Below, in pieces: positions 1-64,000 of a stretch of 64,000 bases of DNA. The notes beneath the pieces were generated by a model. It made no database searches, was not told where the DNA came from, and saw only the letters and a list, made by a program, of their open reading frames with translations. A program made the position numbers and the translations under genes. Source of the stretch: Bacteroidota bacterium (GTDB lineage Bacteria > Bacteroidota > JABWAT01); contig JABWAT010000006.1 of NCBI GenBank assembly GCA_013360915.1, positions 62,001 through 126,000 on the forward strand, written 5' to 3'. How positions within the stretch are numbered: the first letter of the stretch is position 1; each line of letters begins with the position of its first letter.

Positions 1-1159
1 AGAAGGAGGATAATTCAACCGGCACGGTGTAATCGGCTTCGTTAAATCCAAGGGTGAATTCTCCAAAGCTGGTCAGACCTGACAGAATGAGGCGATTATA
101 GCTATCGGTGGTTACCGTTACACCACTCTGATTGCTGACAGGCTCCCAGGACGATTCCGGTGAGGCACGCTGAAGCAAAACCAACCGGGAAGGATTCTCC
201 AGTCCTGAAAACTGACTGACATCGATAATGAGACGGTAGGTTATTCCGCTGAGCGATTGCGGGGTTACCGTCCACAGCACATTGGCCAGGCTCGTCAGGA
301 AAATGACACCTTCAGGTGCCTGTCCACTTTCCGGTACCAGTCCGTTTACAGGTCCGATCGTTTTTTCGACCCGCAGAGAACCCGCCCCGCCGGTGTTATT
401 GGTTATATCAAAAACCAGATGATTAGATCCGGGAACCAATCTGGAGGTGTACCCGGCCGGAATGGAGATACCTGTTTTTCCGGAATTTCCCGGGGTGGCA
501 ACAATGACGTCCATAAAGCCAGATGTGTAGGTGGAAGAGGCAGCCGCCTTGCCCCAGATGCGGTAATAATAGGTTGTTGAATCTGTGAGTCCGCTGAGCG
601 AGACAGAGGTGGCATTTCCAGAAAAAACCTGAGTGGCAGAGGTGGGGGTGGAAGGAAATGTGGTTGTTGAACCGTTAACGCGGACATGTTCACTTTGCCC
701 TTTCCACATCAGCGTGAGTTCCGTGCTATTTACCGTATTCGGATGGGCAGAAAAACTGTCTGGGGCTGAAAGCGCCGGAGTGGTGAAGGATTGAACCCCG
801 GAGCGGGTGTACAGGCCATTATCGCCTTTCGCACCCATGGCGTAATAATAGGTGGTGTTGGGCGTTAACGCCGGTGGATTGTTGGCCGTACCGGGGTAGG
901 TACGGGTGACGCTAATATTCTGACCGGTAATTTTGGTAGACTGGTTGCCGGGAATGGTACCGGCCGAGTCAAAAAAACTGGTAGGGGTCAGACCAAGAAG
1001 CACACGGTTAATGGTTGGCGAGCCATTTGCACTGACCGCACCGGTAAAAGTGGCGCCTGTACTGGTGACAGAGGAAACCGCATTCACAACCACGGTTGGC
1101 TGGCCAGAACTGGCTGAAGAGAGAAAGATTAATCCGGTGATGAGGAACCATGTTTTCAT
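1..1159 (-). CDS. Secreted T9SS-type protein with fibronectin-like repeats (3' end beyond the window)
   Basis: An open frame starts at ATG 1159 and runs off the left edge with no stop (386 codons seen). It begins with a signal peptide (MKTWFLITGLIFLSSASSGQ) and continues with fibronectin-III-like stretches containing the TTYYYYAMG and TTYYYRIWG motifs. Near the edge it reads YTVPVELSSF. In secreted Bacteroidota proteins a PVELSSF-type segment usually precedes the last beta-sandwich and the T9SS C-terminal sorting domain, so roughly 150 more residues are expected outside the window. It is on the same strand as the giant protein behind it, but a terminator separates the two. Specific function unknown. 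Confidence 0.8.
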   Translation of the reverse strand, partial: MKTWFLITGLIFLSSASSGQPTVVVNAVSSVTSTGATFTGAVSANGSPTINRVLLGLTPTSFFDSAGTIPGNQSTKITGQNISVTRTYPGTANNPPALTPNTTYYYAMGAKGDNGLYTRSGVQSFTTPALSAPDSFSAHPNTVNSTELTLMWKGQSEHVRVNGSTTTFPSTPTSATQVFSGNATSVSLSGLTDSTTYYYRIWGKAAASSTYTSGFMDVIVATPGNSGKTGISIPAGYTSRLVPGSNHLVFDITNNTGGAGSLRVEKTIGPVNGLVPESGQAPEGVIFLTSLANVLWTVTPQSLSGITYRLIIDVSQFSGLENPSRLVLLQRASPESSWEPVSNQSGVTVTTDSYNRLILSGLTSFGEFTLGFNEADYTVPVELSSF

Positions 1160-1175
1160 GCGTGAGACCTTAAAT

Positions 1176-1205
1176 AAAAAAGGCCCGCTTTTAAACGGGC
1201 CTTTT
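1176..1205 (-). terminator. Rho-independent terminator after the 1786-aa protein gene
   Basis: A 9-bp perfect stem (AAAGGCCCG / CGGGCCTTT) with an 8-nt loop is followed on the minus strand by a run of T. It lies just downstream of the stop at 1222 and upstream of the next leftward gene, so it separates the two secreted-protein genes. Confidence 0.85.
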
Positions 1206-1221
1206 GGTTGATGAAGATGAA

Positions 1222-4200
1222 TTATTTGACCAGGGTCATTTTTCTGATCTGACTGAAGGAACCCGATTCGAGACGATAGAAATAAACACCGCTCGAGAGT
1301 TGCCTTGCATCCAGATCGAAGAAATGGCTTCCGGCTGGTTTTTGTTCGTTTACCAATTCCTGGACTTTCCGACCCAACACATCGTACAGGGACAGATTCA
1401 CCTGTCCGGGGGTTGCAATGGAATAGTTAATCCGGGTGGAAGGGTTAAACGGATTCGGATAGTTTTGCTCCAATGCAAAGACAGCCGGTTTATTGATGAC
1501 GACTTCCAGTACGGAAGAATAGTTAACCGATCCATCCAGATCGACCTGTTCGAGTCGATACCGGAAAGAGCCATTTCCGGGCTTATCGGAAAACTGATAG
1601 GTACGTGGGTCGGTGGTGGTTCCGTTTCCTTGCACGAAACCCACCGATTGCCACGAATCATCGCCGGCAATCTGACGCTGAATGTTGAACCCGGCATTGG
1701 CCGTTTCTGTCCTGGTGGTCCAGTTAAGGGTTACGGTTTGTTGTGTGACCGCCACATTAAAGGTGGCCAACACAACAGGGACAGCCTGATTCACAGTGAT
1801 CAGGATTTCCTCGCTGAATTCGGATGTCTGGAATCCGGCATCAACAGCCTGAACGCTGACCCAGTAGTTTCCATCGGGTACCGAATGGAACGCCCACGAC
1901 CTGCTGCCTGATATCAACCCGTTGGCAGCCAAATAACTGACCCCCGTGATACTATCTGAACCGGCTGGAAACACCTCAATATAGCCACCTTCCCACCCGA
2001 CCGGGCGGACTCTGAGATTGTAAGTCAGACCCTCTGCCGGTGTTTCCTCATCGGCTCCCATGTCGAAACTGACAAACAAGGTATCATAGTTCGAGGTAAC
2101 CAGTACATCGGATGGTGCGGCTGGTCGGGTAACGGAGTGGCCGTATTTGTTCAGGTAAACAGCCAGATAGTCACCGGTCAGAACATCGAGCCGGGAGGGA
2201 GTCTCCACAGGTCCACCATCTGCACTAACAGTGGGTTGCCCGCCAGATTGTCCACGGAAATTACCCAATACTGAAATATCCAGGTCTCCGTCTCCATCCA
2301 GATCACCCAGTGTGAGTTCTCCGTCATAAACCGGATTAAAGATGGTGGAGTCCACAGCAGTAAATGTATCATCTCCGTTGCTGAGGAACAGATTCATGGA
2401 ATAATAATTCTGAGAGACGTACGCCCCGAGATAGACGAAGTCTGCCAGTCCATCATTGTTCAGATCACCGGTTTTGACCGATCCGCGTGCGAGTCCGTTT
2501 GCAGGAACGAAAAGATCGGTGAACGTTTTATCCCCGTTGTTGCGGAACACTTTCAGGTACCGGGTTGAGTTTCCGCCAGCACCATTAAGGACGATATCGG
2601 GATAACCATCGCCGTTAAAATCAGCGAATTCTGCATTGCCGCGATACACGCCAGGGAAGTCTGTTTCAACCAGTTCCCATCCGGTTTCACCACCCACGTT
2701 TTCGAAAAGAAGGGTCACTTCATCGTCGGAAGGGATGATCGCAGAGATAGCTGCTTCTCCACCGCCGCCTCCTCCTCCAACAGAATGATATCCGGTAACC
2801 AGAAGATCCAGATCGCCATCCAGATCAAAATCGGCGGTTGAGATGGAGCCATCATCAATGGCACCAAATGGCAGGAGGGATTGACTGAAGGAGCCGGGTT
2901 CTGTCTGATAATAAATGGCAGATCCATTATTGGAAACGACAACAAAATCCAGAAGCAGGTCATTGTTAAAATCTCCCGTTACCAGATCGGGGTAACCCAT
3001 GGCATAATTATTCTCTGAAACCGGATACACACCGTATCCCTCGCCGGCTATGACGAAGATTCCGATTCCCTCGTTTGTAACGAAAAGAATGTCGGGTCGT
3101 GTATCACCAGTAAAATCGGCTGCCGCAACTGCTTCGGCATTTAGAATTCCGGTGGGAACCGATGTGAAGAAATCCGCTTCCGGAACCTCAGATGTATTAA
3201 TGACGATGTTCAGACCCTCGGTTTCCACCGCATTGGTTTGACCAACAACCGGACCAGACTGACGACCGCCAATCTGAGCACCATCGCCGGTGAAAATCAG
3301 ATCCATCAGTCCGTCCTGAGTCAGATCGGCAGATACCATGCTTTCCCGATTGTTAGTAACACTGGTTGAATAGATGAGTTGGAAGGGGGAAATGAACAGG
3401 CTTCTGGCGAATGATGCCGGCCCTTCAGTGTTTAGGGTATCAACGGAGGCCACGGCTACATAATATTTCATTCCGGCCGGAAGGTTTGTGAACCGGACTT
3501 GTGTGTCGAGCGGATTTCTTTCTTCGGTGAATCCATCCTGAATCCAGGCGCCGGGTTTCGTTCCCAGATAGTAGTGGTAGTATCTGAGAGAATCAACTTC
3601 AACCGGATTCCAGGTAGCAACCAACGTATCGCCATCCATGAACAAGGTTAATCCGGTGGGAGGACCGATCGGAAGTGGTTGGGATACTTCAAATGAATCG
3701 GGAGCTGAAAAACCGGAAGAAGCAAACCCGGCATCGATTGCCTGAACCTGCCAGTAATACTTACCAGGTTCCAGTGAGAACAGGTCGAGGTTGGTTGAAA
3801 ATCCTGCGTTCTGGTAGTCAGGGATGCCGGTGTGACCCACTTCATCGGTCACCACAGACAGGATTTCATTTCCAGTCAGGCTTGCCCCAATCCGGACGGC
3901 ATATTGAAGGCTGTTTGATTTATCATCAGTGGCAGCACCCCATGAAAGTGAAACACGGTTTCCTTCCACTTCAGAGAACAAATCTGCAGGCGATTCAGGT
4001 GATGAGTTAGACCCGGCTAAATCGTTGGCAAACAGGTAATACCCGTTGGCTTCTTCCATATAGGCCGACCCGGTTACCACCACATCGGGTGCACCATCCA
4101 GATTGATATCTCCGGTTGAGATGCGTGAAATATACATATCGGGGAATGGCATATCGGTAAACTTAACAAAGCCATCCATACCGGCATTCAGCCAGATAGC

Positions 4201-6582
4201 GGTTTGTCCCTGAAGGTCGCCACCGATGGTGCCCGACATCATTACGTCGGTAAAACCATCCATGTTGAAATCGGCAACTCCGATTCCCACAGCCGCCATC
4301 GGGTCCGGAAGTTCATAGGTGCTGGGTGCCTGTTCGCGGGAAACCTTGCGTGGTCCTTCCTCTTCGACAAACGCCCGGGTATGAAGAGTAAATCCGCCTG
4401 CCTGATCATTCACACCTACCACCAGCAGACGACCACCATCACCTGTAGATCCCGAGTAAATGAAATCGGGCCACGTATCATTGTTAAAATCGGCTGCTTT
4501 CACATCGCCGAAATGCACGCCGGGAAGAGAAATTCCTGAGGCAGTAAATGATTGTCCTGATTCACTCAGGTAAAGGGCTGCCTGCCTTCCTGTGTAGGCA
4601 TCGCCCTGAGAACCCGTGAACAGAAAATCCTGATATCCATCCATATTAAAGTCCGCAACAGCAATTCCTCCCATCTGCTTGCCCTGAATATCCAGTTCGA
4701 TGGTTTCAAAGCCGGAACCATTGTTGATAAAAAGAAGGAAATTGGGTGTTTCTGAATTGGAAAGCAGAATATCCGTCCGGCCATCACGGTTGAAATCAAG
4801 GACCGCACTGATCGGGTTGTAACCGGTTGGGAAAGTCTCAGATTCAACCAAAACAGGACCCTCTCCACCATTCAGAAGAATCCCGGTGGCATTGAATCCG
4901 TTAAAAAAGATGTCTGTCAGACCATCATTGTTAAAATCGGCAACTTCAAGGGCAACTAACCCATTGGATCCATTGCTGATATCAGTGTTAAACGGCTCAT
5001 AAAAACCACCCTCACCATCTGCCATGGTGACATACAGAAAATCCCCGAAGGAAATGATATCCAGGTTGCCGTCATTATTCATATCGGCCAGTTTTGAGTT
5101 CTGGTGACCGTTACTGAAATCACTGGTTGCCAGGATAAAGGGAAGTGGTTCGGTGGTCAGGGTTCCTGTTCCCGGTTCAACAGTCAGGTAATTGGGTTTA
5201 CCGAAGGATCCCGTCTGATAACTGTACAGCAGAATTGTATAAGTGGTCTCGTCGGTCAATCCGGTTACCACGACCGAATCAGCCGGACCCGAATAAACGA
5301 CCTTTGAATTTCCGATAAAGGGTCCGTTTTCGAAGGATCCCGATGCGTTATAAAACAGACCATCTGATGGAAAATCTGTTAAGGATTCACTGGTGTTCAT
5401 GAGAACAATGGTTTCGGTCCCTTCTGCCGGAGTCCACCGGATGGTGGCAGACCTGCTGGATGGACTGGTCGATAAAAGCGATGGTTGCGTATCCGGTTCA
5501 GTGGGGAAAGTATAAAGGGCCACTTCACCACCGCTGAAAGCCCCCGAATCATTGGTGGCTTCCACCTGATAGAAATATCTGGTATCGGGTGTCAATTCAG
5601 TCAGATCGGCATGGACAGCAAAATACCCGGAATCTGCAAGAGGAGATTGAACAGCAGCTACCGATTCTGTGAGATTTCCTGATTGGGTTCCGTATGAAAA
5701 CTGAACCGTGGTCGGACCGGTGATTGCATAAACATACCCATTTAATCTTGCAGAGGTTTCGGTGACCTGTGTGGCACTACTGGTTTTGGTGGCCACATCG
5801 GAATCAATAATCAGGTTGCGGATTTCATGAAAGGCCGTGAGTCCGCCGTTGGAACCAACCAGAGCAATCCGGAACGCGGATGGGTTCATGACCAGCACGG
5901 ATGATAAATTGCCAATACTGATGATCCGAACAAAGTCATTCTCACCTGCTTTAAGATCGATAAGCAGAGAATCATCTACCGACCATTTAACTCGTATACG
6001 ACGGTTATTCGAGGGATTTCCATCGGTGGGTCGGGAACTTGCATTTCCGAATCCAAGAGGAGTTGATGGTAAACTGCCGGCTGCCAGTGACGACATCGAG
6101 GAAGATTTTGAAGATCGAACCGCCACTGAATGGGCACTTCCGGTAAAGCCAGCCGGGTATGTGCCAGAAATTCCGACTCCCAGAAAGACATTTCCGGGGG
6201 CATTAAAGTAACCGAGATCGCCACCACCGGTGCCTGGGGTGAAAGCGCCATCTGCGGCATCATAAAGAATCAGACTGATTCCGTCAGCTCCCTGGAAATT
6301 GGAAGACCATTCGACGAAATCAAATTCAACGACCAGGCCGGATGAGGCGGAGAAGTCCTGATTCAACCAGGCATATCCGAGTTCTGAATAGTTCCCCCGT
6401 GTCAGGCGAAGCCATCCGCTGCCATCGCTATCGACACCACTGGCTGCGGTAAGGGTGGTATTGTTGCCCAATGTCCAGCCTGGAGCTGTGGTACCCCGGA
6501 AATCCTGAATCACAGGCAACTGGGCCAGTACCTGAATGGCAGCCGTGACGACCAGAAGAAGAAGCGTTAACCGTTTTTTCAT
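1222..6582 (-). CDS. Giant secreted FG-GAP/VCBS repeat protein with lectin-like, Fn3 and T9SS sorting domains
   Basis: This is a 1786-aa surface or secreted protein. The start chosen is ATG 6582, preceded by GGAGG; a TTG 12 nt upstream overlaps that ribosome site and is less likely. Domains in order: signal peptide (about 1-21); an L-type lectin-like sandwich with ADGISLILYDA (about 25-260); two Fn3-like domains (about 265-480); seven FG-GAP repeats with calcium-loop motifs such as DFNNDGLTDI (about 495-835); two more Fn3-like domains; seven further FG-GAP repeats such as DLDGDGDLDI (about 1090-1440); Fn3-like domains; and a C-terminal type-A T9SS sorting domain with NYPNPFNPST and GVYFYRLESG (about 1703-1786). 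A poly-Gly loop lies in the second block. FG-GAP repeats usually form seven-bladed propellers, so two propellers are inferred. A role in adhesion or glycan binding is inference only. Confidence 0.92.
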   Translation of the reverse strand: MKKRLTLLLLVVTAAIQVLAQLPVIQDFRGTTAPGWTLGNNTTLTAASGVDSDGSGWLRLTRGNYSELGYAWLNQDFSASSGLVVEFDFVEWSSNFQGADGISLILYDAADGAFTPGTGGGDLGYFNAPGNVFLGVGISGTYPAGFTGSAHSVAVRSSKSSSMSSLAAGSLPSTPLGFGNASSRPTDGNPSNNRRIRVKWSVDDSLLIDLKAGENDFVRIISIGNLSSVLVMNPSAFRIALVGSNGGLTAFHEIRNLIIDSDVATKTSSATQVTETSARLNGYVYAITGPTTVQFSYGTQSGNLTESVAAVQSPLADSGYFAVHADLTELTPDTRYFYQVEATNDSGAFSGGEVALYTFPTEPDTQPSLLSTSPSSRSATIRWTPAEGTETIVLMNTSESLTDFPSDGLFYNASGSFENGPFIGNSKVVYSGPADSVVVTGLTDETTYTILLYSYQTGSFGKPNYLTVEPGTGTLTTEPLPFILATSDFSNGHQNSKLADMNNDGNLDIISFGDFLYVTMADGEGGFYEPFNTDISNGSNGLVALEVADFNNDGLTDIFFNGFNATGILLNGGEGPVLVESETFPTGYNPISAVLDFNRDGRTDILLSNSETPNFLLFINNGSGFETIELDIQGKQMGGIAVADFNMDGYQDFLFTGSQGDAYTGRQAALYLSESGQSFTASGISLPGVHFGDVKAADFNNDTWPDFIYSGSTGDGGRLLVVGVNDQAGGFTLHTRAFVEEEGPRKVSREQAPSTYELPDPMAAVGIGVADFNMDGFTDVMMSGTIGGDLQGQTAIWLNAGMDGFVKFTDMPFPDMYISRISTGDINLDGAPDVVVTGSAYMEEANGYYLFANDLAGSNSSPESPADLFSEVEGNRVSLSWGAATDDKSNSLQYAVRIGASLTGNEILSVVTDEVGHTGIPDYQNAGFSTNLDLFSLEPGKYYWQVQAIDAGFASSGFSAPDSFEVSQPLPIGPPTGLTLFMDGDTLVATWNPVEVDSLRYYHYYLGTKPGAWIQDGFTEERNPLDTQVRFTNLPAGMKYYVAVASVDTLNTEGPASFARSLFISPFQLIYSTSVTNNRESMVSADLTQDGLMDLIFTGDGAQIGGRQSGPVVGQTNAVETEGLNIVINTSEVPEADFFTSVPTGILNAEAVAAADFTGDTRPDILFVTNEGIGIFVIAGEGYGVYPVSENNYAMGYPDLVTGDFNNDLLLDFVVVSNNGSAIYYQTEPGSFSQSLLPFGAIDDGSISTADFDLDGDLDLLVTGYHSVGGGGGGGEAAISAIIPSDDEVTLLFENVGGETGWELVETDFPGVYRGNAEFADFNGDGYPDIVLNGAGGNSTRYLKVFRNNGDKTFTDLFVPANGLARGSVKTGDLNNDGLADFVYLGAYVSQNYYSMNLFLSNGDDTFTAVDSTIFNPVYDGELTLGDLDGDGDLDISVLGNFRGQSGGQPTVSADGGPVETPSRLDVLTGDYLAVYLNKYGHSVTRPAAPSDVLVTSNYDTLFVSFDMGADEETPAEGLTYNLRVRPVGWEGGYIEVFPAGSDSITGVSYLAANGLISGSRSWAFHSVPDGNYWVSVQAVDAGFQTSEFSEEILITVNQAVPVVLATFNVAVTQQTVTLNWTTRTETANAGFNIQRQIAGDDSWQSVGFVQGNGTTTDPRTYQFSDKPGNGSFRYRLEQVDLDGSVNYSSVLEVVINKPAVFALEQNYPNPFNPSTRINYSIATPGQVNLSLYDVLGRKVQELVNEQKPAGSHFFDLDARQLSSGVYFYRLESGSFSQIRKMTLVK

Positions 6583-6717
6583 ATGTTCCTCCAAACAAAA
6601 AAATCATTACAATATATCATTAGAAGACTATTAATATCCATTATATCCCTTGCGGGTTAATCAAAATTTATTTAATGAATAAATCAGGTGATCCTGGTCA
6701 ATCCGAACTGGTAATGT

Positions 6718-7416
6718 TCAGAAAGTCCAGCTGGCCCCGGCTGATATCTCTGCAGGCGGGTTTGAGTAACGGAATAGTCGGGCGGTTTTTGATCCGAGAA
6801 GGGTCACCTGAGACTGATTAACCGATAAAGCACTGCCTTCACGCAATCCGATAACGGTGACCGATTGGTTTTCTTCGAGAAATTCGAGCAATCGTTGTTC
6901 CCGGGTTTCACCCATGTGGTGATCGGGATGGGCATCGAGATAATGTGGGTTGATCTGGAAAGGAACCAGTCCGATGGCTGTGAAGGAGTCGGGTTGAACA
7001 ACAGGCATGTCATTGGTGGTTTTAATGGTGGGCGCCGCCACGTTTGAACCTGCACTCCAGCCGATGTAGGGTTTTCCGTTCAGCACTTCCTCGCGGATGG
7101 TACTGATCAGATTCCATTGCTGCATGGTTTTCAGCAACCGGAAGGTGTTGCCGCCCCCGACAGCGATGGCATCTGCCTTCCGGATCACCGAGGAGGCTGT
7201 TTCATTTTCCGGGACGTGAAGAATCTGGTAACCCATTGGCTCTGTGGCTGCTTTTACCTTCGAGAGATATTCTCCGGGTTTAATCGTAACTCCCGCATAA
7301 GGGATAAAGGCGATTGTTTTAACACCGGTGCTCAGAAAGTTGCTGATCCAGGGAAGGGCATGGTTCAGATAGGAATCATCCGGATTGGTAGAATTAGAGA
7401 GCAGGAGCAGTTTCAT
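6718..7416 (-). CDS. pepE: Peptidase E (alpha-aspartyl dipeptidase)
   Basis: This cytoplasmic S51-family serine peptidase of 232 aa cleaves dipeptides with N-terminal aspartate. It shows GGGNTFRLL (about 87-95) and the nucleophile elbow GWSAGSN with Ser121. Asp136 and His158 fit the known Ser-Asp-His triad of the Salmonella enzyme with a shift of one residue. Length is normal for the family. It stands alone on the minus strand, with about 30 bp to the next gene (ogt) upstream. Cyanophycinase belongs to the same family, but length and triad spacing favour PepE. Confidence 0.93.
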   Translation of the reverse strand: MKLLLLSNSTNPDDSYLNHALPWISNFLSTGVKTIAFIPYAGVTIKPGEYLSKVKAATEPMGYQILHVPENETASSVIRKADAIAVGGGNTFRLLKTMQQWNLISTIREEVLNGKPYIGWSAGSNVAAPTIKTTNDMPVVQPDSFTAIGLVPFQINPHYLDAHPDHHMGETREQRLLEFLEENQSVTVIGLREGSALSVNQSQVTLLGSKTARLFRYSNPPAEISAGASWTF

Positions 7417-7445
7417 AGACAGTATTCCATAAATGGTGAAAAGTT

Positions 7446-7943
7446 TCAGAGTTCCAGATTCAGCTGAGTGCCTGGGAATGTTTTTGCCTCAAAATCCAGC
7501 AGCCATCTTTTTCGTTCCAATCCGCCTGCATAACCCGTCAGACTGCCATCAGCACCGATAACCCGGTGACAGGGAATCAGGATGGCAATGGGATTCGAAC
7601 CATTGGCTTTCCCAACCGCCCGGATGGCTTTGAGGTTTCCGTATTGCACGGACAACTCTTTATATGACAAGGTGGTTCCGTAGGGAATGCGGGAAAGCAA
7701 ACTCCAGATGGTTTGTTCAAATCCGGTTCCGGCAGGGGAAACCGGAACAGAGAAAACAGTTAATGTACCAGCAAAATAGGCCTCCAGTTCTGTGGCGACT
7801 CGTTGCAGTACAGGGTGGTCTTCTTTCCGCGGGACGGAGGGGGGCTGATCAATAAACGTCAGCCGGAGCAAGGCTTCATCGGTTGCCTCTGCCACCAGCG
7901 GACCCAGGGGCGAAGGAATTACAGCAAGGTGAATAACGGCCAT
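7446..7943 (-). CDS. ogt: Methylated-DNA--protein-cysteine S-methyltransferase
   Basis: A 165-aa DNA repair protein that removes alkyl groups from O6-alkylguanine by suicide transfer to its own cysteine. The active-site motif IPCHRVIG holds Cys125, and the helix-turn-helix/arginine-finger region precedes it (RAVGKANGSNPIAILIPCH). The N-terminal part is the short Ogt/MGMT type without an Ada regulatory domain. The stop of the small membrane-protein gene lies 9 bp before this start, so the two are probably co-transcribed. Confidence 0.95.
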   Translation of the reverse strand: MAVIHLAVIPSPLGPLVAEATDEALLRLTFIDQPPSVPRKEDHPVLQRVATELEAYFAGTLTVFSVPVSPAGTGFEQTIWSLLSRIPYGTTLSYKELSVQYGNLKAIRAVGKANGSNPIAILIPCHRVIGADGSLTGYAGGLERKRWLLDFEAKTFPGTQLNLEL

Positions 7944-7952
7944 AAATGGGAA

Positions 7953-8315
7953 TCAGCCCATCATGAGCACGCCGATGGTGATCAGAGCCGGAAGTCCCTG
8001 TATCCAGAAAATCCGCCGGCTGGCAGACCATCCGCCGTACAGACCTGCTATGAACACACAAGAGAGGAAAAACAGGGCCACATTCGCGGACCAGACGGGG
8101 TCAGAAATGAGCACAGACCAGATCAGGCCGGCCGCGAGGAATCCGTTATACAAGCCCTGATTAGCGGCCAGTACTTTGGTTGGTTCAAAAAGGTCGGGTT
8201 TGAGTGACCGGAAGACTTTTTTGCCGGTGGTGGTCCATGCAAACATTTCGAGCCAGAGAAAGGCCAGGTGTTGCAAGGCGATCAGGAGGATGAGAATGGT
8301 TAAGATGAGTTTCAT
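7953..8315 (-). CDS. DUF1304 family membrane protein
   Basis: A 120-aa protein with four predicted hydrophobic helices. The family signature VLAANQGLYNGFLAAGL lies in the middle and identifies DUF1304, a family without known biochemical function. The start is set at ATG 8315 (MKLILTILILLIA), which opens directly with the first helix; an upstream in-frame ATG at 8393 would add 26 residues without the hydrophobic character of the family. It lies 9 bp before ogt in the same direction. Confidence 0.85.
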   Translation of the reverse strand: MKLILTILILLIALQHLAFLWLEMFAWTTTGKKVFRSLKPDLFEPTKVLAANQGLYNGFLAAGLIWSVLISDPVWSANVALFFLSCVFIAGLYGGWSASRRIFWIQGLPALITIGVLMMG

Positions 8316-8404
8316 GGTCGTAAGGTCGTAACCGGGTCGGGCGAAAGCAACGACCAATTTAAATAGGGACGTAAAGTCGTCTCTCTGCATCATTACCTGC
8401 TTTC

Positions 8405-8478
8405 AACGTGAAGGACACAAAGAGAAATACGAAAAGAACGCAAATGGTCTTATTTGGATGCTAAGACGCAAAGAGAAA
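8405..8478. repeat. Intergenic repeat relic of the 'ACGCAAAGA' family
   Basis: This gene-free stretch holds GGACACAAAGAGAAATACGAA and, further on, GCTAAGACGCAAAGAGAA. Both resemble the words in the elements at 10745-10841 and 16871-17034 (CACAAAG, ACGCAAAG, CTAAGA). The copy seems degenerate and lacks a clear paired second arm. The rest of the space from 8316 to 8549 shows no gene. Confidence 0.45.
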
Positions 8479-8549
8479 TTTGGTCAACAATAGAAGAAAC
8501 TTAGCGGTCTGGCCTTTTTGCTTACCTTTTCATTGTCGTTAAATCTGCA

Positions 8550-8605
8550 TAAAACAAAAGACACCAGGATAGTCCGAATGTTGTATTCAGTTTTCCTGGT
8601 GTCTT
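8550..8605 (-). terminator. Terminator of the arsenic operon
   Basis: On the minus strand a 12-bp perfect stem (AAGACACCAGGA ... TCCTGGTGTCTT) encloses a 24-nt loop and is followed by TTGTTTTATG. It lies 45 bp after the arsI stop codon and fits the end of the leftward ars transcript. Confidence 0.7.
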
Positions 8606-8649
8606 CCATTGTCTCTCCGGGGAGGAGATGCGGATGGTTCGGGTTGGTT

Positions 8650-9045
8650 TTATTTGCAGCAGGTACTTGTTTCTGTCCGGTAGGTCTCCGATGAGCCATG
8701 GGTCAGGAATGCTTCCCAGGTGAGACCTGCAGGATCGGTGATCCATGACTTGGTGCTCTTTGCATAACAGCAAACGGTTTCACCTTCATGATCCGGAGAT
8801 CCTGCCTTTTCAAGTGTTTCCATCAGGTCCGTCAGCTCACCGGCAGTTTCAACCTGAATTCCCAGATGCTCCAATTTGTTTTCAGACCCCGATTTTGAAA
8901 TGGCGAGATTGATAGCCGGGTTGTTTGGCATCCATTTGGCATAATCCGATTTCAGGACGGCAGGTTCCATGCTGAACAACGTGGAATAAAACCGGACGGA
9001 TTCATCGAATGCGGTGGTTTTAATGTGGATATGTAAACGTTTCAT
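8650..9045 (-). CDS. arsI: ArsI/CadI-family metalloenzyme (glyoxalase-fold C-As lyase)
   Basis: A 131-aa vicinal-oxygen-chelate protein, last gene of the ars operon. Characterised ArsI enzymes use Fe(II) and oxygen to split the carbon-arsenic bond of trivalent organoarsenicals such as methylarsenite. Visible residues fit: candidate metal ligands His5, His60 and Glu111, and the vicinal pair Cys92-Cys93 in VCCYAKSTKSW that binds arsenic in the family. The short tail ends STCCK, another Cys pair. ATG 9045 is chosen because AAAGGAGAT precedes it and MKRLHIHIK is the family start. Related CadI proteins respond to cadmium, but the ars context favours ArsI. Confidence 0.88.
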   Translation of the reverse strand: MKRLHIHIKTTAFDESVRFYSTLFSMEPAVLKSDYAKWMPNNPAINLAISKSGSENKLEHLGIQVETAGELTDLMETLEKAGSPDHEGETVCCYAKSTKSWITDPAGLTWEAFLTHGSSETYRTETSTCCK

Positions 9046-9109
9046 TTCAGATCTCCTTTGTAATTGGTTCATCTGTCATGACGATTGAGGTCGAAAAAAG
9101 ACGCAGACT

Positions 9110-9676
9110 TTATTGAAGTTTTTTTTCGTAACGGATTAAGGATCGGCAGGATTTCTTTAAACGAAAATCCACCAGTTTTCCTTCCGGATTGGTATCCACA
9201 TGAAAACAGGTTTCCACTTCTTTTCTGAGCAATTTTCTTCCCCTCTGAACTCTGGACTTGATGGCGGAAACAGACAGATTTTTTTCCCTTGCAATATCGG
9301 CCTGCCCGGATTCCTCCAGATCAGCCAACCGGAGTGCATCGGCGTATTCTTTTGGAAGGCAATTGAGTAATGGTGGAAGATAAACGGCCAGCTGCTCATA
9401 GGAAGAAAAGTCCTGTTCAACAGGCGGATCCATTTCTTCTGTCGGCACAGGCTTATTCTTTCGGTAAAAATCAGTTACCACATTCGAGGCGGTTTGCAAC
9501 AACCATGAAGAGGGATTTCGCAAATCGTTCCTGTCCTGCAGGTGAGCCTTGATCAGGACATCCTGAATCAGATCGGCAGCATCTTCCCGGTTGGAAATCC
9601 GCTTGCGTATATAATTGCGAAGCAAGGGAATTTCGTCCTTCCAGGGTGAGTCGGCAGGTCTTGCGGATTTCATCAT
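9110..9676 (-). CDS. ECF-type RNA polymerase sigma factor, SigZ-like, inside the ars operon
   Basis: A sigma70-family protein of about 189 aa. Region 2 is seen as DAADLIQDVLIKAH and SWLLQTASNVVTDFYRK, and region 4 as SVSAIKSRVQRGRKLLRK. It carries a Cys-containing C-terminal tail (ETCFHVDTNPEGK ... KKSC). Its ATG overlaps the acr3 stop as ATGA, which implies translational coupling within the arsenic operon. SigZ-like ECF factors next to arsenic genes are known in Bacteroidota, but the regulon is not. No anti-sigma gene is adjacent; the paired cysteines might sense thiol stress or As(III), which is inference. ATG 9673 is an alternative start. Confidence 0.85.
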   Translation of the reverse strand: MMKSARPADSPWKDEIPLLRNYIRKRISNREDAADLIQDVLIKAHLQDRNDLRNPSSWLLQTASNVVTDFYRKNKPVPTEEMDPPVEQDFSSYEQLAVYLPPLLNCLPKEYADALRLADLEESGQADIAREKNLSVSAIKSRVQRGRKLLRKEVETCFHVDTNPEGKLVDFRLKKSCRSLIRYEKKLQ

Positions 9677-10734
9677 GAGGCGATTTCTTCCTCGTACCAC
9701 TTTTTACTTAAATTACACGCTTGACAAACCGATAACATGACCGGTACTTCGACCAGCACACCCACTACAGTGGCCAATGCGGCTGGTGAGGAAGGGCCAA
9801 ACAACATGATGGCCACGGCCACCGCCAGTTCAAAAAAATTGGAGGCACCGATCAGAGCACCGGGAGAAGCAATATTATGCGGGACCCTGGCCCATTTCAT
9901 GATGAAATAGGTGATACCTGAATTAAAATAGACCTGAATTAAAATCGGAATGGCCAACAGGAGAACGGCGATCCAGTTGGAGAGAATATTATCTGCCTGA
10001 AATGCAAATATCAGGATCAGAGTTATGAGCAGGGCAATCATGGTCACCGGCTGAAAACGGGGAAGGAAAGACTGCTCGAACCACGTTTTTCCTTTGAATC
10101 TGATCAGCAGTTCACGGGTGATCCATCCGGCTGACAGGGGAATGACAATAAAAACAATTACCGATGTGAGCAGAACCTGGGTGGGAATGCTGATGCCGGC
10201 CACGCCGACCAGCACCATGACGATGGGAGCAAAAGCCACAATCATGATCAGGTCATTGATGGCCACTTGAGCAAGCGTATAGGCAGGATCCCCGTCGGTC
10301 AGGTAACTCCAGACAAACACCATGGCCGTGCAGGGAGCTGCTGCCAGAATAATCAGTCCGGCCACATAATTGCGTGCTGTTTCGGTTTCAATCCAGCCAA
10401 GAACATCACCAAAAAGAACCGTTATGAAAATCCAACCCAGAAAAGCCATGCTGAACGGTTTGATCAGCCAATTGACAATCAGCGTGATCAATAATCCCTT
10501 TGGCCGGTTCACCACGGCTTTCAATCCGCGGAAATCAATTTTCAGCATCATGGGGAAAATCATCAGCCAGATCAGAATGGCGATGGGAATATTGACCTGG
10601 GAACCTTCACCAAATTCCATGGCACTTAATCCGGAAATGAGGCCTGGAGCAATCTGGCCGAGAAGAAGCCCGGCCACCATGCAAAGGAGAACCCAGAGAG
10701 TCAGATATTTTTCAAAAAAAGCGATTTGTTTCAT
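9673..10734 (-). CDS. acr3: Arsenite efflux permease, ACR3 family
   Basis: An inner-membrane protein of 353 aa with about ten hydrophobic segments that exports As(III). The ACR3 signature is clear: AAAPCTAMVFVWSYLTDGDP carries the conserved transport cysteine (Cys135), and PHNIASPGALIGASNFFELA lies in the C-terminal half. No ArsA ATPase gene is present, so it probably works as a secondary carrier. It is co-transcribed after arsC, with a short inverted-repeat element between them, and before the sigma factor gene, which it overlaps by 4 nt. Confidence 0.95.
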   Translation of the reverse strand: MKQIAFFEKYLTLWVLLCMVAGLLLGQIAPGLISGLSAMEFGEGSQVNIPIAILIWLMIFPMMLKIDFRGLKAVVNRPKGLLITLIVNWLIKPFSMAFLGWIFITVLFGDVLGWIETETARNYVAGLIILAAAPCTAMVFVWSYLTDGDPAYTLAQVAINDLIMIVAFAPIVMVLVGVAGISIPTQVLLTSVIVFIVIPLSAGWITRELLIRFKGKTWFEQSFLPRFQPVTMIALLITLILIFAFQADNILSNWIAVLLLAIPILIQVYFNSGITYFIMKWARVPHNIASPGALIGASNFFELAVAVAIMLFGPSSPAALATVVGVLVEVPVMLSVCQACNLSKKWYEEEIAS

Positions 10735-10744
10735 ATGAGATATC

Positions 10745-10841
10745 TAACCACAACGCACACAAAGAAAACGAAAGTCCACAACGGATTGCTTTGAACTTCT
10801 TTGTGATCTTTTGTATGAACCCTTTGTGTACTTAGTGGTTA
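10745..10841. repeat. Small inverted-repeat element between arsC and acr3
   Basis: Two 20-bp arms, 10745-10764 and 10822-10841, match at 17 of 20 positions as inverted repeats (TAACCACAACGCACACAAAG against the reverse complement of the right arm). The right arm lies within 10 bp of the arsC stop codon. It belongs to a set of similar elements placed after stop codons elsewhere in the window. In RNA it would form a long hairpin between two ars cistrons. Confidence 0.75.
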
Positions 10842-10848
10842 CCTGTTT

Positions 10849-11274
10849 TTACAGTTTTGGTAAAATGTCGGTTTGGTACAATTTCCAGAAACCATCTTTT
10901 ATTTCATCGCGGACCCGGTAATATTCCGACTGAATAAATTCTGGTGTGCCGACTGCATGTGAGGGATCATCATATCCCATATGGAGGCGATGTTTTACTT
11001 TTCCAAGAAATGCCGGGCAGGATTCATTGGCACCTCCGCAGACCGTGATCACATAATCCCATTCTTCTCCCAGATATTTATTCACCTGATCTGAGGTGTG
11101 ATGGGAAATATCGATGCCGATTTCCTTCATCACTTCAACCGCCTTCTGGTTCAGTTTTCCGGAAGCTTCGGTTCCGGCAGACTCAACGGTGATTCTGGAA
11201 TCAAATGATTTCAAAAATCCGTGGGCCATCTGGCTGCGGCAGGAATTTCCTGTGCATAAAATCAATACTTTCAT
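10849..11274 (-). CDS. arsC: Arsenate reductase, thioredoxin-coupled LMW-phosphatase type
   Basis: A 141-aa cytoplasmic enzyme that reduces As(V) to As(III) for export by Acr3. The phosphatase-like loop CTGNSCR gives Cys7 and Arg13. Cys79 and Cys86 lie at exactly the spacing of the redox triad Cys10/82/89 of the plasmid pI258 enzyme, so the thioredoxin-type three-cysteine mechanism is expected. Asp-Pro (DDPSHA, about 106-110) is the general-acid loop. The start follows the arsR stop by 1 bp. Confidence 0.95.
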   Translation of the reverse strand: MKVLILCTGNSCRSQMAHGFLKSFDSRITVESAGTEASGKLNQKAVEVMKEIGIDISHHTSDQVNKYLGEEWDYVITVCGGANESCPAFLGKVKHRLHMGYDDPSHAVGTPEFIQSEYYRVRDEIKDGFWKLYQTDILPKL

Positions 11275-11275
11275 A

Positions 11276-11602
11276 TTAACACTCCTGGTCGCCGCAGCAA
11301 CCGATTGAATCAGTAAACGAATTGATCAGGCTTTTCACCTGATTCAGTTTTTCCATGTTCAGACAGTAATTGACACGGACCCCATCAATTTCACCTTTGA
11401 TCAGTCCGAGTTCCTTCAATTCATATAAATGCTGATTAACCGTGGTTCGGGCCAAAGGCAATTCATCCGCAATATCACCCGACATGCAGACACCGGTTTC
11501 TGCCAGATATTTCAGAATAGCCAGCCGGGCCGGATGCCCGAGGGCTTTGAATAGAGCTGCCTTTTCCTGTAAGTCTGTTTCAAATAACACCACTTTGGTC
11601 AT
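11276..11602 (-). CDS. arsR: ArsR-family metalloregulatory repressor
   Basis: A 108-aa winged-helix repressor, first gene of the leftward ars operon. The recognition region is ELPLARTTVNQHLYELKELGLI. The classical ELCVC site of the R773 type is absent (only VCM with Cys39 remains). Instead the C-terminus ends GCCGDQEC, giving Cys102, Cys103 and Cys108, which resembles the C-terminal As(III) site of the Acidithiobacillus ferrooxidans type. It probably represses its own operon through the repeats just upstream. AGAGGAT precedes the start. Confidence 0.93.
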   Translation of the reverse strand: MTKVVLFETDLQEKAALFKALGHPARLAILKYLAETGVCMSGDIADELPLARTTVNQHLYELKELGLIKGEIDGVRVNYCLNMEKLNQVKSLINSFTDSIGCCGDQEC

Positions 11603-11615
11603 ACCATCCTCTTTC

Positions 11616-11664
11616 TGACGTAATTATACGACAGATCGAAGAATGACGCAAATTTACGACAGAT
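11616..11664 (-). promoter_or_regulatory. ars operon promoter with two direct-repeat operator candidates
   Basis: On the minus strand TTGCGT (11646-11651) and TATAAT (11623-11628) are separated by exactly 17 bp, a good sigma70-type pair. Two 21-bp direct repeats overlap it, at 11616-11636 and 11644-11664 (TGACGtAATTaTACGACAGAT and TGACGcAAaTTTACGACAGAT on the plus strand), 28 bp apart. Each contains an imperfect palindrome around AATT. Their place over -10 and -35 fits repression by ArsR, whose gene starts 14 bp downstream. Confidence 0.75.
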
Positions 11665-11668
11665 GTTT

Positions 11669-13246
11669 TTATCTGATGTAGGCCAGTTTAGCTGTTTGAA
11701 CGGTAGCGCCCTGGTGAATCCGCAGAAAATACAGCCCGGAAGAGAGACCCGTGAGGTGGATGGGGATGGAATGTCTGCCCGTCTGATAAAAAGTGGTTGT
11801 GACTGGTAAAGCCATTCTTCCGGTTACATCGCAGACCGACCAGGAAACCGGACCGGCTTCGGTCAGTTCAATCTCTGCCATGGTGGAGGGATTGAACGGA
11901 TTCGGGTACACCGACCTGATCTTAAAACCGGCAGGAACGTTTTCATCGGATGGGACTGTGGTCAGCGTGGGTTGATCGAATGCCATAATGACGGTGGGTT
12001 CAAAGGGGCGGTCGCTGAATCCCCAGATCAGACTGCCATCATGGGTTAATCCGGCCAGATACTGAGGGGCGGGAATGGCAGGGAATTGCTGAATCTGAAA
12101 GGACTGTTCATTGGGAAATCCGAAAACCGTTTTCTGAATGGATGAACCGTAGGAATACACAACGATCTGATTCTGGTCGGGAGGCATGACGAAGACGCTG
12201 GGGATTTCGGCACTGGGTTCCGGTACAAATTTGGATATCAGATTTCCGTCTCCATCCACAATTAACATGGGAATGCTGTACTTGCCATTGGTAAATGTCA
12301 TAGGGACCATGAGGTACCGGTCTGGTGCACACCAGGCCACAGACAGAATAGACTGAATGAATCCGTGCTGAGCCATTGAATGAGTTTTATGCGAAAGAGT
12401 CGTTCCATTCTCATCGAGGCGGACGATGTTCAGTTCGGCCGTACCGCCCACCCCACTTTGGTAAGTCGGTCCGGCAAACAGAATGTCGGTCCCGATGGTA
12501 ATCAGTTGCGTTCGTCTGATTTCATGGGTAGGCCAGAAGTCAAAGGATTTGGCCCACAGAAAGTCCCCGTCCGGAGAATGTTTCACGATTGAAACCAGAT
12601 CGGTTTCTCTCATCAGATTACGGCTGAAACTGATGACGTTTCCCAGCGAATCAACGCAGGTATCCAATAAATACGAACTGGAGTTTGTTTCGGGAAAGGA
12701 ACGTGTTTTGGTGAACACAGGAACGCCATCGGGAGAGAGTTTCAGGAGTAATTGTTTAGCTTCTGTACTATGTTCACCAGCCGAAATGATCAGATTCTGA
12801 TCCTGATCGAAGGTATAATCGGTGGGGATATCCATCCGGCCATCCATCTTGCCGTAATAGTAACTCCAGACCAGCGAACCGGCCTTTGTCAGTTTCAGCA
12901 CCGCCACATTGAAGGTGCCGGTGGAATCCTCTGGATGAACAATGGCCACCAGATGATCGGGACCCCATTCGGCAAGAAAATAGGTGGGATTTCCAAATTT
13001 TTCGCCCCATGTAAACTCCCATTGACGGTTTCCGCTGTGGTCATAAGCGGCCACCCAGGCTTTCTCGTCAAAATTGGCAGGAATCCGGCGGCTGGCAAGG
13101 ATATACAACATCCCATCCTCATCGGCTACCAGATCTGTGACGGTCACTTCCATGCTGTCGGTGGGAAAAGTGAACTGATGAAAAGGAAGGGGTTGCGCGA
13201 TTGCGCTATTGGTGAACAAAAGAAAAAGAATAGTAAGTCTGGTCAT
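11669..13246 (-). CDS. Secreted protein with T9SS C-terminal sorting domain
   Basis: A 525-aa protein with signal peptide MTRLTILFLLFTNSAIAQ. The body repeats short strands such as HSPDGDFLWAKSFDF and LDENGTTLSHKTHS, like the blades of a beta-propeller seen in SBBP/WD-like bacterial surface proteins. The last 80 residues are a T9SS sorting domain (SVYPNPFNPST ... GLSSGLYFLRIHQG). Transport across the outer membrane by T9SS and cleavage of the tail are expected. It lies just upstream of the ars promoter and has no functional link to it. Function unknown. Confidence 0.85.
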   Translation of the reverse strand: MTRLTILFLLFTNSAIAQPLPFHQFTFPTDSMEVTVTDLVADEDGMLYILASRRIPANFDEKAWVAAYDHSGNRQWEFTWGEKFGNPTYFLAEWGPDHLVAIVHPEDSTGTFNVAVLKLTKAGSLVWSYYYGKMDGRMDIPTDYTFDQDQNLIISAGEHSTEAKQLLLKLSPDGVPVFTKTRSFPETNSSSYLLDTCVDSLGNVISFSRNLMRETDLVSIVKHSPDGDFLWAKSFDFWPTHEIRRTQLITIGTDILFAGPTYQSGVGGTAELNIVRLDENGTTLSHKTHSMAQHGFIQSILSVAWCAPDRYLMVPMTFTNGKYSIPMLIVDGDGNLISKFVPEPSAEIPSVFVMPPDQNQIVVYSYGSSIQKTVFGFPNEQSFQIQQFPAIPAPQYLAGLTHDGSLIWGFSDRPFEPTVIMAFDQPTLTTVPSDENVPAGFKIRSVYPNPFNPSTMAEIELTEAGPVSWSVCDVTGRMALPVTTTFYQTGRHSIPIHLTGLSSGLYFLRIHQGATVQTAKLAYIR

Positions 13247-13370
13247 ATCTTTTCGGATGATTGGTTTTGGGATTTGTGGTCAGGGCGGAAGATACCAGTC
13301 TGGCTTCAACCGGATCAAGGCTGGGGATTCCATGTTGCCCTTGTGGTGGGAAATGGGTGATGGAGGGCAC

Positions 13371-13655
13371 GTATAGCAAGATGTCCGTCGGGACGGAAAC
13401 CGGGCCCCTCGATACGATTCTCCCTTCGGTCGAATCACTCGGGGTCCGGGGAATCGGTCATCGAGTGATGAACGCAGTGAGATGCTGAAAGTCCGGCACT
13501 GACGGATATCGAGATGACCGGGAGGGCATGACACCGGGCCCCTCCCCGATTGAATCGGGGCAAGCGGGATCACCCGGGGACCGGCCCCTCGATACGATTC
13601 TCCCGTTGGTCGAATCACTCGGGGTCCGGATGGTCGAATCACTCGGGGACCGGTA
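13371..13655. repeat. Complex repeat region after an envelope-protein gene
   Basis: A 47-48 bp sequence is present twice (13402-13449 and 13583-13629; GGCCCCTCGATACGATTCTC and onward to CACTCGGGGTCCGG). Its last part, GGTCGAATCACTCGGGGACC, occurs a third time at 13632-13653. Between them lie CCCCGATTGAATCGGGG (13543-13559) and TCATCGAGTGATGAACGCAG. It begins 15 bp after the stop codon of the gene ending at 13670. The space 13247-13370 shows nothing else. Open frames across the repeats have a repetitive, Arg/Pro-rich translation and are not considered genes. Confidence 0.8.
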
Positions 13656-13669
13656 ATTCCGGTTTTCTC

Positions 13670-14584
13670 TTACTCCCAACCCAGACCGGAAACCCGCAGT
13701 CCGAGAAACCACCAGTCAGTTGGTCGCGGTGTGTTCAGGGCAACATCATCAAAGGTTGATTCGTATCCTCCAAATGCATCCAGATTGCCACGCAGTCCCT
13801 TCAGCCGAAGTCCCCACTCCAGGCGGGAGTTAAATCCCGGTTCGTCCCGTTCAAAGAATACGGCTTGTAACCAGATCCGCTGGTAGGCATTCAACCACTC
13901 CAGAACCGGGGCATCCAACCGGCTGAGAGCCCAGACCGATCCGACCGATTCATCCAGACGCGGTTGTATCCGGTTAATCTCTTCGCTGGATGGATTCCGG
14001 TAATCCGATCCGAACAAATGATAATTCAGAGATCCCCCCCACCGATGTTGAATGGTTCTCAGAAGAGGTTGCGGGGATGAAAGAACTGTCAGATGCAAAC
14101 CGGTCACAATCGGTCCCCGTTGAGTGGAAACGGGTTCAGGCTTCTCTGGATTGGTGGCTTCCGCGTTATCAATGTCGTGCTTGCAGCGGTGAAAGATGCC
14201 GGTTTGAATGATATAATCGGTGGTCAGATAGCTGAGATTGATGGTTTCGGTCCACCAGGCCCGTTTCGGATTGAAGTTGATATCGCTGTAGGGATTGGCC
14301 GATTGTTCGTGGGTCAGTGTTCCGGACAGGATCCAGGAATCAAGCCGGGCGAAATAAATGGTTCCCTGCAGTTTGTAATTCCACGCCTGTTCCTCAGCAA
14401 CCGAGCCGTATCCGCTGTTCATCTCCGCCGACAGACCGAGTCCAGGTAACCAGCCAACCGGAAGGGAGGAATCGGGAATGGTCATCTGACTGCGCCCGGT
14501 GAACAGTTGACCGTATCCGCTGAGCGGCGCAGCAAAAAGAAACCCAATGATGAGAAGAAAAATCTGTGGAATCATTCTGGTCAT
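13670..14584 (-). CDS. Putative outer-membrane beta-barrel protein, unknown family
   Basis: About 304 aa with signal peptide MTRMIPQIFLLIIGFLFAAP. The mature part alternates polar and hydrophobic residues in strand-like stretches (ETINLSYLTTDYIIQTGIFH, RLEWGLRLKGLRGNLDAFGG, DWWFLGLRVSGLG), as in small outer-membrane barrels. A heme-like CKHDIDN motif is preceded by FHR. I do not recognise the family. ATG 14584 is chosen because the signal peptide starts there; an upstream ATG at 14659 adds a non-hydrophobic stretch. It is divergent from the transporter gene at 14675. Confidence 0.65.
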   Translation of the reverse strand: MTRMIPQIFLLIIGFLFAAPLSGYGQLFTGRSQMTIPDSSLPVGWLPGLGLSAEMNSGYGSVAEEQAWNYKLQGTIYFARLDSWILSGTLTHEQSANPYSDINFNPKRAWWTETINLSYLTTDYIIQTGIFHRCKHDIDNAEATNPEKPEPVSTQRGPIVTGLHLTVLSSPQPLLRTIQHRWGGSLNYHLFGSDYRNPSSEEINRIQPRLDESVGSVWALSRLDAPVLEWLNAYQRIWLQAVFFERDEPGFNSRLEWGLRLKGLRGNLDAFGGYESTFDDVALNTPRPTDWWFLGLRVSGLGWE

Positions 14585-14674
14585 ACTCAATCCTGACACT
14601 TTAATCGGATTCGGTGGTCTGATCTGCAATTGAAACGAGCCAACAGGCTCATCACACAAATTTAAAGGTAACCG

Positions 14675-15652
14675 ATGGAAGCGATATTAAAATCCACCAC
14701 GTCATTTGTTCAGACGAATCTCACCCGTCTGATTCTGGTCGTCATGATTCTTGGACTGGCAAACAGCTACTTTCTGGGTGGAATTCCCTTCAATCTGATC
14801 ATCTGTGCAGTGGCATCCTTTCTGATGATCTATCCCATGTTTATCAATCTGCGAATCGAGGACGTCGCAGAAATCACACAACATAAGCTGCCGGTCGCCC
14901 TTTCACTCGTACTTAATTTTATCCTGTCACCCGCGATTGCATTCGGACTTGGCTGGCTGTTTCTGGGTCAGGATCCGTATTTATCATTGGGTCTGATGCT
15001 GATAGCCCTGATTCCCACCAGCGGAATGACGGCCACCTGGACGGAACGGTCGAGGGGAAATCTGAAAGTGGCTCTGTCGATTATTGCCATCAGCCTGCTG
15101 GTGGTGGTGGTGACGCTGCCACTGGTGTTACCGCTGGTGGCCGGGGATTTGCTGGAGGTTGGACCGTGGTTCATTTTTCAACGGATTATTGCTGTCATCA
15201 TCGTTCCGCTGCTCATGGGTGACATGACCCGCCGGTGGATCATTGAAAAGAAAGGGGAGGAGTATTTCAAATCGAAAAAGCCGCTCTTTGCCGGTCTTTC
15301 TTCTTTGGGCCTGTTGGTGGTTCTCTTTCTGATTATGTCGCTAGATGTGAACACGATGATTATAGAAAATCCGGTCCTGGTCGGGAAGGCCATTATTCCG
15401 CTGGTGTTGTATTACCTGCTCATGTTTGGATTAAGTACCCTGCTGACAAGTAAACTTCCCTTTCCGGTTGGAGTGGCGGTGGTGTTCGGTACCTCGGTCC
15501 GGTATCTGGCACTGGCATTGGGAATTGCTGTTCCGTTACTGGGTGATGGAACCAGCAGCGCCCTGGTGGTTCTCATGGTGGCGCTGGCATTTTTTGTTCA
15601 GGTTCCGCTTTCATCGGTGTATTCGAAATGGGCAGCAAAGCGGGCAGGGTGA
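14675..15652 (+). CDS. BASS-superfamily transporter (bile acid:sodium symporter / arsenic resistance-like)
   Basis: A 325-aa inner-membrane protein with nine to ten hydrophobic helices. The ALIPTSGMTATWTERSRGN stretch and the C-terminal VVFGTSVRYLALALG match the BASS/ACR3-like group annotated as arsenic resistance or sodium-dependent transporters. It differs from the true Acr3 at 9673, lacking the APC cysteine motif. It is monocistronic, divergent from the putative barrel protein, with little room for a shared promoter. The substrate is unknown. Confidence 0.8.
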   Translation: MEAILKSTTSFVQTNLTRLILVVMILGLANSYFLGGIPFNLIICAVASFLMIYPMFINLRIEDVAEITQHKLPVALSLVLNFILSPAIAFGLGWLFLGQDPYLSLGLMLIALIPTSGMTATWTERSRGNLKVALSIIAISLLVVVVTLPLVLPLVAGDLLEVGPWFIFQRIIAVIIVPLLMGDMTRRWIIEKKGEEYFKSKKPLFAGLSSLGLLVVLFLIMSLDVNTMIIENPVLVGKAIIPLVLYYLLMFGLSTLLTSKLPFPVGVAVVFGTSVRYLALALGIAVPLLGDGTSSALVVLMVALAFFVQVPLSSVYSKWAAKRAG

Positions 15653-15798
15653 TTTTCACTGTGAGACTTACAGAAGCAGAGGCAATGATGGCCTTACTTT
15701 GCAGTCTCTATGTGACAACCATTTATAAGTGGAACAGATCAGTCGAATTAAGAATTGAAAATAGTTTGAAGGGTTTAGTGGGGTCCCAACCAATGGAT

Positions 15799-16059
15799 TC
15801 AGGTTTGCAGACCGGATTTAAAAAATGCCTGATCATGGTCGTCCATCCAATCGAAATCAACCAGCACGTTCATTGAGTTCTCCCGGACCAAGAGGGATTC
15901 CGCTTTGATCTTTTCTGCCAGCAACCGTCGCTTCTGCAGGTGATTGTATTACCGCAAGGCGTCGTTGATGTAACGATTCCGGCTCAAATTGGTTTCTTCC
16001 ACAATCTGGTCCATCTCGTGGAAAGTGGTTTCGTCTATTTTTACGGTTATAGTTTTCAT
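15799..16059 (-). pseudogene. Ribbon-helix-helix antitoxin gene interrupted by one stop codon
   Basis: The minus-strand frame from ATG 16059 reads MKTITVKIDETTFHEMDQIV and on to INDALR, a CopG-type ribbon-helix-helix DNA-binding start. It then meets TAA at 15949-15951. The same frame continues with YNHLQKRRLLAEKIKAESLL up to TGA at 15799, the usual C-terminal toxin-binding part. A single G-to-T change in a GAA codon would explain the stop (related proteins often read REYN here). No toxin gene is adjacent on either side, so it is an orphan relic. Confidence 0.75.
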
Positions 16060-16159
16060 ATTGATTCCGGGAATAGACGAGTATGATATACTTGCTGGAT
16101 ATTGTCAAATGAAATGGAAATCGGATGTTACTGCCGGCAGTAACAATCGGTGATCTGTT

Positions 16160-16861
16160 TTAGCGGATTCTCGCCGTTGCCAGACGCCACCAGGCCAGGT
16201 AGGGCCGGTCGTGATGTTCGTAATGATATCCGAAAAAGTAGCAGGTGAAAAAGGCGGCTGCCGGACCGCCGGTGAAGGACCGGGCCTTGTGAGGATTGTC
16301 GGCCGGATGCGTACCTCGGTGTGGTAAGTAGGTTCCGAAGTAAAACAATTGTATGGTGGAAAGCACCGATGGAATCACCCAGAACAGGATCAGATTGGTT
16401 TGCGGAATCCAGAGTGCCAGCAAATTGAATAAAACCGCGACAGCCAGAATCTGAAAAACCGTCACGTATTGCCGCACAAAAGAACCATACCACCGGAAAA
16501 ATCCGCCGGTCGCGAAATCGGGATCCCGATCGGTGGCCGGGTACCGGTGATGGTCATGGTGTTTCGGGTACAGTTGGTCATACCGGTTGAACATAAACAG
16601 CAGTGAACAGATCCAACCAATTGCATGATTCAGCCGGAGAGAGGGTGTGATCAGATGATGCATGGCATCATGGGCGGTGATAAACAGACCGGTGAACAGA
16701 TGGGTTTGAATCAGAATGAATAGCGGTAGCCAGAACCACAAACTGGCATCCGTCAATTCCAGCGACAGCATGAACACAAGCGATCCCGTCCACAGCAGTA
16801 TAATCAGCAGGGCAATGCTGAGTGAAGTGGTCGGATTATGTGGAAAGGAATGGATTTTCAT
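16160..16861 (-). CDS. crtW: Beta-carotene ketolase, CrtW type
   Basis: A 233-aa membrane di-iron oxygenase of the fatty-acid-hydroxylase fold that adds a 4-keto group to beta-ionone rings. All histidine clusters are present: HDAMHH (about 64-69), HHDHHRYP (about 101-108) and the C-terminal FGYHYEHHDRPYLAWWRL, which is diagnostic for CrtW. It is the last gene of the leftward carotenoid cluster, behind cruF and an inverted-repeat element. In this context it would ketolate the single ring made by the cyclase at 20834. Confidence 0.92.
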   Translation of the reverse strand: MKIHSFPHNPTTSLSIALLIILLWTGSLVFMLSLELTDASLWFWLPLFILIQTHLFTGLFITAHDAMHHLITPSLRLNHAIGWICSLLFMFNRYDQLYPKHHDHHRYPATDRDPDFATGGFFRWYGSFVRQYVTVFQILAVAVLFNLLALWIPQTNLILFWVIPSVLSTIQLFYFGTYLPHRGTHPADNPHKARSFTGGPAAAFFTCYFFGYHYEHHDRPYLAWWRLATARIR

Positions 16862-16870
16862 AGATAATTT

Positions 16871-17034
16871 GGTCGCAAAGTCGCGAATACGCTAAGAGTT
16901 TCTGGTTTTCAATATAGGATCCTTCGTGTCCTTGGTTGTTTACTCTTCGTGGACTTGGTGGTAAATAGACATTCAAAGCAAAGAACACACAATTAATATT
17001 TTGAATTCTTTGCGTCTTACCGACTTTGCGTACG
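16871..17034. repeat. Inverted-repeat element after the cruF stop codon
   Basis: Arms at 16873-16898 and 17008-17034 pair as imperfect inverted repeats (about 20 of 24 positions; core CGCAAAGTCG, then ACGC-AAGA). Between them are CCTTCGTGTCCTTGGTTG and CTTCGTGGACTTGGTGG words. The right arm ends 3 bp from the cruF stop codon, between cruF and crtW. It shares words with the elements at 8405 and 10745. Confidence 0.75.
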
Positions 17035-17037
17035 TTT

Positions 17038-17679
17038 TTACCAGAGCACCCCATTTAAAATCACAAAAAAACCAATCTGCAGTCCAAGCCACCAGCCAGC
17101 AATGGGAGAGGTCAGTTTAGGACCAAAACGCAGCAGGGTAAAGCAAAACAGAACCGAAAAGAACATCCAGGCGATATAATTCTGGATGGGAATAACACCG
17201 CCTTCCCAATACCAGTAATGCAAAGGACCCGCAAGCGGTTCCAGCCACAGATCCAGGAAGACCATCAGACTGCCGCCGAGCAGGGCCTTTATCCAGGCCG
17301 GAAAAGATAAACGGCTGACAATGATTACCGATGCCAGCGTGAGCGAAACCCAGTTTAATCCGATCAGAAGCGGAACGTCCCACAATTTTACCCCGAGAGC
17401 CGGTCCGTAGGAATAGCTGCCGAAAATCAATCCGGTTAACACACCAGCCACTTCTGCAAAAAAGCCGGTGATACCAATGGCGGCCAGAATGATAACAACC
17501 CGTGTATTCAGCGGATGGGTCGTGTAAAGAAGAATGACGGTCACCACCAGCAGATGAACCGGGACCAGTTCAATAAACAGAGGCTGCAGGGATTCCTGTG
17601 AAAAACCCACCAGACCAACGGCATATAAGATGATCAGAACGCCAATCAGGATCCGGTGGTTAACGGCCGGTCTTTCCAT
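17038..17679 (-). CDS. cruF: CruF-like carotenoid 1,2-hydratase
   Basis: A 213-aa integral membrane protein with about seven helices, of the carotenoid biosynthesis/DUF422 family. CruF-type enzymes add water to the psi end of gamma-carotene-like substrates, giving a 1'-hydroxyl. Family features seen: FFAEVAGVLTGLIFGSYSYG, then LLIGLNWVSL and FLDLWLEPLAG with LHYWYWEGGVIPIQNYIAW. ATG 17679 is chosen because AAAGGAG lies 6 bp upstream; it overlaps the glycosyltransferase gene by 34 bp. The hydroxyl made here would be the acceptor for that glycosyltransferase. Confidence 0.85.
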   Translation of the reverse strand: MERPAVNHRILIGVLIILYAVGLVGFSQESLQPLFIELVPVHLLVVTVILLYTTHPLNTRVVIILAAIGITGFFAEVAGVLTGLIFGSYSYGPALGVKLWDVPLLIGLNWVSLTLASVIIVSRLSFPAWIKALLGGSLMVFLDLWLEPLAGPLHYWYWEGGVIPIQNYIAWMFFSVLFCFTLLRFGPKLTSPIAGWWLGLQIGFFVILNGVLW

Positions 17680-18749
17680 GTGATCTCCTTTCCGGATCGT
17701 GTAAGTGTTCTGAAAACCAACATCCATTGAACAAAAAATAGAATGGGAACGGTCCAGATGGCCATCCAGACTGAAGCGCCCGAATTCATGCTGATTGCCA
17801 TACGGGTGATCAGGATGGCCACTCCGTCAGCCACAGCCAGCCAGGGCCACGGTGAAATAAGCAACAACGGAAACGTGGTGGTCATCAGAATGGTAAGGAT
17901 GACGGAACTGGTAACCGATCCGCCCAGCATCTGCCGGATGTTCTTGGTGAACCCATTTAACGCTTCATTCCAGCCGGAATACATCCTGCAGGAAATCAGT
18001 CCGTCCGAGACCAGGCAATCCACCCGGAAACCGGATTGTTTCATTAACCGTGCCATGGCGATGTCTTCGGCAATCTGGTTCCGGAGTGTCTCATGTAATT
18101 TCAACTGCTGATACACCTGCTTCCGGATTACAATCCATTGCCCATTGGCAGCAGCGAGTGATGATTCCCGGGTGTTGCGAACCAACGGGAGCGGTAACAG
18201 CGATTGCAGAATGTGATGCATAATCGGCACCGTCAGTTTTTCGCCCAGGGTAACCATCTGCTGATGCGGAAACACCGACACCATATCCAGATTGTTGGAA
18301 ACCAGTTGTTGGATGGTGGCATGAATGGCGGTCGGTGCCGGTCGCACATCGGCATCGACAAACAGGAGCAGTTCACCGGTTGCTTCGGCTGCCAGTTGAT
18401 AACAGGCGTGATTTTTTCCCAGCCACCCGGCGGGTAACGGCTTACCGTTCAGCAGCCGGATGCGCGGATCGGTTTTCTGCCACTGTTTAACCACCGCGGC
18501 GGTTTGATCGGTGGAGTGATCATCCAGAACCAGAATTTCATGAATACCCGCCGACTGAGACAGCGTTTTCAGCAAGGATGGTAAGGTGGTTTCTTCATTC
18601 CGGGCGGGAATCAGCACCGACACCGTTGGTGAAGTTGCCAGAGGCAGGCTTGCACGGAGACGGGTTCTGCCAAACAGGTTTACCAGCGCGGTTACCGTTG
18701 AAAGCACTCTGAAACCGAGCAGAATGAAAACAACCACCAGCCAGATCAT
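17646..18749 (-). CDS. Carotenoid glycosyltransferase, GT2 family (CruC/CrtQ-like)
   Basis: A 367-aa protein with one N-terminal and two or three C-terminal membrane helices around a cytosolic GT-A domain. Motifs: VSVLIPARNEE (about 43-53), LVLDDHSTD, PAGWLGKNHACYQLA, LFVDADVRP (the DXD-like metal site), and IAEDIAMARLMKQSG near the catalytic aspartate. This pattern matches bacterial carotenoid glycosyltransferases such as CruC and CrtQ. It probably attaches a sugar to the 1'-hydroxyl made by CruF. It overlaps the acyltransferase stop as ATGA, so the two are translationally coupled. Confidence 0.85.
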   Translation of the reverse strand: MIWLVVVFILLGFRVLSTVTALVNLFGRTRLRASLPLATSPTVSVLIPARNEETTLPSLLKTLSQSAGIHEILVLDDHSTDQTAAVVKQWQKTDPRIRLLNGKPLPAGWLGKNHACYQLAAEATGELLLFVDADVRPAPTAIHATIQQLVSNNLDMVSVFPHQQMVTLGEKLTVPIMHHILQSLLPLPLVRNTRESSLAAANGQWIVIRKQVYQQLKLHETLRNQIAEDIAMARLMKQSGFRVDCLVSDGLISCRMYSGWNEALNGFTKNIRQMLGGSVTSSVILTILMTTTFPLLLISPWPWLAVADGVAILITRMAISMNSGASVWMAIWTVPILFFVQWMLVFRTLTRSGKEITWKDRPLTTGS

Positions 18750-19372
18750 AAATCGGCAAACACCTGCTGATGTTTCCGGTGGGCATCGGAATAAAAAGTG
18801 TTGTAAGCTTCTTCCAGATTGCGGATGGGGGTGGTTTCGGGCACCTGGTGAAGAATCACCGACACGGTTTCCTTGTCGTGAATCCCATAATCCAGGAAAA
18901 CGGCCATGAATACCACTGTGACCGGCTGATGCAGGGTGTCGAGCAGTTTTTGAATGCCCGACTTGAAGGCGACCTCATCGACCGATTGGGAAAACAACGC
19001 CCCTTGCGGATACAGAAACACCACATGGTCAGGATTGGTCAGCAGTTCACGGGTGTAGGAAAAGGATTCCAGAATGGACCTGGAATTCCGCTTGATGGAA
19101 TAGGCGCCGATTCCCGTTAGAATAGGCGTTTTTTCAAGAAAATCTTCAAGCATCATGACGTGGAAGACCCGGCCGATGGCGCGCTTGTTAATCACCCACG
19201 CCCACAGTCCGTCCCACCAGGAAAAATGATTACCCAATACCACCACCGGCCGGTCAGCGGGCAGGTTCAGGTCGGATTGAATCAGCAATTCTCTGAAGTG
19301 AAAATGAATCCGGATCCTGGAATACCAATCCAGAATCCATCGCTTAACGGGATGATGCCTGGCTTTGATCAT
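18746..19372 (-). CDS. PlsC-type acyltransferase (CruD-like, carotenoid glycoside acylation)
   Basis: A 208-aa acyltransferase of the lysophospholipid acyltransferase superfamily. The catalytic box reads NHFSWWDG (NHx4D type) and the second box FLYPQGALFS (in place of PEG). Its place between crtI and the glycosyltransferase, with ATGA overlaps on both sides, suggests it esterifies the sugar of a carotenoid glycoside, as CruD does in green sulfur bacteria; this is inference. A role in phospholipid synthesis is possible but less likely here. ATG 19372 overlaps the crtI stop. Confidence 0.8.
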   Translation of the reverse strand: MIKARHHPVKRWILDWYSRIRIHFHFRELLIQSDLNLPADRPVVVLGNHFSWWDGLWAWVINKRAIGRVFHVMMLEDFLEKTPILTGIGAYSIKRNSRSILESFSYTRELLTNPDHVVFLYPQGALFSQSVDEVAFKSGIQKLLDTLHQPVTVVFMAVFLDYGIHDKETVSVILHQVPETTPIRNLEEAYNTFYSDAHRKHQQVFADL

Positions 19373-20844
19373 TCGCGTTCCTTTACCAGATCGCTCACAA
19401 TTTTCGCAGAAAGCAGGCAAAGCGGAACCCCGCCTCCGGGATGCACACTGCCACCGGCGATATACAGTCCCCTTACCGAAGACAGAAAATTCTTGTGACG
19501 AAGGAATGCAGCAAACCGGTTGTTCGACGAATTGCCATACAACGCACCCTGCCAGGAAAGGGTTTGCGATTCGATGGAACGCGGATCGAGCGAGCTTTCG
19601 GTAACCAATCGTTCGGATACATCAAAACCGGCGGCCTGACTGAGTGTTTTAAGAATCACCGGGCGGATCTGGTTGATCATCCGGTCCCATTCCTGTCCCT
19701 GATTGTTTGGCACATTGATCATGACAAACCAGTTCTCATGTCCGGCCGGGGCATCGGCCCGGTTTAGTTTTGAGGAAATGTATAAGTACACGGTCGGATC
19801 GGCGGGAATCTGGTGTTTCTGAAAGAGATCGTCAAATTCCTGACGGTACTGGTCGGAAAAGAAGATATTATGCAGTCCGAATGAAGGGGTTTCACCGCGG
19901 ATTCCCCAATAAAAAATCAATGCGGAACTCGATTTGGGCTGACTCAGCAACCGGTCGGGCGGATCAATGGTGGGTAGCAGGTGATGATACGTGTAGTGAA
20001 TATCCATGTTGGAAACCACCACCTGGGCGGGCCATACCTGGCCGTCGGTCCGGACGCCGGTGACTTTTCCGTTTTGGAACAGGATTTCCTGAGCGCGGGT
20101 GTTCAGATGCATGGCAATTCCGAGTTTTTCTGCAGCCTTCACCAGGGACCGGCTGACAGAAATCATACCCCCATCGGGAAAATAGGCACCCCGCGTGTGT
20201 TCCAGATGGGCAATGACCGACAGGGTAGCCGGTGCCTGAAACGGATCGGACCCATTGTAGGTGGCATAGCGGTTGAACAGCTGCTGCAATTTCGTGTTTC
20301 TGATGGATGAACGTACCGCCTGATCCAGTGTTCGATGGGTATCGATGGCAGGCAGATTCACCAGTGCACGCCAGGCGTCCCGGTTCAGATAGGTCGAAAT
20401 CCGGTGAAGGCTTTTCTTTAAAAACAGCGGTTCAGTCAGATTATAGATCTTTTCTGCCCGGCCAAGAAAACGGTGGATCGATTCTGCCGGCTCACCCAGC
20501 ACCTGTTCCGCTTCGCGGGCAAACCGATCCGGATCGGTCCAGGCGGTCAGGGTGGTGCCATCGCGCCAGAAGTACCGGCAACTGGCCTCCAGTTCACGGA
20601 TGGAAATGAATTCATCCGGATCCAGGCCGGCCGAGGAAAGGGTGTCTTTAAGGAGCTCGGGAAGTGTGAACACACTGGGGCCGGCATCGAACCGGAATCC
20701 ATCGCGGTAAAAATCGCGGTTTTTTCCCCCGGGAACAGGACTGGCTTCCAGTATGGTCACTTCATACCCCTGCGCTTTCAACCGGATGGCACTGGCCAGA
20801 CCAGCAATTCCGGAACCAATGACAACGGCAGGTTCAGAGGCCAT
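19369..20844 (-). CDS. crtI: Phytoene desaturase family oxidoreductase
   Basis: A 491-aa FAD-dependent carotenoid desaturase. The N-terminal dinucleotide fold is VVIGSGIAGLASAIRLKAQG, followed by GGKNRDFYRDGFRFDAGPSVF. The C-terminal family signature is LYIAGGSVHPGGGVPLCLLS. It converts phytoene to lycopene, using the product of crtB. ATG 20844 is preferred to a TTG 21 bp upstream; the start overlaps the lycopene cyclase gene by 11 bp. It is the only desaturase in the cluster, so a 3,4-desaturase such as CrtD is not encoded here. Confidence 0.95.
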   Translation of the reverse strand: MASEPAVVIGSGIAGLASAIRLKAQGYEVTILEASPVPGGKNRDFYRDGFRFDAGPSVFTLPELLKDTLSSAGLDPDEFISIRELEASCRYFWRDGTTLTAWTDPDRFAREAEQVLGEPAESIHRFLGRAEKIYNLTEPLFLKKSLHRISTYLNRDAWRALVNLPAIDTHRTLDQAVRSSIRNTKLQQLFNRYATYNGSDPFQAPATLSVIAHLEHTRGAYFPDGGMISVSRSLVKAAEKLGIAMHLNTRAQEILFQNGKVTGVRTDGQVWPAQVVVSNMDIHYTYHHLLPTIDPPDRLLSQPKSSSALIFYWGIRGETPSFGLHNIFFSDQYRQEFDDLFQKHQIPADPTVYLYISSKLNRADAPAGHENWFVMINVPNNQGQEWDRMINQIRPVILKTLSQAAGFDVSERLVTESSLDPRSIESQTLSWQGALYGNSSNNRFAAFLRHKNFLSSVRGLYIAGGSVHPGGGVPLCLLSAKIVSDLVKERE

Positions 20845-21511
20845 GCTTTTGTTTGTAATGTTCAAACACCGCCACGGTCATGAGCAGCAACAGAAGGGAA
20901 TATTGAGTGTCTTCAATGGGGATGGTGCCCAACCGGATTCCCAGATTGTAGTAATCATCATACCTCACCACAGGAAGCGAGGTCAGGACTCCGTTGATAA
21001 GGGCAAAGGGAATCAGGTGAATGAGATAAAGAATCCAGAACTGAGCCATATAAACCGGTTTTATCATCAGGCTCATGTAGAGAAGGAATCCGCCCGTGAG
21101 GAGCAATTTAACCGACGTGTACAGTTTGGGAATATTCATCAGGGCAATCCCGATCAGGAAACTGCCCCAGATGATGCCGATAATCAGAGCCTGCGGGTTC
21201 CATCCGGGAGCCGGGTAATAAAAGCGGACCACTTCATAAATGAACAGGCAGGCAAAGGGGACTGTGATAAAGAACAGGATCTCCTCGATGGGAAGCACAC
21301 CCAGATAGAACCCGGTCAGGTAGTCGGGATTGAATGACCAGATTCGTTTGTAAGTGAACAGGTAATCCCAGGAAAGGAAAAACAAACCGGAAAAGGTCAG
21401 TGCCGTGAAGGCCGGTTTCCAGTATCGGAAAAACCGGATTTTCTTTTCGAAGGACATGATCACCGGTCCGAGAATGGTAATCAGATTCAGGAAAAGATAG
21501 GTGTATTTCAT
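20834..21511 (-). CDS. Lycopene cyclase, fused CrtYc-CrtYd membrane type
   Basis: A 225-aa protein with six to seven hydrophobic helices. It has two lycopene-cyclase domains in tandem, each marked by a PIEE/PIED box: GVLPIEEILFF (about 72-82) and GTIPIEDTQYSLLLLL (about 195-210). This is the membrane cyclase type found in actinobacteria, archaea and some Bacteroidota, unrelated to the flavoprotein CrtY. It would close one or both ends of lycopene. With CruF acting on the other end, a monocyclic gamma-carotene product is inferred. It overlaps its neighbour as ATGA. Confidence 0.92.
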   Translation of the reverse strand: MKYTYLFLNLITILGPVIMSFEKKIRFFRYWKPAFTALTFSGLFFLSWDYLFTYKRIWSFNPDYLTGFYLGVLPIEEILFFITVPFACLFIYEVVRFYYPAPGWNPQALIIGIIWGSFLIGIALMNIPKLYTSVKLLLTGGFLLYMSLMIKPVYMAQFWILYLIHLIPFALINGVLTSLPVVRYDDYYNLGIRLGTIPIEDTQYSLLLLLMTVAVFEHYKQKHGL

Positions 21512-22014
21512 AGGAGGGAGCGCAGCAATTTCAATTCAACGGGTGAACAACGGCCCGATTCCAGCAGGAACCGGATCACGTTTTTCCGAAGATCCGGCTC
21601 GGGTTGATTTACGTTGGAAGCGAGTCCGTTAATGATGGCTGCCCGATCTTCATCCAGATTGGGACTTCGTTTCAGAAAACCGGGAAGATAATGCTGGTAA
21701 GTGAACCGGAGAAACCTGATTTCCACATTTGTTGGATCCTGCCGGATCGCCTTCGCAAAACTGAGTTCGGCTTTATCGAGCCACGTCAGCTTCGAGTAGG
21801 GATTCCATACATGTTTTGCAAACAATGCTTCCAAAGCGGCCTGATAGCCGAGAACCAGAGCCGTTGGATGGGGGATGGAACTTAACTCACGGTAAAGGTC
21901 ACGGGTGGCTTCTTCATCGGTTACCGATTGATAGTACCGCTCCCTGATCTGATTCAGATCGGTGGCGGAACCGCCGGCAGGTGTGAAAAAAAACAAGAAA
22001 GCGAGCAGGAGCAT
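21508..22014 (-). CDS. Unknown secreted or lipid-anchored protein in the carotenoid operon
   Basis: 168 aa, beginning with a hydrophobic signal-like stretch (MLLLAFLFFFTPAGGSA). The rest is helical, with a TPR-like passage (LTWLDKAELSFAKAIRQDPTNVEIRFLRF). It lies tightly between crtB (5 bp) and the cyclase (ATGA overlap), so a role linked to carotenoid synthesis or membrane assembly of its enzymes is suggested by context only. I do not recognise a catalytic motif. Confidence 0.7.
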   Translation of the reverse strand: MLLLAFLFFFTPAGGSATDLNQIRERYYQSVTDEEATRDLYRELSSIPHPTALVLGYQAALEALFAKHVWNPYSKLTWLDKAELSFAKAIRQDPTNVEIRFLRFTYQHYLPGFLKRSPNLDEDRAAIINGLASNVNQPEPDLRKNVIRFLLESGRCSPVELKLLRSLL

Positions 22015-22019
22015 GGTGA

Positions 22020-22862
22020 TCAGACCGTTCCGAGGCGGGTCCGGAACACAGCGAGCGGAATCAGGGCCAGTTTTTCAGTATCCGGTACCCGGATTCTCGA
22101 TTGACGGATGTCATCGGTCGAGGCCGATTTTAATTTCTTAAACAGGGTGACATACAGCAGGTAGGCCATGTAGACGCCCGTCTTTGCCTCGCGTGGCAGT
22201 TTCCTGATTCCGACGAGTGCGTCATCGAAATCCTTTTGAATGTCCGTCTCGATGGCGGCCTTCATATCGGGGGTGAACCCCTGACTGAAGTTAATACCCG
22301 GAAAGTACGTCCGGCCCCGGTTTTCGAAATCATCTTTCATGTCACGCAGAAAGTTCACCTTCTGGAAGGCAGCTCCCAGGCTTCGTGCCGGTCCGACCAA
22401 TTCACGGTAAAGCGCTTCATTTCCGTTCACGAAAACACGCAGACACATGAGTCCGACCACTTCTGCAGACCCATAGATATAATCAGAATACGATTCAGGA
22501 TTGTAAGTCCGCTGATCCAGATCCATTTCCATGCTGTCGAGAAAGGCATCGATGACCTCCCGGTCAATGTGGTAAGTATTCACCACATGCTGAAAGGCAT
22601 CCAGAACCGGATTCAGGCTGATTCGTTCGTCAATGGCTTTCCAGGTTTCTTCCCGGAACCGGATGAACAGATCGGGTTTATTATAGTCATGGAAAGTATC
22701 AACAATTTCATCGGCATACCGAACATAAGCATAAATGCCATAGATCGGGTCGCGCAGGGCGGAGCCAAAGGCCATGATACCCATGCTGAAGGACGTGGAA
22801 TAGGCCCTTGTGATCAGCCTGGCACACCGGTAATTGGTTTTTCGGAATAAGGAAAATGACAT
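22020..22862 (-). CDS. crtB: Phytoene synthase
   Basis: A 280-aa head-to-head prenyl synthase that joins two geranylgeranyl diphosphates. The first aspartate-rich motif is YADEIVDTF (Asp51-Asp55) and the second is RDMKDDFENRGR (Asp173-Asp177). It is the first gene of the leftward carotenoid operon, with a sigma70-like promoter 40-70 bp upstream. Length is typical. No GGPP synthase gene is in the window. Confidence 0.95.
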   Translation of the reverse strand: MSFSLFRKTNYRCARLITRAYSTSFSMGIMAFGSALRDPIYGIYAYVRYADEIVDTFHDYNKPDLFIRFREETWKAIDERISLNPVLDAFQHVVNTYHIDREVIDAFLDSMEMDLDQRTYNPESYSDYIYGSAEVVGLMCLRVFVNGNEALYRELVGPARSLGAAFQKVNFLRDMKDDFENRGRTYFPGINFSQGFTPDMKAAIETDIQKDFDDALVGIRKLPREAKTGVYMAYLLYVTLFKKLKSASTDDIRQSRIRVPDTEKLALIPLAVFRTRLGTV

Positions 22863-22904
22863 ACTGAAGCCCTAAACAGTAAGTCTGGCCTGCTCTGTTC
22901 CGAA

Positions 22905-22933
22905 ATTATTTAAAAATCTGACAGGTCAGGCAA
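22905..22933 (-). promoter_or_regulatory. Candidate promoter of the carotenoid operon
   Basis: On the minus strand TTGCCT (22928-22933) and AATAAT (22905-22910) are separated by 17 bp. The implied transcription start is about 35 nt before the crtB ATG. It faces away from the arginine promoter in the same 343-bp space. Confidence 0.45.
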
Positions 22934-23017
22934 GGATCTAAAATAACACTTTCCGGTCTTTTATCCGGCAATCATGCAGTTTAAAAGAGGGAATGGTAAA
23001 AATCATGCATAAACACA

Positions 23018-23052
23018 TTGACAAAATGAATAAATATGCAGATATTTGCATA
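23018..23052 (+). promoter_or_regulatory. Arginine operon promoter with ARG boxes
   Basis: TTGACA (23018-23023) is followed after 17 bp by GATATT (23041-23046). Over and behind it lie two ARG-box-like sites: TGAATAAATATGCA (23027-23040) and the perfect-armed palindrome TATGCAgatattTGCATA (23035-23052). Both resemble the known ArgR target TGAATnnnnATTCA. The operon encodes its own ArgR, so arginine-dependent repression at this site is expected. The leader to argC is about 150 nt and shows no clear attenuator. Confidence 0.65.
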
Positions 23053-23205
23053 ATCATGACCCAAGAATCCATTTGCCATCCTTGCCTCGCTTCAGGACCA
23101 GTGCCGAAGGTCTTCAGGCACCCCATCCGGATAATCATCCGGCGACGCTGAGCGTTTGCCGCCCCTGGTTTGTCACTCAACTCACTGTTTTTACCCATTA
23201 AACTC

Positions 23206-24243
23206 ATGAAAATGATCAAAGTTGCCATCACCGGTTGTACCGGATACACAGGAAAAAAGCTGGTTTCTTACCTGGCGGCCCATCCGATGGTTTCGGGAAT
23301 GGATTTGTACAGCTTCACCTCGGCAGGTAAGCCGTTTGATGAATTGGTTCCGGAAATGAAAGGGGTGGTTTCGCCCGATCTGATGGTCAGCCACATTGAT
23401 TCTCTGACTGCCGAAGCCGATGTGTACTTTCTGGCCCTTCCGCATGGTGAGGCGGCAAAACTGGCACCCAAACTGGTTGAAGCGGGCAAAGTGGTGATCG
23501 ATCTGAGTGGTGATTTCCGTCTGGATGAAGCATCTGCCTATGACAGCTGGTATCATTTTACCCATCCATCCCCTGAATTGCTGGCCTCAAAATCGTATGC
23601 GCTTGCCGACTGGGAAGGCCCATCCGGGTCGGCCCTGATATCGAATCCGGGTTGTTATCCGACGGCAACTCTGCTTTCTGTATTGCCGATTGTAAAAGCA
23701 GCCGGAGCTTCGGTGATTTCCGTTGCCACATCGGCAGGATCCGGGACCAGCGGGGCAGGGAAATCGGCCAATCCCGATCTGTTGCTTTCAGAGATGGATG
23801 GAAATGTGAGGGCTTACAACGTTCATCAGCATCGTCATGAACCAGAAATTGCTCAGCAGATGAAAAAGGCTGGATATGACGGACTTTTTTCATTTACCGT
23901 TCATCTTCTTCCATTGGCGGTTGGCATGTATGCAACCACATCGGTTTTTATGAACCGTTCTTTTTCGAAACAGGAAGTGGATGGCTGGTTTCAGGAGGCT
24001 TACCAGAATAAACCCTTTATCCGGCTGCGGTCGGTTCCTCCTCAGATCAGTTGGGTGAACGGAACCAATTTCGCCGATATCCACGTGTCGGTCCGGAACC
24101 AATCCATTCTGATTTTCACGGCCATCGACAATCTGGTAAAAGGTGCCAGCGGACAGGCTGTACAAAACATGAATCTTCATTTTGGCTGGGAACCTTTTCT
24201 TGGCCTGCAATCAACAGGAAAACAACATGTATCAGTTTATTGA
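23206..24243 (+). CDS. argC: N-acetyl-gamma-glutamyl-phosphate reductase
   Basis: A 345-aa enzyme, third step of arginine synthesis: NADPH-dependent reduction of N-acetylglutamyl phosphate to the semialdehyde. The Rossmann start is VAITGCTGYTGKKLVSYL and the catalytic cysteine lies in SNPGCYPTA. The conserved HRHEPEI motif holds the base histidine. It is the first gene of the operon. ATG 23206 is chosen since it opens directly into the nucleotide-binding fold; the upstream ATG at 23170 adds an unrelated stretch. Confidence 0.95.
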   Translation: MKMIKVAITGCTGYTGKKLVSYLAAHPMVSGMDLYSFTSAGKPFDELVPEMKGVVSPDLMVSHIDSLTAEADVYFLALPHGEAAKLAPKLVEAGKVVIDLSGDFRLDEASAYDSWYHFTHPSPELLASKSYALADWEGPSGSALISNPGCYPTATLLSVLPIVKAAGASVISVATSAGSGTSGAGKSANPDLLLSEMDGNVRAYNVHQHRHEPEIAQQMKKAGYDGLFSFTVHLLPLAVGMYATTSVFMNRSFSKQEVDGWFQEAYQNKPFIRLRSVPPQISWVNGTNFADIHVSVRNQSILIFTAIDNLVKGASGQAVQNMNLHFGWEPFLGLQSTGKQHVSVY

Positions 24244-25432
24244 AAACGGAACCATCACCTCGGTCCCCGGAATCCAGGCTGCCGGTATTTTCTCCGGAAT
24301 CAAAAAGAAAAAAAAGGATCTGGCTCTGATTCTGTCCTTGTCACCGGCAACTGTGGCCGGCACATTTACATTGAACAAGGTCAAAGCAGCCCCGTTGCTG
24401 ATTTCACAATCGGTGGTCAGGGCAGGCGGTAAGATTAAGGCCATTCTGGTTAACAGCGGCAATGCCAATGCCTGTACCGGTGAACCCGGGATGCAGGATG
24501 CGCTGACCTGCCAGCAATGGGTGGCCGATGCGTTGGGAATTTCCACCAGAGAAGTGCTGATCAGCTCGACCGGGGTAATCGGTCAGCGCTTGCCGATGCC
24601 GGTCGTGGAAGCGGGAATCAAGGCCATTGTCCCTCAGGTCAATCCGGATGGCGGATTGGATGCAGCCGAAGCCATTCTGACCACCGACACGCGGATCAAA
24701 TCGTATGCAGTGGAAGTTCAGCTCAGCCATGGAACCGTGACCATCGGCGGTATTGCCAAGGGATCGGGAATGATCATGCCGAATATGGCAACCATGCTGG
24801 GATTTCTGGCCACCGATGCAGCCATTCCTTCACCGGTCCTGCAGGGTCTTCTGACCTATGCCGTGAGTCATTCTTTCAATAAGATCACGGTGGATGGCGA
24901 TACAAGCACCAATGACATGGTTACGCTCATGGCAAACGGGACTTCCGGAATGGCCATTCTGGAAGGAACCGAGGACTATCAAACCTTCCGTAACGCCCTT
25001 CATGCCATTTGTCTGGAAATGGCCAAGGCCATCATTGTGGATGGCGAAGGGGCCACCAAACTGGTGGAAGTTCAGGTTCATGGTGCTGCCACCGAGGCAG
25101 ATGCCGATAAAATTGCACGGGCCATTGCCAACTCACCGCTGGTCAAGACAGCCATTCACGGTGAAGATGCCAATTGGGGACGGATTATCTCTGCAGCCGG
25201 TTATTCCGGTGCCGATTTCGATCCGGCCGAGGTCTCTATTCATTTCGATGATCTGGCTGTTTTTCTGCCGGGTTATCAGATCGTACTCGACGAGGAGGAA
25301 GCATTGAAGCGACTCTCCAAATCAGAACTGCGCCTGACCATCCGTGTGGGCTCAGGACCCGGCTCTACAACCTGGTATACCTGCGATCTGTCTGCCGACT
25401 ACATCCGTATCAATGCGGATTACCGGAGTTAA
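24227..25432 (+). CDS. argJ: Bifunctional ornithine acetyltransferase / N-acetylglutamate synthase
   Basis: A 401-aa enzyme that moves the acetyl group from N-acetylornithine to glutamate, so the operon needs no argE. The self-cleavage site is MPNMATMLGF with the nucleophile Thr189, giving alpha and beta chains. A GEGATKLVEV motif and a C-terminal SADYIRINADYRS follow. It overlaps argC by 17 bp; AGGAAA precedes ATG 24227. The next arg gene follows only after a 490-bp inserted cassette. Confidence 0.95.
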   Translation: MYQFIENGTITSVPGIQAAGIFSGIKKKKKDLALILSLSPATVAGTFTLNKVKAAPLLISQSVVRAGGKIKAILVNSGNANACTGEPGMQDALTCQQWVADALGISTREVLISSTGVIGQRLPMPVVEAGIKAIVPQVNPDGGLDAAEAILTTDTRIKSYAVEVQLSHGTVTIGGIAKGSGMIMPNMATMLGFLATDAAIPSPVLQGLLTYAVSHSFNKITVDGDTSTNDMVTLMANGTSGMAILEGTEDYQTFRNALHAICLEMAKAIIVDGEGATKLVEVQVHGAATEADADKIARAIANSPLVKTAIHGEDANWGRIISAAGYSGADFDPAEVSIHFDDLAVFLPGYQIVLDEEEALKRLSKSELRLTIRVGSGPGSTTWYTCDLSADYIRINADYRS

Positions 25433-25439
25433 ATCATAA

Positions 25440-25923
25440 GGAAGAATTCAGAATTCAGAATCCAGAATTCAGAAGACCGCAGGCAGAATCAATAAATGAA
25501 GGCTAAATATAACAATTTTCAAGACCTTATCATGTGGCAAAAGGCCCATGAATTTGTTCTTGAAGTGTATAAGACAACTTCAAAATTTCCTCAATCTGAG
25601 CAGTATGGGTTGACGAGTCAATTTCGCCGTGCGGCCGTTTCTGTAGCAGCAAATATTGCAGAAGGTTATAAGCGGAAGACAAAAATTGATAAAGGGAGGT
25701 TCTATCTGCTTTCGCAGAGTTCGCTAGAAGAATGCAGGTATTACATCATTTTATCGAGGGATTTGGGATACCATGCTAATGAGAGTCTTCAGCCGATACT
25801 GGAAAATGTCAGTATGCTGATAGAATCCTATAACCACAAACTTTTAGAATCAGGCAACTGATCATGCATTCAACCGACGTTATTCAACATCTTCTGAATT
25901 CCGAATTCTGAATTCTGACTTCC
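25440..25923 (+). mobile_element. Inverted-repeat cassette carrying a four-helix-bundle gene, inside the arg operon
   Basis: The cassette starts 7 bp after the argJ stop and ends 7 bp before argB. The left arm (25440-25476) holds four 7-bp units (GAATTCA, GAATTCA, GAATCCA, GAATTCA) between GGAA and AGAAGA. The right arm (25890-25923) holds four units in inverted order (TGAATTC, CGAATTC, TGAATTC, TGACTTC). In RNA the arms would form a stem around the gene at 25496, as in 23S rRNA intervening sequences. Mobility is inferred; no target duplication is obvious. Confidence 0.65.
25496..25861 (+). CDS. Four helix bundle protein (23S rRNA intervening-sequence protein family)
   Basis: 121 aa, all-helical, of the family encoded in 23S rRNA intervening sequences and related to the Avd accessory protein of diversity-generating retroelements. 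Signature seen: FQDLIMWQKAHEFVLEVYK (first helix), then LTSQFRRAAVSVAANIAEGY and the third helix SQSSLEECRYYIILSRDLGY. Molecular function is unknown; basic surfaces suggest nucleic-acid binding in Avd. It is AT-richer than the arg genes around it and sits in an inverted-repeat cassette between argJ and argB, which indicates insertion. It has no link to arginine chemistry. Confidence 0.92.
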   Translation: MKAKYNNFQDLIMWQKAHEFVLEVYKTTSKFPQSEQYGLTSQFRRAAVSVAANIAEGYKRKTKIDKGRFYLLSQSSLEECRYYIILSRDLGYHANESLQPILENVSMLIESYNHKLLESGN

Positions 25924-25930
25924 TGAACTT

Positions 25931-26710
25931 ATGGTATTAATTAAACTTTCCGGAAAAACCATCGACGAGTTTATCAGCCAGCCGGCATGGGTCGATCATC
26001 TTCATTGGTTGAAATCGCAGGGTCATCCTGTCATTCTGGTGCATGGGGCAGGAACACTCATCACCGAATGGTCGAAGGCGCTGGGTCTTGAGTCGACTTT
26101 TATTAACGGTCTGAGGGTGACCGATGATGCCATGATGGATGTGGTGGCCGCCGTTCAGAGCGGATTGATCAACGGACGGCTGGTTGCAGCCCTGAATCAT
26201 GCCGGAATCAAGGCTGTCGGGCTCACCGGCGCCGACCATGGGCTGGCCAGCGCTGCTCCGATGGATGACCGGTTGGGACGGGTCGGCATTCCGGTCATTT
26301 CCGGTGACCTTGGCTGGCTGCGTCAACTGCTGACCGATGGCATCATCCCGGTTTTTTCATCCACCTGTCTGGGGACGGATGGCGGACTGATGAACATCAA
26401 TGCCGATGTGATGGCCGGAGAGTTGGGCAAAGCCCTGGGCACCAGCCGGATATTCTTTCTGTCGGATATTCCCGGTGTCATTATGAACGGAACGGTACAA
26501 CCGGTCATGAATGCAGATCTGATCGGGTCGGGCATTGAATCAGGACAAATTACCAACGGGATGATTCCAAAACTGACCAGCGCCCTTGATCTGGTGAACA
26601 ATGGCGTGGGTGCGGTCTGGATCGGTCCTGGCAAACCAGATGTATTTATTCAGGCAATTCAACAGGTTCCGGGTGCCGGTACCTGGATTATGGAAGGAGA
26701 ATTGAAGTGA
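25931..26710 (+). CDS. argB: Acetylglutamate kinase
   Basis: A 259-aa amino-acid kinase that phosphorylates N-acetylglutamate, step two of the pathway and often the arginine-inhibited one. Motifs: VLIKLSGKTID at the N-terminus, VILVHGAGTLI (glycine loop), and GTDGGLMNINADVMAGELGKALG with FFLSDIPGVI. It lacks the N-terminal helix of the hexameric arginine-sensitive enzymes, so it resembles the dimeric E. coli form, and control may rest on ArgR. It starts 7 bp after the inserted cassette. Confidence 0.95.
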   Translation: MVLIKLSGKTIDEFISQPAWVDHLHWLKSQGHPVILVHGAGTLITEWSKALGLESTFINGLRVTDDAMMDVVAAVQSGLINGRLVAALNHAGIKAVGLTGADHGLASAAPMDDRLGRVGIPVISGDLGWLRQLLTDGIIPVFSSTCLGTDGGLMNINADVMAGELGKALGTSRIFFLSDIPGVIMNGTVQPVMNADLIGSGIESGQITNGMIPKLTSALDLVNNGVGAVWIGPGKPDVFIQAIQQVPGAGTWIMEGELK

Positions 26711-27876
26711 GCAGTAACCACCTGATGCAGACTTATAACCGGTACCCGATTGAATTGGTGTCGGCAGAGGGAGTCCTGGTCAAAGACCAGAATGGCAAAG
26801 AGTACGTGGATTTTCTCAGTGGAATTGCAGTGACCGGATTTGGTCATAAACATCCGGTCATCACCGAAGCAGTTGTAAAACAGCTGAATCAGGTCTGGCA
26901 CACCAGTAATCTGTTCGACTCATCCGGTCAGAAGGAACTTGCGCTTGCACTTTCGAATGCCTCTGGACTGGATAAGGTTTTTTTCAGTAATTCCGGGACG
27001 GAAGCCAATGAGGCCGCCATCAAATTTGCCAGAAAGTGGGGCTCGGGAAGGTACCAGATTATCTCGGCTCTTGGCGGATTTCATGGCAGGACGTACGGAG
27101 CCCTGTCAGCAACCGGACAGCACAAGTTCTGGCAGGGTTTTTATCCGCTCGTACACGGATTCATGTCGGTTCCCTATGGAGACATTCAGGCCTTGTCCGC
27201 TGCCATCACCAAGGAAACAGTGGCTATCATGCTGGAGCCTATTCAGGGAGAAAGCGGTGTTATTGTACCCCCGGCTGGCTATCTGAAAGCGGTCAGGGAG
27301 TTGTGCGATCGCCACCATATTCTCCTGATTCTGGATGAGGTTCAGACCGGCATGGGAAGGACCGGTAAATGGTTTGCTCATCAGTGGGATGAAATCCGGC
27401 CAGATATTCTCACCGTTGCAAAAGGGGTTGCCAACGGATTGCCACTGGGAGCCACGCTTTGTACCGATGCGGTGGCCTCGGCCATCAAACCGGGTGATCA
27501 TGGGTCCACTTTTGGCGGAAACCCGGTGTCGGTGGCTGCAGCCAATGCTGTGGCTGGTCTGATCACCGATGACCTTCTGACCTCGGTTCTGGAAAGAGGA
27601 GCCTATTTAAAATCGAAACTGAAAGAAGCATCCCTGCCAGGCATCCAGTCCATCCGTGGTCTCGGACTGATGGCAGGAATTGAATTGAAACAGGGACTGT
27701 CGGCCAGACTGGTGGCCCACCAATTACAGGAAAGCGGCTTTCTGGTGGGAACCTCGGGTAACTCGGTCATCAGGTTACTGCCGCCCTTCACCATCGGACA
27801 CTCACACATTGACGGATTAACGGAAGCCTTCGGATCGGTATTGGCCGGTTATGAGGCACATGGAGTTGCAGTATGA
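26707..27876 (+). CDS. argD: Acetylornithine aminotransferase
   Basis: A 389-aa PLP enzyme (class III aminotransferase) forming N-acetylornithine. The site FFSNSGTEANEAAIKFARK is conserved; ILDEVQTGMGRTG holds the PLP-binding aspartate; the Schiff-base lysine is in LTVAKGVANGLPLGA. A GTG start is used, overlapping the argB stop as GTGA, with GAAGGAG about 8 bp upstream; an ATG lies six codons further in. It is followed by argF with an ATGA overlap. Confidence 0.95.
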   Translation: MSSNHLMQTYNRYPIELVSAEGVLVKDQNGKEYVDFLSGIAVTGFGHKHPVITEAVVKQLNQVWHTSNLFDSSGQKELALALSNASGLDKVFFSNSGTEANEAAIKFARKWGSGRYQIISALGGFHGRTYGALSATGQHKFWQGFYPLVHGFMSVPYGDIQALSAAITKETVAIMLEPIQGESGVIVPPAGYLKAVRELCDRHHILLILDEVQTGMGRTGKWFAHQWDEIRPDILTVAKGVANGLPLGATLCTDAVASAIKPGDHGSTFGGNPVSVAAANAVAGLITDDLLTSVLERGAYLKSKLKEASLPGIQSIRGLGLMAGIELKQGLSARLVAHQLQESGFLVGTSGNSVIRLLPPFTIGHSHIDGLTEAFGSVLAGYEAHGVAV

Positions 27877-28838
27877 AACATTTAATTGATATCACCGAAT
27901 GGACGAAAGAAGAACTGGAAACCGTCTTTTCCTGGACATTGACCATGAAAAAACACCCCGATCCCGGTTTTAAACCGCTGGCGGGACGGTCGGTTGCCTT
28001 GTACTTCGAAAAACCCAGTCTGAGAACCCGTGTCAGTTTTGATATCGGAATTCAGGAATTGGGTGGCAACACAACCATCGTTGAACAGTTTATGGCAGGC
28101 ATCGGCACCCGTGAGTCGGTTCATGATGTGGCCAATACGCTGAATGGTTTTGTTGATGCCATGGTCTGCCGCCTGTTTAATCACCAGACGCTGCACGAAT
28201 TGCGCCAATGGTCCGATATGTCCATCGTGAATGCACTGACCGACTTTTCCCATCCCTGCCAGATCATGGCCGATGTGGTGACGCTTAAGGAAATCGGATT
28301 GTGGAATGACGGTCATTTTACTCTCACCTGGGTGGGTGATCCGAACAATGTGTTGCAATCCTGGCTCGAAATGGCCCTGTTTTACCCGATCAAAGTCATT
28401 GTTTCCAGTCCGGATATTCCAACGGCCTTTCAATCCTGGTTTGATGATCCGAGAATGAAAGATCGCCTCACCTGGATTCAGAATCCGAAGCAGGCCATTT
28501 CGCTTGCCGATGTGGTTTATCTCGATACCTGGATATCAATGGGGCAGGAAGATGAAGCGGAAGCCCGGTTGGCAAAATATGCCGCCTATCAGGTCAATGA
28601 GGAAATGACTGGTTACATGCAGGACCATGCGGTGATCCTCCACTGTCTTCCTGCCAAACGGGGTCAGGAAGTTGATGACTTTACCATGAACAAATTCAAG
28701 CCGGTTATTTTCCGTGAATCAGAGAACCGTCTGCACGTGCAGAAAACCATCCTTGGTTACCTGCTTGAACCGGTGAGAATGGCGTGGTTTTGTTCGCAGT
28801 TTCCTCAGGAATCAACCAGTCCGTTGGTAAAAGCCTGA
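27873..28838 (+). CDS. argF: Ornithine carbamoyltransferase
   Basis: A 321-aa enzyme joining carbamoyl phosphate and ornithine to citrulline. Motifs are FEKPSLRTR (45-53, carbamoyl-phosphate loop), HPCQ (127-130), DTWISMGQE (219-227, ornithine loop) and HCLPA (257-261). Many Bacteroidota have a succinylornithine or acetylornithine transcarbamylase instead. The SMG loop and the presence of argJ favour the classical ornithine enzyme here. It overlaps argR by one base (TGATG). Confidence 0.9.
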   Translation: MKHLIDITEWTKEELETVFSWTLTMKKHPDPGFKPLAGRSVALYFEKPSLRTRVSFDIGIQELGGNTTIVEQFMAGIGTRESVHDVANTLNGFVDAMVCRLFNHQTLHELRQWSDMSIVNALTDFSHPCQIMADVVTLKEIGLWNDGHFTLTWVGDPNNVLQSWLEMALFYPIKVIVSSPDIPTAFQSWFDDPRMKDRLTWIQNPKQAISLADVVYLDTWISMGQEDEAEARLAKYAAYQVNEEMTGYMQDHAVILHCLPAKRGQEVDDFTMNKFKPVIFRESENRLHVQKTILGYLLEPVRMAWFCSQFPQESTSPLVKA

Positions 28839-29308
28839 TGTCGACAAAACTTCACAGGCAGAATAAAATCAAGGAAATTCTGCTGAAAAAGCGGATTGAC
28901 AGCCAGGAGGAACTGGTTCGTCAGTTAAAAAAAGAAGGAATCGAAGTCACTCAGGCCACTCTGAGCCGTGATTTTTCCGATCTGGGAATTATCAGGGTGC
29001 GGGATGATGAGGGGGCACATTATGTCATCAGTCAGAATGAGGCTGGTCACCAGGTGGCCCGGCTGATCCGGTATGAAATTATCAGTGTCACTCATAATGA
29101 AATGGTGATTGTGGTCCGGACTCTGGCTGGTCGTGCACAAGGGGTTGGTCATTTCTTTGATCGCCTGAATAAACCCGAGATCCTCGGAACCATTGCCGGT
29201 GACGATACCATCCTGATTATTCCCGATACGGTAAGAAATATCCCTGTTCTTGTCCATTTTCTGAGGGAAATGATGGAGGAAAGCGGGGACTTGACTCGTG
29301 ACGAGTGA
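28838..29308 (+). CDS. argR: Arginine repressor ArgR
   Basis: 156 aa, two-domain arginine-sensing repressor. The winged-helix part contains EGIEVTQATLSRDFSDLGII, and the C-terminal hexamerisation and arginine-binding part contains GTIAGDDTILIIPDT. Being inside the operon it regulates, it probably acts on the ARG boxes at 23027-23052. The last residues LTRDE and the stop are encoded by the left repeat of the next inserted cassette (ACTCGTGACGAGTGA), so the insertion seems to have replaced the original C-terminus. Confidence 0.95.
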   Translation: MSTKLHRQNKIKEILLKKRIDSQEELVRQLKKEGIEVTQATLSRDFSDLGIIRVRDDEGAHYVISQNEAGHQVARLIRYEIISVTHNEMVIVVRTLAGRAQGVGHFFDRLNKPEILGTIAGDDTILIIPDTVRNIPVLVHFLREMMEESGDLTRDE

Positions 29309-29806
29309 CGGGTGACGAGTGAAAGGAAAAGATTACGGCTTGAATGGCAATTTCTTGCAGGACTGTTAAAAACTGAAGGATAAAGTAATTTCATTTTTTA
29401 TGAAAACTCACAAAGATCTCGATGTTTGGAAACGATCAATTGAATTTGCAAAAACCATTTATTCTATCACAAGTCAATTCCCGGATGGCGAAAGATCTGG
29501 GCTGATTTCCTAAATGAGAAGTGCGGTAATATCCCTTCCATCAAACATTGCGGAAGGCGCCGCCAGGAACCACAATAAGGAGTTTAAACAGTTCTGCTAT
29601 ATTTCTTTGGGTTCACTTGCAGAATTGGAAACCCATCTGATTTTGGTAGATAAGTTAAATGTTGCGAAAATACCCGATAAGGTCCAGGAAGAATTAGGTG
29701 AAATACGCCGGATGTTGATTGGTCTGATTTCCTTTTTGGAAAAGACCAAATGATACTTGTCCAACATTTTGTTTATGTCAACCCATTCAGTAGCAATTAG
29801 TAAAGA
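29293..29806 (+). mobile_element. Second four-helix-bundle cassette, between argR and argG
   Basis: The left side (29294-29321) has iterated GTGACGAGTGAC-type units (ACTCGTGACGAGTGACGGGT and onward) and overlaps the argR stop. The right side has AGTTACTCGTTACTG (29807-29821), whose complement CAGTAACGAGTAACT mirrors the left units. Between them lies a disrupted four-helix-bundle gene. The repeat words differ from those of the first cassette, so the two are separate insertions rather than a local duplication. Confidence 0.55.
29400..29753 (+). pseudogene. Four-helix-bundle (IVS-type) protein gene with one nonsense codon
   Basis: The frame from ATG 29400 reads MKTHKDLDVWKRSIEFAKTI, up to GLIS, then TAA at 29511-29513, then immediately ATG with MRSAVISLPSNIAEGAARNH to the stop at 29753. 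The intact family has a Gln at the stop position (GLxSQxRRA), so a single CAA-to-TAA change explains it. Translation could restart at the following ATG and make an 79-aa C-terminal fragment, but without the first helix. Sequence differs much from the intact copy at 25496. Confidence 0.85.
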
Positions 29807-29870
29807 GTTACTCGTTACTGAATACATTTCACAATCCATTTTAACATAGAAACATCAGGAGTCTCTTTAT

Positions 29871-31085
29871 ATGAAAAAACCTAAAATTGTCGTTGCTTAT
29901 TCCGGAGGTCTGGATACCTCGGTAATGGTTCAATGGTTATCAGAAAAGTTCGATGCCGAAATTATCACGGCCTCGGGTGACCTTGGTCAGCGTGAAGACT
30001 GGAAGGCATTGGAGGCGAAGGCCTATAAAACAGGTGCAGCTAAAGCTCATGTGGTGGACCTTCGCCACACGTTTGTGAATGATTATGTCTGGAAGGCATT
30101 AAAGGCTGGTGCATTGTATGAAGGGTTATATCCCATGGCCACTTCCATAGGCCGTCCGTTGCTGGCAAAAATGCTTGCTGATGTGGCTATTCAGGAAGGC
30201 GCCGATATGGTTGCGCACGGGTGCACCGGCAAAGGCAATGATCAGGTCCGGTTCGAAGTCGGGATTATGACACTGGCTCCGCATCTGAAGGTGCTTGCTC
30301 CGCTTCGTGACTGGGAATTCAAATCGCGTGAGGAAGAGATTGAATATGCTATTGCCAAGGGAATCCCGGTTTCCGCCACCAAAAAATCACCTTATTCCAT
30401 TGATGAAAATCTGTTTGGAATTTCCATCGAATGCGGAGTGCTTGAAGATCCGACAGTAGCCCCTCCCGAAGATGCCTACCAGATGACCATCAGTCCGGCT
30501 GCTGCACCCGATAAATCTGAAGTGGTTACCCTGGAATTTGAAGCAGGGATTCCGGTTTCGCTGAACGGGAAAAAAATGGATGGGGTTGAACTGCTTTCTG
30601 CGCTGAATAAAATTGCTGCTTCGCATGGGGTTGGTCGTCTCGATCTGGTCGAAAACCGGGTGGTGGGCATTAAGTCCCGTGAAATTTACGAGGCGCCTGC
30701 TGCAACCGTTCTTCACTGGGCGCATGGTGAGCTGGAACGCCTGGTGCTGGATAAAGAAACGTTCCGTTATAAACAGAAAGTGTCGCATGAAGTCGCCAAT
30801 CTGATTTATGACGGATTGTGGTTTTCGCCGCTTTTCCGTTCATTGATGGCTTTTGTGGATGCAACGCAGGAATCGGTCAGTGGTCAGGTGGTGATTGAAT
30901 TGTACAAGGGAAATCTCAAAACCCTTTCCAGAACCTCACCGTTCAGCATGTACAACGAAGAACTGGCTACCTACACTTCATCGGATAAATTCAACCACAA
31001 AGCATCGGAAGGATTTATCGAGATTTTTGGTCTGCCATACAAAATTCATTCTCAGGTCCGCCAGGAATCATCAGTTTCTGCCTGA
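29871..31085 (+). CDS. argG: Argininosuccinate synthase
   Basis: A 404-aa ATP-dependent enzyme joining citrulline and aspartate. The pyrophosphatase-type P-loop [15 protein letters not shown] (about 9-23) and the [17 protein letters not shown] signature are intact. It follows the second cassette and resumes the arg operon; GGAG lies 9-12 bp before the ATG. argH follows after 76 bp. Confidence 0.96.
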
Positions 31086-31161
31086 GTGTGGCAGACATTT
31101 ACGGCCGGGTCGGGTATCTTCGTAAAAACAGCAACCTGGAACAAAAAAGGAGCCGGAGACG

Positions 31162-32550
31162 ATGAAATTGTGGGGTGGCCGTTTTGAAGAAGGACTCGAT
31201 TCGGCCGCATTGCGGTTTTCTTCTTCCCTTGCAGTCGACAGCAGGCTGATCGAGGAAGATATCGAGGGATCGATTGCACACGTGACCATGCTCGAGCAGG
31301 TTGGTCTGGTCACTGCAGATGAAAAAAGTGCGATCATCGACGGATTGGTGACCATACTGTCGGAAAGCCGGGCGAAAACCTGGTTTCCCGATGCGTCACG
31401 GTTCGAAGATATCCACTCAGCGGTAGAGTCTCGTCTGACCGATCTGATTGGAACCCCAGCTGGTAAATTGCATACCGGTCGCAGCCGCAATGATCAGGTC
31501 ATCACCGATGTGGTCCTCTGGCTCAGGAAACAGCTGCCACAGGTTCTTACCCTGATTTGGACTTTAAAGGAGGCCTTGGTCGAGCAGGCGGACCGGCATG
31601 CAGGAACGCTGATGCCTGGCTATACCCATCTTCAAAGGGCGCAGCCAGTCAGCCTGGCCTTCCACCTGCTGGCCTATGTGGAGATGCTTCACAGGGACCG
31701 GCTGCGTTGGGAATCGGTGGCCGGTGCTCTGACCGACTGTCCGTTGGGAGCCGGGGCTTTGGCTGGATCCACACTTCCGCTTGATCGTGACATCACGGCC
31801 GGGTTGCTCGGATTTGCCCGTCCGACGGCCAATGCTCTGGATACCGTTTCTAACCGCGATTTTTTCCTCGATGCAGTTCATGCTGCCGCGATGACCATGA
31901 TGCACCTGAGCCGTCTGTCAGAGGAGTTAATTCTCTGGTCGGGAAGTGAATGGCGGTTTATCCGGCTTTCTGACAGGGTTACCACCGGCTCTTCCCTGAT
32001 GCCGCAGAAAAAAAATCCGGATATGGCCGAACTGATCCGCGGCAAGACCGGAGGTCTGACGGCCGGATATGTTCAGTTGCAAACCTTGCTGAAAGGATTG
32101 CCACTTAGTTACAACCGGGACCTTCAGGAAGACAAGGCTGTGCTTTTTCATGCCATGGACACCGTTCAGGACAGTCTGGCGATCATGTCGCTCATGATTG
32201 GCACCATGGAAGTCAATCAGGATCGTTTTACAGGAGAACTGGATGGCGATTTTTCACTGGCAACCGATGTGGCAGACTGGCTGGTGCTGAAAGGCATCCC
32301 TTTCCGGGAGGCCCATCATGTGGTCGGTGAAGTGGTTCGCCTGTGCGAGAAACGTTCCTGCCGGCTCAGCGATCTGACCCTTGCCGACTGGACATCCATC
32401 CACCCGGTTTTCAACACCGAGGTGTTGCCGGTTGTGCGCATTTCCACCGCACTTTCACGCAAAAAGACCATTGGTTCTCCCCATCCTGACCGGGTAAAGC
32501 AAACCATCCGTCATTGGCAGAAGCTACTGAAGCGGGAAGCAAAAACTTAA
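31162..32550 (+). CDS. argH: Argininosuccinate lyase
   Basis: A 462-aa enzyme of the fumarase/aspartase superfamily releasing arginine and fumarate. Signature GSSLMPQKKNPDMAELIRGK (about 274-293) and LHTGRSRNDQV are conserved, as is the family start LWGGRFEEGLD. AGGAG precedes the ATG. It is the last arg gene; no strong terminator is seen directly after it. Confidence 0.96.
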   Translation: MKLWGGRFEEGLDSAALRFSSSLAVDSRLIEEDIEGSIAHVTMLEQVGLVTADEKSAIIDGLVTILSESRAKTWFPDASRFEDIHSAVESRLTDLIGTPAGKLHTGRSRNDQVITDVVLWLRKQLPQVLTLIWTLKEALVEQADRHAGTLMPGYTHLQRAQPVSLAFHLLAYVEMLHRDRLRWESVAGALTDCPLGAGALAGSTLPLDRDITAGLLGFARPTANALDTVSNRDFFLDAVHAAAMTMMHLSRLSEELILWSGSEWRFIRLSDRVTTGSSLMPQKKNPDMAELIRGKTGGLTAGYVQLQTLLKGLPLSYNRDLQEDKAVLFHAMDTVQDSLAIMSLMIGTMEVNQDRFTGELDGDFSLATDVADWLVLKGIPFREAHHVVGEVVRLCEKRSCRLSDLTLADWTSIHPVFNTEVLPVVRISTALSRKKTIGSPHPDRVKQTIRHWQKLLKREAKT

Positions 32551-32685
32551 GAAAACCGCTGAAATAACTTACTTACTAAACTTATTCTAAATATACAACC
32601 GCTTCCACTTAATATAATTCTGTTTTGACCTGAATGAAATGCTGATTTTGTGATTTGCATTAATCCTGGGTTCACAAATCTGCCG

Positions 32686-32693
32686 TACCTTTG
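32686..32693 (+). promoter_or_regulatory. Candidate Bacteroidota-type -7 element before a micro-ORF
   Basis: TACCTTTG fits the TAnnTTTG -7 consensus of Bacteroidota housekeeping promoters and lies 32 nt before the ATG at 32726. A well-spaced TTTG -33 box is not seen (the nearest TTTG is 28 bp upstream), so this is tentative. Confidence 0.4.
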
Positions 32694-32725
32694 TAATAAG
32701 ATTTTTTTAAAGGGTAGAGGTGTTT

Positions 32726-32806
32726 ATGTCAAGACAGGAAATTCGTGATCTGATTCTGGCCGTCATGCTGATTGGCTTCAGTTTCGGGTTGCTTTATCTG
32801 GTTTAA
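32726..32806 (+). CDS. 26-residue hydrophobic micro-protein candidate
   Basis: ATG 32726 opens MSRQEIRDLILAVMLIGFSF plus GLLYLV and a TAA stop. It looks like a single membrane helix preceded by a short charged head. An AGAGG ribosome site lies 7 bp upstream, a TACCTTTG promoter element 32 bp upstream, and a strong terminator starts 23 bp after the stop. This arrangement supports an independent small gene. It is also possible that the transcript acts as a small RNA. No family recognised. Confidence 0.5.
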   Translation: MSRQEIRDLILAVMLIGFSFGLLYLV

Positions 32807-32828
32807 GCGGCTTCCTCCTGTTTGTGAG

Positions 32829-32878
32829 CCCGGGTTGAAGGCAGGTATCCCGATCTGCTGGTAAACCCGGGTTTTTTT
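32829..32878 (+). terminator. Terminator after the micro-ORF
   Basis: CCCGGGTT (32829-32836) pairs with AACCCGGG (32864-32871), with an inner GCAG/CTGC stem between, followed by seven T. It separates the micro-ORF (and the arg operon read-through) from comM. Confidence 0.8.
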
Positions 32879-32979
32879 ATGCCCATCCCAATCATTTCCT
32901 TCCTTGTTTCTGTTTTGTCTTTCAGAAGAATAAAGTATCTTTAATTCGTCACTGATCCCGACACAATATTGAGGAACGT

Positions 32980-34515
32980 ATGGTTTCACAGGCATTTTCA
33001 GCGGCCACGCTGGGCGTGGACGCGTTTATTGTTGAAGTGGAATGTAATCTTGAAGGGGCCATGCCCGGTTTTGTCATGGTCGGATTGCCCGATTCGGCTG
33101 TGCGCGAAAGCAGGGAACGGGTGGCTGGTGCCATCCGGAATTCAGGATATAACCTGCCACCCAAGCGAATCACCATCAATCTGGCCCCGGCTGATATCCG
33201 TAAGGAAGGATCGGCTTTTGATCTTCCCATCGCACTGGGTGTTCTGGCTGCTTTCGGTAAATTTCCGGCTGAATCACTGCGGGATACGCTGATCATCGGG
33301 GAACTGTCTCTGGAAGGGCGGCTACGACCTGTGAAGGGAAGTCTTCCCATTGCCTATGCGGCCGGTTCTCAGGGTTTCCGCCGGCTGATTCTTCCGGCCG
33401 AGAATGCACTGGAAGCAGCGGTGGTTTCCGGATTGTCGGTTATACCGGTTGCAACTCTTCAGGAAGCGGTTCAGGTATTGGCAGAACCCGATTCTGTACC
33501 GCCCTATCAGGTGGATATGGATGAACTCTTCTCACAAGGGTCTGTCTATCATGATGATTTTTCGGATGTGAAAGGACAGGAAAACGTCAAACGGGCATTG
33601 GAGGTGGCCGCCTCTGGTGGACACAATATTATCATGGTCGGACCTCCCGGCAGTGGTAAAACCATGCTCGCCAGACGGATTCCATCGATTTTACCACCCC
33701 TGTCGTTGAATGAAGCACTGGAGTGTACCAAAATCCATTCCGTAGCCGGCATGTTGCCGGGACGTACCGGTTTGCTTGCCACCCGGCCATTCCGGTCACC
33801 GCATCACACGGTATCCGATGTGGCCCTGGTTGGCGGAGGTCACAACCCGAGACCGGGTGAAATATCCCTTTCCCATAATGGGGTTCTGTTTCTGGATGAA
33901 CTTCCCGAGTTTGCCAGAAATGTGCTCGAGGTGATGCGGCAACCCCTCGAGGATGGACGTGTGACCATTTCACGGGCTGCCCTGACGGTGGACTATCCTG
34001 CCCGGTTTATGCTGGTTGCCTCCATGAATCCCTGTCCGTGCGGGTATTACACCGATCCGGCTCATGCCTGTACCTGCCAGTCACCGCAAATTCAGAAGTA
34101 CATGTCGAAGATTTCTGGTCCGCTGATGGACCGGATTGATATTCATGTGGAAGTGGCTGCGGTTGGATACAGAGAACTCAGTTCCAGGTCACCGGGTGAA
34201 CCATCCGGAATGATCAGAAGCCGGGTGATCAGGTCACGCGAAATCCAGACAGACCGTTTTCAGGGGTCCGGATTGTACTGCAATGCACAAATGAAACCTC
34301 AGGATATCCGGAAATTCTGCCGGCTGGATGAGTCGTGCCAGCAATTGCTTAAAACAGCGATGGACCGGCTGGGACTTTCAGCGAGAGCCTATGACCGCAT
34401 TCTGAAGGTCAGCCGGACCATTGCGGATCTGGATGGTAGTGACTCCATCCGTCCGCAACATTTGTCCGAAGCCATTCAATACCGGTCCCTGGACCGGAAC
34501 CTGTTTGCAGCTTAG
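32980..34515 (+). CDS. comM: YifB/ComM family Mg-chelatase-like AAA+ ATPase
   Basis: A 511-aa helicase-like ATPase; ComM promotes branch migration during natural transformation in gamma-proteobacteria. It has the N-terminal Lon-like fold ([20 protein letters not shown]), Walker [15 protein letters not shown] (about 224-237), Walker [10 protein letters not shown], and the Cys motif [18 protein letters not shown] typical of the family. It stands alone. Its 3' end overlaps the convergent gene at 34512 by 4 bp. Confidence 0.93.
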
Positions 34516-35273
34516 CGGGCCAGTTTTCTGATCTCGGCTGCCATGGCCGGATTGACCGGAAAGTGCTGCTCAAGAAAAGTCAGGTAGGCCAGCGCCGACT
34601 CGGGTGACCGGTCGTAACCCTGGCAGAAGGACCCCAGCTTTTCCGCCAGGCCTGGAAACCGGAATTCGAAACGGCGATCCGGAGAGAAGAAATCGGGATA
34701 ACCCGGTTGAACGGATTCAATCCGTCCCGCAAGATCAAGCAGACGGTCCACGGCATACCATTGAATAAACCGCATGGCTGAAAGTTTCTCTCCCCGCCGG
34801 TAACGGCATAAGCCGACATACAGATTGGTAATGGCCTCGCCAACCAGCCAGTCCACGGGTGAGCCGGAGGGCTGGGGTGTTGGCCGGTGGGGAACCCCGA
34901 TCGAATCGGAAATCCAGTCCCGTTTCCAGATGATGCGCCCTTCTGCAAACGGAATCGAGGCCAGTTCATGCTCCTCAAAAACGGCGAACTCACAGAAAAT
35001 GCCATCCTCAAACAGCAACTTGTATCCATCGGCTGAATTCAGAAAGCAGTAGGCAATGGGATTGATCCGTGAGAGCCAATCCAGATTCTGGATGTAACGC
35101 TGTTTATTTCCCGGAGATACAATGGCAAAAAAATCCAGATCCGAGTAAGCATCCATCCGGTCGGTTTCAGCGCCGACCGATCCCAGACCTATCAGGGCCA
35201 ATCCGGCGGAATCAGATTCCAGCGAACGGGCGATGGCATTCAGGCGGTCGTGAAGTTGGGTTGGTGCAGGCAT
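34512..35273 (-). CDS. Nucleotidyltransferase-fold protein of unknown substrate
   Basis: About 253 aa. The N-terminal pol-beta-type nucleotidyltransferase site is [24 protein letters not shown] (Gly-Ser, then Asp-x-Tyr-Ser-Asp-Leu-Asp), followed by a helical C-terminal half as in lincosamide or aminoglycoside adenylyltransferases. It might modify a small molecule or be a housekeeping relative; the sequence does not decide. ATG 35273 is preferred because GAAAGGA lies about 9 bp upstream; an ATG at 35321 is an alternative. Confidence 0.7.
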
Positions 35274-35359
35274 CCGGCAGGTCCTTTCATTCAGAAAGGC
35301 CCGAAAGTAAAGGGATTCCATGAAAATATAAACCAGATCCGGCGGGAAAATCCGTTTTC

Positions 35360-35390
35360 TTGAGATTGATGGCCGGGTGGTCTACCTTTG
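35360..35390 (+). promoter_or_regulatory. Bacteroidota-type promoter of the his genes
   Basis: TTG (35360-35362) and TACCTTTG (35383-35390) are separated by 20 bp, as expected for the -33/-7 boxes of Bacteroidota primary sigma factor promoters. The hisH ATG lies 15 bp behind, so the leader would be very short. Confidence 0.6.
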
Positions 35391-35405
35391 GTTGTAAGCG
35401 CTTTT

Positions 35406-36008
35406 ATGAAATCCATTACAGTCATCGATTACGGAATCGGCAACATCCGGAGTGTACTGAACGCCCTGAATCATGTGGGTTATACGGTGACGTTTACCGC
35501 CGACCGGACTCTTATTTCCAGGGCAGACCGACTGCTGCTGCCCGGCGTGGGTGCTTTTCAGCCCGCCATGAAAAAACTGAACTCACTTGGTCTGACAGAC
35601 CTGATTCATGAGCATACGGCCGCCGGCCGCCCGCTGTTGGGAATCTGCCTGGGAATGCAGTTGCTTTGCAGCGGCAGCCATGAATTCGGCTGGTTTCCGG
35701 GTCTGGGATATTTTAATCTGGAAGTTACCAGTTTTACCGGTTGCCCCAAGGTCCCTCAGATGGGATGGAATACCCTTCATCCGGTTGATCCGCATCACCC
35801 GCTGTTCCGGAATGCTTTGCCGGGAGATTACGTTTACTTTGTACACAGTTATTATGCACCGGTCGGTGATGGCACGGCTGCCACGACCGATTACTACGGT
35901 GACTATTCATCGGTTCTGATCAAAGATCGGGTGGTTGGAATGCAATTCCATCCCGAAAAAAGTTCAACAACCGGACTGACGTTACTGAAAAATTTCGGAG
36001 ACTTATAA
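35406..36008 (+). CDS. hisH: Imidazole glycerol phosphate synthase, glutaminase subunit
   Basis: A 200-aa class I glutamine amidotransferase that feeds ammonia to HisF. The triad is Cys81 in GICLGMQLL, His182 and Glu184 in MQFHPEKSS. The family start SITVIDYGIGNIRSVLNAL begins at ATG 35406. It is first in a hisH-hisA-hisF-hisI group; the other histidine genes are not in the window. Confidence 0.95.
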   Translation: MKSITVIDYGIGNIRSVLNALNHVGYTVTFTADRTLISRADRLLLPGVGAFQPAMKKLNSLGLTDLIHEHTAAGRPLLGICLGMQLLCSGSHEFGWFPGLGYFNLEVTSFTGCPKVPQMGWNTLHPVDPHHPLFRNALPGDYVYFVHSYYAPVGDGTAATTDYYGDYSSVLIKDRVVGMQFHPEKSSTTGLTLLKNFGDL

Positions 36009-36011
36009 ATC

Positions 36012-36806
36012 ATGTTGGTAATACCGGCCATCGATATCAAGGGTGGCCAGTGCGTGCGGTTGCAGCAGGGACGGTTCGAAGATGAGACCGTCTATTTTTC
36101 TGATCCGGTAAAAACCGCGCAATTGTGGCGGATTGAAAACGCGAAAATTATTCATCTGGTTGATCTGGATGGTGCCCTGTCGGGGTCCCGTGAAAATTTA
36201 TCTGTTATTGAACAGATCGTGAAGGGAATTGACATTCCCGTTCAGGTCGGTGGAGGGATCCGGACTCTGGAAGATATCCGTTCTTACCTGTCCATCGGGG
36301 TTTGCCGCGTGATCATCGGAACGGCAGCTGTGAAAAATCCTGAACTCGTCAGGCAGGCTGTTTCCGAATTCGGAAAGCGGTGCGTGGTGGTTGGAATCGA
36401 TGCAAGTAATGGCAAAGTTGCCATTAAGGGATGGACAGAAACCTCGGCCCGTGATGCAGTCGACCTGGCCTGTGAAATGAAGTCGATGGGCCTGGAACGG
36501 GTCGTTTTTACCGACATTTCAAAGGACGGCATGCTGCAGGGACCCAATCTGGAAGCCACCAAAAACATGGCGGTGAAATCCGGACTGAAAGTCACAGCCA
36601 GCGGGGGAGTTTCCGGATTTAAAGATCTGATCGCACTGAAAGAACTGACTCCGTTCGGAGTCGACTCTGTCATTGTGGGCAAAGCCTTGTATGAAAACCG
36701 GTTTCCCTGCCAATCCCTCTGGCGGGAATGTGAAAAGGACCTGCATGTTGAACAGGAAATCAAGGTGTTCACCGAACACGATTTCAAACGCTGTTCCGGA
36801 AACTGA
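36012..36806 (+). CDS. hisA: ProFAR isomerase HisA
   Basis: A 264-aa (beta-alpha)8 barrel that isomerises the ProFAR intermediate to PRFAR. Asp8 in VIPAIDIKGGQCVRL and the second catalytic Asp in VVVGIDASNGK are present, with phosphate loops GGGIRTLEDI and ASGGVSGFKDL. The C-terminal 25 residues (EKDLHVEQEIKVFTEHDFKR) extend beyond the usual barrel end. It begins 3 bp after hisH and ends directly at hisF. Confidence 0.95.
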   Translation: MLVIPAIDIKGGQCVRLQQGRFEDETVYFSDPVKTAQLWRIENAKIIHLVDLDGALSGSRENLSVIEQIVKGIDIPVQVGGGIRTLEDIRSYLSIGVCRVIIGTAAVKNPELVRQAVSEFGKRCVVVGIDASNGKVAIKGWTETSARDAVDLACEMKSMGLERVVFTDISKDGMLQGPNLEATKNMAVKSGLKVTASGGVSGFKDLIALKELTPFGVDSVIVGKALYENRFPCQSLWRECEKDLHVEQEIKVFTEHDFKRCSGN

Positions 36807-37571
36807 ATGCTGACCCGTCGAATCATTCCCTGCCTTGATGTCCATGACGGCCGGGTGGTTAAAGGCATTCAGTTTGTGAATCTGGTCGATGCCGGAGACC
36901 CGGTTGAACAAGCCCGTGTTTACAATGCGGCGGGTGCCGATGAATTGGTTTTCCTCGATATCACCGCAACCAGCGACAATCGCCGAAGCATGTATTCGGT
37001 GATTGAAAAAACGGCTGCCGAGGTTTTTATACCGCTGACAGTGGGAGGCGGAATCCGCACGGTGGATGATATGAAAGCCATGCTGGATTCCGGCGCCGAT
37101 AAGGTCTCGGTCAATTCTTCAGCCATTGCCACCCCGGACCTGATTTCGGCAGGCGCTGAACGGTTCGGATCACAATGTGTGGTTCTCGCAATTGATGCCA
37201 GACGAACGGGTTCAGATTCCTGGGAAGTATACACACATGGCGGCCGGAAAGCCACTGGGCTGGATGCCGTTCAATGGGCGCTGGATGGTGTCAGACGGGG
37301 TGCCGGAGAGCTTTTAATCACTTCGATGGACCGCGATGGCAGTAAGTCGGGGTATGACAACGAACTGCTTGCCCGTATTTCCTCCCAGGTTCAGGTCCCG
37401 GTTATTGCCTCGGGCGGGGCAGGAAAACCCGACCATTTTTATGATGCATTTACCATTGGAAAAGCCGATGCTGCTTTGGCTGCCTCCTTGTTTCACTTCA
37501 GGGAACTGGAAATAGCCGATCTGAAAAACTGGTTGCACGACCGGGGCATCCCGGTAAGGAGGGTCGGTTGA
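36807..37571 (+). CDS. hisF: Imidazole glycerol phosphate synthase, cyclase subunit
   Basis: A 254-aa barrel partner of HisH making imidazole glycerol phosphate and AICAR. It starts [20 protein letters not shown] with catalytic Asp11 and has [21 protein letters not shown] with the second Asp near residue 130. Phosphate loops [10 protein letters not shown] and [10 protein letters not shown] are conserved. Its TGA overlaps the hisI TTG start. Confidence 0.96.
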
Positions 37572-37906
37572 ACTGGTCAGACTTTAAAAGAACTCCCGAT
37601 GGATTAATGCCGGTCATTGTGCAGGATTTTTCCACAAAGCAGGTTCTCATGATGGCCTGGATGAATGAATCAGCCTGGCAAAAGACGGTTTCAACCAGGG
37701 AAATGTGGTTCTGGTCCCGGTCACGTCAGGAGCTCTGGCACAAGGGAGCCACTTCGGGACATGTACAGAAGGTTATCAGGATATCGGTGGATTGTGACTC
37801 GGATGTCCTGCTGGCCGAAGTGGATCCTGCCGGAGGTATTGCCTGCCATACCGGCGCTGTCAGTTGTTTCTTTACAGAAGTATTAAATGCAGGAGACAGG
37901 GGATAG
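37568..37906 (+). CDS. hisI: Phosphoribosyl-AMP cyclohydrolase
   Basis: A 112-aa zinc enzyme opening the purine ring of PR-AMP; only the HisI domain is present, without a fused HisE. Motifs: [42 protein letters not shown] and [11 protein letters not shown] with metal-binding residues. A TTG start overlaps hisF (TTGA) behind AAGGAGGG. The last residues AGDRG and the stop are written by a repeat (GGAGACAGGGGATAGGAGAC), so the element downstream reaches into the gene. Confidence 0.93.
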
Positions 37907-38231
37907 GAGACAGGAGTCAGGAGTCAGAATACGGAATTCAGAATTCAGAATTCAGAATTCAGAATTCAGAATTCAGAATTCAGAATACGGAATCTCACTC
38001 TCTTTGCCGGAGAGGGAAGGGGTAAGGGTCAATTGAATTTCAGCCGGAAAATCCCTTGTCCCTTCGATCAACTCGGGGTTCTGGTTTTTCCATCACCACT
38101 CAATAATTTTTTCTTGTCACTCGTCCCTGGAAAAACACCAACCCTTCCCCGACTTCATCGGGGTAAACTTTCACCTCAGGGTCCGGTTTTTTCCCATTAC
38201 CAATCACCCATCACCAATCACCAGAATTTTG
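37891..38231. repeat. Repeat-flanked element after hisI, without an intact gene
   Basis: The left part holds GGAGACAGG units (37892-37915) and then seven exact tandem copies of the 7-bp unit GAATTCA (37934-37982). The right part ends with ATTACCAATCACCCATCACC and a further CAATCACC (38200-38222). Inside lie CTTGTCACTCGTCC and CCCCGACTTCATCGGGG. The GAATTCA unit is the same as in the argJ-argB cassette. No four-helix-bundle frame remains. It fills the space between hisI and panD. Confidence 0.75.
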
Positions 38232-38235
38232 CAGA

Positions 38236-38625
38236 CTACCGGTCGAACGGCGAGTCAGGCAGCTCCATTCTTTCCAGCTCTTCGATGTAACGGACAAACC
38301 GGTTATGGCTGTCGACGAGGATGTTTTTTGGAGTCTGGGGTTGATCGGTCAGAGAAAAACCCATGATGATGAGTTCTTCGCCCCGTTTGATAAGGTGAGC
38401 GGCTGCACCATTCATGTGAATGGCGCCCGATCCCCGTTCACCCTTAATCACATAGGTTTCGAGGCGGGAACCCGAGGTGTTGCTGACGACCAGAACGCGC
38501 TCACCAGGCCACAAACCGGCTTTTTCGATCAGATCTTCATCGATGGTAATGCTGCCAACGTAAGCCAGATTGGCTTCGGTTACCACTGCTTTCTGGATTT
38601 TTGAGGTCAGGACCCAACGCAACAT
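38236..38625 (-). CDS. panD: Aspartate 1-decarboxylase
   Basis: A 129-aa pyruvoyl enzyme making beta-alanine for pantothenate. The self-cleavage site is YVGSITID. With ATG 38625 as start the cleaved pair is Gly24-Ser25, exactly as in the E. coli enzyme, which decides against the ATG two codons upstream. IHMNGAAAHLIKRGEELIIM is the conserved C-terminal region. panC lies about 20 kb away in the same window, so the pathway is dispersed. Confidence 0.95.
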   Translation of the reverse strand: MLRWVLTSKIQKAVVTEANLAYVGSITIDEDLIEKAGLWPGERVLVVSNTSGSRLETYVIKGERGSGAIHMNGAAAHLIKRGEELIIMGFSLTDQPQTPKNILVDSHNRFVRYIEELERMELPDSPFDR

Positions 38626-38675
38626 AGTCATATCATAAAAGTGGAAAAAAGATTCAGAAAATAAAAATCGGTTGG

Positions 38676-39944
38676 TTATTCGGTGGTTTTAACCCTCATG
38701 AGAAGCAGGGCTCCGGCGATGAACAGGATGGCCACCGATAGAATTCCGAATCGGGGATTGCCGGTAACCACGCCAATGAATCCCATCAGAACCGGTCCGA
38801 TAATGGCGGCAAATTTTCCAATCATGTTGAAAAAGCCATAATACTCAGCAGAGTGATACGGCGGAACCATCCGGCTGAAAAAGGACCGGCTGAGTGCCTG
38901 AATGCCTCCCTGAACCAACGCAACTGCAAAGGCAAGAATCATAAACTGACTGATGGCGATATCACCCACCATCAGCGGGGATGCCGTCATGACGGAGGCC
39001 CCCACCGACACACCGATGTACACCACAATACAGACCATGATCATGGGTCGTGGTCCCAGTTTCTGACCCAGCCAGCCGAACAACAGGGCAAAGGGGAAAC
39101 CGACAAACTGAACAATCAGCAGGGAGGTGATCAGATCGGAATTACCGATTCCGATGGATTTTCCAAAGTCGACCGCCATGGAAATGACCGTATCAACTCC
39201 GTCGATGTAAAGCCAATAGGCGAGAAGAAAAAGCGCCATGTTCCGGTTACGGATCATGGATTTCAGCGTTACGAGGTACTCATGGAAACCGGCGCGCAGG
39301 ACGATTTTCCGGGAGGCAACTGACAGGTCGAAAGGTTCAGGTACCCGTAAAATCAGCGGCAGAGTAAAGGCAATCCACCAGACAGCCACCATCAGAAACG
39401 ACCATTGCACGGCTTCGGCCGGACCGGCCAGTCCGAACCAGGCGGGTTGCTGAACCATCAGGACATTGACCAGAAAGAGCAGTCCGCCACCCGCATACCC
39501 GAGGGCATAACCAAAGCTGGAAATCCGGTCGACATTGCCCGGCGTGCTGACGTTCAGCAGCAAGGCATCATAAAACACATTGGCACTGAGGAAACAGACG
39601 GTGCTCAGGGTGTAAACGGCGGCTGCAGCAGGCCAATCCCCGGCAGGAATAAAATGAAGAGCACCGGTGAGTAACGCGCCAACCATGGCAAAAAAGGCAA
39701 GAAATTCCTTCCTGCGACCACTCATATCGGCCAGCGATCCCAGGACGGGTGAAAAAACGGCAACCATCAGACCAGCGGCTGAAATGGAAAGGCCCAGCCA
39801 GAAAGTGGATGTTTCGGCGGGGGAGTTCCGGCTCCAGTAATCCTTAAAAAAAATAGGAAAGAATCCGGCAATCACGGTGGTGGCAAAGGCGCTGTTGGCC
39901 CAGTCGTACAATGCCCAGCTGATGGCCCCTTTTTTAGAGGACAT
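38676..39944 (-). CDS. MFS transporter, UMF1/Atg22-like
   Basis: A 422-aa inner-membrane protein with about twelve helices. The family start SWALYDWANSAFATTVIAGFF is diagnostic of the UMF1 group of the major facilitator superfamily. The loop GSLADMSGRRKEFLAF carries the MFS motif between helices 2 and 3. Substrate unknown; Atg22 relatives export amino acids. It overlaps the phosphatase gene by 11 bp. Confidence 0.88.
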   Translation of the reverse strand: MSSKKGAISWALYDWANSAFATTVIAGFFPIFFKDYWSRNSPAETSTFWLGLSISAAGLMVAVFSPVLGSLADMSGRRKEFLAFFAMVGALLTGALHFIPAGDWPAAAAVYTLSTVCFLSANVFYDALLLNVSTPGNVDRISSFGYALGYAGGGLLFLVNVLMVQQPAWFGLAGPAEAVQWSFLMVAVWWIAFTLPLILRVPEPFDLSVASRKIVLRAGFHEYLVTLKSMIRNRNMALFLLAYWLYIDGVDTVISMAVDFGKSIGIGNSDLITSLLIVQFVGFPFALLFGWLGQKLGPRPMIMVCIVVYIGVSVGASVMTASPLMVGDIAISQFMILAFAVALVQGGIQALSRSFFSRMVPPYHSAEYYGFFNMIGKFAAIIGPVLMGFIGVVTGNPRFGILSVAILFIAGALLLMRVKTTE

Positions 39945-40644
39945 CGAATGACTCGCAGTAGTCGGTCTGGAACAGTTTGCGTGAGGGGAGCTGAATGGCG
40001 GTCAGGATACCCATGTCACGGGCGAATTTCGGAGTTTTGTAAACGCAGCCGGTGTCGATGAGGATCAGTTTGTCTGTCAGGATGGCCTGATCATGGGGGG
40101 TGTGACCGCAAACCATGGTTTTTTCCCACTTCAGCTTGCGGGCGCGCAGGTGAGATCGACTCCAGATAAAGTCCTCAAATCGTCGGTTTCTGATGGAATC
40201 GGCCAATGATTGATCGGGATTGGCGCCAGCATGAACAAATAAAAAGCCGGGTGTATCGATGTAATAAAGGGTGTTTTTAAGAAATGACAGGTGAGAATCG
40301 GGTAACCGAAGGCTGCCCAGCGTGGTGGCACCATAACTCATCAGGGTTTCTTTGGCACCGTTCATCAGCCAGTTGGTCACATTGCCGGTTTCCATGGCGT
40401 GCAGCATCATGTCTTCATGATTTCCGCGCAGGAAGTAGCAGGTCTGGCGGCCAGAAAGGTCAATCAGGTAGTCAATCACTCCGCGTGAATCGGGGCCCCG
40501 ATCCACATAATCTCCCAGAAAAATCAGGACTGACTGATCATTCAACGGCAATTGACCAATCAGAGCCTTCAGGGTATCACTGCATCCATGGATATCTCCG
40601 ATGGCATAGGTATTATCTGCAGGGAGGGAAGACAGACTAAGCAT
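39934..40644 (-). CDS. Serine/threonine-type metallophosphatase (PrpA/ApaH-like)
   Basis: A 236-aa calcineurin-like phosphoesterase. The metal and phosphate motifs are YAIGDIHGCSDTL (about 13-25), LGDYVDRGPDSRG (about 43-55), LRGNHEDMML (about 73-82) and VCGHTPHDQ. The pattern fits bacterial PPP-family protein phosphatases and diadenosine tetraphosphatases; the exact substrate is not decidable. It starts inside the nusB stop (TAATG). Confidence 0.88.
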   Translation of the reverse strand: MLSLSSLPADNTYAIGDIHGCSDTLKALIGQLPLNDQSVLIFLGDYVDRGPDSRGVIDYLIDLSGRQTCYFLRGNHEDMMLHAMETGNVTNWLMNGAKETLMSYGATTLGSLRLPDSHLSFLKNTLYYIDTPGFLFVHAGANPDQSLADSIRNRRFEDFIWSRSHLRARKLKWEKTMVCGHTPHDQAILTDKLILIDTGCVYKTPKFARDMGILTAIQLPSRKLFQTDYCESFDVL

Positions 40645-41108
40645 TACGAATTGACGAGACCCCGTCCGGTTTTATTGATACGGCCTTCGGTCACCAGATC
40701 ATTTCTGATAGCATCCAGTATGCCATTGACGAACAGTCCGCTTTTTTCGGTGCTGTATTCTTTGGCAATTTCGATCATTTCATTGATGGTTACCTTGGGA
40801 GGAATATCGGGGAAGAACAGAAACTCGGCGATCCCCATCTGGATCAGAATCCGGTCGATAACGGCCACCCGTTCACGGTCCCAGTTTTTCAGATGCGATT
40901 CAAGCAGGGCCGTGACTTCTGACGGGTCTCCGATCAGACGGTTGAGCATCCGGGAGGCATAGGTGTATTCGGGGGAGTCGTCTTCCACTTCGGGCAGAAT
41001 GGTGGAGCGAAGGTGGGCGATCGGGTCACCCGACATTTCATTGGCATAGAGCGCCTGCATGACTTTGGCCCTGAGTTCCCGCCGGCTCATTGAAGGTTTT
41101 TTTTCCAT
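40644..41108 (-). CDS. nusB: Transcription antitermination factor NusB
   Basis: A 154-aa helical protein that with NusE binds boxA RNA in rRNA transcription. SRRELRAKVMQALYANEMSG is the typical start, and PPKVTINEMIEIAKEYSTEKSGLFVNGILDAI the typical C-terminal half. A TAACTTTG element (41114-41121, minus strand) lies directly before the ATG and fits the Bacteroidota -7 consensus, which would imply an almost leaderless transcript. Confidence 0.94.
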   Translation of the reverse strand: MEKKPSMSRRELRAKVMQALYANEMSGDPIAHLRSTILPEVEDDSPEYTYASRMLNRLIGDPSEVTALLESHLKNWDRERVAVIDRILIQMGIAEFLFFPDIPPKVTINEMIEIAKEYSTEKSGLFVNGILDAIRNDLVTEGRINKTGRGLVNS

Positions 41109-41113
41109 GGGTG

Positions 41114-41121
41114 CAAAGTTA
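41114..41121 (-). promoter_or_regulatory. Candidate -7 element of nusB
   Basis: On the minus strand TAACTTTG matches TAnnTTTG and ends about 6 bp before the nusB start codon. The expected TTTG box 20 bp upstream is only ATTT, so support is moderate. Confidence 0.4.
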
Positions 41122-41130
41122 AAGGATACA

Positions 41131-41156
41131 ACGCCCGGATAAAATGGTCCGGGCGT
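41131..41156 (-). terminator. Hairpin after the leucine dehydrogenase gene
   Basis: ACGCCCGGA and TCCGGGCGT form a 9-bp perfect stem with an 8-nt loop, 13 bp after the dehydrogenase stop. The minus-strand tail is weakly T-rich (TTGTATCCTTT); the plus side is T-rich although no plus gene ends here. Confidence 0.5.
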
Positions 41157-41168
41157 TTCGTTTTATTT

Positions 41169-42284
41169 TCAGTGGTGGCGTCCCATTTCGCCAAGACGGC
41201 CTGAAAATTCACTTCGGCTGGCGTAAATGCCCTTCACACGGCCAATCAGCTCAAGGCGTTTTTCGGCGTAGAGATTGGCTGCTTCGTATGTTGGGATCTT
41301 GTTTTCGCGGGCAATGTTGTAAATCTTCAGCATCAGGTCATAAATACCCTCCGCCTGGGTGAGTGCCCGTTCCTGGTTGTATCCTTCCAGTTCGTTGGCC
41401 ACGTTGATCAGTCCGCCTGCATTGATCACAAAGTCGGGTGCATAAAGAATTCCGCGGCGGATCAGTTCATGTCCGTGCTTTTCTTCATCGGCCAGCTGAT
41501 TGTTGGCTGCACCGGCAATGATCTTTGCTTTCAGCCGTGGGATGGTGTCGTCATTTACCGTTGCACCCAGTGCGCAGGGTGAATACACATCGACCGGCAG
41601 GTCATAGATTTCGTCGGTGGTCACAGCAATGGCACCATGATCACGAACAGCCTTACCTACCCGTTCTTCGTCGATATCGGTCACATAGACCTTGCAACCT
41701 TCCTTTTTCAGGTGTCCGATCAGATAGTATCCCACATGTCCGGCACCCTGAACCGCGACCGATTTTCCGGCGAGCACATCGGTTCCGTACAAATCGCGGA
41801 CGGTGGCTTTCAGGCCCATAAACACGCCAAGGGCGGTTACTGGTGAAGGATCACCGCTTCCGCCCAGATTGCGAGAGATTCCGGTAACATATTTCGTTTC
41901 CATCCGCACCCATTCCATGTCACGGGTTTCGGTTCCAACGTCTTCTGCGGTGATATAGCGACCGGCCAGTCCTTCTACAAACCTTCCAAAATTGCGGAAC
42001 AGGGCTTCATTCTTGTCGGTTTTCGGATTTCCGATAATGACTGCTTTTCCTCCGCCCAGATTCAGGCCGGCAGCGGCGGCTTTGTAAGTCATTCCGCGGG
42101 AAAGTCTCAGCACATCGTTCAGGGCAGCGGCATCGTTTTCATATTTCCACATCCGGGTTCCCCCGAGAGCAGGTCCGAGTGTGGTGTTGTGAATGGCAAT
42201 AATGGCCTTCAGTCCGGTGCGGGTATCCGAACAGAAAACAACCTGTTCGTGGTCCCTTTGCGACATCAGTTCAAATACATTCAT
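41169..42284 (-). CDS. Leucine dehydrogenase (Glu/Leu/Phe/Val dehydrogenase family)
   Basis: A 371-aa NAD-dependent amino-acid dehydrogenase interconverting branched-chain amino acids and keto acids. The active site has Lys68 ([20 protein letters not shown]) and Lys80, the same positions as in Bacillus leucine dehydrogenase. The NAD fold is [17 protein letters not shown], and the length fits the short leucine dehydrogenase class. Phenylalanine or valine dehydrogenase activity cannot be excluded. It stands alone upstream of nusB on the same strand. Confidence 0.88.
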
Positions 42285-42319
42285 GGTGATGGGTTCTCCT
42301 TTTCTGGGTCAGTCATGGT

Positions 42320-43108
42320 TTATGGATCTGCCGGATCCGGAATCAGGTCAATCCGGATACCGGCAAGGGTTGATTCAATGTGGGTGTTCACCTGAAAGGC
42401 ATCCCGGATGACAGAGGGAGTCAGGGTGTCGGCAACCGTTCCGAAGCGGAACGGCCGGCCACAGACCAGAACAAGAATGTGGCTGCTGAACCGGGCCGCC
42501 AGGTTCAGGTCATGACAGGCAGTGACAATGGTCCGGCCACTGTGGGTCTGTAATTTTTTCAGCAACTGGTAGACATCAATCTGATGCCGGATGTCGAGGT
42601 GAGCCGTTGGTTCATCCAGAAGAATGGTTTCCGATTGTTGGGCAAGGGCCCGGGCTATCCAGACACGTTGTTGTTCCCCGCCGGAAAGCTGATCGACAGG
42701 CAATGGTTTCAAATGATGGATATCGGCCAGATTCATGGCTTCATCCATGGCCTGAAGGTCCGCGGCTGTCTGCTGACCCCACCAGTTCAGATAGGGTGCA
42801 CGTCCGGTGGCAACCAGTTCGGTCACCGTCATGGTGAAAAGCAACGGGTGTTGCTGGGGAACATAAGCGATATGGGTGGCGCGTTCTTCCGGGCGCATGG
42901 TATGGAAAGAACGATCGTGATACCAGATGGATCCCATTGCGGGCGGATGGATACCAGCCAGCAATTTCAGTAACGTGGATTTGCCGCTTCCATTGGGTCC
43001 GATCACCGACACAAAAGAACCGGGTTCGATGGAAAAATTCAGCGCATCCAGTGTCAGAAACTGGTGATCAGGGTACCGGAAACTGACATGGTCCAGGCGG
43101 AAACTCAT
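42320..43108 (-). CDS. btuD: ABC transporter ATP-binding protein, cobalamin/iron-chelate type
   Basis: A 262-aa ATPase of the FecCD/BtuCD importer class. Walker A is GPNGSGKS (37-44), signature QLSGGEQQRVWIARAL, and Walker B ILLDEPTAHLD. It starts within the permease stop (TGATG). The symbol follows from the cluster type; heme or siderophore import is equally compatible with the sequence. Confidence 0.88.
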   Translation of the reverse strand: MSFRLDHVSFRYPDHQFLTLDALNFSIEPGSFVSVIGPNGSGKSTLLKLLAGIHPPAMGSIWYHDRSFHTMRPEERATHIAYVPQQHPLLFTMTVTELVATGRAPYLNWWGQQTAADLQAMDEAMNLADIHHLKPLPVDQLSGGEQQRVWIARALAQQSETILLDEPTAHLDIRHQIDVYQLLKKLQTHSGRTIVTACHDLNLAARFSSHILVLVCGRPFRFGTVADTLTPSVIRDAFQVNTHIESTLAGIRIDLIPDPADP

Positions 43109-44097
43109 CAGGTTTTTTTAATCAGAAGATAGATAAAATAGGGTGCACCAATCAGGGCCGTGATGGCTCCGACCGGTAATTCGGACGGATAGAGGAGACT
43201 TCTGGCTATCCAATCGGACAGAATCAGAAAAATGGCACCGGCCAGAAAGGAAACCGGAATCAGATACCGGTGATCGTTGCCATAAAATATCCGCAGGATG
43301 TGCGGAACCACCAGTCCGGTGAAGCCAATGATTCCGCTGGTTGCCACACACAGTCCGGTCATGGCCGAAACGCAAAGATAGGCCACCCTTTTCAGCCGTT
43401 CAACGGGTACACCCGACTGACGGGCCACGGCTTCTCCGGTGAGCAACAGGTTAAATGACCAGGCATACCGGATCAGCACAGCCAGTAAAAACAGGATAAC
43501 GGGAAACAAGGGCCAGACCAGCTGCGGATCGGAAAGACTCAGATTTCCCATCAGCCAGGTGATGGCGATTCGGAGACTGTCGCCGGTCAGATGCAGGGCC
43601 AGAAAAATAACAGCAGACAGAAGGGCCGACATCATGACCCCACCCAAAAGCAACCGGCCGGTATCGAGCACACCAAAGCGGTAGCCAATTCTGAATACCA
43701 CCGCACTGACGATTACGGCACCCAGAAAAGCGCCCCCAGCCTGAATGAAATACAGATGAACACCCAGCAGAAGGGGAAGAATAGCACCCAGTGAAGCGCC
43801 TGAACTGATGCCCAGAATGTAAGGTTCTGCCAAAGGATTTCTGAGCATGAGTTGCAGAATTAACCCCGACACGGCAAGTGCCCCGCCGGTCATTCCTGCC
43901 GCAATCAGCCGTGGCAGTCTGAATTCGGTCCAGATCAGTCCCAATGACTCGGGTTCACCGGTCCGGAACCAGGAAATCCATTCAGTAAGAGAAGCTGATC
44001 CCGGTTGGATCAGGACGGAAGCGAGAGAGAGGATGATCAGAGCCACCATCCAGCCGGTTAAATGAGCAGCAAACCGGAGAGGATGAAAAGTGGTCAC
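43108..44097 (-). CDS. btuC: ABC transporter permease, FecCD/BtuC family
   Basis: A 329-aa inner-membrane permease with about ten helices. The family motifs NPLAEPYILGISSGASLGAI and GFTGLVVPHILRIFYGNDHR are clear, the latter containing the coupling helix for the ATPase. It overlaps the binding-protein gene as ATGA. Confidence 0.92.
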   Translation of the reverse strand: MTTFHPLRFAAHLTGWMVALIILSLASVLIQPGSASLTEWISWFRTGEPESLGLIWTEFRLPRLIAAGMTGGALAVSGLILQLMLRNPLAEPYILGISSGASLGAILPLLLGVHLYFIQAGGAFLGAVIVSAVVFRIGYRFGVLDTGRLLLGGVMMSALLSAVIFLALHLTGDSLRIAITWLMGNLSLSDPQLVWPLFPVILFLLAVLIRYAWSFNLLLTGEAVARQSGVPVERLKRVAYLCVSAMTGLCVATSGIIGFTGLVVPHILRIFYGNDHRYLIPVSFLAGAIFLILSDWIARSLLYPSELPVGAITALIGAPYFIYLLIKKT

Positions 44098-44945
44098 AGC
44101 CTGACCTGCCGGCGGATGTCTGCGATGACCGTGGCCAGCCTGGGACCGGGACGGTAAAAGGAATCAGCATCCACACGGATCACCGGGCGGTTCAACTGTA
44201 GAATGGATTCCGGCAAATGAGGATCGGGCATGGTGGTTGACCCGGTAGGAATCAGGATGTAATCGGGCGGATTCAGAATCAGACTTTCCGGGTTGATCAC
44301 AGGATACCGGACCGCAAGTCCGGCTGAATGGTTCTTCAGACCGGAAAGCATCAGGACATCATCCAGATAAGAACCGGAAGAAACCGACATAAGCGGGTCG
44401 GTGCCAATGACCACAAAGGCCGTGGGTGGCTGTACCCGATCGGGTTGTTTGCCAATGATTGAGATCATGGAAGCAATCAGCGAATCGGCCTCACGGACAT
44501 GTCCGGTCAGATATCCCAATCTGGAAATGCCGTCATACAGGCTGACGATGGAAACCGGGTGCGTGGTGTAGAAGGGAACTCCAGCATTGCCAAGACGGTC
44601 AGCCAGCTGTCTGGGGTTTCCGTCTGCAGTGGCAACGACCAAGTCGGGGGTCAGAAGCAACAATTGTTCTGCAGAGGGGGTGGTCAGACCGCCGATGGTG
44701 GGCAGTGAATCAGCTCCGGCCGGGAAATTGCAGAAATCAGTGACTCCAACAACCTGCTTACCGGCACCAATGGCAAACAGAATTTCTGTGATACTGGGTG
44801 CCATCGATACAATCCGCTTTGCAGGAATGGTCACCTGAAGGGTTCTTCCCACCTCGTCGGTGATCGTTTCTCCGGTTTGTGGGGCGGGTTTAGAACAGCC
44901 GGCAACCAGCAAACCCATCAGGAAAATCCGTAAACTCAGTTCCAT
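44094..44945 (-). CDS. btuF: Substrate-binding lipoprotein of the cobalamin/iron-type ABC system
   Basis: A 283-aa class III periplasmic-binding protein with lipoprotein signal MELSLRIFLMGLLVAGC (lipid Cys17). Motifs KRIVSMAPSITEILFAIGAG and GVTDFCNFPAGAD are typical of BtuF/HutB-like proteins that bind corrinoids or heme. It delivers substrate to the permease encoded next. ATG 44945 is chosen; it overlaps the receptor gene by 10 bp. Cobalamin is the most likely substrate but not proven. Confidence 0.87.
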   Translation of the reverse strand: MELSLRIFLMGLLVAGCSKPAPQTGETITDEVGRTLQVTIPAKRIVSMAPSITEILFAIGAGKQVVGVTDFCNFPAGADSLPTIGGLTTPSAEQLLLLTPDLVVATADGNPRQLADRLGNAGVPFYTTHPVSIVSLYDGISRLGYLTGHVREADSLIASMISIIGKQPDRVQPPTAFVVIGTDPLMSVSSGSYLDDVLMLSGLKNHSAGLAVRYPVINPESLILNPPDYILIPTGSTTMPDPHLPESILQLNRPVIRVDADSFYRPGPRLATVIADIRRQVRL

Positions 44946-46852
44946 AACCACCAGGTCAGACCCAGACTGAATACCGATACCGGAATTGGAAATCCGTCAT
45001 ACAGATACCCTGGTTCATTGGTGACATTTTCCCATTGCCACCAGAAGAGAATATCATTGACCTTCCCGCGAAGAAACACATTCACCTGTTTGTGGGCTGG
45101 TGTGTTTCCTCCTGTGAAAAAAATCTGATTAAAACGGGTATCGGGGTAAAGCCGTGAGCTCTCAGGACGTAGGTACCCTTCCAATCCGGCTTTGAGATAA
45201 AGATGGTCTCTGAAAAGCAGCAGATTCACGGCCGCTCCGAGACGGGTCTGCCAGGCCGGCAGGCGATGGTCCGAATGGAAAGCAGCATCCCCATCGGTTT
45301 CAAACCACCCAAACCGTTGCAGAAACCGGGCCCCTCCGGCGAGATAACGGGCCTTTGACTGCGAGGAAAAATAGTAGACAATGGAATCGGGCTGCACCCG
45401 CCCGGTGGTCCATTCCGGACCTGGACTGTTTCGCTGCAGGTAACTCACAGAAACGGAGTACTCTCCGGTTTCGTTTCCTGATGCCCAGGATGCACTCATC
45501 ATGCGTATGGATTTGATCGCCTTTCCATCAGCAAAACCTGTCAGTAAGACCTGATCCAGAATGGGAAGCGGTTCACGGCTATCCGAAACATTGAGTGAAA
45601 GGGTATGATTGAGTACCGACATCCGGGCGCTTGCCCAGAAAGTCCGCCAGTCAGCAGCATCTTTCAGGTCGCCGGTTGTCACACCAGCCGAAAACCGGAA
45701 AAGACCGGATGGGGTGTGCGCAGACAACCCGCCCGGAAACCGGGTCATCGAGGAAAATGCCGGGATAAAAGTGGATCCAGGCCGGCTGGTGGTTTCTACT
45801 CCGGTCCAGATCTGAACGGGAAATCCACCCGGCAAGGCTTCCAGTCCGGTCCGGAAACGGGTAAGTTCAACATCCCATCCCGTCCAATGCGTCTGGTCGT
45901 TGTATTCATCTGCCGGACCACGGGATTTGTACCCGTGACGCTGATAGGCCAGCCGACCAAAAAACGAGAAAACCTGACCCGCCAGGGTATCGCGGTGAGT
46001 CCAGTCGGCCCCCATCAGGGTTGTGGTGGTCCGGGAATACTTATCGGGAGAGACCAGCACGGCATCGATGGGATTGTAGGCCGAGCTCTGACCTGTTGCA
46101 ACCAGGGAATCATCGACCCCACCATAGTTGCCATTCCGGATTTTGGATCCGTTAAACCAGGCCCGGAGGGTCGACCCTTCGGTAAGTTGGTGTCGAATCT
46201 GGAACAGGTACTGATACTGGTCGGAAGAGCCGGGAAGTACCGGATTAAATCCGATGTCCGACTTAAACGGACCATCAAAAATGGTGCGGCCGAAACCGGC
46301 CTGAATGGTGGTCGGACCTGTCACCCGGGCTGTAAACTGCCCCTGAAAAACCGATAACCGATCATAACCCTGGTGGAAAAAGACCTTCGAAAGCGGAACA
46401 TCGGGCTGTGTGATGGATTGGCTCAGTTCCCAGGAGGCAGCTGCTGTGGAAAAAGCAGACGGACCCCATTGCAAGCCATCAATGGCACTGATGAACAATG
46501 CGGAAGGGTGTAACCACCCGGTTACCGGATCACGCAGATCGAACCCGTTCAGCACAAGACCCTGATCCCCCGGCAGTAATCCATCGGTAAAAAAGGATGA
46601 CTTGACAGACGGACCGTAACCCGAGAAATGGTACCCGGGCCGTACCAGGGCCTGCAGACACGTCAGATCGCGGAAAGGAAAATAAAACCGGCTGCTGTCG
46701 GATGCCTGATTCTGAAAAACGGCTTCCTGCCGGACGGAGGGAATGGTTGACATGGAGGCTGTCCGCAGTGAGTCGGGAACCGATGCAGCAATCAGACCTG
46801 GTACCAAAAGCAGACCCAACACCGTCAGACGTCGGTGATTACAGTGGGGCAA
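44936..46852 (-). CDS. Outer-membrane receptor-like barrel protein linked to the Btu-type importer
   Basis: A 638-aa protein with signal peptide (LTVLGLLLVPGLIAAS). A short plug-like part includes SFFTDGLLPGDQGLVLNGFD, followed by many barrel-like strands and a C-terminal VSVFSLGLTWWLWN ending in aromatic residues. It resembles a reduced TonB-dependent receptor with a minimal plug; a clear TonB box is not seen. The overlap with the binding-protein gene supports uptake of the same substrate through the outer membrane. Family assignment is uncertain. Confidence 0.7.
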   Translation of the reverse strand: MPHCNHRRLTVLGLLLVPGLIAASVPDSLRTASMSTIPSVRQEAVFQNQASDSSRFYFPFRDLTCLQALVRPGYHFSGYGPSVKSSFFTDGLLPGDQGLVLNGFDLRDPVTGWLHPSALFISAIDGLQWGPSAFSTAAASWELSQSITQPDVPLSKVFFHQGYDRLSVFQGQFTARVTGPTTIQAGFGRTIFDGPFKSDIGFNPVLPGSSDQYQYLFQIRHQLTEGSTLRAWFNGSKIRNGNYGGVDDSLVATGQSSAYNPIDAVLVSPDKYSRTTTTLMGADWTHRDTLAGQVFSFFGRLAYQRHGYKSRGPADEYNDQTHWTGWDVELTRFRTGLEALPGGFPVQIWTGVETTSRPGSTFIPAFSSMTRFPGGLSAHTPSGLFRFSAGVTTGDLKDAADWRTFWASARMSVLNHTLSLNVSDSREPLPILDQVLLTGFADGKAIKSIRMMSASWASGNETGEYSVSVSYLQRNSPGPEWTTGRVQPDSIVYYFSSQSKARYLAGGARFLQRFGWFETDGDAAFHSDHRLPAWQTRLGAAVNLLLFRDHLYLKAGLEGYLRPESSRLYPDTRFNQIFFTGGNTPAHKQVNVFLRGKVNDILFWWQWENVTNEPGYLYDGFPIPVSVFSLGLTWWLWN

Positions 46853-47255
46853 GACCAGACCTCAGACGTTTTTTGGCTTCATGGGCAAGTTTGGCGACGT
46901 AAGCCACAGCAGTTACCATTTCGGCCGGTTTGGCCGTTTCCATGGCTCTTGATTCGTAAATTACCAGGTTTTCGGCGTTGTTCAGTTGCATGAGTGAAAA
47001 CCCGCCATAATCCATTCCAAGATTGTTCCTCAGCAGGAATTCAAGAAGTTGGGCGGTAGGTTCAACCGGACCTGCAATGCTGAAATATTTCAGAATGACT
47101 TCCTTGTTCTGATTTTCGATCTGGATAAAAATGACTTCCTGAATTTCCCCGTCGGGCATGGGAATTCGCATCAGGAAGTTTCCCTGAAGTTCGGAAAGTT
47201 CACCATTCAGATGATGACTGAGTTCAAAGACCAGTTGGGACAGGGAATAGCTCAT
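46839..47255 (-). CDS. Small YbjN/chaperone-like protein of unknown function
   Basis: About 138 aa, alternating strands and helices (MRIPMPDGEIQEVIFIQIEN, then LLEFLLRNNLGMDYGGFSLM), similar in layout to type III secretion chaperone-like or YbjN folds. No signal peptide. ATG 47255 (MSYSLSQLV) is preferred to an upstream start at 47297. Its 3' end overlaps the receptor gene by 14 bp, so it may be the first gene of the uptake operon. No cobalamin riboswitch was found in the space before it. Confidence 0.65.
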   Translation of the reverse strand: MSYSLSQLVFELSHHLNGELSELQGNFLMRIPMPDGEIQEVIFIQIENQNKEVILKYFSIAGPVEPTAQLLEFLLRNNLGMDYGGFSLMQLNNAENLVIYESRAMETAKPAEMVTAVAYVAKLAHEAKKRLRSGLAPL

Positions 47256-47486
47256 CGGATACCTGTAAAAGTTGAGTGCTGCCGGCAGCGGATGCAATTT
47301 TTTTCCGGATTTGATTGTTGTACACCAGCAACTGAAACCCGGTGCTGCCCGTCTGTCTTGTCAAGATAGAGCCTGCCGGTTAAACAACAAAGAACATTGA
47401 AAATCGGCAAGGTGCAGATTACATTCAACCTTTTTGGGGAGGATTTTATTGTCACTGGCTATCGTTTTACTTAACGGAGACTGAAC

Positions 47487-49058
47487 ATGGAAAAACCGGT
47501 GGCCACCCTGCTTTGGGTCGATGACGAAATCGAAAATCTGACCGCTCATCTTACCTTTCTGAAATCACGAGGATATCTGGTTGATGCCGTCGCCAGCGGA
47601 GCAGATGCTCTGAAACTGGTCGACCAGCGATCTTATGATCTGGTCTTTCTCGACGAAAACATGCCCGGAATGGGCGGACTCGAAACGCTGGGTGAATTGA
47701 AAAAGCGTAAACCGTTCCTTCCGGTGGTCATGATCACCAAAAGCGAAGCCGAATCGCTCATGGAAGAAGCCATTGGCCGCCAGATCACCGACTTTCTGAT
47801 CAAACCGGTGAATCCGAACCAGATTCTGATGACCATTAAAAAGAGCCTTGATAACAGCCGGATCACCCATGAAATCACCAGCAGGGACTATCTGCAGTCC
47901 TCCAACCGGCTCAATCAGGATATCGACCTGGCTTCCTCTGCCGATGACTGGATAGAAGTCTTTACCTCTTTGACCAGGTGGGAATTGGCCATGGCATCCG
48001 TGCAGGATGACAGCATCAGGCAGATGCTTACCGACCAGAAACGACAGGCCAACCTTCGCTTTATCCGTTTTGTCGAAGACCAGTACCGGGGCTGGGTGAA
48101 CGCAAAACCGGGGGAACGTCCGCTTCTGAGTGTGGATATCCTGCAGCAGGTTCTGGTTCCTGAACTGAAATCGAAACAACCGGTCTTTTATATTGTGATC
48201 GATTGCCTGCGTTCCGATCAGTGGATGGAATTTGAAGCAAGACTGACCGATTACTTCACAGCAGATACACGTTATTACTTCAGCATTTTACCCACTGCCA
48301 CTCCATATTCCCGTAACTCACTTTTTTCGGGACTGTTCCCCTCTGAAATCGAAAACCGGTATCCTGATCTGTGGACGTATTCGGTGGATAGTGAAGAGTC
48401 ATTGAATGCCTACGAGGCTGAGCTACTGAAAGCCTTTTTTGCGCGTAACCGGACATCCTTAAGTCAGGATCCGCGCTATTTTAAAATCAATACCCAGGCC
48501 GATTCTAAAGGGCTGGAGCAATCCTTTGGAAATCTTATCCGGCAGGATCTGACAGCGGTGGTGATCAATTTTGTCGACATGATCTCCCATGCCCGCAGCG
48601 AAATGGGTATTCTGAAGGAACTGGCACCCGATGAACAGGCCTACCGGTCGCTGTCGAACAGTTGGTTCGATCATTCCTTTCTGAAAGACCTTCTGATTAA
48701 TCTGTCGAAAGCCGGAGTGAAAGTGGTTGTGACCAGCGATCATGGCTGTGTCCGTTGTACTCGGGGAACCCGGGTGAACGCAGACCGTGAAACCAGCACC
48801 AATCTGCGGTATAAGTACGGAAGGAACCTCAATGGCGATCCCAAGGATATTCTGATTATCCGGAATCCGAACGATTTCAGACTTCCGAAATACAGCGGTA
48901 ACACCAATTACATGATTGCCAAGCAGGATGCCGTTCTGCTGTATCCGAATAATTACAACCAATACCAGAACCAGTTCCGCGACACGTTCCAGCATGGCGG
49001 ACTTTCCATGGAAGAAATGATTGTTCCCGTGTCGGTTCTGTCACCCAGACTACGTTAA
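47487..49058 (+). CDS. porX: PorX: response regulator with PglZ phosphatase domain, T9SS regulator
   Basis: A 523-aa protein. The N-terminal receiver domain (1-120) has acidic residues Asp12 and Asp13, phospho-acceptor Asp56 in DLVFLDENMPGMGG, Thr84, and Lys106. The rest is a PglZ/alkaline-phosphatase-like domain with FYIVIDCLRSDQW and VVVTSDHGCVRC metal-binding motifs. PorX with sensor PorY controls T9SS gene expression in Porphyromonas and Flavobacterium. It fits the T9SS cargo genes in the window. GGAG precedes the ATG. PorY is not seen here. Confidence 0.93.
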   Translation: MEKPVATLLWVDDEIENLTAHLTFLKSRGYLVDAVASGADALKLVDQRSYDLVFLDENMPGMGGLETLGELKKRKPFLPVVMITKSEAESLMEEAIGRQITDFLIKPVNPNQILMTIKKSLDNSRITHEITSRDYLQSSNRLNQDIDLASSADDWIEVFTSLTRWELAMASVQDDSIRQMLTDQKRQANLRFIRFVEDQYRGWVNAKPGERPLLSVDILQQVLVPELKSKQPVFYIVIDCLRSDQWMEFEARLTDYFTADTRYYFSILPTATPYSRNSLFSGLFPSEIENRYPDLWTYSVDSEESLNAYEAELLKAFFARNRTSLSQDPRYFKINTQADSKGLEQSFGNLIRQDLTAVVINFVDMISHARSEMGILKELAPDEQAYRSLSNSWFDHSFLKDLLINLSKAGVKVVVTSDHGCVRCTRGTRVNADRETSTNLRYKYGRNLNGDPKDILIIRNPNDFRLPKYSGNTNYMIAKQDAVLLYPNNYNQYQNQFRDTFQHGGLSMEEMIVPVSVLSPRLR

Positions 49059-49064
49059 TATTGT

Positions 49065-49487
49065 ATGCACTCCTGGACCTCGTCATCGGCTGAAGAGACC
49101 CGATCCATCGGTAAAGCCATCGGTGAAAAACTGAACACGGGATCGGTCGTGGCCCTGACCGGTGACCTGGGCTCGGGAAAGACCACCCTGATTAACGGGC
49201 TGGTATCCGTCTTTGGTATTCAGGGCAGTCAGGTCAGCTCTCCGACCTTTTCCATTGTAAATGCCTATGAAGGCCAAGTCCCCGTTTATCATTTCGATTT
49301 TTACCGGATTGATGATGTAAGAGAATTATGGGACATCGGAATTGAGGAATACTGGCTGCTTCCGGGAATCAAGCTGATCGAGTGGGCCGAAAAGTGTCCC
49401 GAGGTGCTGCCCGCCGTTCATTACCGGATTCATCTGACCGGAACCGGTGATGAACCCAGAACCATTTCATTGTCGGAGCCAGGATGA
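49065..49487 (+). CDS. tsaE: tRNA threonylcarbamoyladenosine biosynthesis ATPase TsaE
   Basis: A 140-aa P-loop protein needed for t6A37 modification of ANN-decoding tRNAs. Walker A is LTGDLGSGKTTLINGL (about 31-46), with SSPTFSIVNAYEG and YHFDFYRI conserved. It is 6 bp after porX and overlaps tsaB as ATGA. Confidence 0.95.
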   Translation: MHSWTSSSAEETRSIGKAIGEKLNTGSVVALTGDLGSGKTTLINGLVSVFGIQGSQVSSPTFSIVNAYEGQVPVYHFDFYRIDDVRELWDIGIEEYWLLPGIKLIEWAEKCPEVLPAVHYRIHLTGTGDEPRTISLSEPG

Positions 49488-50134
49488 TTCTTTCAATTGA
49501 TACCTTTTCTGCCATGGCCGGAGTGGCCCTGACCGAGGGTGAGCAGGAAAGGGCTGCATGGTCCGACTGGATTCCCAACGGTCACAGTGAACAGCTCATG
49601 CCAGCAATAGTTAAGATCCTTTCCGGGACTGGCGTCACCCGTCCCGATGCCGTGGCGGTCTGCGGAGGTCCCGGTTCATTCACTGGTCTGCGTATCGGGT
49701 TTTCTGTGGCAAAGGGCCTTGCTTTGGGGTGGAACTGCCCTTTTCTGGTGGTTCCAACTTTTCAGGCATGGGAACACCGGCTTGCGTCTGACCCCGCGAT
49801 CGCTGAAATTGGATGTCTGATTGATGCCCGCCAGGGAGATTGGTACGGTCGCCATCCGGATGGCCGACTGGCCTGTCAGTCCCTGGATGCCTGGTTGTCG
49901 GAACGGTCCGGCACCCGGGTCTGGATGGTCGAAAGTGACCAGATTCCGGTACGGGAAGGAGTTCGGATAGAAAGCTGGAAAACATACCCGGATGCGGGCA
50001 GACTGGCGGTTTCGGTGGGTATTCTGGCTGGACGCCGGTTGGCAAAGGGTGAATCGGATGACGTATTTGTCACCGAACCGGTTTACATCAAGGATTTTGT
50101 TGCGCGGATTTCCGGAAATCCGTCGTTGATTTAG
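49484..50134 (+). CDS. tsaB: tRNA threonylcarbamoyladenosine biosynthesis protein TsaB
   Basis: A 216-aa ASKHA-fold protein, the non-catalytic partner of TsaD in t6A synthesis. [18 protein letters not shown] and [20 protein letters not shown] are the family motifs. It lies between tsaE and accD with an 8-bp gap; tsaD is not in the window. Confidence 0.94.
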
Positions 50135-50142
50135 GAGAAACT

Positions 50143-50985
50143 ATGGCCTGGTTTAAACGGAAAGAAGCAGGGATTACGGCTGAATCTGAAAAGAAGGATT
50201 CACCCGATGGGTTATGGAGCAAATGTGACAGCTGCGGAACCATGCTGTATAAACGTCAGCTGGTCGATAACCTGTATGTATGCTTCAAATGCGGACACCA
50301 TTTCCGGATTGGCTCGGAAATTTACTTTGAAATCCTGTTCGATAACAACGATTTCACCGAGTATGATGCCAATATGATCTCGGAAGATCCGCTGGGTTTT
50401 GTTGATACCAAGCGGTACACCGACCGAATCAAGGCCACCATCAAAAAGACCGGATTGCACGATGCCTGCCGCTATGCCTCTGGAACCATGAATGGCAATG
50501 CCATCGTGATTGCCTGTATGGATTTCGGCTTCATTGGCGGATCGATGGGTTCGGTAATGGGCGAAAAAATTGCCCGCGGCATCGATAAAGCTCTACAACT
50601 GAAATGTCCGTTTGTGATGATATCCAAATCGGGTGGCGCCCGGATGATGGAAGCCACTTTTTCTCTGATGCAGATGGCCAAAACCTCTGCCAAACTGACA
50701 CTTCTTGCCGAAGCACGTCTGCCTTACTTCTCGGTTCTGACCGATCCGACCACCGGCGGGGTTACCGCCTCGTTTGCCATGCTGGGCGATTTTAATATTG
50801 CAGAGCCCGGTGCTCTAATCGGTTTTGCAGGTCCGCGTGTCATCAGGCAAACCATCGGCAAGGATCTCCCTCCCGGCTTTCAAACCTCTGAATTTGTGCA
50901 GGAACATGGTTTTCTCGACCTCATTGTTCCCCGGGCCGATCTGAAGAACACCATCAGCAAACTGGCTTCCATGACCCGCGTCTGA
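50143..50985 (+). CDS. accD: Acetyl-CoA carboxylase carboxyltransferase subunit beta
   Basis: A 280-aa subunit for malonyl-CoA formation in fatty acid synthesis. The N-terminal zinc ribbon has Cys28, Cys31, Cys47 and Cys50 ([14 protein letters not shown] ... VCFKCGHH), and the crotonase-like core contains [17 protein letters not shown] and [10 protein letters not shown]. The accA partner is not in the window. GGAG precedes the ATG. Confidence 0.96.
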
Positions 50986-51057
50986 CGGGTTTGATGATAT
51001 TCCGTTTTTGCTTTTAAAACGGAGAAATCTGATATTTAAGGTTCCGTTTGACTTAAC

Positions 51058-51139
51058 GCGCGAGTGGCGAAATTGGCAGACGCGCCAGACTTAGGATCTG
51101 GTGGGGTAACCCGTGGGGGTTCAAGTCCCTCCTCGCGTA
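51058..51139 (+). tRNA. tRNA-Leu (UAG)
   Basis: An 82-nt class II tRNA. Acceptor arms GCGCGAG and CTCGCGT pair with one G-U; the anticodon stem CCAGA/TCTGG encloses CTTAGGA with anticodon TAG; a long variable arm (GGGGTAACCCGTGGGG region) is typical of leucine. GTTCAAG is the T-loop. CCA is not encoded. A terminator follows 35 bp later. Confidence 0.97.
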
Positions 51140-51174
51140 CAACATATCTGCCGGGAAACCGGTGGAACCAACGG

Positions 51175-51204
51175 AAACGGAACCCTGTTCCGTTTTTTTG
51201 TTTT
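51175..51204 (+). terminator. Terminator after tRNA-Leu
   Basis: AACGGAA (51176-51182) and TTCCGTT (51188-51194) form a stem with loop CCCTG, followed by TTTTTTTGTTTT. It separates the tRNA gene from tig. Confidence 0.85.
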
Positions 51205-51225
51205 AAAACGATGAAAGAACCATCC

Positions 51226-52515
51226 ATGCAATCAACCATTGTTGATGTTACAAAAGTCAGAAAAGAACTCCATGTCGAGGTCTCAACCGATGAACTGACC
51301 CCTCACTTTTCCGAGGCTTACCGCCGCTATCAGCAGAAGGCGACCATGCCCGGATTCCGGCCGGGGAAAGTCCCCATGGCCATGATTGAAAAAATGTATG
51401 GCGTGTCGATCCAGTATCAGGAGATCGAAAAAATTGCCCAGAAGTTTTTTCAGAAGGCATTTGATGAAAAAGGTCTGAAGCCGGTGGCCCGTCCGGTGAT
51501 GACTTCCATCGATTTTAACCCGGGGCAGCCCCTGAAATTCACGGTGGCCTATGACGTTCAGCCCGAGATTAAATTGCCCGATTATAAAAAATTATCGGTG
51601 AAGCAGATCTCTCCCGATATCAATGAAGCCGATGTGGATAATGAACTGGATTACATCCGCAAAATTTCTGGTTCCTTTGAACATGATGCGGCCAAAGCCT
51701 TTGAATCTGAAGACTTTGCAACCCTCGAAGTGGAAGAACTGGGTGCCGACGGAAAGCCTTCCGGACATAAGCTGAATCCCAAATTCTTCAGCATGCGGTC
51801 AGAAGAGTTTTCTGAATCGGACAAACAAAAGCTCATCGGCAAATCCAAAGGAGATTCCGTTGCGCTGACGATGCTTGATGGTACCGAAAGCGGGCGTCCG
51901 GTGCAGGTTACCATTCAGAATGTCACTGCCCTTAAAAAGGCCGATCTGACTGATGATTTTGTAAAAGACTATACAAAAGGTCAGTTCCAGACGGTCGATG
52001 CGTTTCGTGAGAACCTGAAGGAAGGCATTGCCCGGCGGTTTGCCCGGCGCAGTGAAACCAGTCTGCAGGATTCCATCATGGATGAACTGGTCGGACTTGC
52101 TGAAATGGAAATTCCCGAAACACTGGTTGAGGCCTTTCTCGAAAACTTCATTCACGAAGTGGCCCATCAGCAAAAGGATCATAAACTTCCTGCCGATTTC
52201 GATGAAAACAGTTACCGCGCCCAGAATAAACCTCTGGCTGAGCGCAGCGCCAAATGGTATCTGATCAAGCAAAACCTCATCGAAAAAGAGAATCTGGCTG
52301 TGACTGAAGACGATTTTACAGCCTACCTGAAAAAGGTCTCTGAGCAGGATAAAATTCCAGTGGAATCGTTGCGTCGGGCTTATTCAAAACCCGATGCCCG
52401 TGAGTCAGTTAACAACATGATTCTGACCGATAAGCTGGTTTCCCTGATCACATCAAAAGTGAAGGTGACCATGGTTGCTCCCGAAGACTTCAAACTCCGG
52501 GTTCAGAACGCCTGA
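51226..52515 (+). CDS. tig: Trigger factor
   Basis: A ribosome-associated chaperone and prolyl isomerase of about 429 aa. The N-terminal ribosome-binding domain has the signature MPGFRPGKVPMAMIEKMYG (GFRxGKxP). A divergent, possibly inactive isomerase domain (about 150-235) and a helical C-terminal domain follow. ATG 51226 (MQSTIVDVTKVRKELHVEV) is chosen; the open frame extends upstream through the tRNA gene and cannot be coding there. It is followed by a terminator and the clpP-clpX pair, a usual neighbourhood. Confidence 0.95.
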   Translation: MQSTIVDVTKVRKELHVEVSTDELTPHFSEAYRRYQQKATMPGFRPGKVPMAMIEKMYGVSIQYQEIEKIAQKFFQKAFDEKGLKPVARPVMTSIDFNPGQPLKFTVAYDVQPEIKLPDYKKLSVKQISPDINEADVDNELDYIRKISGSFEHDAAKAFESEDFATLEVEELGADGKPSGHKLNPKFFSMRSEEFSESDKQKLIGKSKGDSVALTMLDGTESGRPVQVTIQNVTALKKADLTDDFVKDYTKGQFQTVDAFRENLKEGIARRFARRSETSLQDSIMDELVGLAEMEIPETLVEAFLENFIHEVAHQQKDHKLPADFDENSYRAQNKPLAERSAKWYLIKQNLIEKENLAVTEDDFTAYLKKVSEQDKIPVESLRRAYSKPDARESVNNMILTDKLVSLITSKVKVTMVAPEDFKLRVQNA

Positions 52516-52524
52516 TATGGAAAA

Positions 52525-52555
52525 GGGCCGGTTTCTTTGCCGGCCCGAAATTTTT
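52525..52555 (+). terminator. Terminator after tig
   Basis: GGGCCGG (52525-52531) and CCGGCCC (52540-52546) form a 7-bp stem with an 8-nt loop, followed by GAAATTTTT. It lies 10 bp after the tig stop. Confidence 0.8.
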
Positions 52556-52603
52556 ACCTTGGAAGAAATGTTCTGCTATCAACAGACATAAAGGACACCC
52601 CCC

Positions 52604-53218
52604 ATGATGTACAAGACCCCCGATTTTCACAACAACCTCGTTCCCATGGTTATCGAACAAACCGGTCGCGGCGAACGGGCTTATGACATTTTCTCCCGGT
52701 TACTGAAGGAACGGATCATTTTCATCGGATCTCCCATTGATGATGTAACGGCCTCCCTGGTTATTGCTCAGCTGCTTTTCCTGGAATCGGAAGACCCTGA
52801 ACGCGACATTTTTATGTATCTGAATACGCCGGGCGGATCGATTTCTTCGGGTCTGGCCATTTATGATACCATGCAGTACGTTAAACCCGATGTGGCAACC
52901 ATCTGTATCGGAATGGCCGCTTCCATGGGAGCTGTTCTTCTTGCCGGCGGTAAAGCAGGCAAACGGTCGGTATTGCCCAACAGCCGGGTCATGATTCACC
53001 AGCCATGGATGGGCGGGGTTCAGGGCCAGGCCACTGATATTGAAATTCATGCTCGGGAAATCCTGAAAATGAAAGAAAATCTGTATCAGATTCTGGCCCG
53101 GCATACCGGTCAGACCTTCGATAAGATTCACAAAGATTCTGAACGCGATTACTGGCTGTCGGCTACCGAAGCCAAAGAATACGGCCTCGTCGATGAAATT
53201 CTGGAACGGAAACCATGA
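52604..53218 (+). CDS. clpP: ATP-dependent Clp protease proteolytic subunit
   Basis: A 204-aa serine protease forming the barrel that works with ClpX. Catalytic Ser107 ([11 protein letters not shown]) and His132 ([10 protein letters not shown]) are in place, and [17 protein letters not shown] is conserved. It overlaps clpX as ATGA, so the two subunits are translationally coupled. Confidence 0.97.
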
Positions 53219-54486
53219 GTAAGACCGAGAACCTCCGGATAAAATGTTCGTTTTGCGGACGACCCTCCACCGAAGTGAATTCGATGGTGGCTGGTCTGAG
53301 CGCCTACATCTGCGACCGGTGTGTGAACAGTGCGGTTGAAATTATTTATAACAATGCCAAGTCCTCCGAAACCCAGTCCATTTCCGATAAACCGGCACAG
53401 ACCGTTCGCCGGCTGAAGCCACGGGAAATTAAAGAGGCACTTGACCAGTACGTGATCGGCCAGGACGAGGCTAAAGTGGCTTTGTCTGTGGCGGTTTATA
53501 ATCATTATAAACGGATTGACAACAAAAAGGTCAGCAAGGAATTTGATCAGGTCGATATAGACAAGTCGAATATTCTTCTGGTTGGGCCCACCGGAACAGG
53601 AAAAACACTCCTGGCCCAGACCCTGGCTAAGGTACTCGATGTCCCGTTTTGCATAGCCGATGCCACAGCGCTGACCGAGGCCGGTTATGTGGGTGAAGAC
53701 GTGGAAAGCATCCTGGTCCGTTTGCTTCAGGCTGCTGATTATGATCTGGAATCTGCTGAACGCGGAATCGTTTACATTGATGAGATCGATAAAATTGCAC
53801 GCAAGAGCGACAATCCCTCCATCACCCGCGATGTATCAGGTGAAGGGGTTCAGCAGGCCCTTCTGAAAATTCTGGAAGGCACGGTGGCCGGGGTTCCGCC
53901 CAAGGGTGGCAGAAAACATCCCGAACAAAGTCTGATCAACGTCAACACCAAAAATATCCTGTTTATTTGTGGTGGCGCTTTTGACGGACTGGAAAAAATC
54001 ATTGCCCGTCGTCTGAACCGGGGCACCATTGGGTTTAAATCCGAAGTCAGCCAGGAAGTCAGGATGAAGGAAGATCACACCATTCTGAAGTTCGTACAGC
54101 CGGAAGATCTGCTGTTATACGGCCTGATTCCAGAGTTTATTGGTCGCCTGCCTGTGGTGTCTGCTCTTGAACCATTGGATGATGAGATGCTGCTTCAGAT
54201 TCTCACCAAACCCAAAAATGCGCTGGTAAAACAGTATCAGAAGTTGTTCAAACTGGAAGAAACCGATCTGGTCATCACCGATTCTGCCATGAAGGTGATT
54301 GTTCGTCAGGCAATCGAACGTGGAACCGGGGCACGCGGGCTTCGTTCCATTCTGGAAGAGAAAATGATTCCGGTCATGTTCGATCTGCCCAGCCGGAAAA
54401 ATGTCAGGAAATGCATCATTGATGAGGGGGTTATTCTCGGTACTTCTGAACCGGAATTTCTCCTGCGGGAACAGAACGTCGCCTAA
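53215..54486 (+). CDS. clpX: ClpX, ATP-dependent unfoldase of the Clp protease
   Basis: A 423-aa AAA+ protein. The N-terminal zinc-binding domain has Cys11, Cys14, Cys33 and Cys36. Walker A is GPTGTGKT (124-131), Walker [14 protein letters not shown], and the pore and sensor regions including the [13 protein letters not shown] sensor-2 motif are intact. Its end overlaps the convergent flavoprotein gene by 4 bp. Confidence 0.97.
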
Positions 54487-55700
54487 ACAGCGAGTCCTTT
54501 TCCACATACCCATCCGCTGCTCCACGCCCATTGGAAGTTATAACCTCCGATGGGGCCGTGGACATCAACAATTTCCCCCACTGTATACAGACCCGGATGG
54601 GTTCTGATTTCCATGGTTTTCAGATTGAGGGTCCCCAGTTCAATACCACCAGCGGTTACCTCGGCCTTTTTATACCCACCTGTTCCGCTGACCGGCAATT
54701 CCGATCCCGTCAGCAATCCAAGTAAAGTCAGTCGCTGATTCCGTGTAATCTGATTAAGGCGTATTCCGGCGGTTCCCGAAAGTTCTGCGAGTAAACGGGA
54801 AAGACGGTCCGGAATGAACTGGTTCAGCCAGGTGACAACCATCTGATCGGGATGCAATTTTGCATAGGCAAGAAAGGTGGAATCTGCTGTTTGCAGATCG
54901 GTTCCTGGAAGAAAATTGACGGTGAGCCTGGTTCCGCCGGATTCTGAAGCGAACCATTCGCTCACGTCCATGGCGGCCGGACCACTGATTCCCTGGTGGG
55001 TGAATAACAGACTGTCGGTCCGGGTGGTGAGTGGTTTCCCATTTCTGGTGACAGTTAATGCGGCCTGAAGGGTCATTCCGGAAAGCTGATGCCACTGCCG
55101 GCCATTGGTGTGAAGAGGGGTCAGGGCCGGAATGGGCGCTGTCATGGGGACTCCCAGCTTGTCCAGCATGTTCCAAAGCCGTCCGTCACTGCCGGTGTGC
55201 GGATAGGAAAATCCGCCTGAGGCCACAACCACCCGTGGTGTCAGATACCGGCCATGGTTGGTTTCAACCATCCAGCCATCAGGCTGCTGCATCAACTTCA
55301 GGACAGATTCCGGGAATTGGAACCGGATTCCGGCCCGTCTGATTTCACCCAACAGAGCCGCAAGGACCGATTGGGCCTGATCGGAAACCGGAAAGACCTT
55401 TTTCCACGGCTCCTCGGTTTTGGTTGATACGCCCAATTGGTTAAAGAAAGCGATGACCTCGCTGGGAGGAAACTGAAGAATCACCTTTTTCAGACTGTTG
55501 ACCGAGGCACACCGGTACCGGTTCAGGTCAAGTTCCCCGTTGGTCAGATTGCACCGACCGCCGCCCGACATCAGGATTTTTAGGCCGGGGCGCTGGCTCT
55601 GATCGAGCAGGAGAACTGTCCGGACACCATGTCTGGCAGCCGAGATGGCAGTCATCAGTCCGGCCGCACCGGCACCAACAATGATTACATCGGGTTTCAT
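54483..55700 (-). CDS. FAD-dependent oxidoreductase, YhiN/HI0933 family
   Basis: A 405-aa flavoprotein with N-terminal [20 protein letters not shown] and the family motif [14 protein letters not shown]; the C-terminus has [24 protein letters not shown]. The family is sometimes annotated as an aminoacetone oxidase, but the reaction is not established. ATG 55700 begins the FAD fold; a longer upstream frame to 55997 would run into the arginase gene on the opposite strand. Confidence 0.9.
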
Positions 55701-55797
55701 ACTTAAAAATACGGTACGGGTATACAAGAAGGCATCGGAGAACCAAGGTTTGTGAATCCTTGTTATCTTAGCGCCAGGTTGACAGACAGGAAACGGA

Positions 55798-56706
55798 ATG
55801 AAAATCAGATTAATTGATGTCCCCATGGATCTTGGGGCGGGACGGCGTGGGGTCGATATGGGACCTTCTGCCTTAAGACTGGCCGGAATTAAGGAAAAAA
55901 TCAACCGGATGGGTTTCCATGTGGAAGATGACCAGGATGATATTTTTGTGCCCATACCAGAGCACGGCCACATATCGGATCCCAAACTGAAATTCATTGG
56001 AGAAATTCAAACCGCCTGTGAACATCTGGCCAGACGGGTTGAACTTGCCAAATCAGAAGGTGCCTTTCCCATTGTGATGGGCGGAGATCATTCCATTGCC
56101 ATCGGGACCATTGCGGGATTGTCTGCCTATTACCGCAAACAAGGAAAACGCCTGGGGGTGGTTTGGGTCGATGCCCATGCCGACATGAACACACCAGAAA
56201 CCTCTCCAACGGGTAATATCCATGGAATGCCATTGGCAGTGAATGTGGGTCTTGGAGCAAGGGAACTGACCAGCTTACATGGTGATTTCAGAAAGGTCGA
56301 TCCGAAAAATGTCGCTTTGATCGGTATCCGGGACCTGGATGAAGATGAAAAGAAAAATGTCAGGGCCATGGGCATTCATGCCTACACCATGGCCGACATT
56401 GACCGGATGGGAATTTATCAGGTGATTCATGAGGCCATTTCCATTCTGAAGGAGCAGGTCGATGTTCTTCACATCAGTTTTGATGTGGATGGAATGGATC
56501 CGGCCGTGGCTCCGGGTGTCGGAACACCGGTCATGGGCGGGTTGCGTTACCGGGAGACCCATCTGATCATGGAAACCCTTGCTGAAACCGGTCTGGTCGG
56601 GTCCATGGAAATCACCGAGATCAATCCGATTCTGGATATCAGAAATCAAACGGCTGAGGTGGCTGTTGAAATGGTGGCCAGTGCATTAGGGAAAACCATT
56701 TTGTAA
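55798..56706 (+). CDS. rocF: Arginase
   Basis: A 302-aa Mn enzyme hydrolysing arginine to ornithine and urea. All metal ligands are seen: His98 (GGDHSIAIG), Asp125, His127 and Asp129 (WVDAHADMN), Asp229 and Asp231 (SFDVDGMDP). The length and the loop PETSPTGNIHGMPLA fit true arginases rather than agmatinases. It lies far from the arg operon and is monocistronic; no urease or ornithine aminotransferase genes are near. Confidence 0.94.
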   Translation: MKIRLIDVPMDLGAGRRGVDMGPSALRLAGIKEKINRMGFHVEDDQDDIFVPIPEHGHISDPKLKFIGEIQTACEHLARRVELAKSEGAFPIVMGGDHSIAIGTIAGLSAYYRKQGKRLGVVWVDAHADMNTPETSPTGNIHGMPLAVNVGLGARELTSLHGDFRKVDPKNVALIGIRDLDEDEKKNVRAMGIHAYTMADIDRMGIYQVIHEAISILKEQVDVLHISFDVDGMDPAVAPGVGTPVMGGLRYRETHLIMETLAETGLVGSMEITEINPILDIRNQTAEVAVEMVASALGKTIL

Positions 56707-57136
56707 TCCGGGCCTGCATGATCAGATTCCTGAATAAGTAGAATCTGGATTCTGATTTCCTTTTGACTGGCGCGGGTGGAAATGGGTGCCTTTTTTCAGC
56801 GGCTGCATTTTTTAATCGGGTTTCCTTGCGGAAAAACCAAAGCTGGAAGTCAGGAATCGTTTGTGCCTAAAAAAGTAAAGCGGTATTTTCGGCGCCGGAG
56901 TCGAAATCTTACCTGGTTAATAGGAATACCAATCTGACTCCGACTGCCTTTTCTGATGGATTAAGGCAGAAATCTAAAAACCAGTCCATCGTTTCTCCAT
57001 TCCGGAACGACTTCATATGCGCCCGACATCAGCCAGGTTGATCTGGTCGCCGCGTCGGTTTTTCATTCAGAAAATGACGCAAAACGAATGAATGTGGAAG
57101 GAGGAATGGACAATTTCAGTGATTTACTGACTTGAG
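56707..57136. other. Gene-free spacer between arginase and the sulfotransferase gene
   Basis: No convincing gene, repeat or terminator was found. GAATCTGGATTC is a short palindrome near 56741. The region is AT-rich towards the right and may hold the sulfotransferase promoter. Confidence 0.5.
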
Positions 57137-58090
57137 ATGGTTGAATGTGAAGGGAGTCATTCAACCAGTTTTTATGAAAAAGTGAACCAAACAGAATACA
57201 CACGGAGACCCGGTTTGAGGCCAAATTTTTTACTGATCGGTGCGAATAAAGGTGGTACCACCTCCATATATAACTACCTGAAAAGTCATCCCGACATCTT
57301 TGTATCACCAGCAAAGGAACCCTCCTTTTTCATTTTTGAAGGGAAAGAAATCCCGTTTATTCCTGGAACCAGAAAGTTGGCACCTTATGCCACAACTTTG
57401 GAGGACTATGAGAAACTCTTTGAAACAGTGGACGGGGAAAAGGCAGTTGGGGAGTGTTCTACCGGTTACCTCACCAATTTAAAAGTCATTCCACGGATCA
57501 AGGAATTGCTTCCGGATGTTCGGATTGTGGCCGTTCTTCGCAATCCCATTGAACGGGCCTATTCCAATTACAGAGATTATGTGGCCCGCGGAATTGAAAA
57601 CAGGACCTTCAGCAAGGCCATCCGTGAAGAAATGGAATCGATCCGTTCCGGTTCCTCCTATGGTCATCGCCCTTACCTGCAATACGGAATGTATGCAGAA
57701 GGACTGGCCGGTTATCTGAGTGCCTTTGGAAAGGACCGGGTACATGTCATATTCTTTGAGGATTTAAACAAAGACCCGCTGGGCACGATGCGCTCTGTAT
57801 ACCGGTTTCTTGAAGTCGATGATTCCCATGTGCCCAATGTGGAGGAAAGACGCAATGTGAGCGATAAATCGGATAAAATTCATCTGCTTAAAAGGCAAAA
57901 GGCGATTACCTGGCTGAAAAATATCGTTCCGGGGTCATTCCGGTCCATCCTGAAGCCCATGTTACAATCGATGATAAAAGGAGATCAATTGACTCCGGCC
58001 ATCCGCAGAGAGTTGCGTGACTTTTTTGTGGGTGATATCCGTAAGCTGGAGTCCCTGGTCCAACGGGACTTATCTGCCTGGAAAAAGTAA
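57137..58090 (+). CDS. Sulfotransferase domain protein
   Basis: A 317-aa PAPS-dependent sulfotransferase of the heparan/carbohydrate type. The 5'-phosphosulfate loop is LLIGANKGGTTSIYNYL (about 33-49) and the 3'-phosphate site VAVLRNPIERAYSNYRDYV (about 131-149). It would sulfate a sugar or other small acceptor; the acceptor is unknown. The first 27 residues are not conserved, so the true start could be further in. No neighbouring polysaccharide locus is evident. Confidence 0.88.
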   Translation: MVECEGSHSTSFYEKVNQTEYTRRPGLRPNFLLIGANKGGTTSIYNYLKSHPDIFVSPAKEPSFFIFEGKEIPFIPGTRKLAPYATTLEDYEKLFETVDGEKAVGECSTGYLTNLKVIPRIKELLPDVRIVAVLRNPIERAYSNYRDYVARGIENRTFSKAIREEMESIRSGSSYGHRPYLQYGMYAEGLAGYLSAFGKDRVHVIFFEDLNKDPLGTMRSVYRFLEVDDSHVPNVEERRNVSDKSDKIHLLKRQKAITWLKNIVPGSFRSILKPMLQSMIKGDQLTPAIRRELRDFFVGDIRKLESLVQRDLSAWKK

Positions 58091-58231
58091 TGGATTGGGA
58101 TTTGATTAGAAAAACAGGAAACACCCGGATTTGTTCTGATACCCTTCATTTGACGTACTAATTTTATTGAAGGAATTACTCGTCATAATACGGGTTACAA
58201 ACAGAGACTCTAAATAAGCACAGGTGCCGTT

Positions 58232-59095
58232 TTGGAAATTATTCACACACAATCCGATCTGATTCATGAACTGTCAATTGCCCGTCAGGCCGGCCGGCGT
58301 ATCGGTTTGGTTCCCACCATGGGAGCCCTTCATGAGGGGCATCTGAGCCTTATTGAGGCCATTTCTGAACACTGTGATTGTGTGGTGGTATCCGTCTTTG
58401 TTAATCCGCTCCAGTTTGGACCTAATGAGGACTATTCAAAATACCCACGGGTTCATGAAGCCGATGCCCGCCTGGCCGAAGAACAGGATGTGGATTTTTT
58501 ATTTATCCCTGAAGTTGCTGAGATGTATACTGCCGGGTCACAAACAAGGGTCACTGTCGGAGAGCTTTCCACGCGTTTATGCGGAAAATCGCGTCCGGGT
58601 CATTTTGACGGCGTGACCACCGTGGTGGCAAAACTATTCAATATTGTACAACCCCATGTGGCAGCCTTCGGCGAGAAGGACCGTCAGCAATTGATTATCA
58701 TCAAACGAATGGTGGAAGATCTGAATATTCCGGTGGAAATACTGGCTGTTCCCACCTGCCGCGAAGCCGACGGCCTTGCCATGAGTTCACGGAATGCTTA
58801 TCTGTCTTCAGAAGAACGGTCCGAAGCAACCCGGTTGGTCGGTGCCCTGACACACATGGAAGCCATGATCAACACGGGTGAAAGTCACGCTCCTTTGGTT
58901 ACTGAGGCCGGCCGGCAATTGATCACAGCCTACACAGGGGCCCGGTTGGACTATCTTGAAATCGTAAATCCGGTGACCCTTGCTTCCATCGATGAACTGA
59001 TACCGGGAACCGACGTGCTGCTTGCTGGTGCGGCCTGGTTCGGATCGACCCGCCTCATTGATAACCGGATGGTGAAAGTCCCCATTTTTAGCTGA
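58232..59095 (+). CDS. panC: Pantothenate synthetase
   Basis: A 287-aa enzyme joining pantoate and beta-alanine with ATP. The ATP motif VPTMGALHEGHLSLI (about 28-42), VVVSVFVNPLQFGPNED, FGEKDRQQL and SSRNAYLS are conserved. A TTG start is used, with CACAGG about 8 bp upstream; no ATG lies near. The partner panD is at 38236; panB is not in the window. Confidence 0.95.
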   Translation: MEIIHTQSDLIHELSIARQAGRRIGLVPTMGALHEGHLSLIEAISEHCDCVVVSVFVNPLQFGPNEDYSKYPRVHEADARLAEEQDVDFLFIPEVAEMYTAGSQTRVTVGELSTRLCGKSRPGHFDGVTTVVAKLFNIVQPHVAAFGEKDRQQLIIIKRMVEDLNIPVEILAVPTCREADGLAMSSRNAYLSSEERSEATRLVGALTHMEAMINTGESHAPLVTEAGRQLITAYTGARLDYLEIVNPVTLASIDELIPGTDVLLAGAAWFGSTRLIDNRMVKVPIFS

Positions 59096-59281
59096 ACGGA
59101 ACTTTCCGGCCTGACTTCCTGTCAGCAGAACAGACAATGAGTGGTTATTTTTCTGGTCAATGCAGGGAAAACAGACCGGTTAACCAGCTTCAAAGCAGAA
59201 ATTCTGACCAGAATAGCCATCTGTTACCTGTTTGGCAAAGATTTTGCTCTGTATTTTAACAACTTTTATAAGGAGTCCACC

Positions 59282-60016
59282 ATGAGTGAATTAAAATCAT
59301 ACGAAACCGTGAGCAGCAGTCCTTCCCATTCTGCAACCGCAGGCAGTCAGGCAGGAACGGCAGCTGCCAGTGAAATCATGAACAAAGTGTTCATGTGGAT
59401 GACCGTGGGTCTGGCCCTGACCGGTTCCACAGCGCTTTGGTTTGCTTCCAGCCCTCTGATCCTGCAACTGACCCCCATGACCATGATTGTCCTGTTCCTC
59501 GTTCAGTTGGGACTGGTATTCTGGTTGTCGGCCCGGGTGATGTCCATGCAGCCGACCACAGCCATTCTTGTGTTTCTGGTCTATTCTGCCCTGACTGGTG
59601 TGACACTGGCCCCCATCTTTCTGGTGTATACTTCCGCTTCCATCGGAACCACATTTCTGATCACAGCGGCCACCTTTGGCGTAATGGCCACCTACGGAAT
59701 TGTGACCAATCAGGATCTGACCAAAGTGGGTAATATTGCCTTCATGGCACTGATCGGACTAATTATCGCCTCGGTTGTTAACTGGTTTCTGCAAAGTCCG
59801 GTTATGCACTATATCATTTCTGGTATCGGGGTTCTGGTTTTCACTGCACTTACGGCTTATGATGCCCAGAAAATCAAGGAAATGAGCCATCAGCTTCAGG
59901 GAGAGTCACAGGACGTTCAGACACGTGCCTCTATTCTGGGTGCCCTGAGCCTGTACCTGGATTTCATCAACCTGTTCATCATGTTGCTTCAGTTCTTCGG
60001 CGCCCGCCGCGACTGA
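59282..60016 (+). CDS. Bax inhibitor-1/YccA family membrane protein
   Basis: A 244-aa protein with seven hydrophobic helices after a polar head of about 35 residues. The family motif YDAQKIKEMS and the C-terminal GALSLYLDFINLFIMLLQF are clear. Relatives modulate proteases or act as pH-sensitive calcium leaks. ATG 59282 is preceded by AAGGAG; a frame open to 59141 is not needed. A terminator follows 25 bp later. Confidence 0.92.
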   Translation: MSELKSYETVSSSPSHSATAGSQAGTAAASEIMNKVFMWMTVGLALTGSTALWFASSPLILQLTPMTMIVLFLVQLGLVFWLSARVMSMQPTTAILVFLVYSALTGVTLAPIFLVYTSASIGTTFLITAATFGVMATYGIVTNQDLTKVGNIAFMALIGLIIASVVNWFLQSPVMHYIISGIGVLVFTALTAYDAQKIKEMSHQLQGESQDVQTRASILGALSLYLDFINLFIMLLQFFGARRD

Positions 60017-60040
60017 TTTCCGCTTTTCCCCTTCCTTTTT

Positions 60041-60076
60041 AATCCGGTCCCGGTTTTTGGGGCCGGATTTTTTTTG
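60041..60076 (+). terminator. Terminator after the Bax-inhibitor-1 gene
   Basis: AATCCGGTCCC pairs with GGGGCCGGATT with one wobble and a short loop, followed by eight T. A strong intrinsic terminator. Confidence 0.85.
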
Positions 60077-60184
60077 CCCAGCCGCTTCCTTTCTTTATTT
60101 TGTTTTGAATTGGTCTTAATTTGATATTCTGTTCCGGATGAGAACAGTCTGATCGGAAGGACGACCTGAAATGTTGCGGATGTA

Positions 60185-61618
60185 ATGGTATTTAATTCCA
60201 TCGATTTTTTTATTTTCCTGCCGGTCGTTTTCATTCTGTATTGGACAATCGGTATCAGAAGTATCCGTTTCAGAAATGGATTTCTTCTTCTGGCCAGTTA
60301 CTTTTTCTACGGGTATTGGGACTGGCGTTTTCTCGGGTTGATTTTCCTCAGCTCGATGATAGATTACCTGGTTTCAATCTGGTTGTCTGGTAACCGGGAG
60401 GACCGGCAACGGAAAATGATCCTGATGGTCAGTGTTTTTTCCAACCTGGCTATCCTTGGTTTTTTTAAATACTTCAATTTTTTCATAGAGAATTTTGCTG
60501 CAGCCTTTTCCTTCTTTGGCTATCAGCTTGCCACAGAGCGATTATCCATAATTCTGCCTGTCGGAATCAGTTTTTACACGTTCCAGACCATGAGTTACAC
60601 CATTGATGTGTATCGGGGGAAAATCAGCCCGGAAAGAAACCTGATTTCGTTTCTGACCTATGTAAGCTTTTTTCCCCAATTGGTGGCCGGTCCCATTGAG
60701 CGAGCAGGATCCTTGCTTCCGCAATTCAGAACCATTGCGCCGTTCAATTATGAGCAGGCCAGTGACGGCATCAGACAAATGACCTGGGGTCTCCTTAAGA
60801 AAGTTGTCATAGCCGATTCACTTGCCGGGCCGGTCAGCCAGGTTTTTTCCAATCCTTCTGCTTATGATTCCCTGACTCTGATTCTGACAGCGATGTTGTT
60901 TCTGGTCCAGTTGTACGGTGATTTTTCGGGTTACAGTGACATGGCCATCGGATCGGCCCGCCTTTTTGGTTTCAGGCTTTCCCGGAATTTTAATTTTCCC
61001 CTCTTTGCCGATAGTATACCCGATTTCTGGAGACGGTGGCACATTTCGCTGACCAACTGGTTCCGGGACTATGTTTTCATTCCCATGACCAGTGGCAGAA
61101 ACCGGCTGACCGTAAAAATACCGGCCGTGATCATCTTGTTTGTTCTGATTGGCTTTTGGCACGGACCCGCCTGGACTTTTGTTGTATTCGGGTTTGTCAA
61201 CGCCCTCTTTTTCATTCCCGGGTATTTTCCGGCCGGCCGGCTCAGACTTCCGGGAGCCATGGGTGCTTCGGCTTTTCCAGGTATTCCACCCATTATCCTT
61301 GTGATGTTCACCTTTTGTCTGACTGCGATGCTCGGTATTTTATTCAGAGCCGGAAACCTCGAAACCGTCATGGCCTATTACGCCGGAATCCTGATGAACC
61401 ATGGAGCGGCTTCCGGTCAGTTATATTCCGAGCGGGTCCTTCTGCTGACCGGTGGATTTCTCCTCATTGAATTTTTCAGACGGGACTCTCACCATGTTTT
61501 GGAATGGAAACCAGGAACGCTTAACCGATGGGTCCGGTGGGGATTTTACATGGTACTGATTGCCGTTATTTTCCTGTTTCACGAAGACGCCAAAGATTAC
61601 ATCTATTTTCAATTCTGA
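60185..61618 (+). CDS. MBOAT-family O-acyltransferase (AlgI/DltB-like)
   Basis: A 477-aa membrane protein with about eleven helices that moves acyl groups to exported polysaccharides. Family motifs: FYGYWDWRFLGLIFLSSMID, ILPVGISFYTFQTMSYTIDV, FPQLVAGPIERA, the FWRRWHISLTNWFRDYVFIP block with a conserved His near residue 285, and the catalytic His in GFWHGPAWTFVVFG near residue 325. It overlaps the next gene by one base (TGATG). Substrate not known; alginate is not implied. Confidence 0.92.
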   Translation: MVFNSIDFFIFLPVVFILYWTIGIRSIRFRNGFLLLASYFFYGYWDWRFLGLIFLSSMIDYLVSIWLSGNREDRQRKMILMVSVFSNLAILGFFKYFNFFIENFAAAFSFFGYQLATERLSIILPVGISFYTFQTMSYTIDVYRGKISPERNLISFLTYVSFFPQLVAGPIERAGSLLPQFRTIAPFNYEQASDGIRQMTWGLLKKVVIADSLAGPVSQVFSNPSAYDSLTLILTAMLFLVQLYGDFSGYSDMAIGSARLFGFRLSRNFNFPLFADSIPDFWRRWHISLTNWFRDYVFIPMTSGRNRLTVKIPAVIILFVLIGFWHGPAWTFVVFGFVNALFFIPGYFPAGRLRLPGAMGASAFPGIPPIILVMFTFCLTAMLGILFRAGNLETVMAYYAGILMNHGAASGQLYSERVLLLTGGFLLIEFFRRDSHHVLEWKPGTLNRWVRWGFYMVLIAVIFLFHEDAKDYIYFQF

Positions 61619-62514
61619 TGATGAAACGGTTTCTGTTTAAAACCGGTGTGGCTGTAGTGGGGGCTGGTATTCTGATATCGGTTCTTTACCTCGCTTTGGT
61701 CCTCCGGAAGAATCCGGATCTGTTACAGATGGACCGGTATTCTATCTATTTATTTGGAGATTCGCAGCTATATCGCGGTGTTTCAACGGATCAGCTTTCA
61801 AAAGAGACCGGAATGAAAACCTTTGCGGTGGTTCGGCCGGGTTCGGGGCTGTATAACCTTCATTCCATGTCGTTTTTAATTCCGGATTCATCGCTGGTGG
61901 TGGTTGGGTTTTCGGCCCAATCAATGATCAGGTCGCAATGGGGAGTGGATAAGGGATTTCTTTTTTTGCCGACCGTATTCACCATGGCAGAAATGGGTTG
62001 GCCCCCTTACCAGATCAAACAATTGATCGAAAACAATCTGCGGCCCAATAAGTTGTTACCTGCCCCGCTGGAACCATTTCCGTATCAGCCCGAACCAATT
62101 TTCCGGAACGAAGGGATTATCCGGTCAATGGCCGACCAGAATGAAACCAATATCGATGAGGTGAAATCGAAACTGTTCATTTCTGCCATTGAGAATTTTC
62201 GGAGAGGTGGCTGCAGAATTCTGTTAATCGAGTTTCCCTTACATCCCAACTTCTGGAAAAAGGCAAGGGAGAATGGCATTGCGGAGCGGATTTCAGCCAT
62301 ACGAAACGGGCTGGAAAGGGAGCTTGGACTGGTTCCTGCCACAATCATTACCCTGCAGTCCGATTCCAACCTGTTCTATGATTACACACATGTCAATGTT
62401 GCGGGCCAATTGCAAATCAGTCACCACGTGGCGCTTGAATTAAGCAGACCCGATTCAGTTCAAATCAGGTCCCTTCGGTTTTCTGTTCAAAGCGAGTTCC
62501 CGGCTGACCGTTAA
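61618..62514 (+). CDS. SGNH-hydrolase-like membrane-anchored partner of the MBOAT protein
   Basis: 298 aa: an N-terminal membrane anchor (VAVVGAGILISVLYLALVL), then an SGNH-like domain with FGDSQL (Asp48-Ser49) and a C-terminal DYTHVN motif supplying Asp and His. SGNH proteins next to MBOAT proteins (AlgJ/AlgX or PatB type) complete O-acetylation outside the membrane, so this pair probably acetylates an extracellular polymer. The start is at the TGATG overlap. Confidence 0.75.
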   Translation: MMKRFLFKTGVAVVGAGILISVLYLALVLRKNPDLLQMDRYSIYLFGDSQLYRGVSTDQLSKETGMKTFAVVRPGSGLYNLHSMSFLIPDSSLVVVGFSAQSMIRSQWGVDKGFLFLPTVFTMAEMGWPPYQIKQLIENNLRPNKLLPAPLEPFPYQPEPIFRNEGIIRSMADQNETNIDEVKSKLFISAIENFRRGGCRILLIEFPLHPNFWKKARENGIAERISAIRNGLERELGLVPATIITLQSDSNLFYDYTHVNVAGQLQISHHVALELSRPDSVQIRSLRFSVQSEFPADR

Positions 62515-62862
62515 AAATTGCCAATCAGCATGAACAACAGATGACAGATGTCCCGGTTTGTCAACATCTGCCACTGACCTTCCTTCCAAGACACACTTCA
62601 ACCTCTATTCGCAGTAAAAGCGCTTCCACTGATTGTAAAACCTTGTCGGATTTCCGCAATTCCCTGTTGACAGAACCGTCCTTCTGTCGGCTTTCTCACG
62701 AAAATGCCTTTCTTTCCGGCTGATTTCCCGGTGGTGATAAACAAATGACAGGCATTGACGTACGATCAATCAGGAACGAACAAAAGTGTTGTAAAATCAT
62801 CGTAAACTTGCATCGGGGAATGGGATAGTCCCTTCCCGCTTAAAAAAAGAAAGGATACGACC
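62515..62862. other. Spacer before a small secreted-protein gene
   Basis: 348 bp without a gene. It contains TTGACG near 62756, TAAACTTG near 62802 and a short GGGAATGGG/CCCTTCCC hairpin near 62816-62837 in front of the next gene. None forms a clear promoter pair. Confidence 0.4.
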
Positions 62863-63315
62863 ATGAGAACAACTCTGCTGATGGTACTGGCAACCGGCCT
62901 GCTGATCGCAGTACCCGCCCAGGCCCAGATCGGACATCTGGCTCATTCACTGGACGTGAAAGAAGCCAAAGCATCGATCGAACCGACCAAAGCTGATCCG
63001 AAACTGACGGATATGCTTCTGGAAAACCTGAATTCGGATAATGAAGGAGTGGTGGAAGGAACCCTGCGCCTGATTACCCGGATTAAGCTGGAGAATCCGG
63101 ATTGGCAATTTCGTGCCTTGCACAAAAAGGTTGATCAGATCCGCCAGACCGGAACCACCCGGGCACAACGATACATGGCTTACCTGACCCTCGCAGCTTT
63201 GCAGGACCCGTATTGGTTTAAGCAGTTAGCACCTACCGAAGACCCCACTGACTTCTGGCTTGGATTGGGACAACGTGCCCATGACCGGCTGGTGGCTGAT
63301 GGGGTAGTCAAATGA
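62863..63315 (+). CDS. Small secreted helical protein, HEAT-like, unknown function
   Basis: 150 aa with signal peptide MRTTLLMVLATGLLIAVPAQAQ. The mature part is helical (LTDMLLENLNSDNEGVVEGT, then KKVDQIRQTGTTRAQRYMAY) and resembles one or two HEAT-like units. GAAAGG lies 9 bp upstream and a strong terminator follows, so it is a single-gene unit. Similar short secreted proteins are often annotated only as hypothetical. Confidence 0.75.
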   Translation: MRTTLLMVLATGLLIAVPAQAQIGHLAHSLDVKEAKASIEPTKADPKLTDMLLENLNSDNEGVVEGTLRLITRIKLENPDWQFRALHKKVDQIRQTGTTRAQRYMAYLTLAALQDPYWFKQLAPTEDPTDFWLGLGQRAHDRLVADGVVK

Positions 63316-63350
63316 GACGGATCAGACAAGCCACCCGATCCCTGATAAAG

Positions 63351-63386
63351 CGGGCAGTTGGAAACCAAACCAGCTGCCCGTTTTTG
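63351..63386. terminator. Bidirectional terminator
   Basis: CGGGCAGTTGG and CCAGCTGCCCG form an 11-bp stem with one G-T pair and an 8-nt loop, followed by TTTTTGTTT on the plus strand. It lies between two convergent genes (ends 63315 and 63389). Confidence 0.85.
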
Positions 63387-63388
63387 TT

Positions 63389-63937
63389 TCAGGCGGTTGC
63401 AGAGTTACCTTTTTGAATGGCTGGATTACCTGAATAGATCCCCGGAATGGTCAGGGAAGATTTTACCACAGACCCCAACGACACCACAATCTCATCTCCG
63501 ATCGTTACGCCAGGCGCGATAACGGTTTTTGCTCCAATCCAGGTGGAATGCCCGACCGACACCGGACCCACCATCAGATCGAATGTTTCTTTTTTATAAT
63601 TATGATTTCCCGTGCAGATGTACACGCCTTGTGAAAGGATTGAATCGGCTCCGATTGTAACCAACCCGAGATTATCAATCCATACCTCCTCACCAATCCA
63701 GGAGAAATCGCCGACTTTCAGAAACCAGGGGTATTTGATACGGACGTGCGGTTTAATCACAACACCCTGGCCGATGACTGCTCCGAATACATTCAGCAGA
63801 AATCGTTTGAGGGAAGACGGCCATGGGAATCCGGTTTCGAAAAAGGCCATTGAAATAAACAGCCAGATCAGCCGTTTCGGGAGAGGACCGGGCTTGTATT
63901 CCGGATTCGAGAAAGACTGCAGATTGAATCGTGTCAT
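63389..63937 (-). CDS. WcaF-type hexapeptide acetyltransferase
   Basis: A 182-aa left-handed beta-helix acetyltransferase. Hexapeptide turns (VWIDNLGLVTIGADSILSQG, WIGAKTVIAPGVTIGDEIVV) and the catalytic region CTGNHNYKKETF with its His are intact. The N-terminal NPEYKPGPLPKRLIWLF is characteristic of WcaF of exopolysaccharide clusters. It probably acetylates a sugar precursor; a polysaccharide locus may begin beyond the right edge. Its start overlaps the stop of a possible upstream gene (TGATG). Confidence 0.9.
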   Translation of the reverse strand: MTRFNLQSFSNPEYKPGPLPKRLIWLFISMAFFETGFPWPSSLKRFLLNVFGAVIGQGVVIKPHVRIKYPWFLKVGDFSWIGEEVWIDNLGLVTIGADSILSQGVYICTGNHNYKKETFDLMVGPVSVGHSTWIGAKTVIAPGVTIGDEIVVSLGSVVKSSLTIPGIYSGNPAIQKGNSATA

Positions 63938-64000
63938 CAGAAACGTCCTAATAGGTAATCCGGGAAGCCAGCCGGATTGATGGTTTTTCGGCCAGATGAT
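63937..64000 (-). CDS. Possible 3' end of an upstream gene, coupled to the acetyltransferase gene
   Basis: On the minus strand the last 20 codons before a TGA at 63937-63939 read SSGRKTINPAGFPDYLLGRF. The TGATG overlap with the acetyltransferase start suggests translational coupling, as inside a polysaccharide operon. The fragment is too short to assign, and another frame is also open. Confidence 0.35.
   Translation of the reverse strand, partial: SSGRKTINPAGFPDYLLGRF

What the first reader, a model, noticed from the sequence alone, without database searches (positions are those of the whole stretch)
25440..25923. Four-helix-bundle gene in an inverted-repeat cassette inserted between argJ and argB
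The gene belongs to the 23S rRNA intervening-sequence protein family (also related to Avd of diversity-generating retroelements). It lies in a protein-coding operon, exactly filling the space between two arg genes. Each flank has four 7-bp units (GAATTCA-type), in inverted order, so the RNA would fold into a stem around the gene, like a 23S rRNA intervening sequence removed by RNase III. This suggests a mobile or processed RNA element in mRNA. Family and repeats are seen; mobility and RNA processing are inferred.
Basis: partly seen in the sequence, partly recalled or inferred. Interest (0 to 1): 0.85.

Follow-up and report, generated by a model that had tools for sequence, protein, structure and literature searches.

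The report
Swappable operon cassette with matched repeat arms
A small four-helix-bundle gene sits between two arginine-synthesis genes inside matching inverted 7-base repeat arrays; over a hundred relatives across bacteria are built the same way, sit between one gene's stop codon and the next gene's start, and are gained, lost and swapped as units, which makes the known 23S rRNA intervening sequences look like one special case of a general mobile cassette.

Summary
A PF05635 four-helix-bundle (4HB) gene (25496-25861) fills the argJ-argB gap between AGAATTC arrays in inverted order (33-nt arms, 91% complementary). It is one case of a wide architecture. Of 183 4HB loci from many phyla, 117 have matched inverted arms. 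Period 7 dominates, with 8-10-nt units in Bacteroidales. Left arms begin at the upstream stop codon (median -2 nt); right arms end a median 11 nt before the next ATG. Elements lie sense to the upstream gene (53 co-directional, 0 fully antisense). Arm similarity follows the 4HB protein, not the site. Among genomes with about 91% identical flanks I found empty sites, a deleted remnant, and whole-cassette swaps with flank identity running up to the arms. The protein is under strong purifying selection (median dN/dS 0.06). GAATTCA arrays also occur alone at dozens of places in this genome and in none of 19 compared genomes. So: a mobile, IVS-like operon cassette, probably looped out of the mRNA. 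RNA processing is untested; arm mismatches show no G.U excess, so selection for RNA pairing is not supported. Neither a reverse transcriptase nor a Y1 transposase appears to be needed. How it moves is unknown.

The parts
24227..25432 (+). argJ, upstream neighbour; its stop codon marks the left edge of the cassette
   Evidence: PF01960 503.6 bits
25443..25476 (+). left arm, AGAATTC tandem array (complementarity extends outward to about 25429)
25496..25861 (+). four-helix-bundle protein gene (23S rRNA IVP family), 121 aa
   Evidence: PF05635 E 7e-34; TIGR02436; solved relative 2gsc E 1.6e-17
25890..25924 (+). right arm, TTCTGAA array, reverse complement of the left arm; ends 6 nt before argB
25931..26710 (+). 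argB, downstream neighbour; its start codon pairs at the base of the predicted stem
   Evidence: PF00696 116.1 bits; fold
29297..29322 (+). left arm (GTGACGA array) of a second cassette; overlaps the argR stop codon
29400..29753 (+). second 4HB gene, broken by an in-frame TAA at 29511-29513, between argR and argG
   Evidence: PF05635 107.3 bits with one TAA inside; sequence; the same junction in G001-G003 has no 4HB gene
29805..29819 (+). weak right arm (GAGTTACTCGTTACT) of the second cassette
   Evidence: sequence
37902..37993 (+). solo mosaic array (CAGGAGT then CAGAATT units) after the ORF 37568-37906 (+); no 4HB gene
38199..38224 (.). solo ACCAATC array beyond the 3' end of the convergent ORF 38236-38631 (-)

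Best explanation
This is a mobile, intervening-sequence-like operon cassette: [left repeat arm - 4HB gene - right repeat arm] placed between the stop codon of argJ and the start codon of argB, in the sense direction. Shown: the arms belong to the cassette and travel with the gene, the 4HB protein is under strong purifying selection, and such cassettes are gained, lost and exchanged whole at fixed intergenic junctions. Inferred: in the polycistronic mRNA the arms fold into a long stem that loops the 4HB reading frame out and brings the argJ stop next to the argB start, so the insertion is tolerated and translational coupling kept, as with 23S rRNA intervening sequences; RNase III may cut the stem. 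Inferred and weakest: the 4HB protein itself acts on the arms or on the looped RNA to promote spread.
For: 117 of 183 4HB loci have matched inverted arms; in the first 122, 77 were within the top 5% of cross-locus pairings, about 6 expected. Period 7 dominates the flanks (47 upstream and 31 downstream against 14 and 9 for period 8). Left arm to upstream stop: median -2 nt; right arm to next ATG: median 11 nt. Orientation >[>]> 53, <[>]< 0. Arm similarity follows protein identity and not site: different sites at 65-80% identity share arms in 48% of pairs; same site under 65% identity, 0 of 13. Empty sites, swaps with flank identity up to the arms and old-arm remnants, one horizontal transfer (L179 vs L202: CDS 93.8% nt, flanks 73-79%). 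dN/dS median 0.06. 60 named loci scanned: no rRNA, one tRNA. Predicted stem z -5.9; arms paired in the MFE fold of 10 of 10 loci tested, partly in L039.
Against: Isolated arm mismatches: G.U 54, A.C 55, so no sign of selection on RNA pairing. No expression or cleavage data. Placement at stop and start may partly reflect that only insertions in short operon gaps survive. Many repeat arrays lie away from 4HB genes. About a third of 4HB loci, for example L005, show no matched arms.
Confidence: 0.6

Rival explanations
1. A REP/RAYT-like DNA system: the 4HB protein (with host factors) propagates its cognate repeat word, so arrays spread to gene 3' ends genome-wide and the inverted pair around the gene marks the source. 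RNA looping is incidental.
For: GAATTCNGAATTCNGAAT: 53 forward and 54 reverse hits in this genome, 0 in 19 other genomes, and this genome holds the GAATTCA-armed cassette. Solo arrays of G003 match its own cassettes' arms better than all 500 random cassette sets; for G000 the random sets reached the observed value 26 of 500 times. Mosaic order CAGGAGT-CAGAATA-CAGAATT recurs at many places, as if copied. Solo arrays within about 40 nt of a stop codon are G-rich in the sense of that gene, 15 to 4. No G.U excess in arms.
Against: No catalytic residues are known to me in this fold. G064 has 11 cassettes but only 2 period-7 arrays in 400 kb. G003 arrays match the cassettes of its sister G002 at least as well as its own, so a genus-wide vocabulary could come first.
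Confidence: 0.25
2. A classical DNA transposon with terminal inverted repeats moved by the 4HB protein or by a transposase in trans.
For: Inverted ends, presence/absence polymorphism.
Against: In genus g20 no near-identical copies at different sites (highest cross-site identity about 75%). The ends differ for every cassette. No Y1 transposase in this genome; several genomes with 7-16 copies lack a detectable reverse transcriptase. No constant target-site duplication was seen at the junctions aligned.
Confidence: 0.06
3. An ordinary cargo or regulatory gene of unknown function, swapped among relatives by homologous recombination of the flanking operon genes; the arms are slippage-prone spacers.
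For: Strong purifying selection; swaps at homologous sites; arrays grow on one side only, for example L195 and L046.
Against: At the five swapped sites compared, flank identity stays high up to the arms on both sides. Arm words match left to right and follow the gene lineage across sites. Y1 transposase loci from the same phylum show no such arrays.
Confidence: 0.07
4. Vertical inheritance of an old operon gene with chance microsatellites at its ends.
For: All four genomes of the family have a 4HB gene at argJ-argB.
Against: The four arg-locus genes fall in three places in the tree (0% of bootstrap trees with one clade) and have four different matched arm words. Matched words on both sides in 117 of 183 loci are far beyond chance.
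Confidence: 0.02

Closest known systems
23S rRNA intervening sequences encoding S23p/IVP (Leptospira, Coxiella, Xanthomonas, Brucella)
   Same: Same protein family, sense orientation, about 430-490 nt, inverted ends forming a stem of about 28 bp in Coxiella; the Coxiella IVS even has GACAGAT heptamers upstream of S23p (PMC4990558).
   Different: Lies between protein-coding genes, not in rRNA; arms are tandem arrays whose word is particular to each cassette lineage; cassettes swap at the same junction. RNase III excision is not shown here.
REP sequences and RAYT (Y1) transposases
   Same: A gene flanked by an inverted pair of the same short repeat that is also scattered alone through the genome.
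   Different: No HUH/Y1 transposase; units are tandem heptamers, not palindromes. 30 Y1 loci gave REP-like pairs but essentially no period-7 arrays.
Avd of diversity-generating retroelements
   Same: Distant sequence similarity (NF033474 E 8.8e-6, bAvd E 3.8e-5).
   Different: Far below both curated cut-offs; no reverse transcriptase match in the window; many multi-copy genomes lack a detectable one.
Dispersed heptamer tandem repeats (TAACTGA in Beggiatoaceae and cyanobacteria, PMC4679880; GGGAATC in Xanthomonas and heptanucleotides of Calothrix, PMC4692102)
   Same: Intergenic heptamer arrays, genome-specific words, some in convergent inverted pairs.
   Different: A text search of the TAACTGA and GGGAATC papers found no mention of four-helix-bundle genes; here the word is tied to a resident cassette.

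Membership tests
PF05635 / TIGR02436 (23S rRNA IVP, four helix bundle protein) | score above the curated cut-off | tested here: met
   116.7 against 33.8 bits; 104.6 against 24 bits
23S rRNA intervening sequence | located in the 23S rRNA gene | tested here: not met
   between argJ and argB; 60 named relatives without rRNA nearby
23S rRNA intervening sequence | inverted ends able to form a closing stem in the transcript | tested here: met
   33-nt arms 91% complementary; fold z -5.9
23S rRNA intervening sequence | excised by RNase III | not testable with these tools
   needs RNA; the G.U test gave no sign of RNA-pair selection
Diversity-generating retroelement (Avd) | Avd score above cut-off and adjacent reverse transcriptase | tested here: not met
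   NF033474 26 against 80 bits; the only PF00078 match of this genome lies on another contig, C15
REP/RAYT | Y1 transposase encoded | tested here: not met
   0 PF01797 matches in G000
REP/RAYT | repeat word shared between gene flanks and dispersed solo copies | tested here: met
DNA transposon with terminal inverted repeats | near-identical copies at different sites | tested here: not met
   highest cross-site identity about 75% within genus g20
DNA transposon with terminal inverted repeats | target-site duplication | tested here: inconclusive
   none evident at the aligned junctions, but arms overlap stop and start codons and no recent clean insertion was caught

The most novel reading that the evidence does not exclude
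Four-helix-bundle (IVP) proteins and cassette-specific heptamer arrays form a two-part selfish system like REP/RAYT but without a known catalytic domain: the protein maintains and spreads its own repeat word, as inverted arms around itself and as solo arrays behind stop codons, and 23S rRNA intervening sequences and the unexplained heptamer repeats of many bacterial genomes are both products of it.
Probability: 0.3. Interest if true: 0.9.

Novelty: new variant of a known kind. Interest (0 to 1): 0.76.

Why it matters
It would join two puzzles open for decades, 23S rRNA intervening sequences with their conserved protein and the scattered heptamer repeats of bacterial genomes, into one testable system, and describe a class of mobile cassette that lives between the genes of operons and may hide from translation by folding itself out of the message. 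It also supplies natural empty, filled and swapped alleles for direct tests.

Tried and rejected
Reverse-transcriptase-in-trans: rejected, since genomes with 13-16 copies (G025, G034, G037) have no PF00078 match. Y1 transposase in trans: this genome has none, and Y1 loci lack such arrays. RNA-pair selection by G.U excess: tested, not seen. I first read L217 and L195 as horizontal transfer because of 91-95% protein identity against 75-79% flanks; dS of 1.7 and 0.97 shows that purifying selection explains them, and only L179 stands. Expected an empty argJ-argB site in the same family: all three relatives are filled; more distant genomes (L011-L014, L017-L020) have argJ and argB without a 4HB gene between.

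Full report
Observation. The 4HB gene at 25496-25861 is a clear PF05635/TIGR02436 member with a solved relative, XCC0516 (2gsc). It lies between argJ (stop at 25432) and argB (start at 25931). Left array 25443-25474 (AGAATTC, 4.6 units) and right array 25892-25927 (TTCTGAA, 5 units) are inverted copies; the arms pair at 91% over 33 nt. The window has 34 matches to the doubled heptamer against 2.8 expected. Folded as RNA, 25427-25936 gives z -5.9, with the arms closing the loop and the argB AUG at the base of the stem.

A second cassette. Between argR and argG, a few genes downstream, lies another 4HB gene (29400-29753) with an in-frame TAA, a GTGACGA array that overlaps the argR stop codon (29297-29322), and a weak inverted remnant. 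The same junction in the three family relatives has no 4HB gene; array-like stretches remain there.

A general architecture. This genome has five 4HB loci above the family cut-off; four are next to heptamer arrays, each with a different word (ACTGGCT, AAAGTTA, AGAATTC, GTGACGA), and the fifth (L005) has none. I collected 4HB loci from the same phylum and 80 named loci across bacteria, including one archaeal MAG. In 122 usable loci, period-7 arrays occur in 47 upstream and 31 downstream flanks, against 14 and 9 for period 8 and 6 or fewer for the other periods except 14; control regions 0.9-1.2 kb away gave 8 of 231. Upstream and downstream flanks of the same locus match as inverted repeats far better than flanks of different loci (mean score 19.5 against 11.1; 77 of 122 in the top 5%). 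With 183 loci, 117 are matched. Bacteroidales cassettes use units of 8-10 nt. No rRNA lies near the 60 named loci tested or the ten, so these are not 23S intervening sequences.

Placement. The left arm begins at the stop codon of the upstream gene (median -2 nt, quartiles -8 and +7, n = 90), and the right arm ends a median of 11 nt before the next ATG (quartiles 0 and 22, n = 85). Context is >[>]> in 53, >[>]< in 11, <[>]> in 7 and <[>]< in none (simple ORF calls, so a few are uncertain). Left arms are richer in G than C in 71 of 75 skewed cases. In one junction the right arm lies inside the downstream gene and lengthens its N-terminus.

The cassette is a unit. Arm similarity follows protein identity whatever the site: at 65-80% identity and different sites, 48% of pairs share arms; at the same site with under 65% identity, none of 13 do. 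At argJ-argB the four genomes of the family all carry a 4HB gene but with four different matched words (GAATTCA, GAAGATA, GTAGTAG, GGAGTCA), and the four genes fall into three places in the tree. So the arg site has probably been refilled more than once; the tree has few columns and many weak forks.

Gain, loss and exchange. In genus g20, genomes with flanks of about 88-95% identity share about 20 junctions. At five of these one or more genomes hold a different cassette (38-65% protein identity) while the others hold near-identical ones, and flank identity runs up to the arms on both sides. Some replaced cassettes leave the old right arm outside the new one (L236, L221). Three further junctions were searched from their flanks. 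At site A, G037 and G053 keep only a left-type array and G068 is empty. Site B is empty in G025, G099 and G068. Site C is empty in G099 and G068, and G037 keeps an internally deleted 4HB remnant. One cassette (L179) is 93.8% identical in its CDS to that of L202, while the flanks are only 73-79% identical, which means horizontal transfer into the same site. There are no near-identical copies at different sites. The protein is under strong purifying selection (median dN/dS 0.06 over pairs with measurable dS).

RNA or DNA. The arms would fold into a closing stem in the transcript (10 of 10 loci tested, partly in L039). But isolated mismatches between arms are G.U in 54 cases and A.C in 55, so complementarity looks kept up by copying or slippage at the DNA level and not by selection on individual RNA pairs. 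This does not exclude a useful RNA stem; it means the sequence offers no proof of one.

Solo arrays. GAATTCNGAATTCNGAAT occurs 53 (+) and 54 (-) times in this genome, in dozens of places, and not once in 19 other genomes including the three of the same family; this genome alone among them is known to hold a GAATTCA-armed cassette. In G003, solo arrays (38 in 400 kb) resemble the arms of its own cassettes more than any of 500 random sets do, though they resemble those of its sister genome G002 even more; in G000 the effect is weaker (26 of 500). Many solo arrays begin just behind stop codons, G-rich in the sense direction (15 to 4; counted by hand). G064 has 11 cassettes and almost no solo arrays, so solo arrays are not a necessary consequence.

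Known systems. The closest is the 23S rRNA intervening sequence with S23p; the Coxiella example has RNase III excision in vitro, inverted ends and upstream heptamers (PMC4990558). Mobility of such sequences was proposed before (cited there to Ralph and McClelland). Dispersed heptamers are known (PMC4679880, PMC4692102) without a link to this gene family in the passages searched. gmk-4HB-nadD in Flavobacterium columnare is in print as part of a predicted phage region (PMC5524665). I found no paper joining these, but the library is open-access only.

Limits. Genomes in the search set are unnamed; samples, not whole genomes, were scanned for arrays; ORF calls for context are simple; ranks treat related loci as independent, although the cross-phylum set gives the same picture. 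The named loci were picked for closeness to the query alignment, so they are not an even sample of the family.

Noticed in passing
window 29297-29819: A second 4HB cassette, broken by a TAA, between argR and argG; its left array overlaps the argR stop codon. Relatives have no 4HB gene at this junction, only array-like stretches.
   Followed up: yes
window 37902-37993: Long mosaic heptamer array (CAGGAGT, CAGAATA, CAGAATT blocks). The same block order recurs at many places of this genome, as if copied.
   Followed up: partly
genus g20 cassettes, e.g. L196, L185, L221, L229, L226: Leader motif TGTAAGGAAT..GTCTTACT (ECF-promoter-like, imperfect palindrome) before 18 of 65 4HB genes at several unrelated sites, against 1 hit in 400 kb of G064. 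Perhaps a dedicated promoter.
   Followed up: partly
L010 / L039 (G001, argJ-argB): The 3' end of the 4HB gene plus right arm is tandemly repeated three times.
   Followed up: no
L005 (G000:C2), L042, L050, L051: A longer, armless 4HB gene that groups as one clade in all four genomes of the family (before a miaA-like gene in G000); perhaps domesticated.
   Followed up: no
L220, L223 (site C of g20): The right arm lies in the coding sequence of the downstream gene and adds residues to its N-terminus compared with the empty site.
   Followed up: partly
L086, L099-L119 (Bacteroidales): Arms built of 8-10-nt units with an AAGTTA core instead of heptamers.
   Followed up: no
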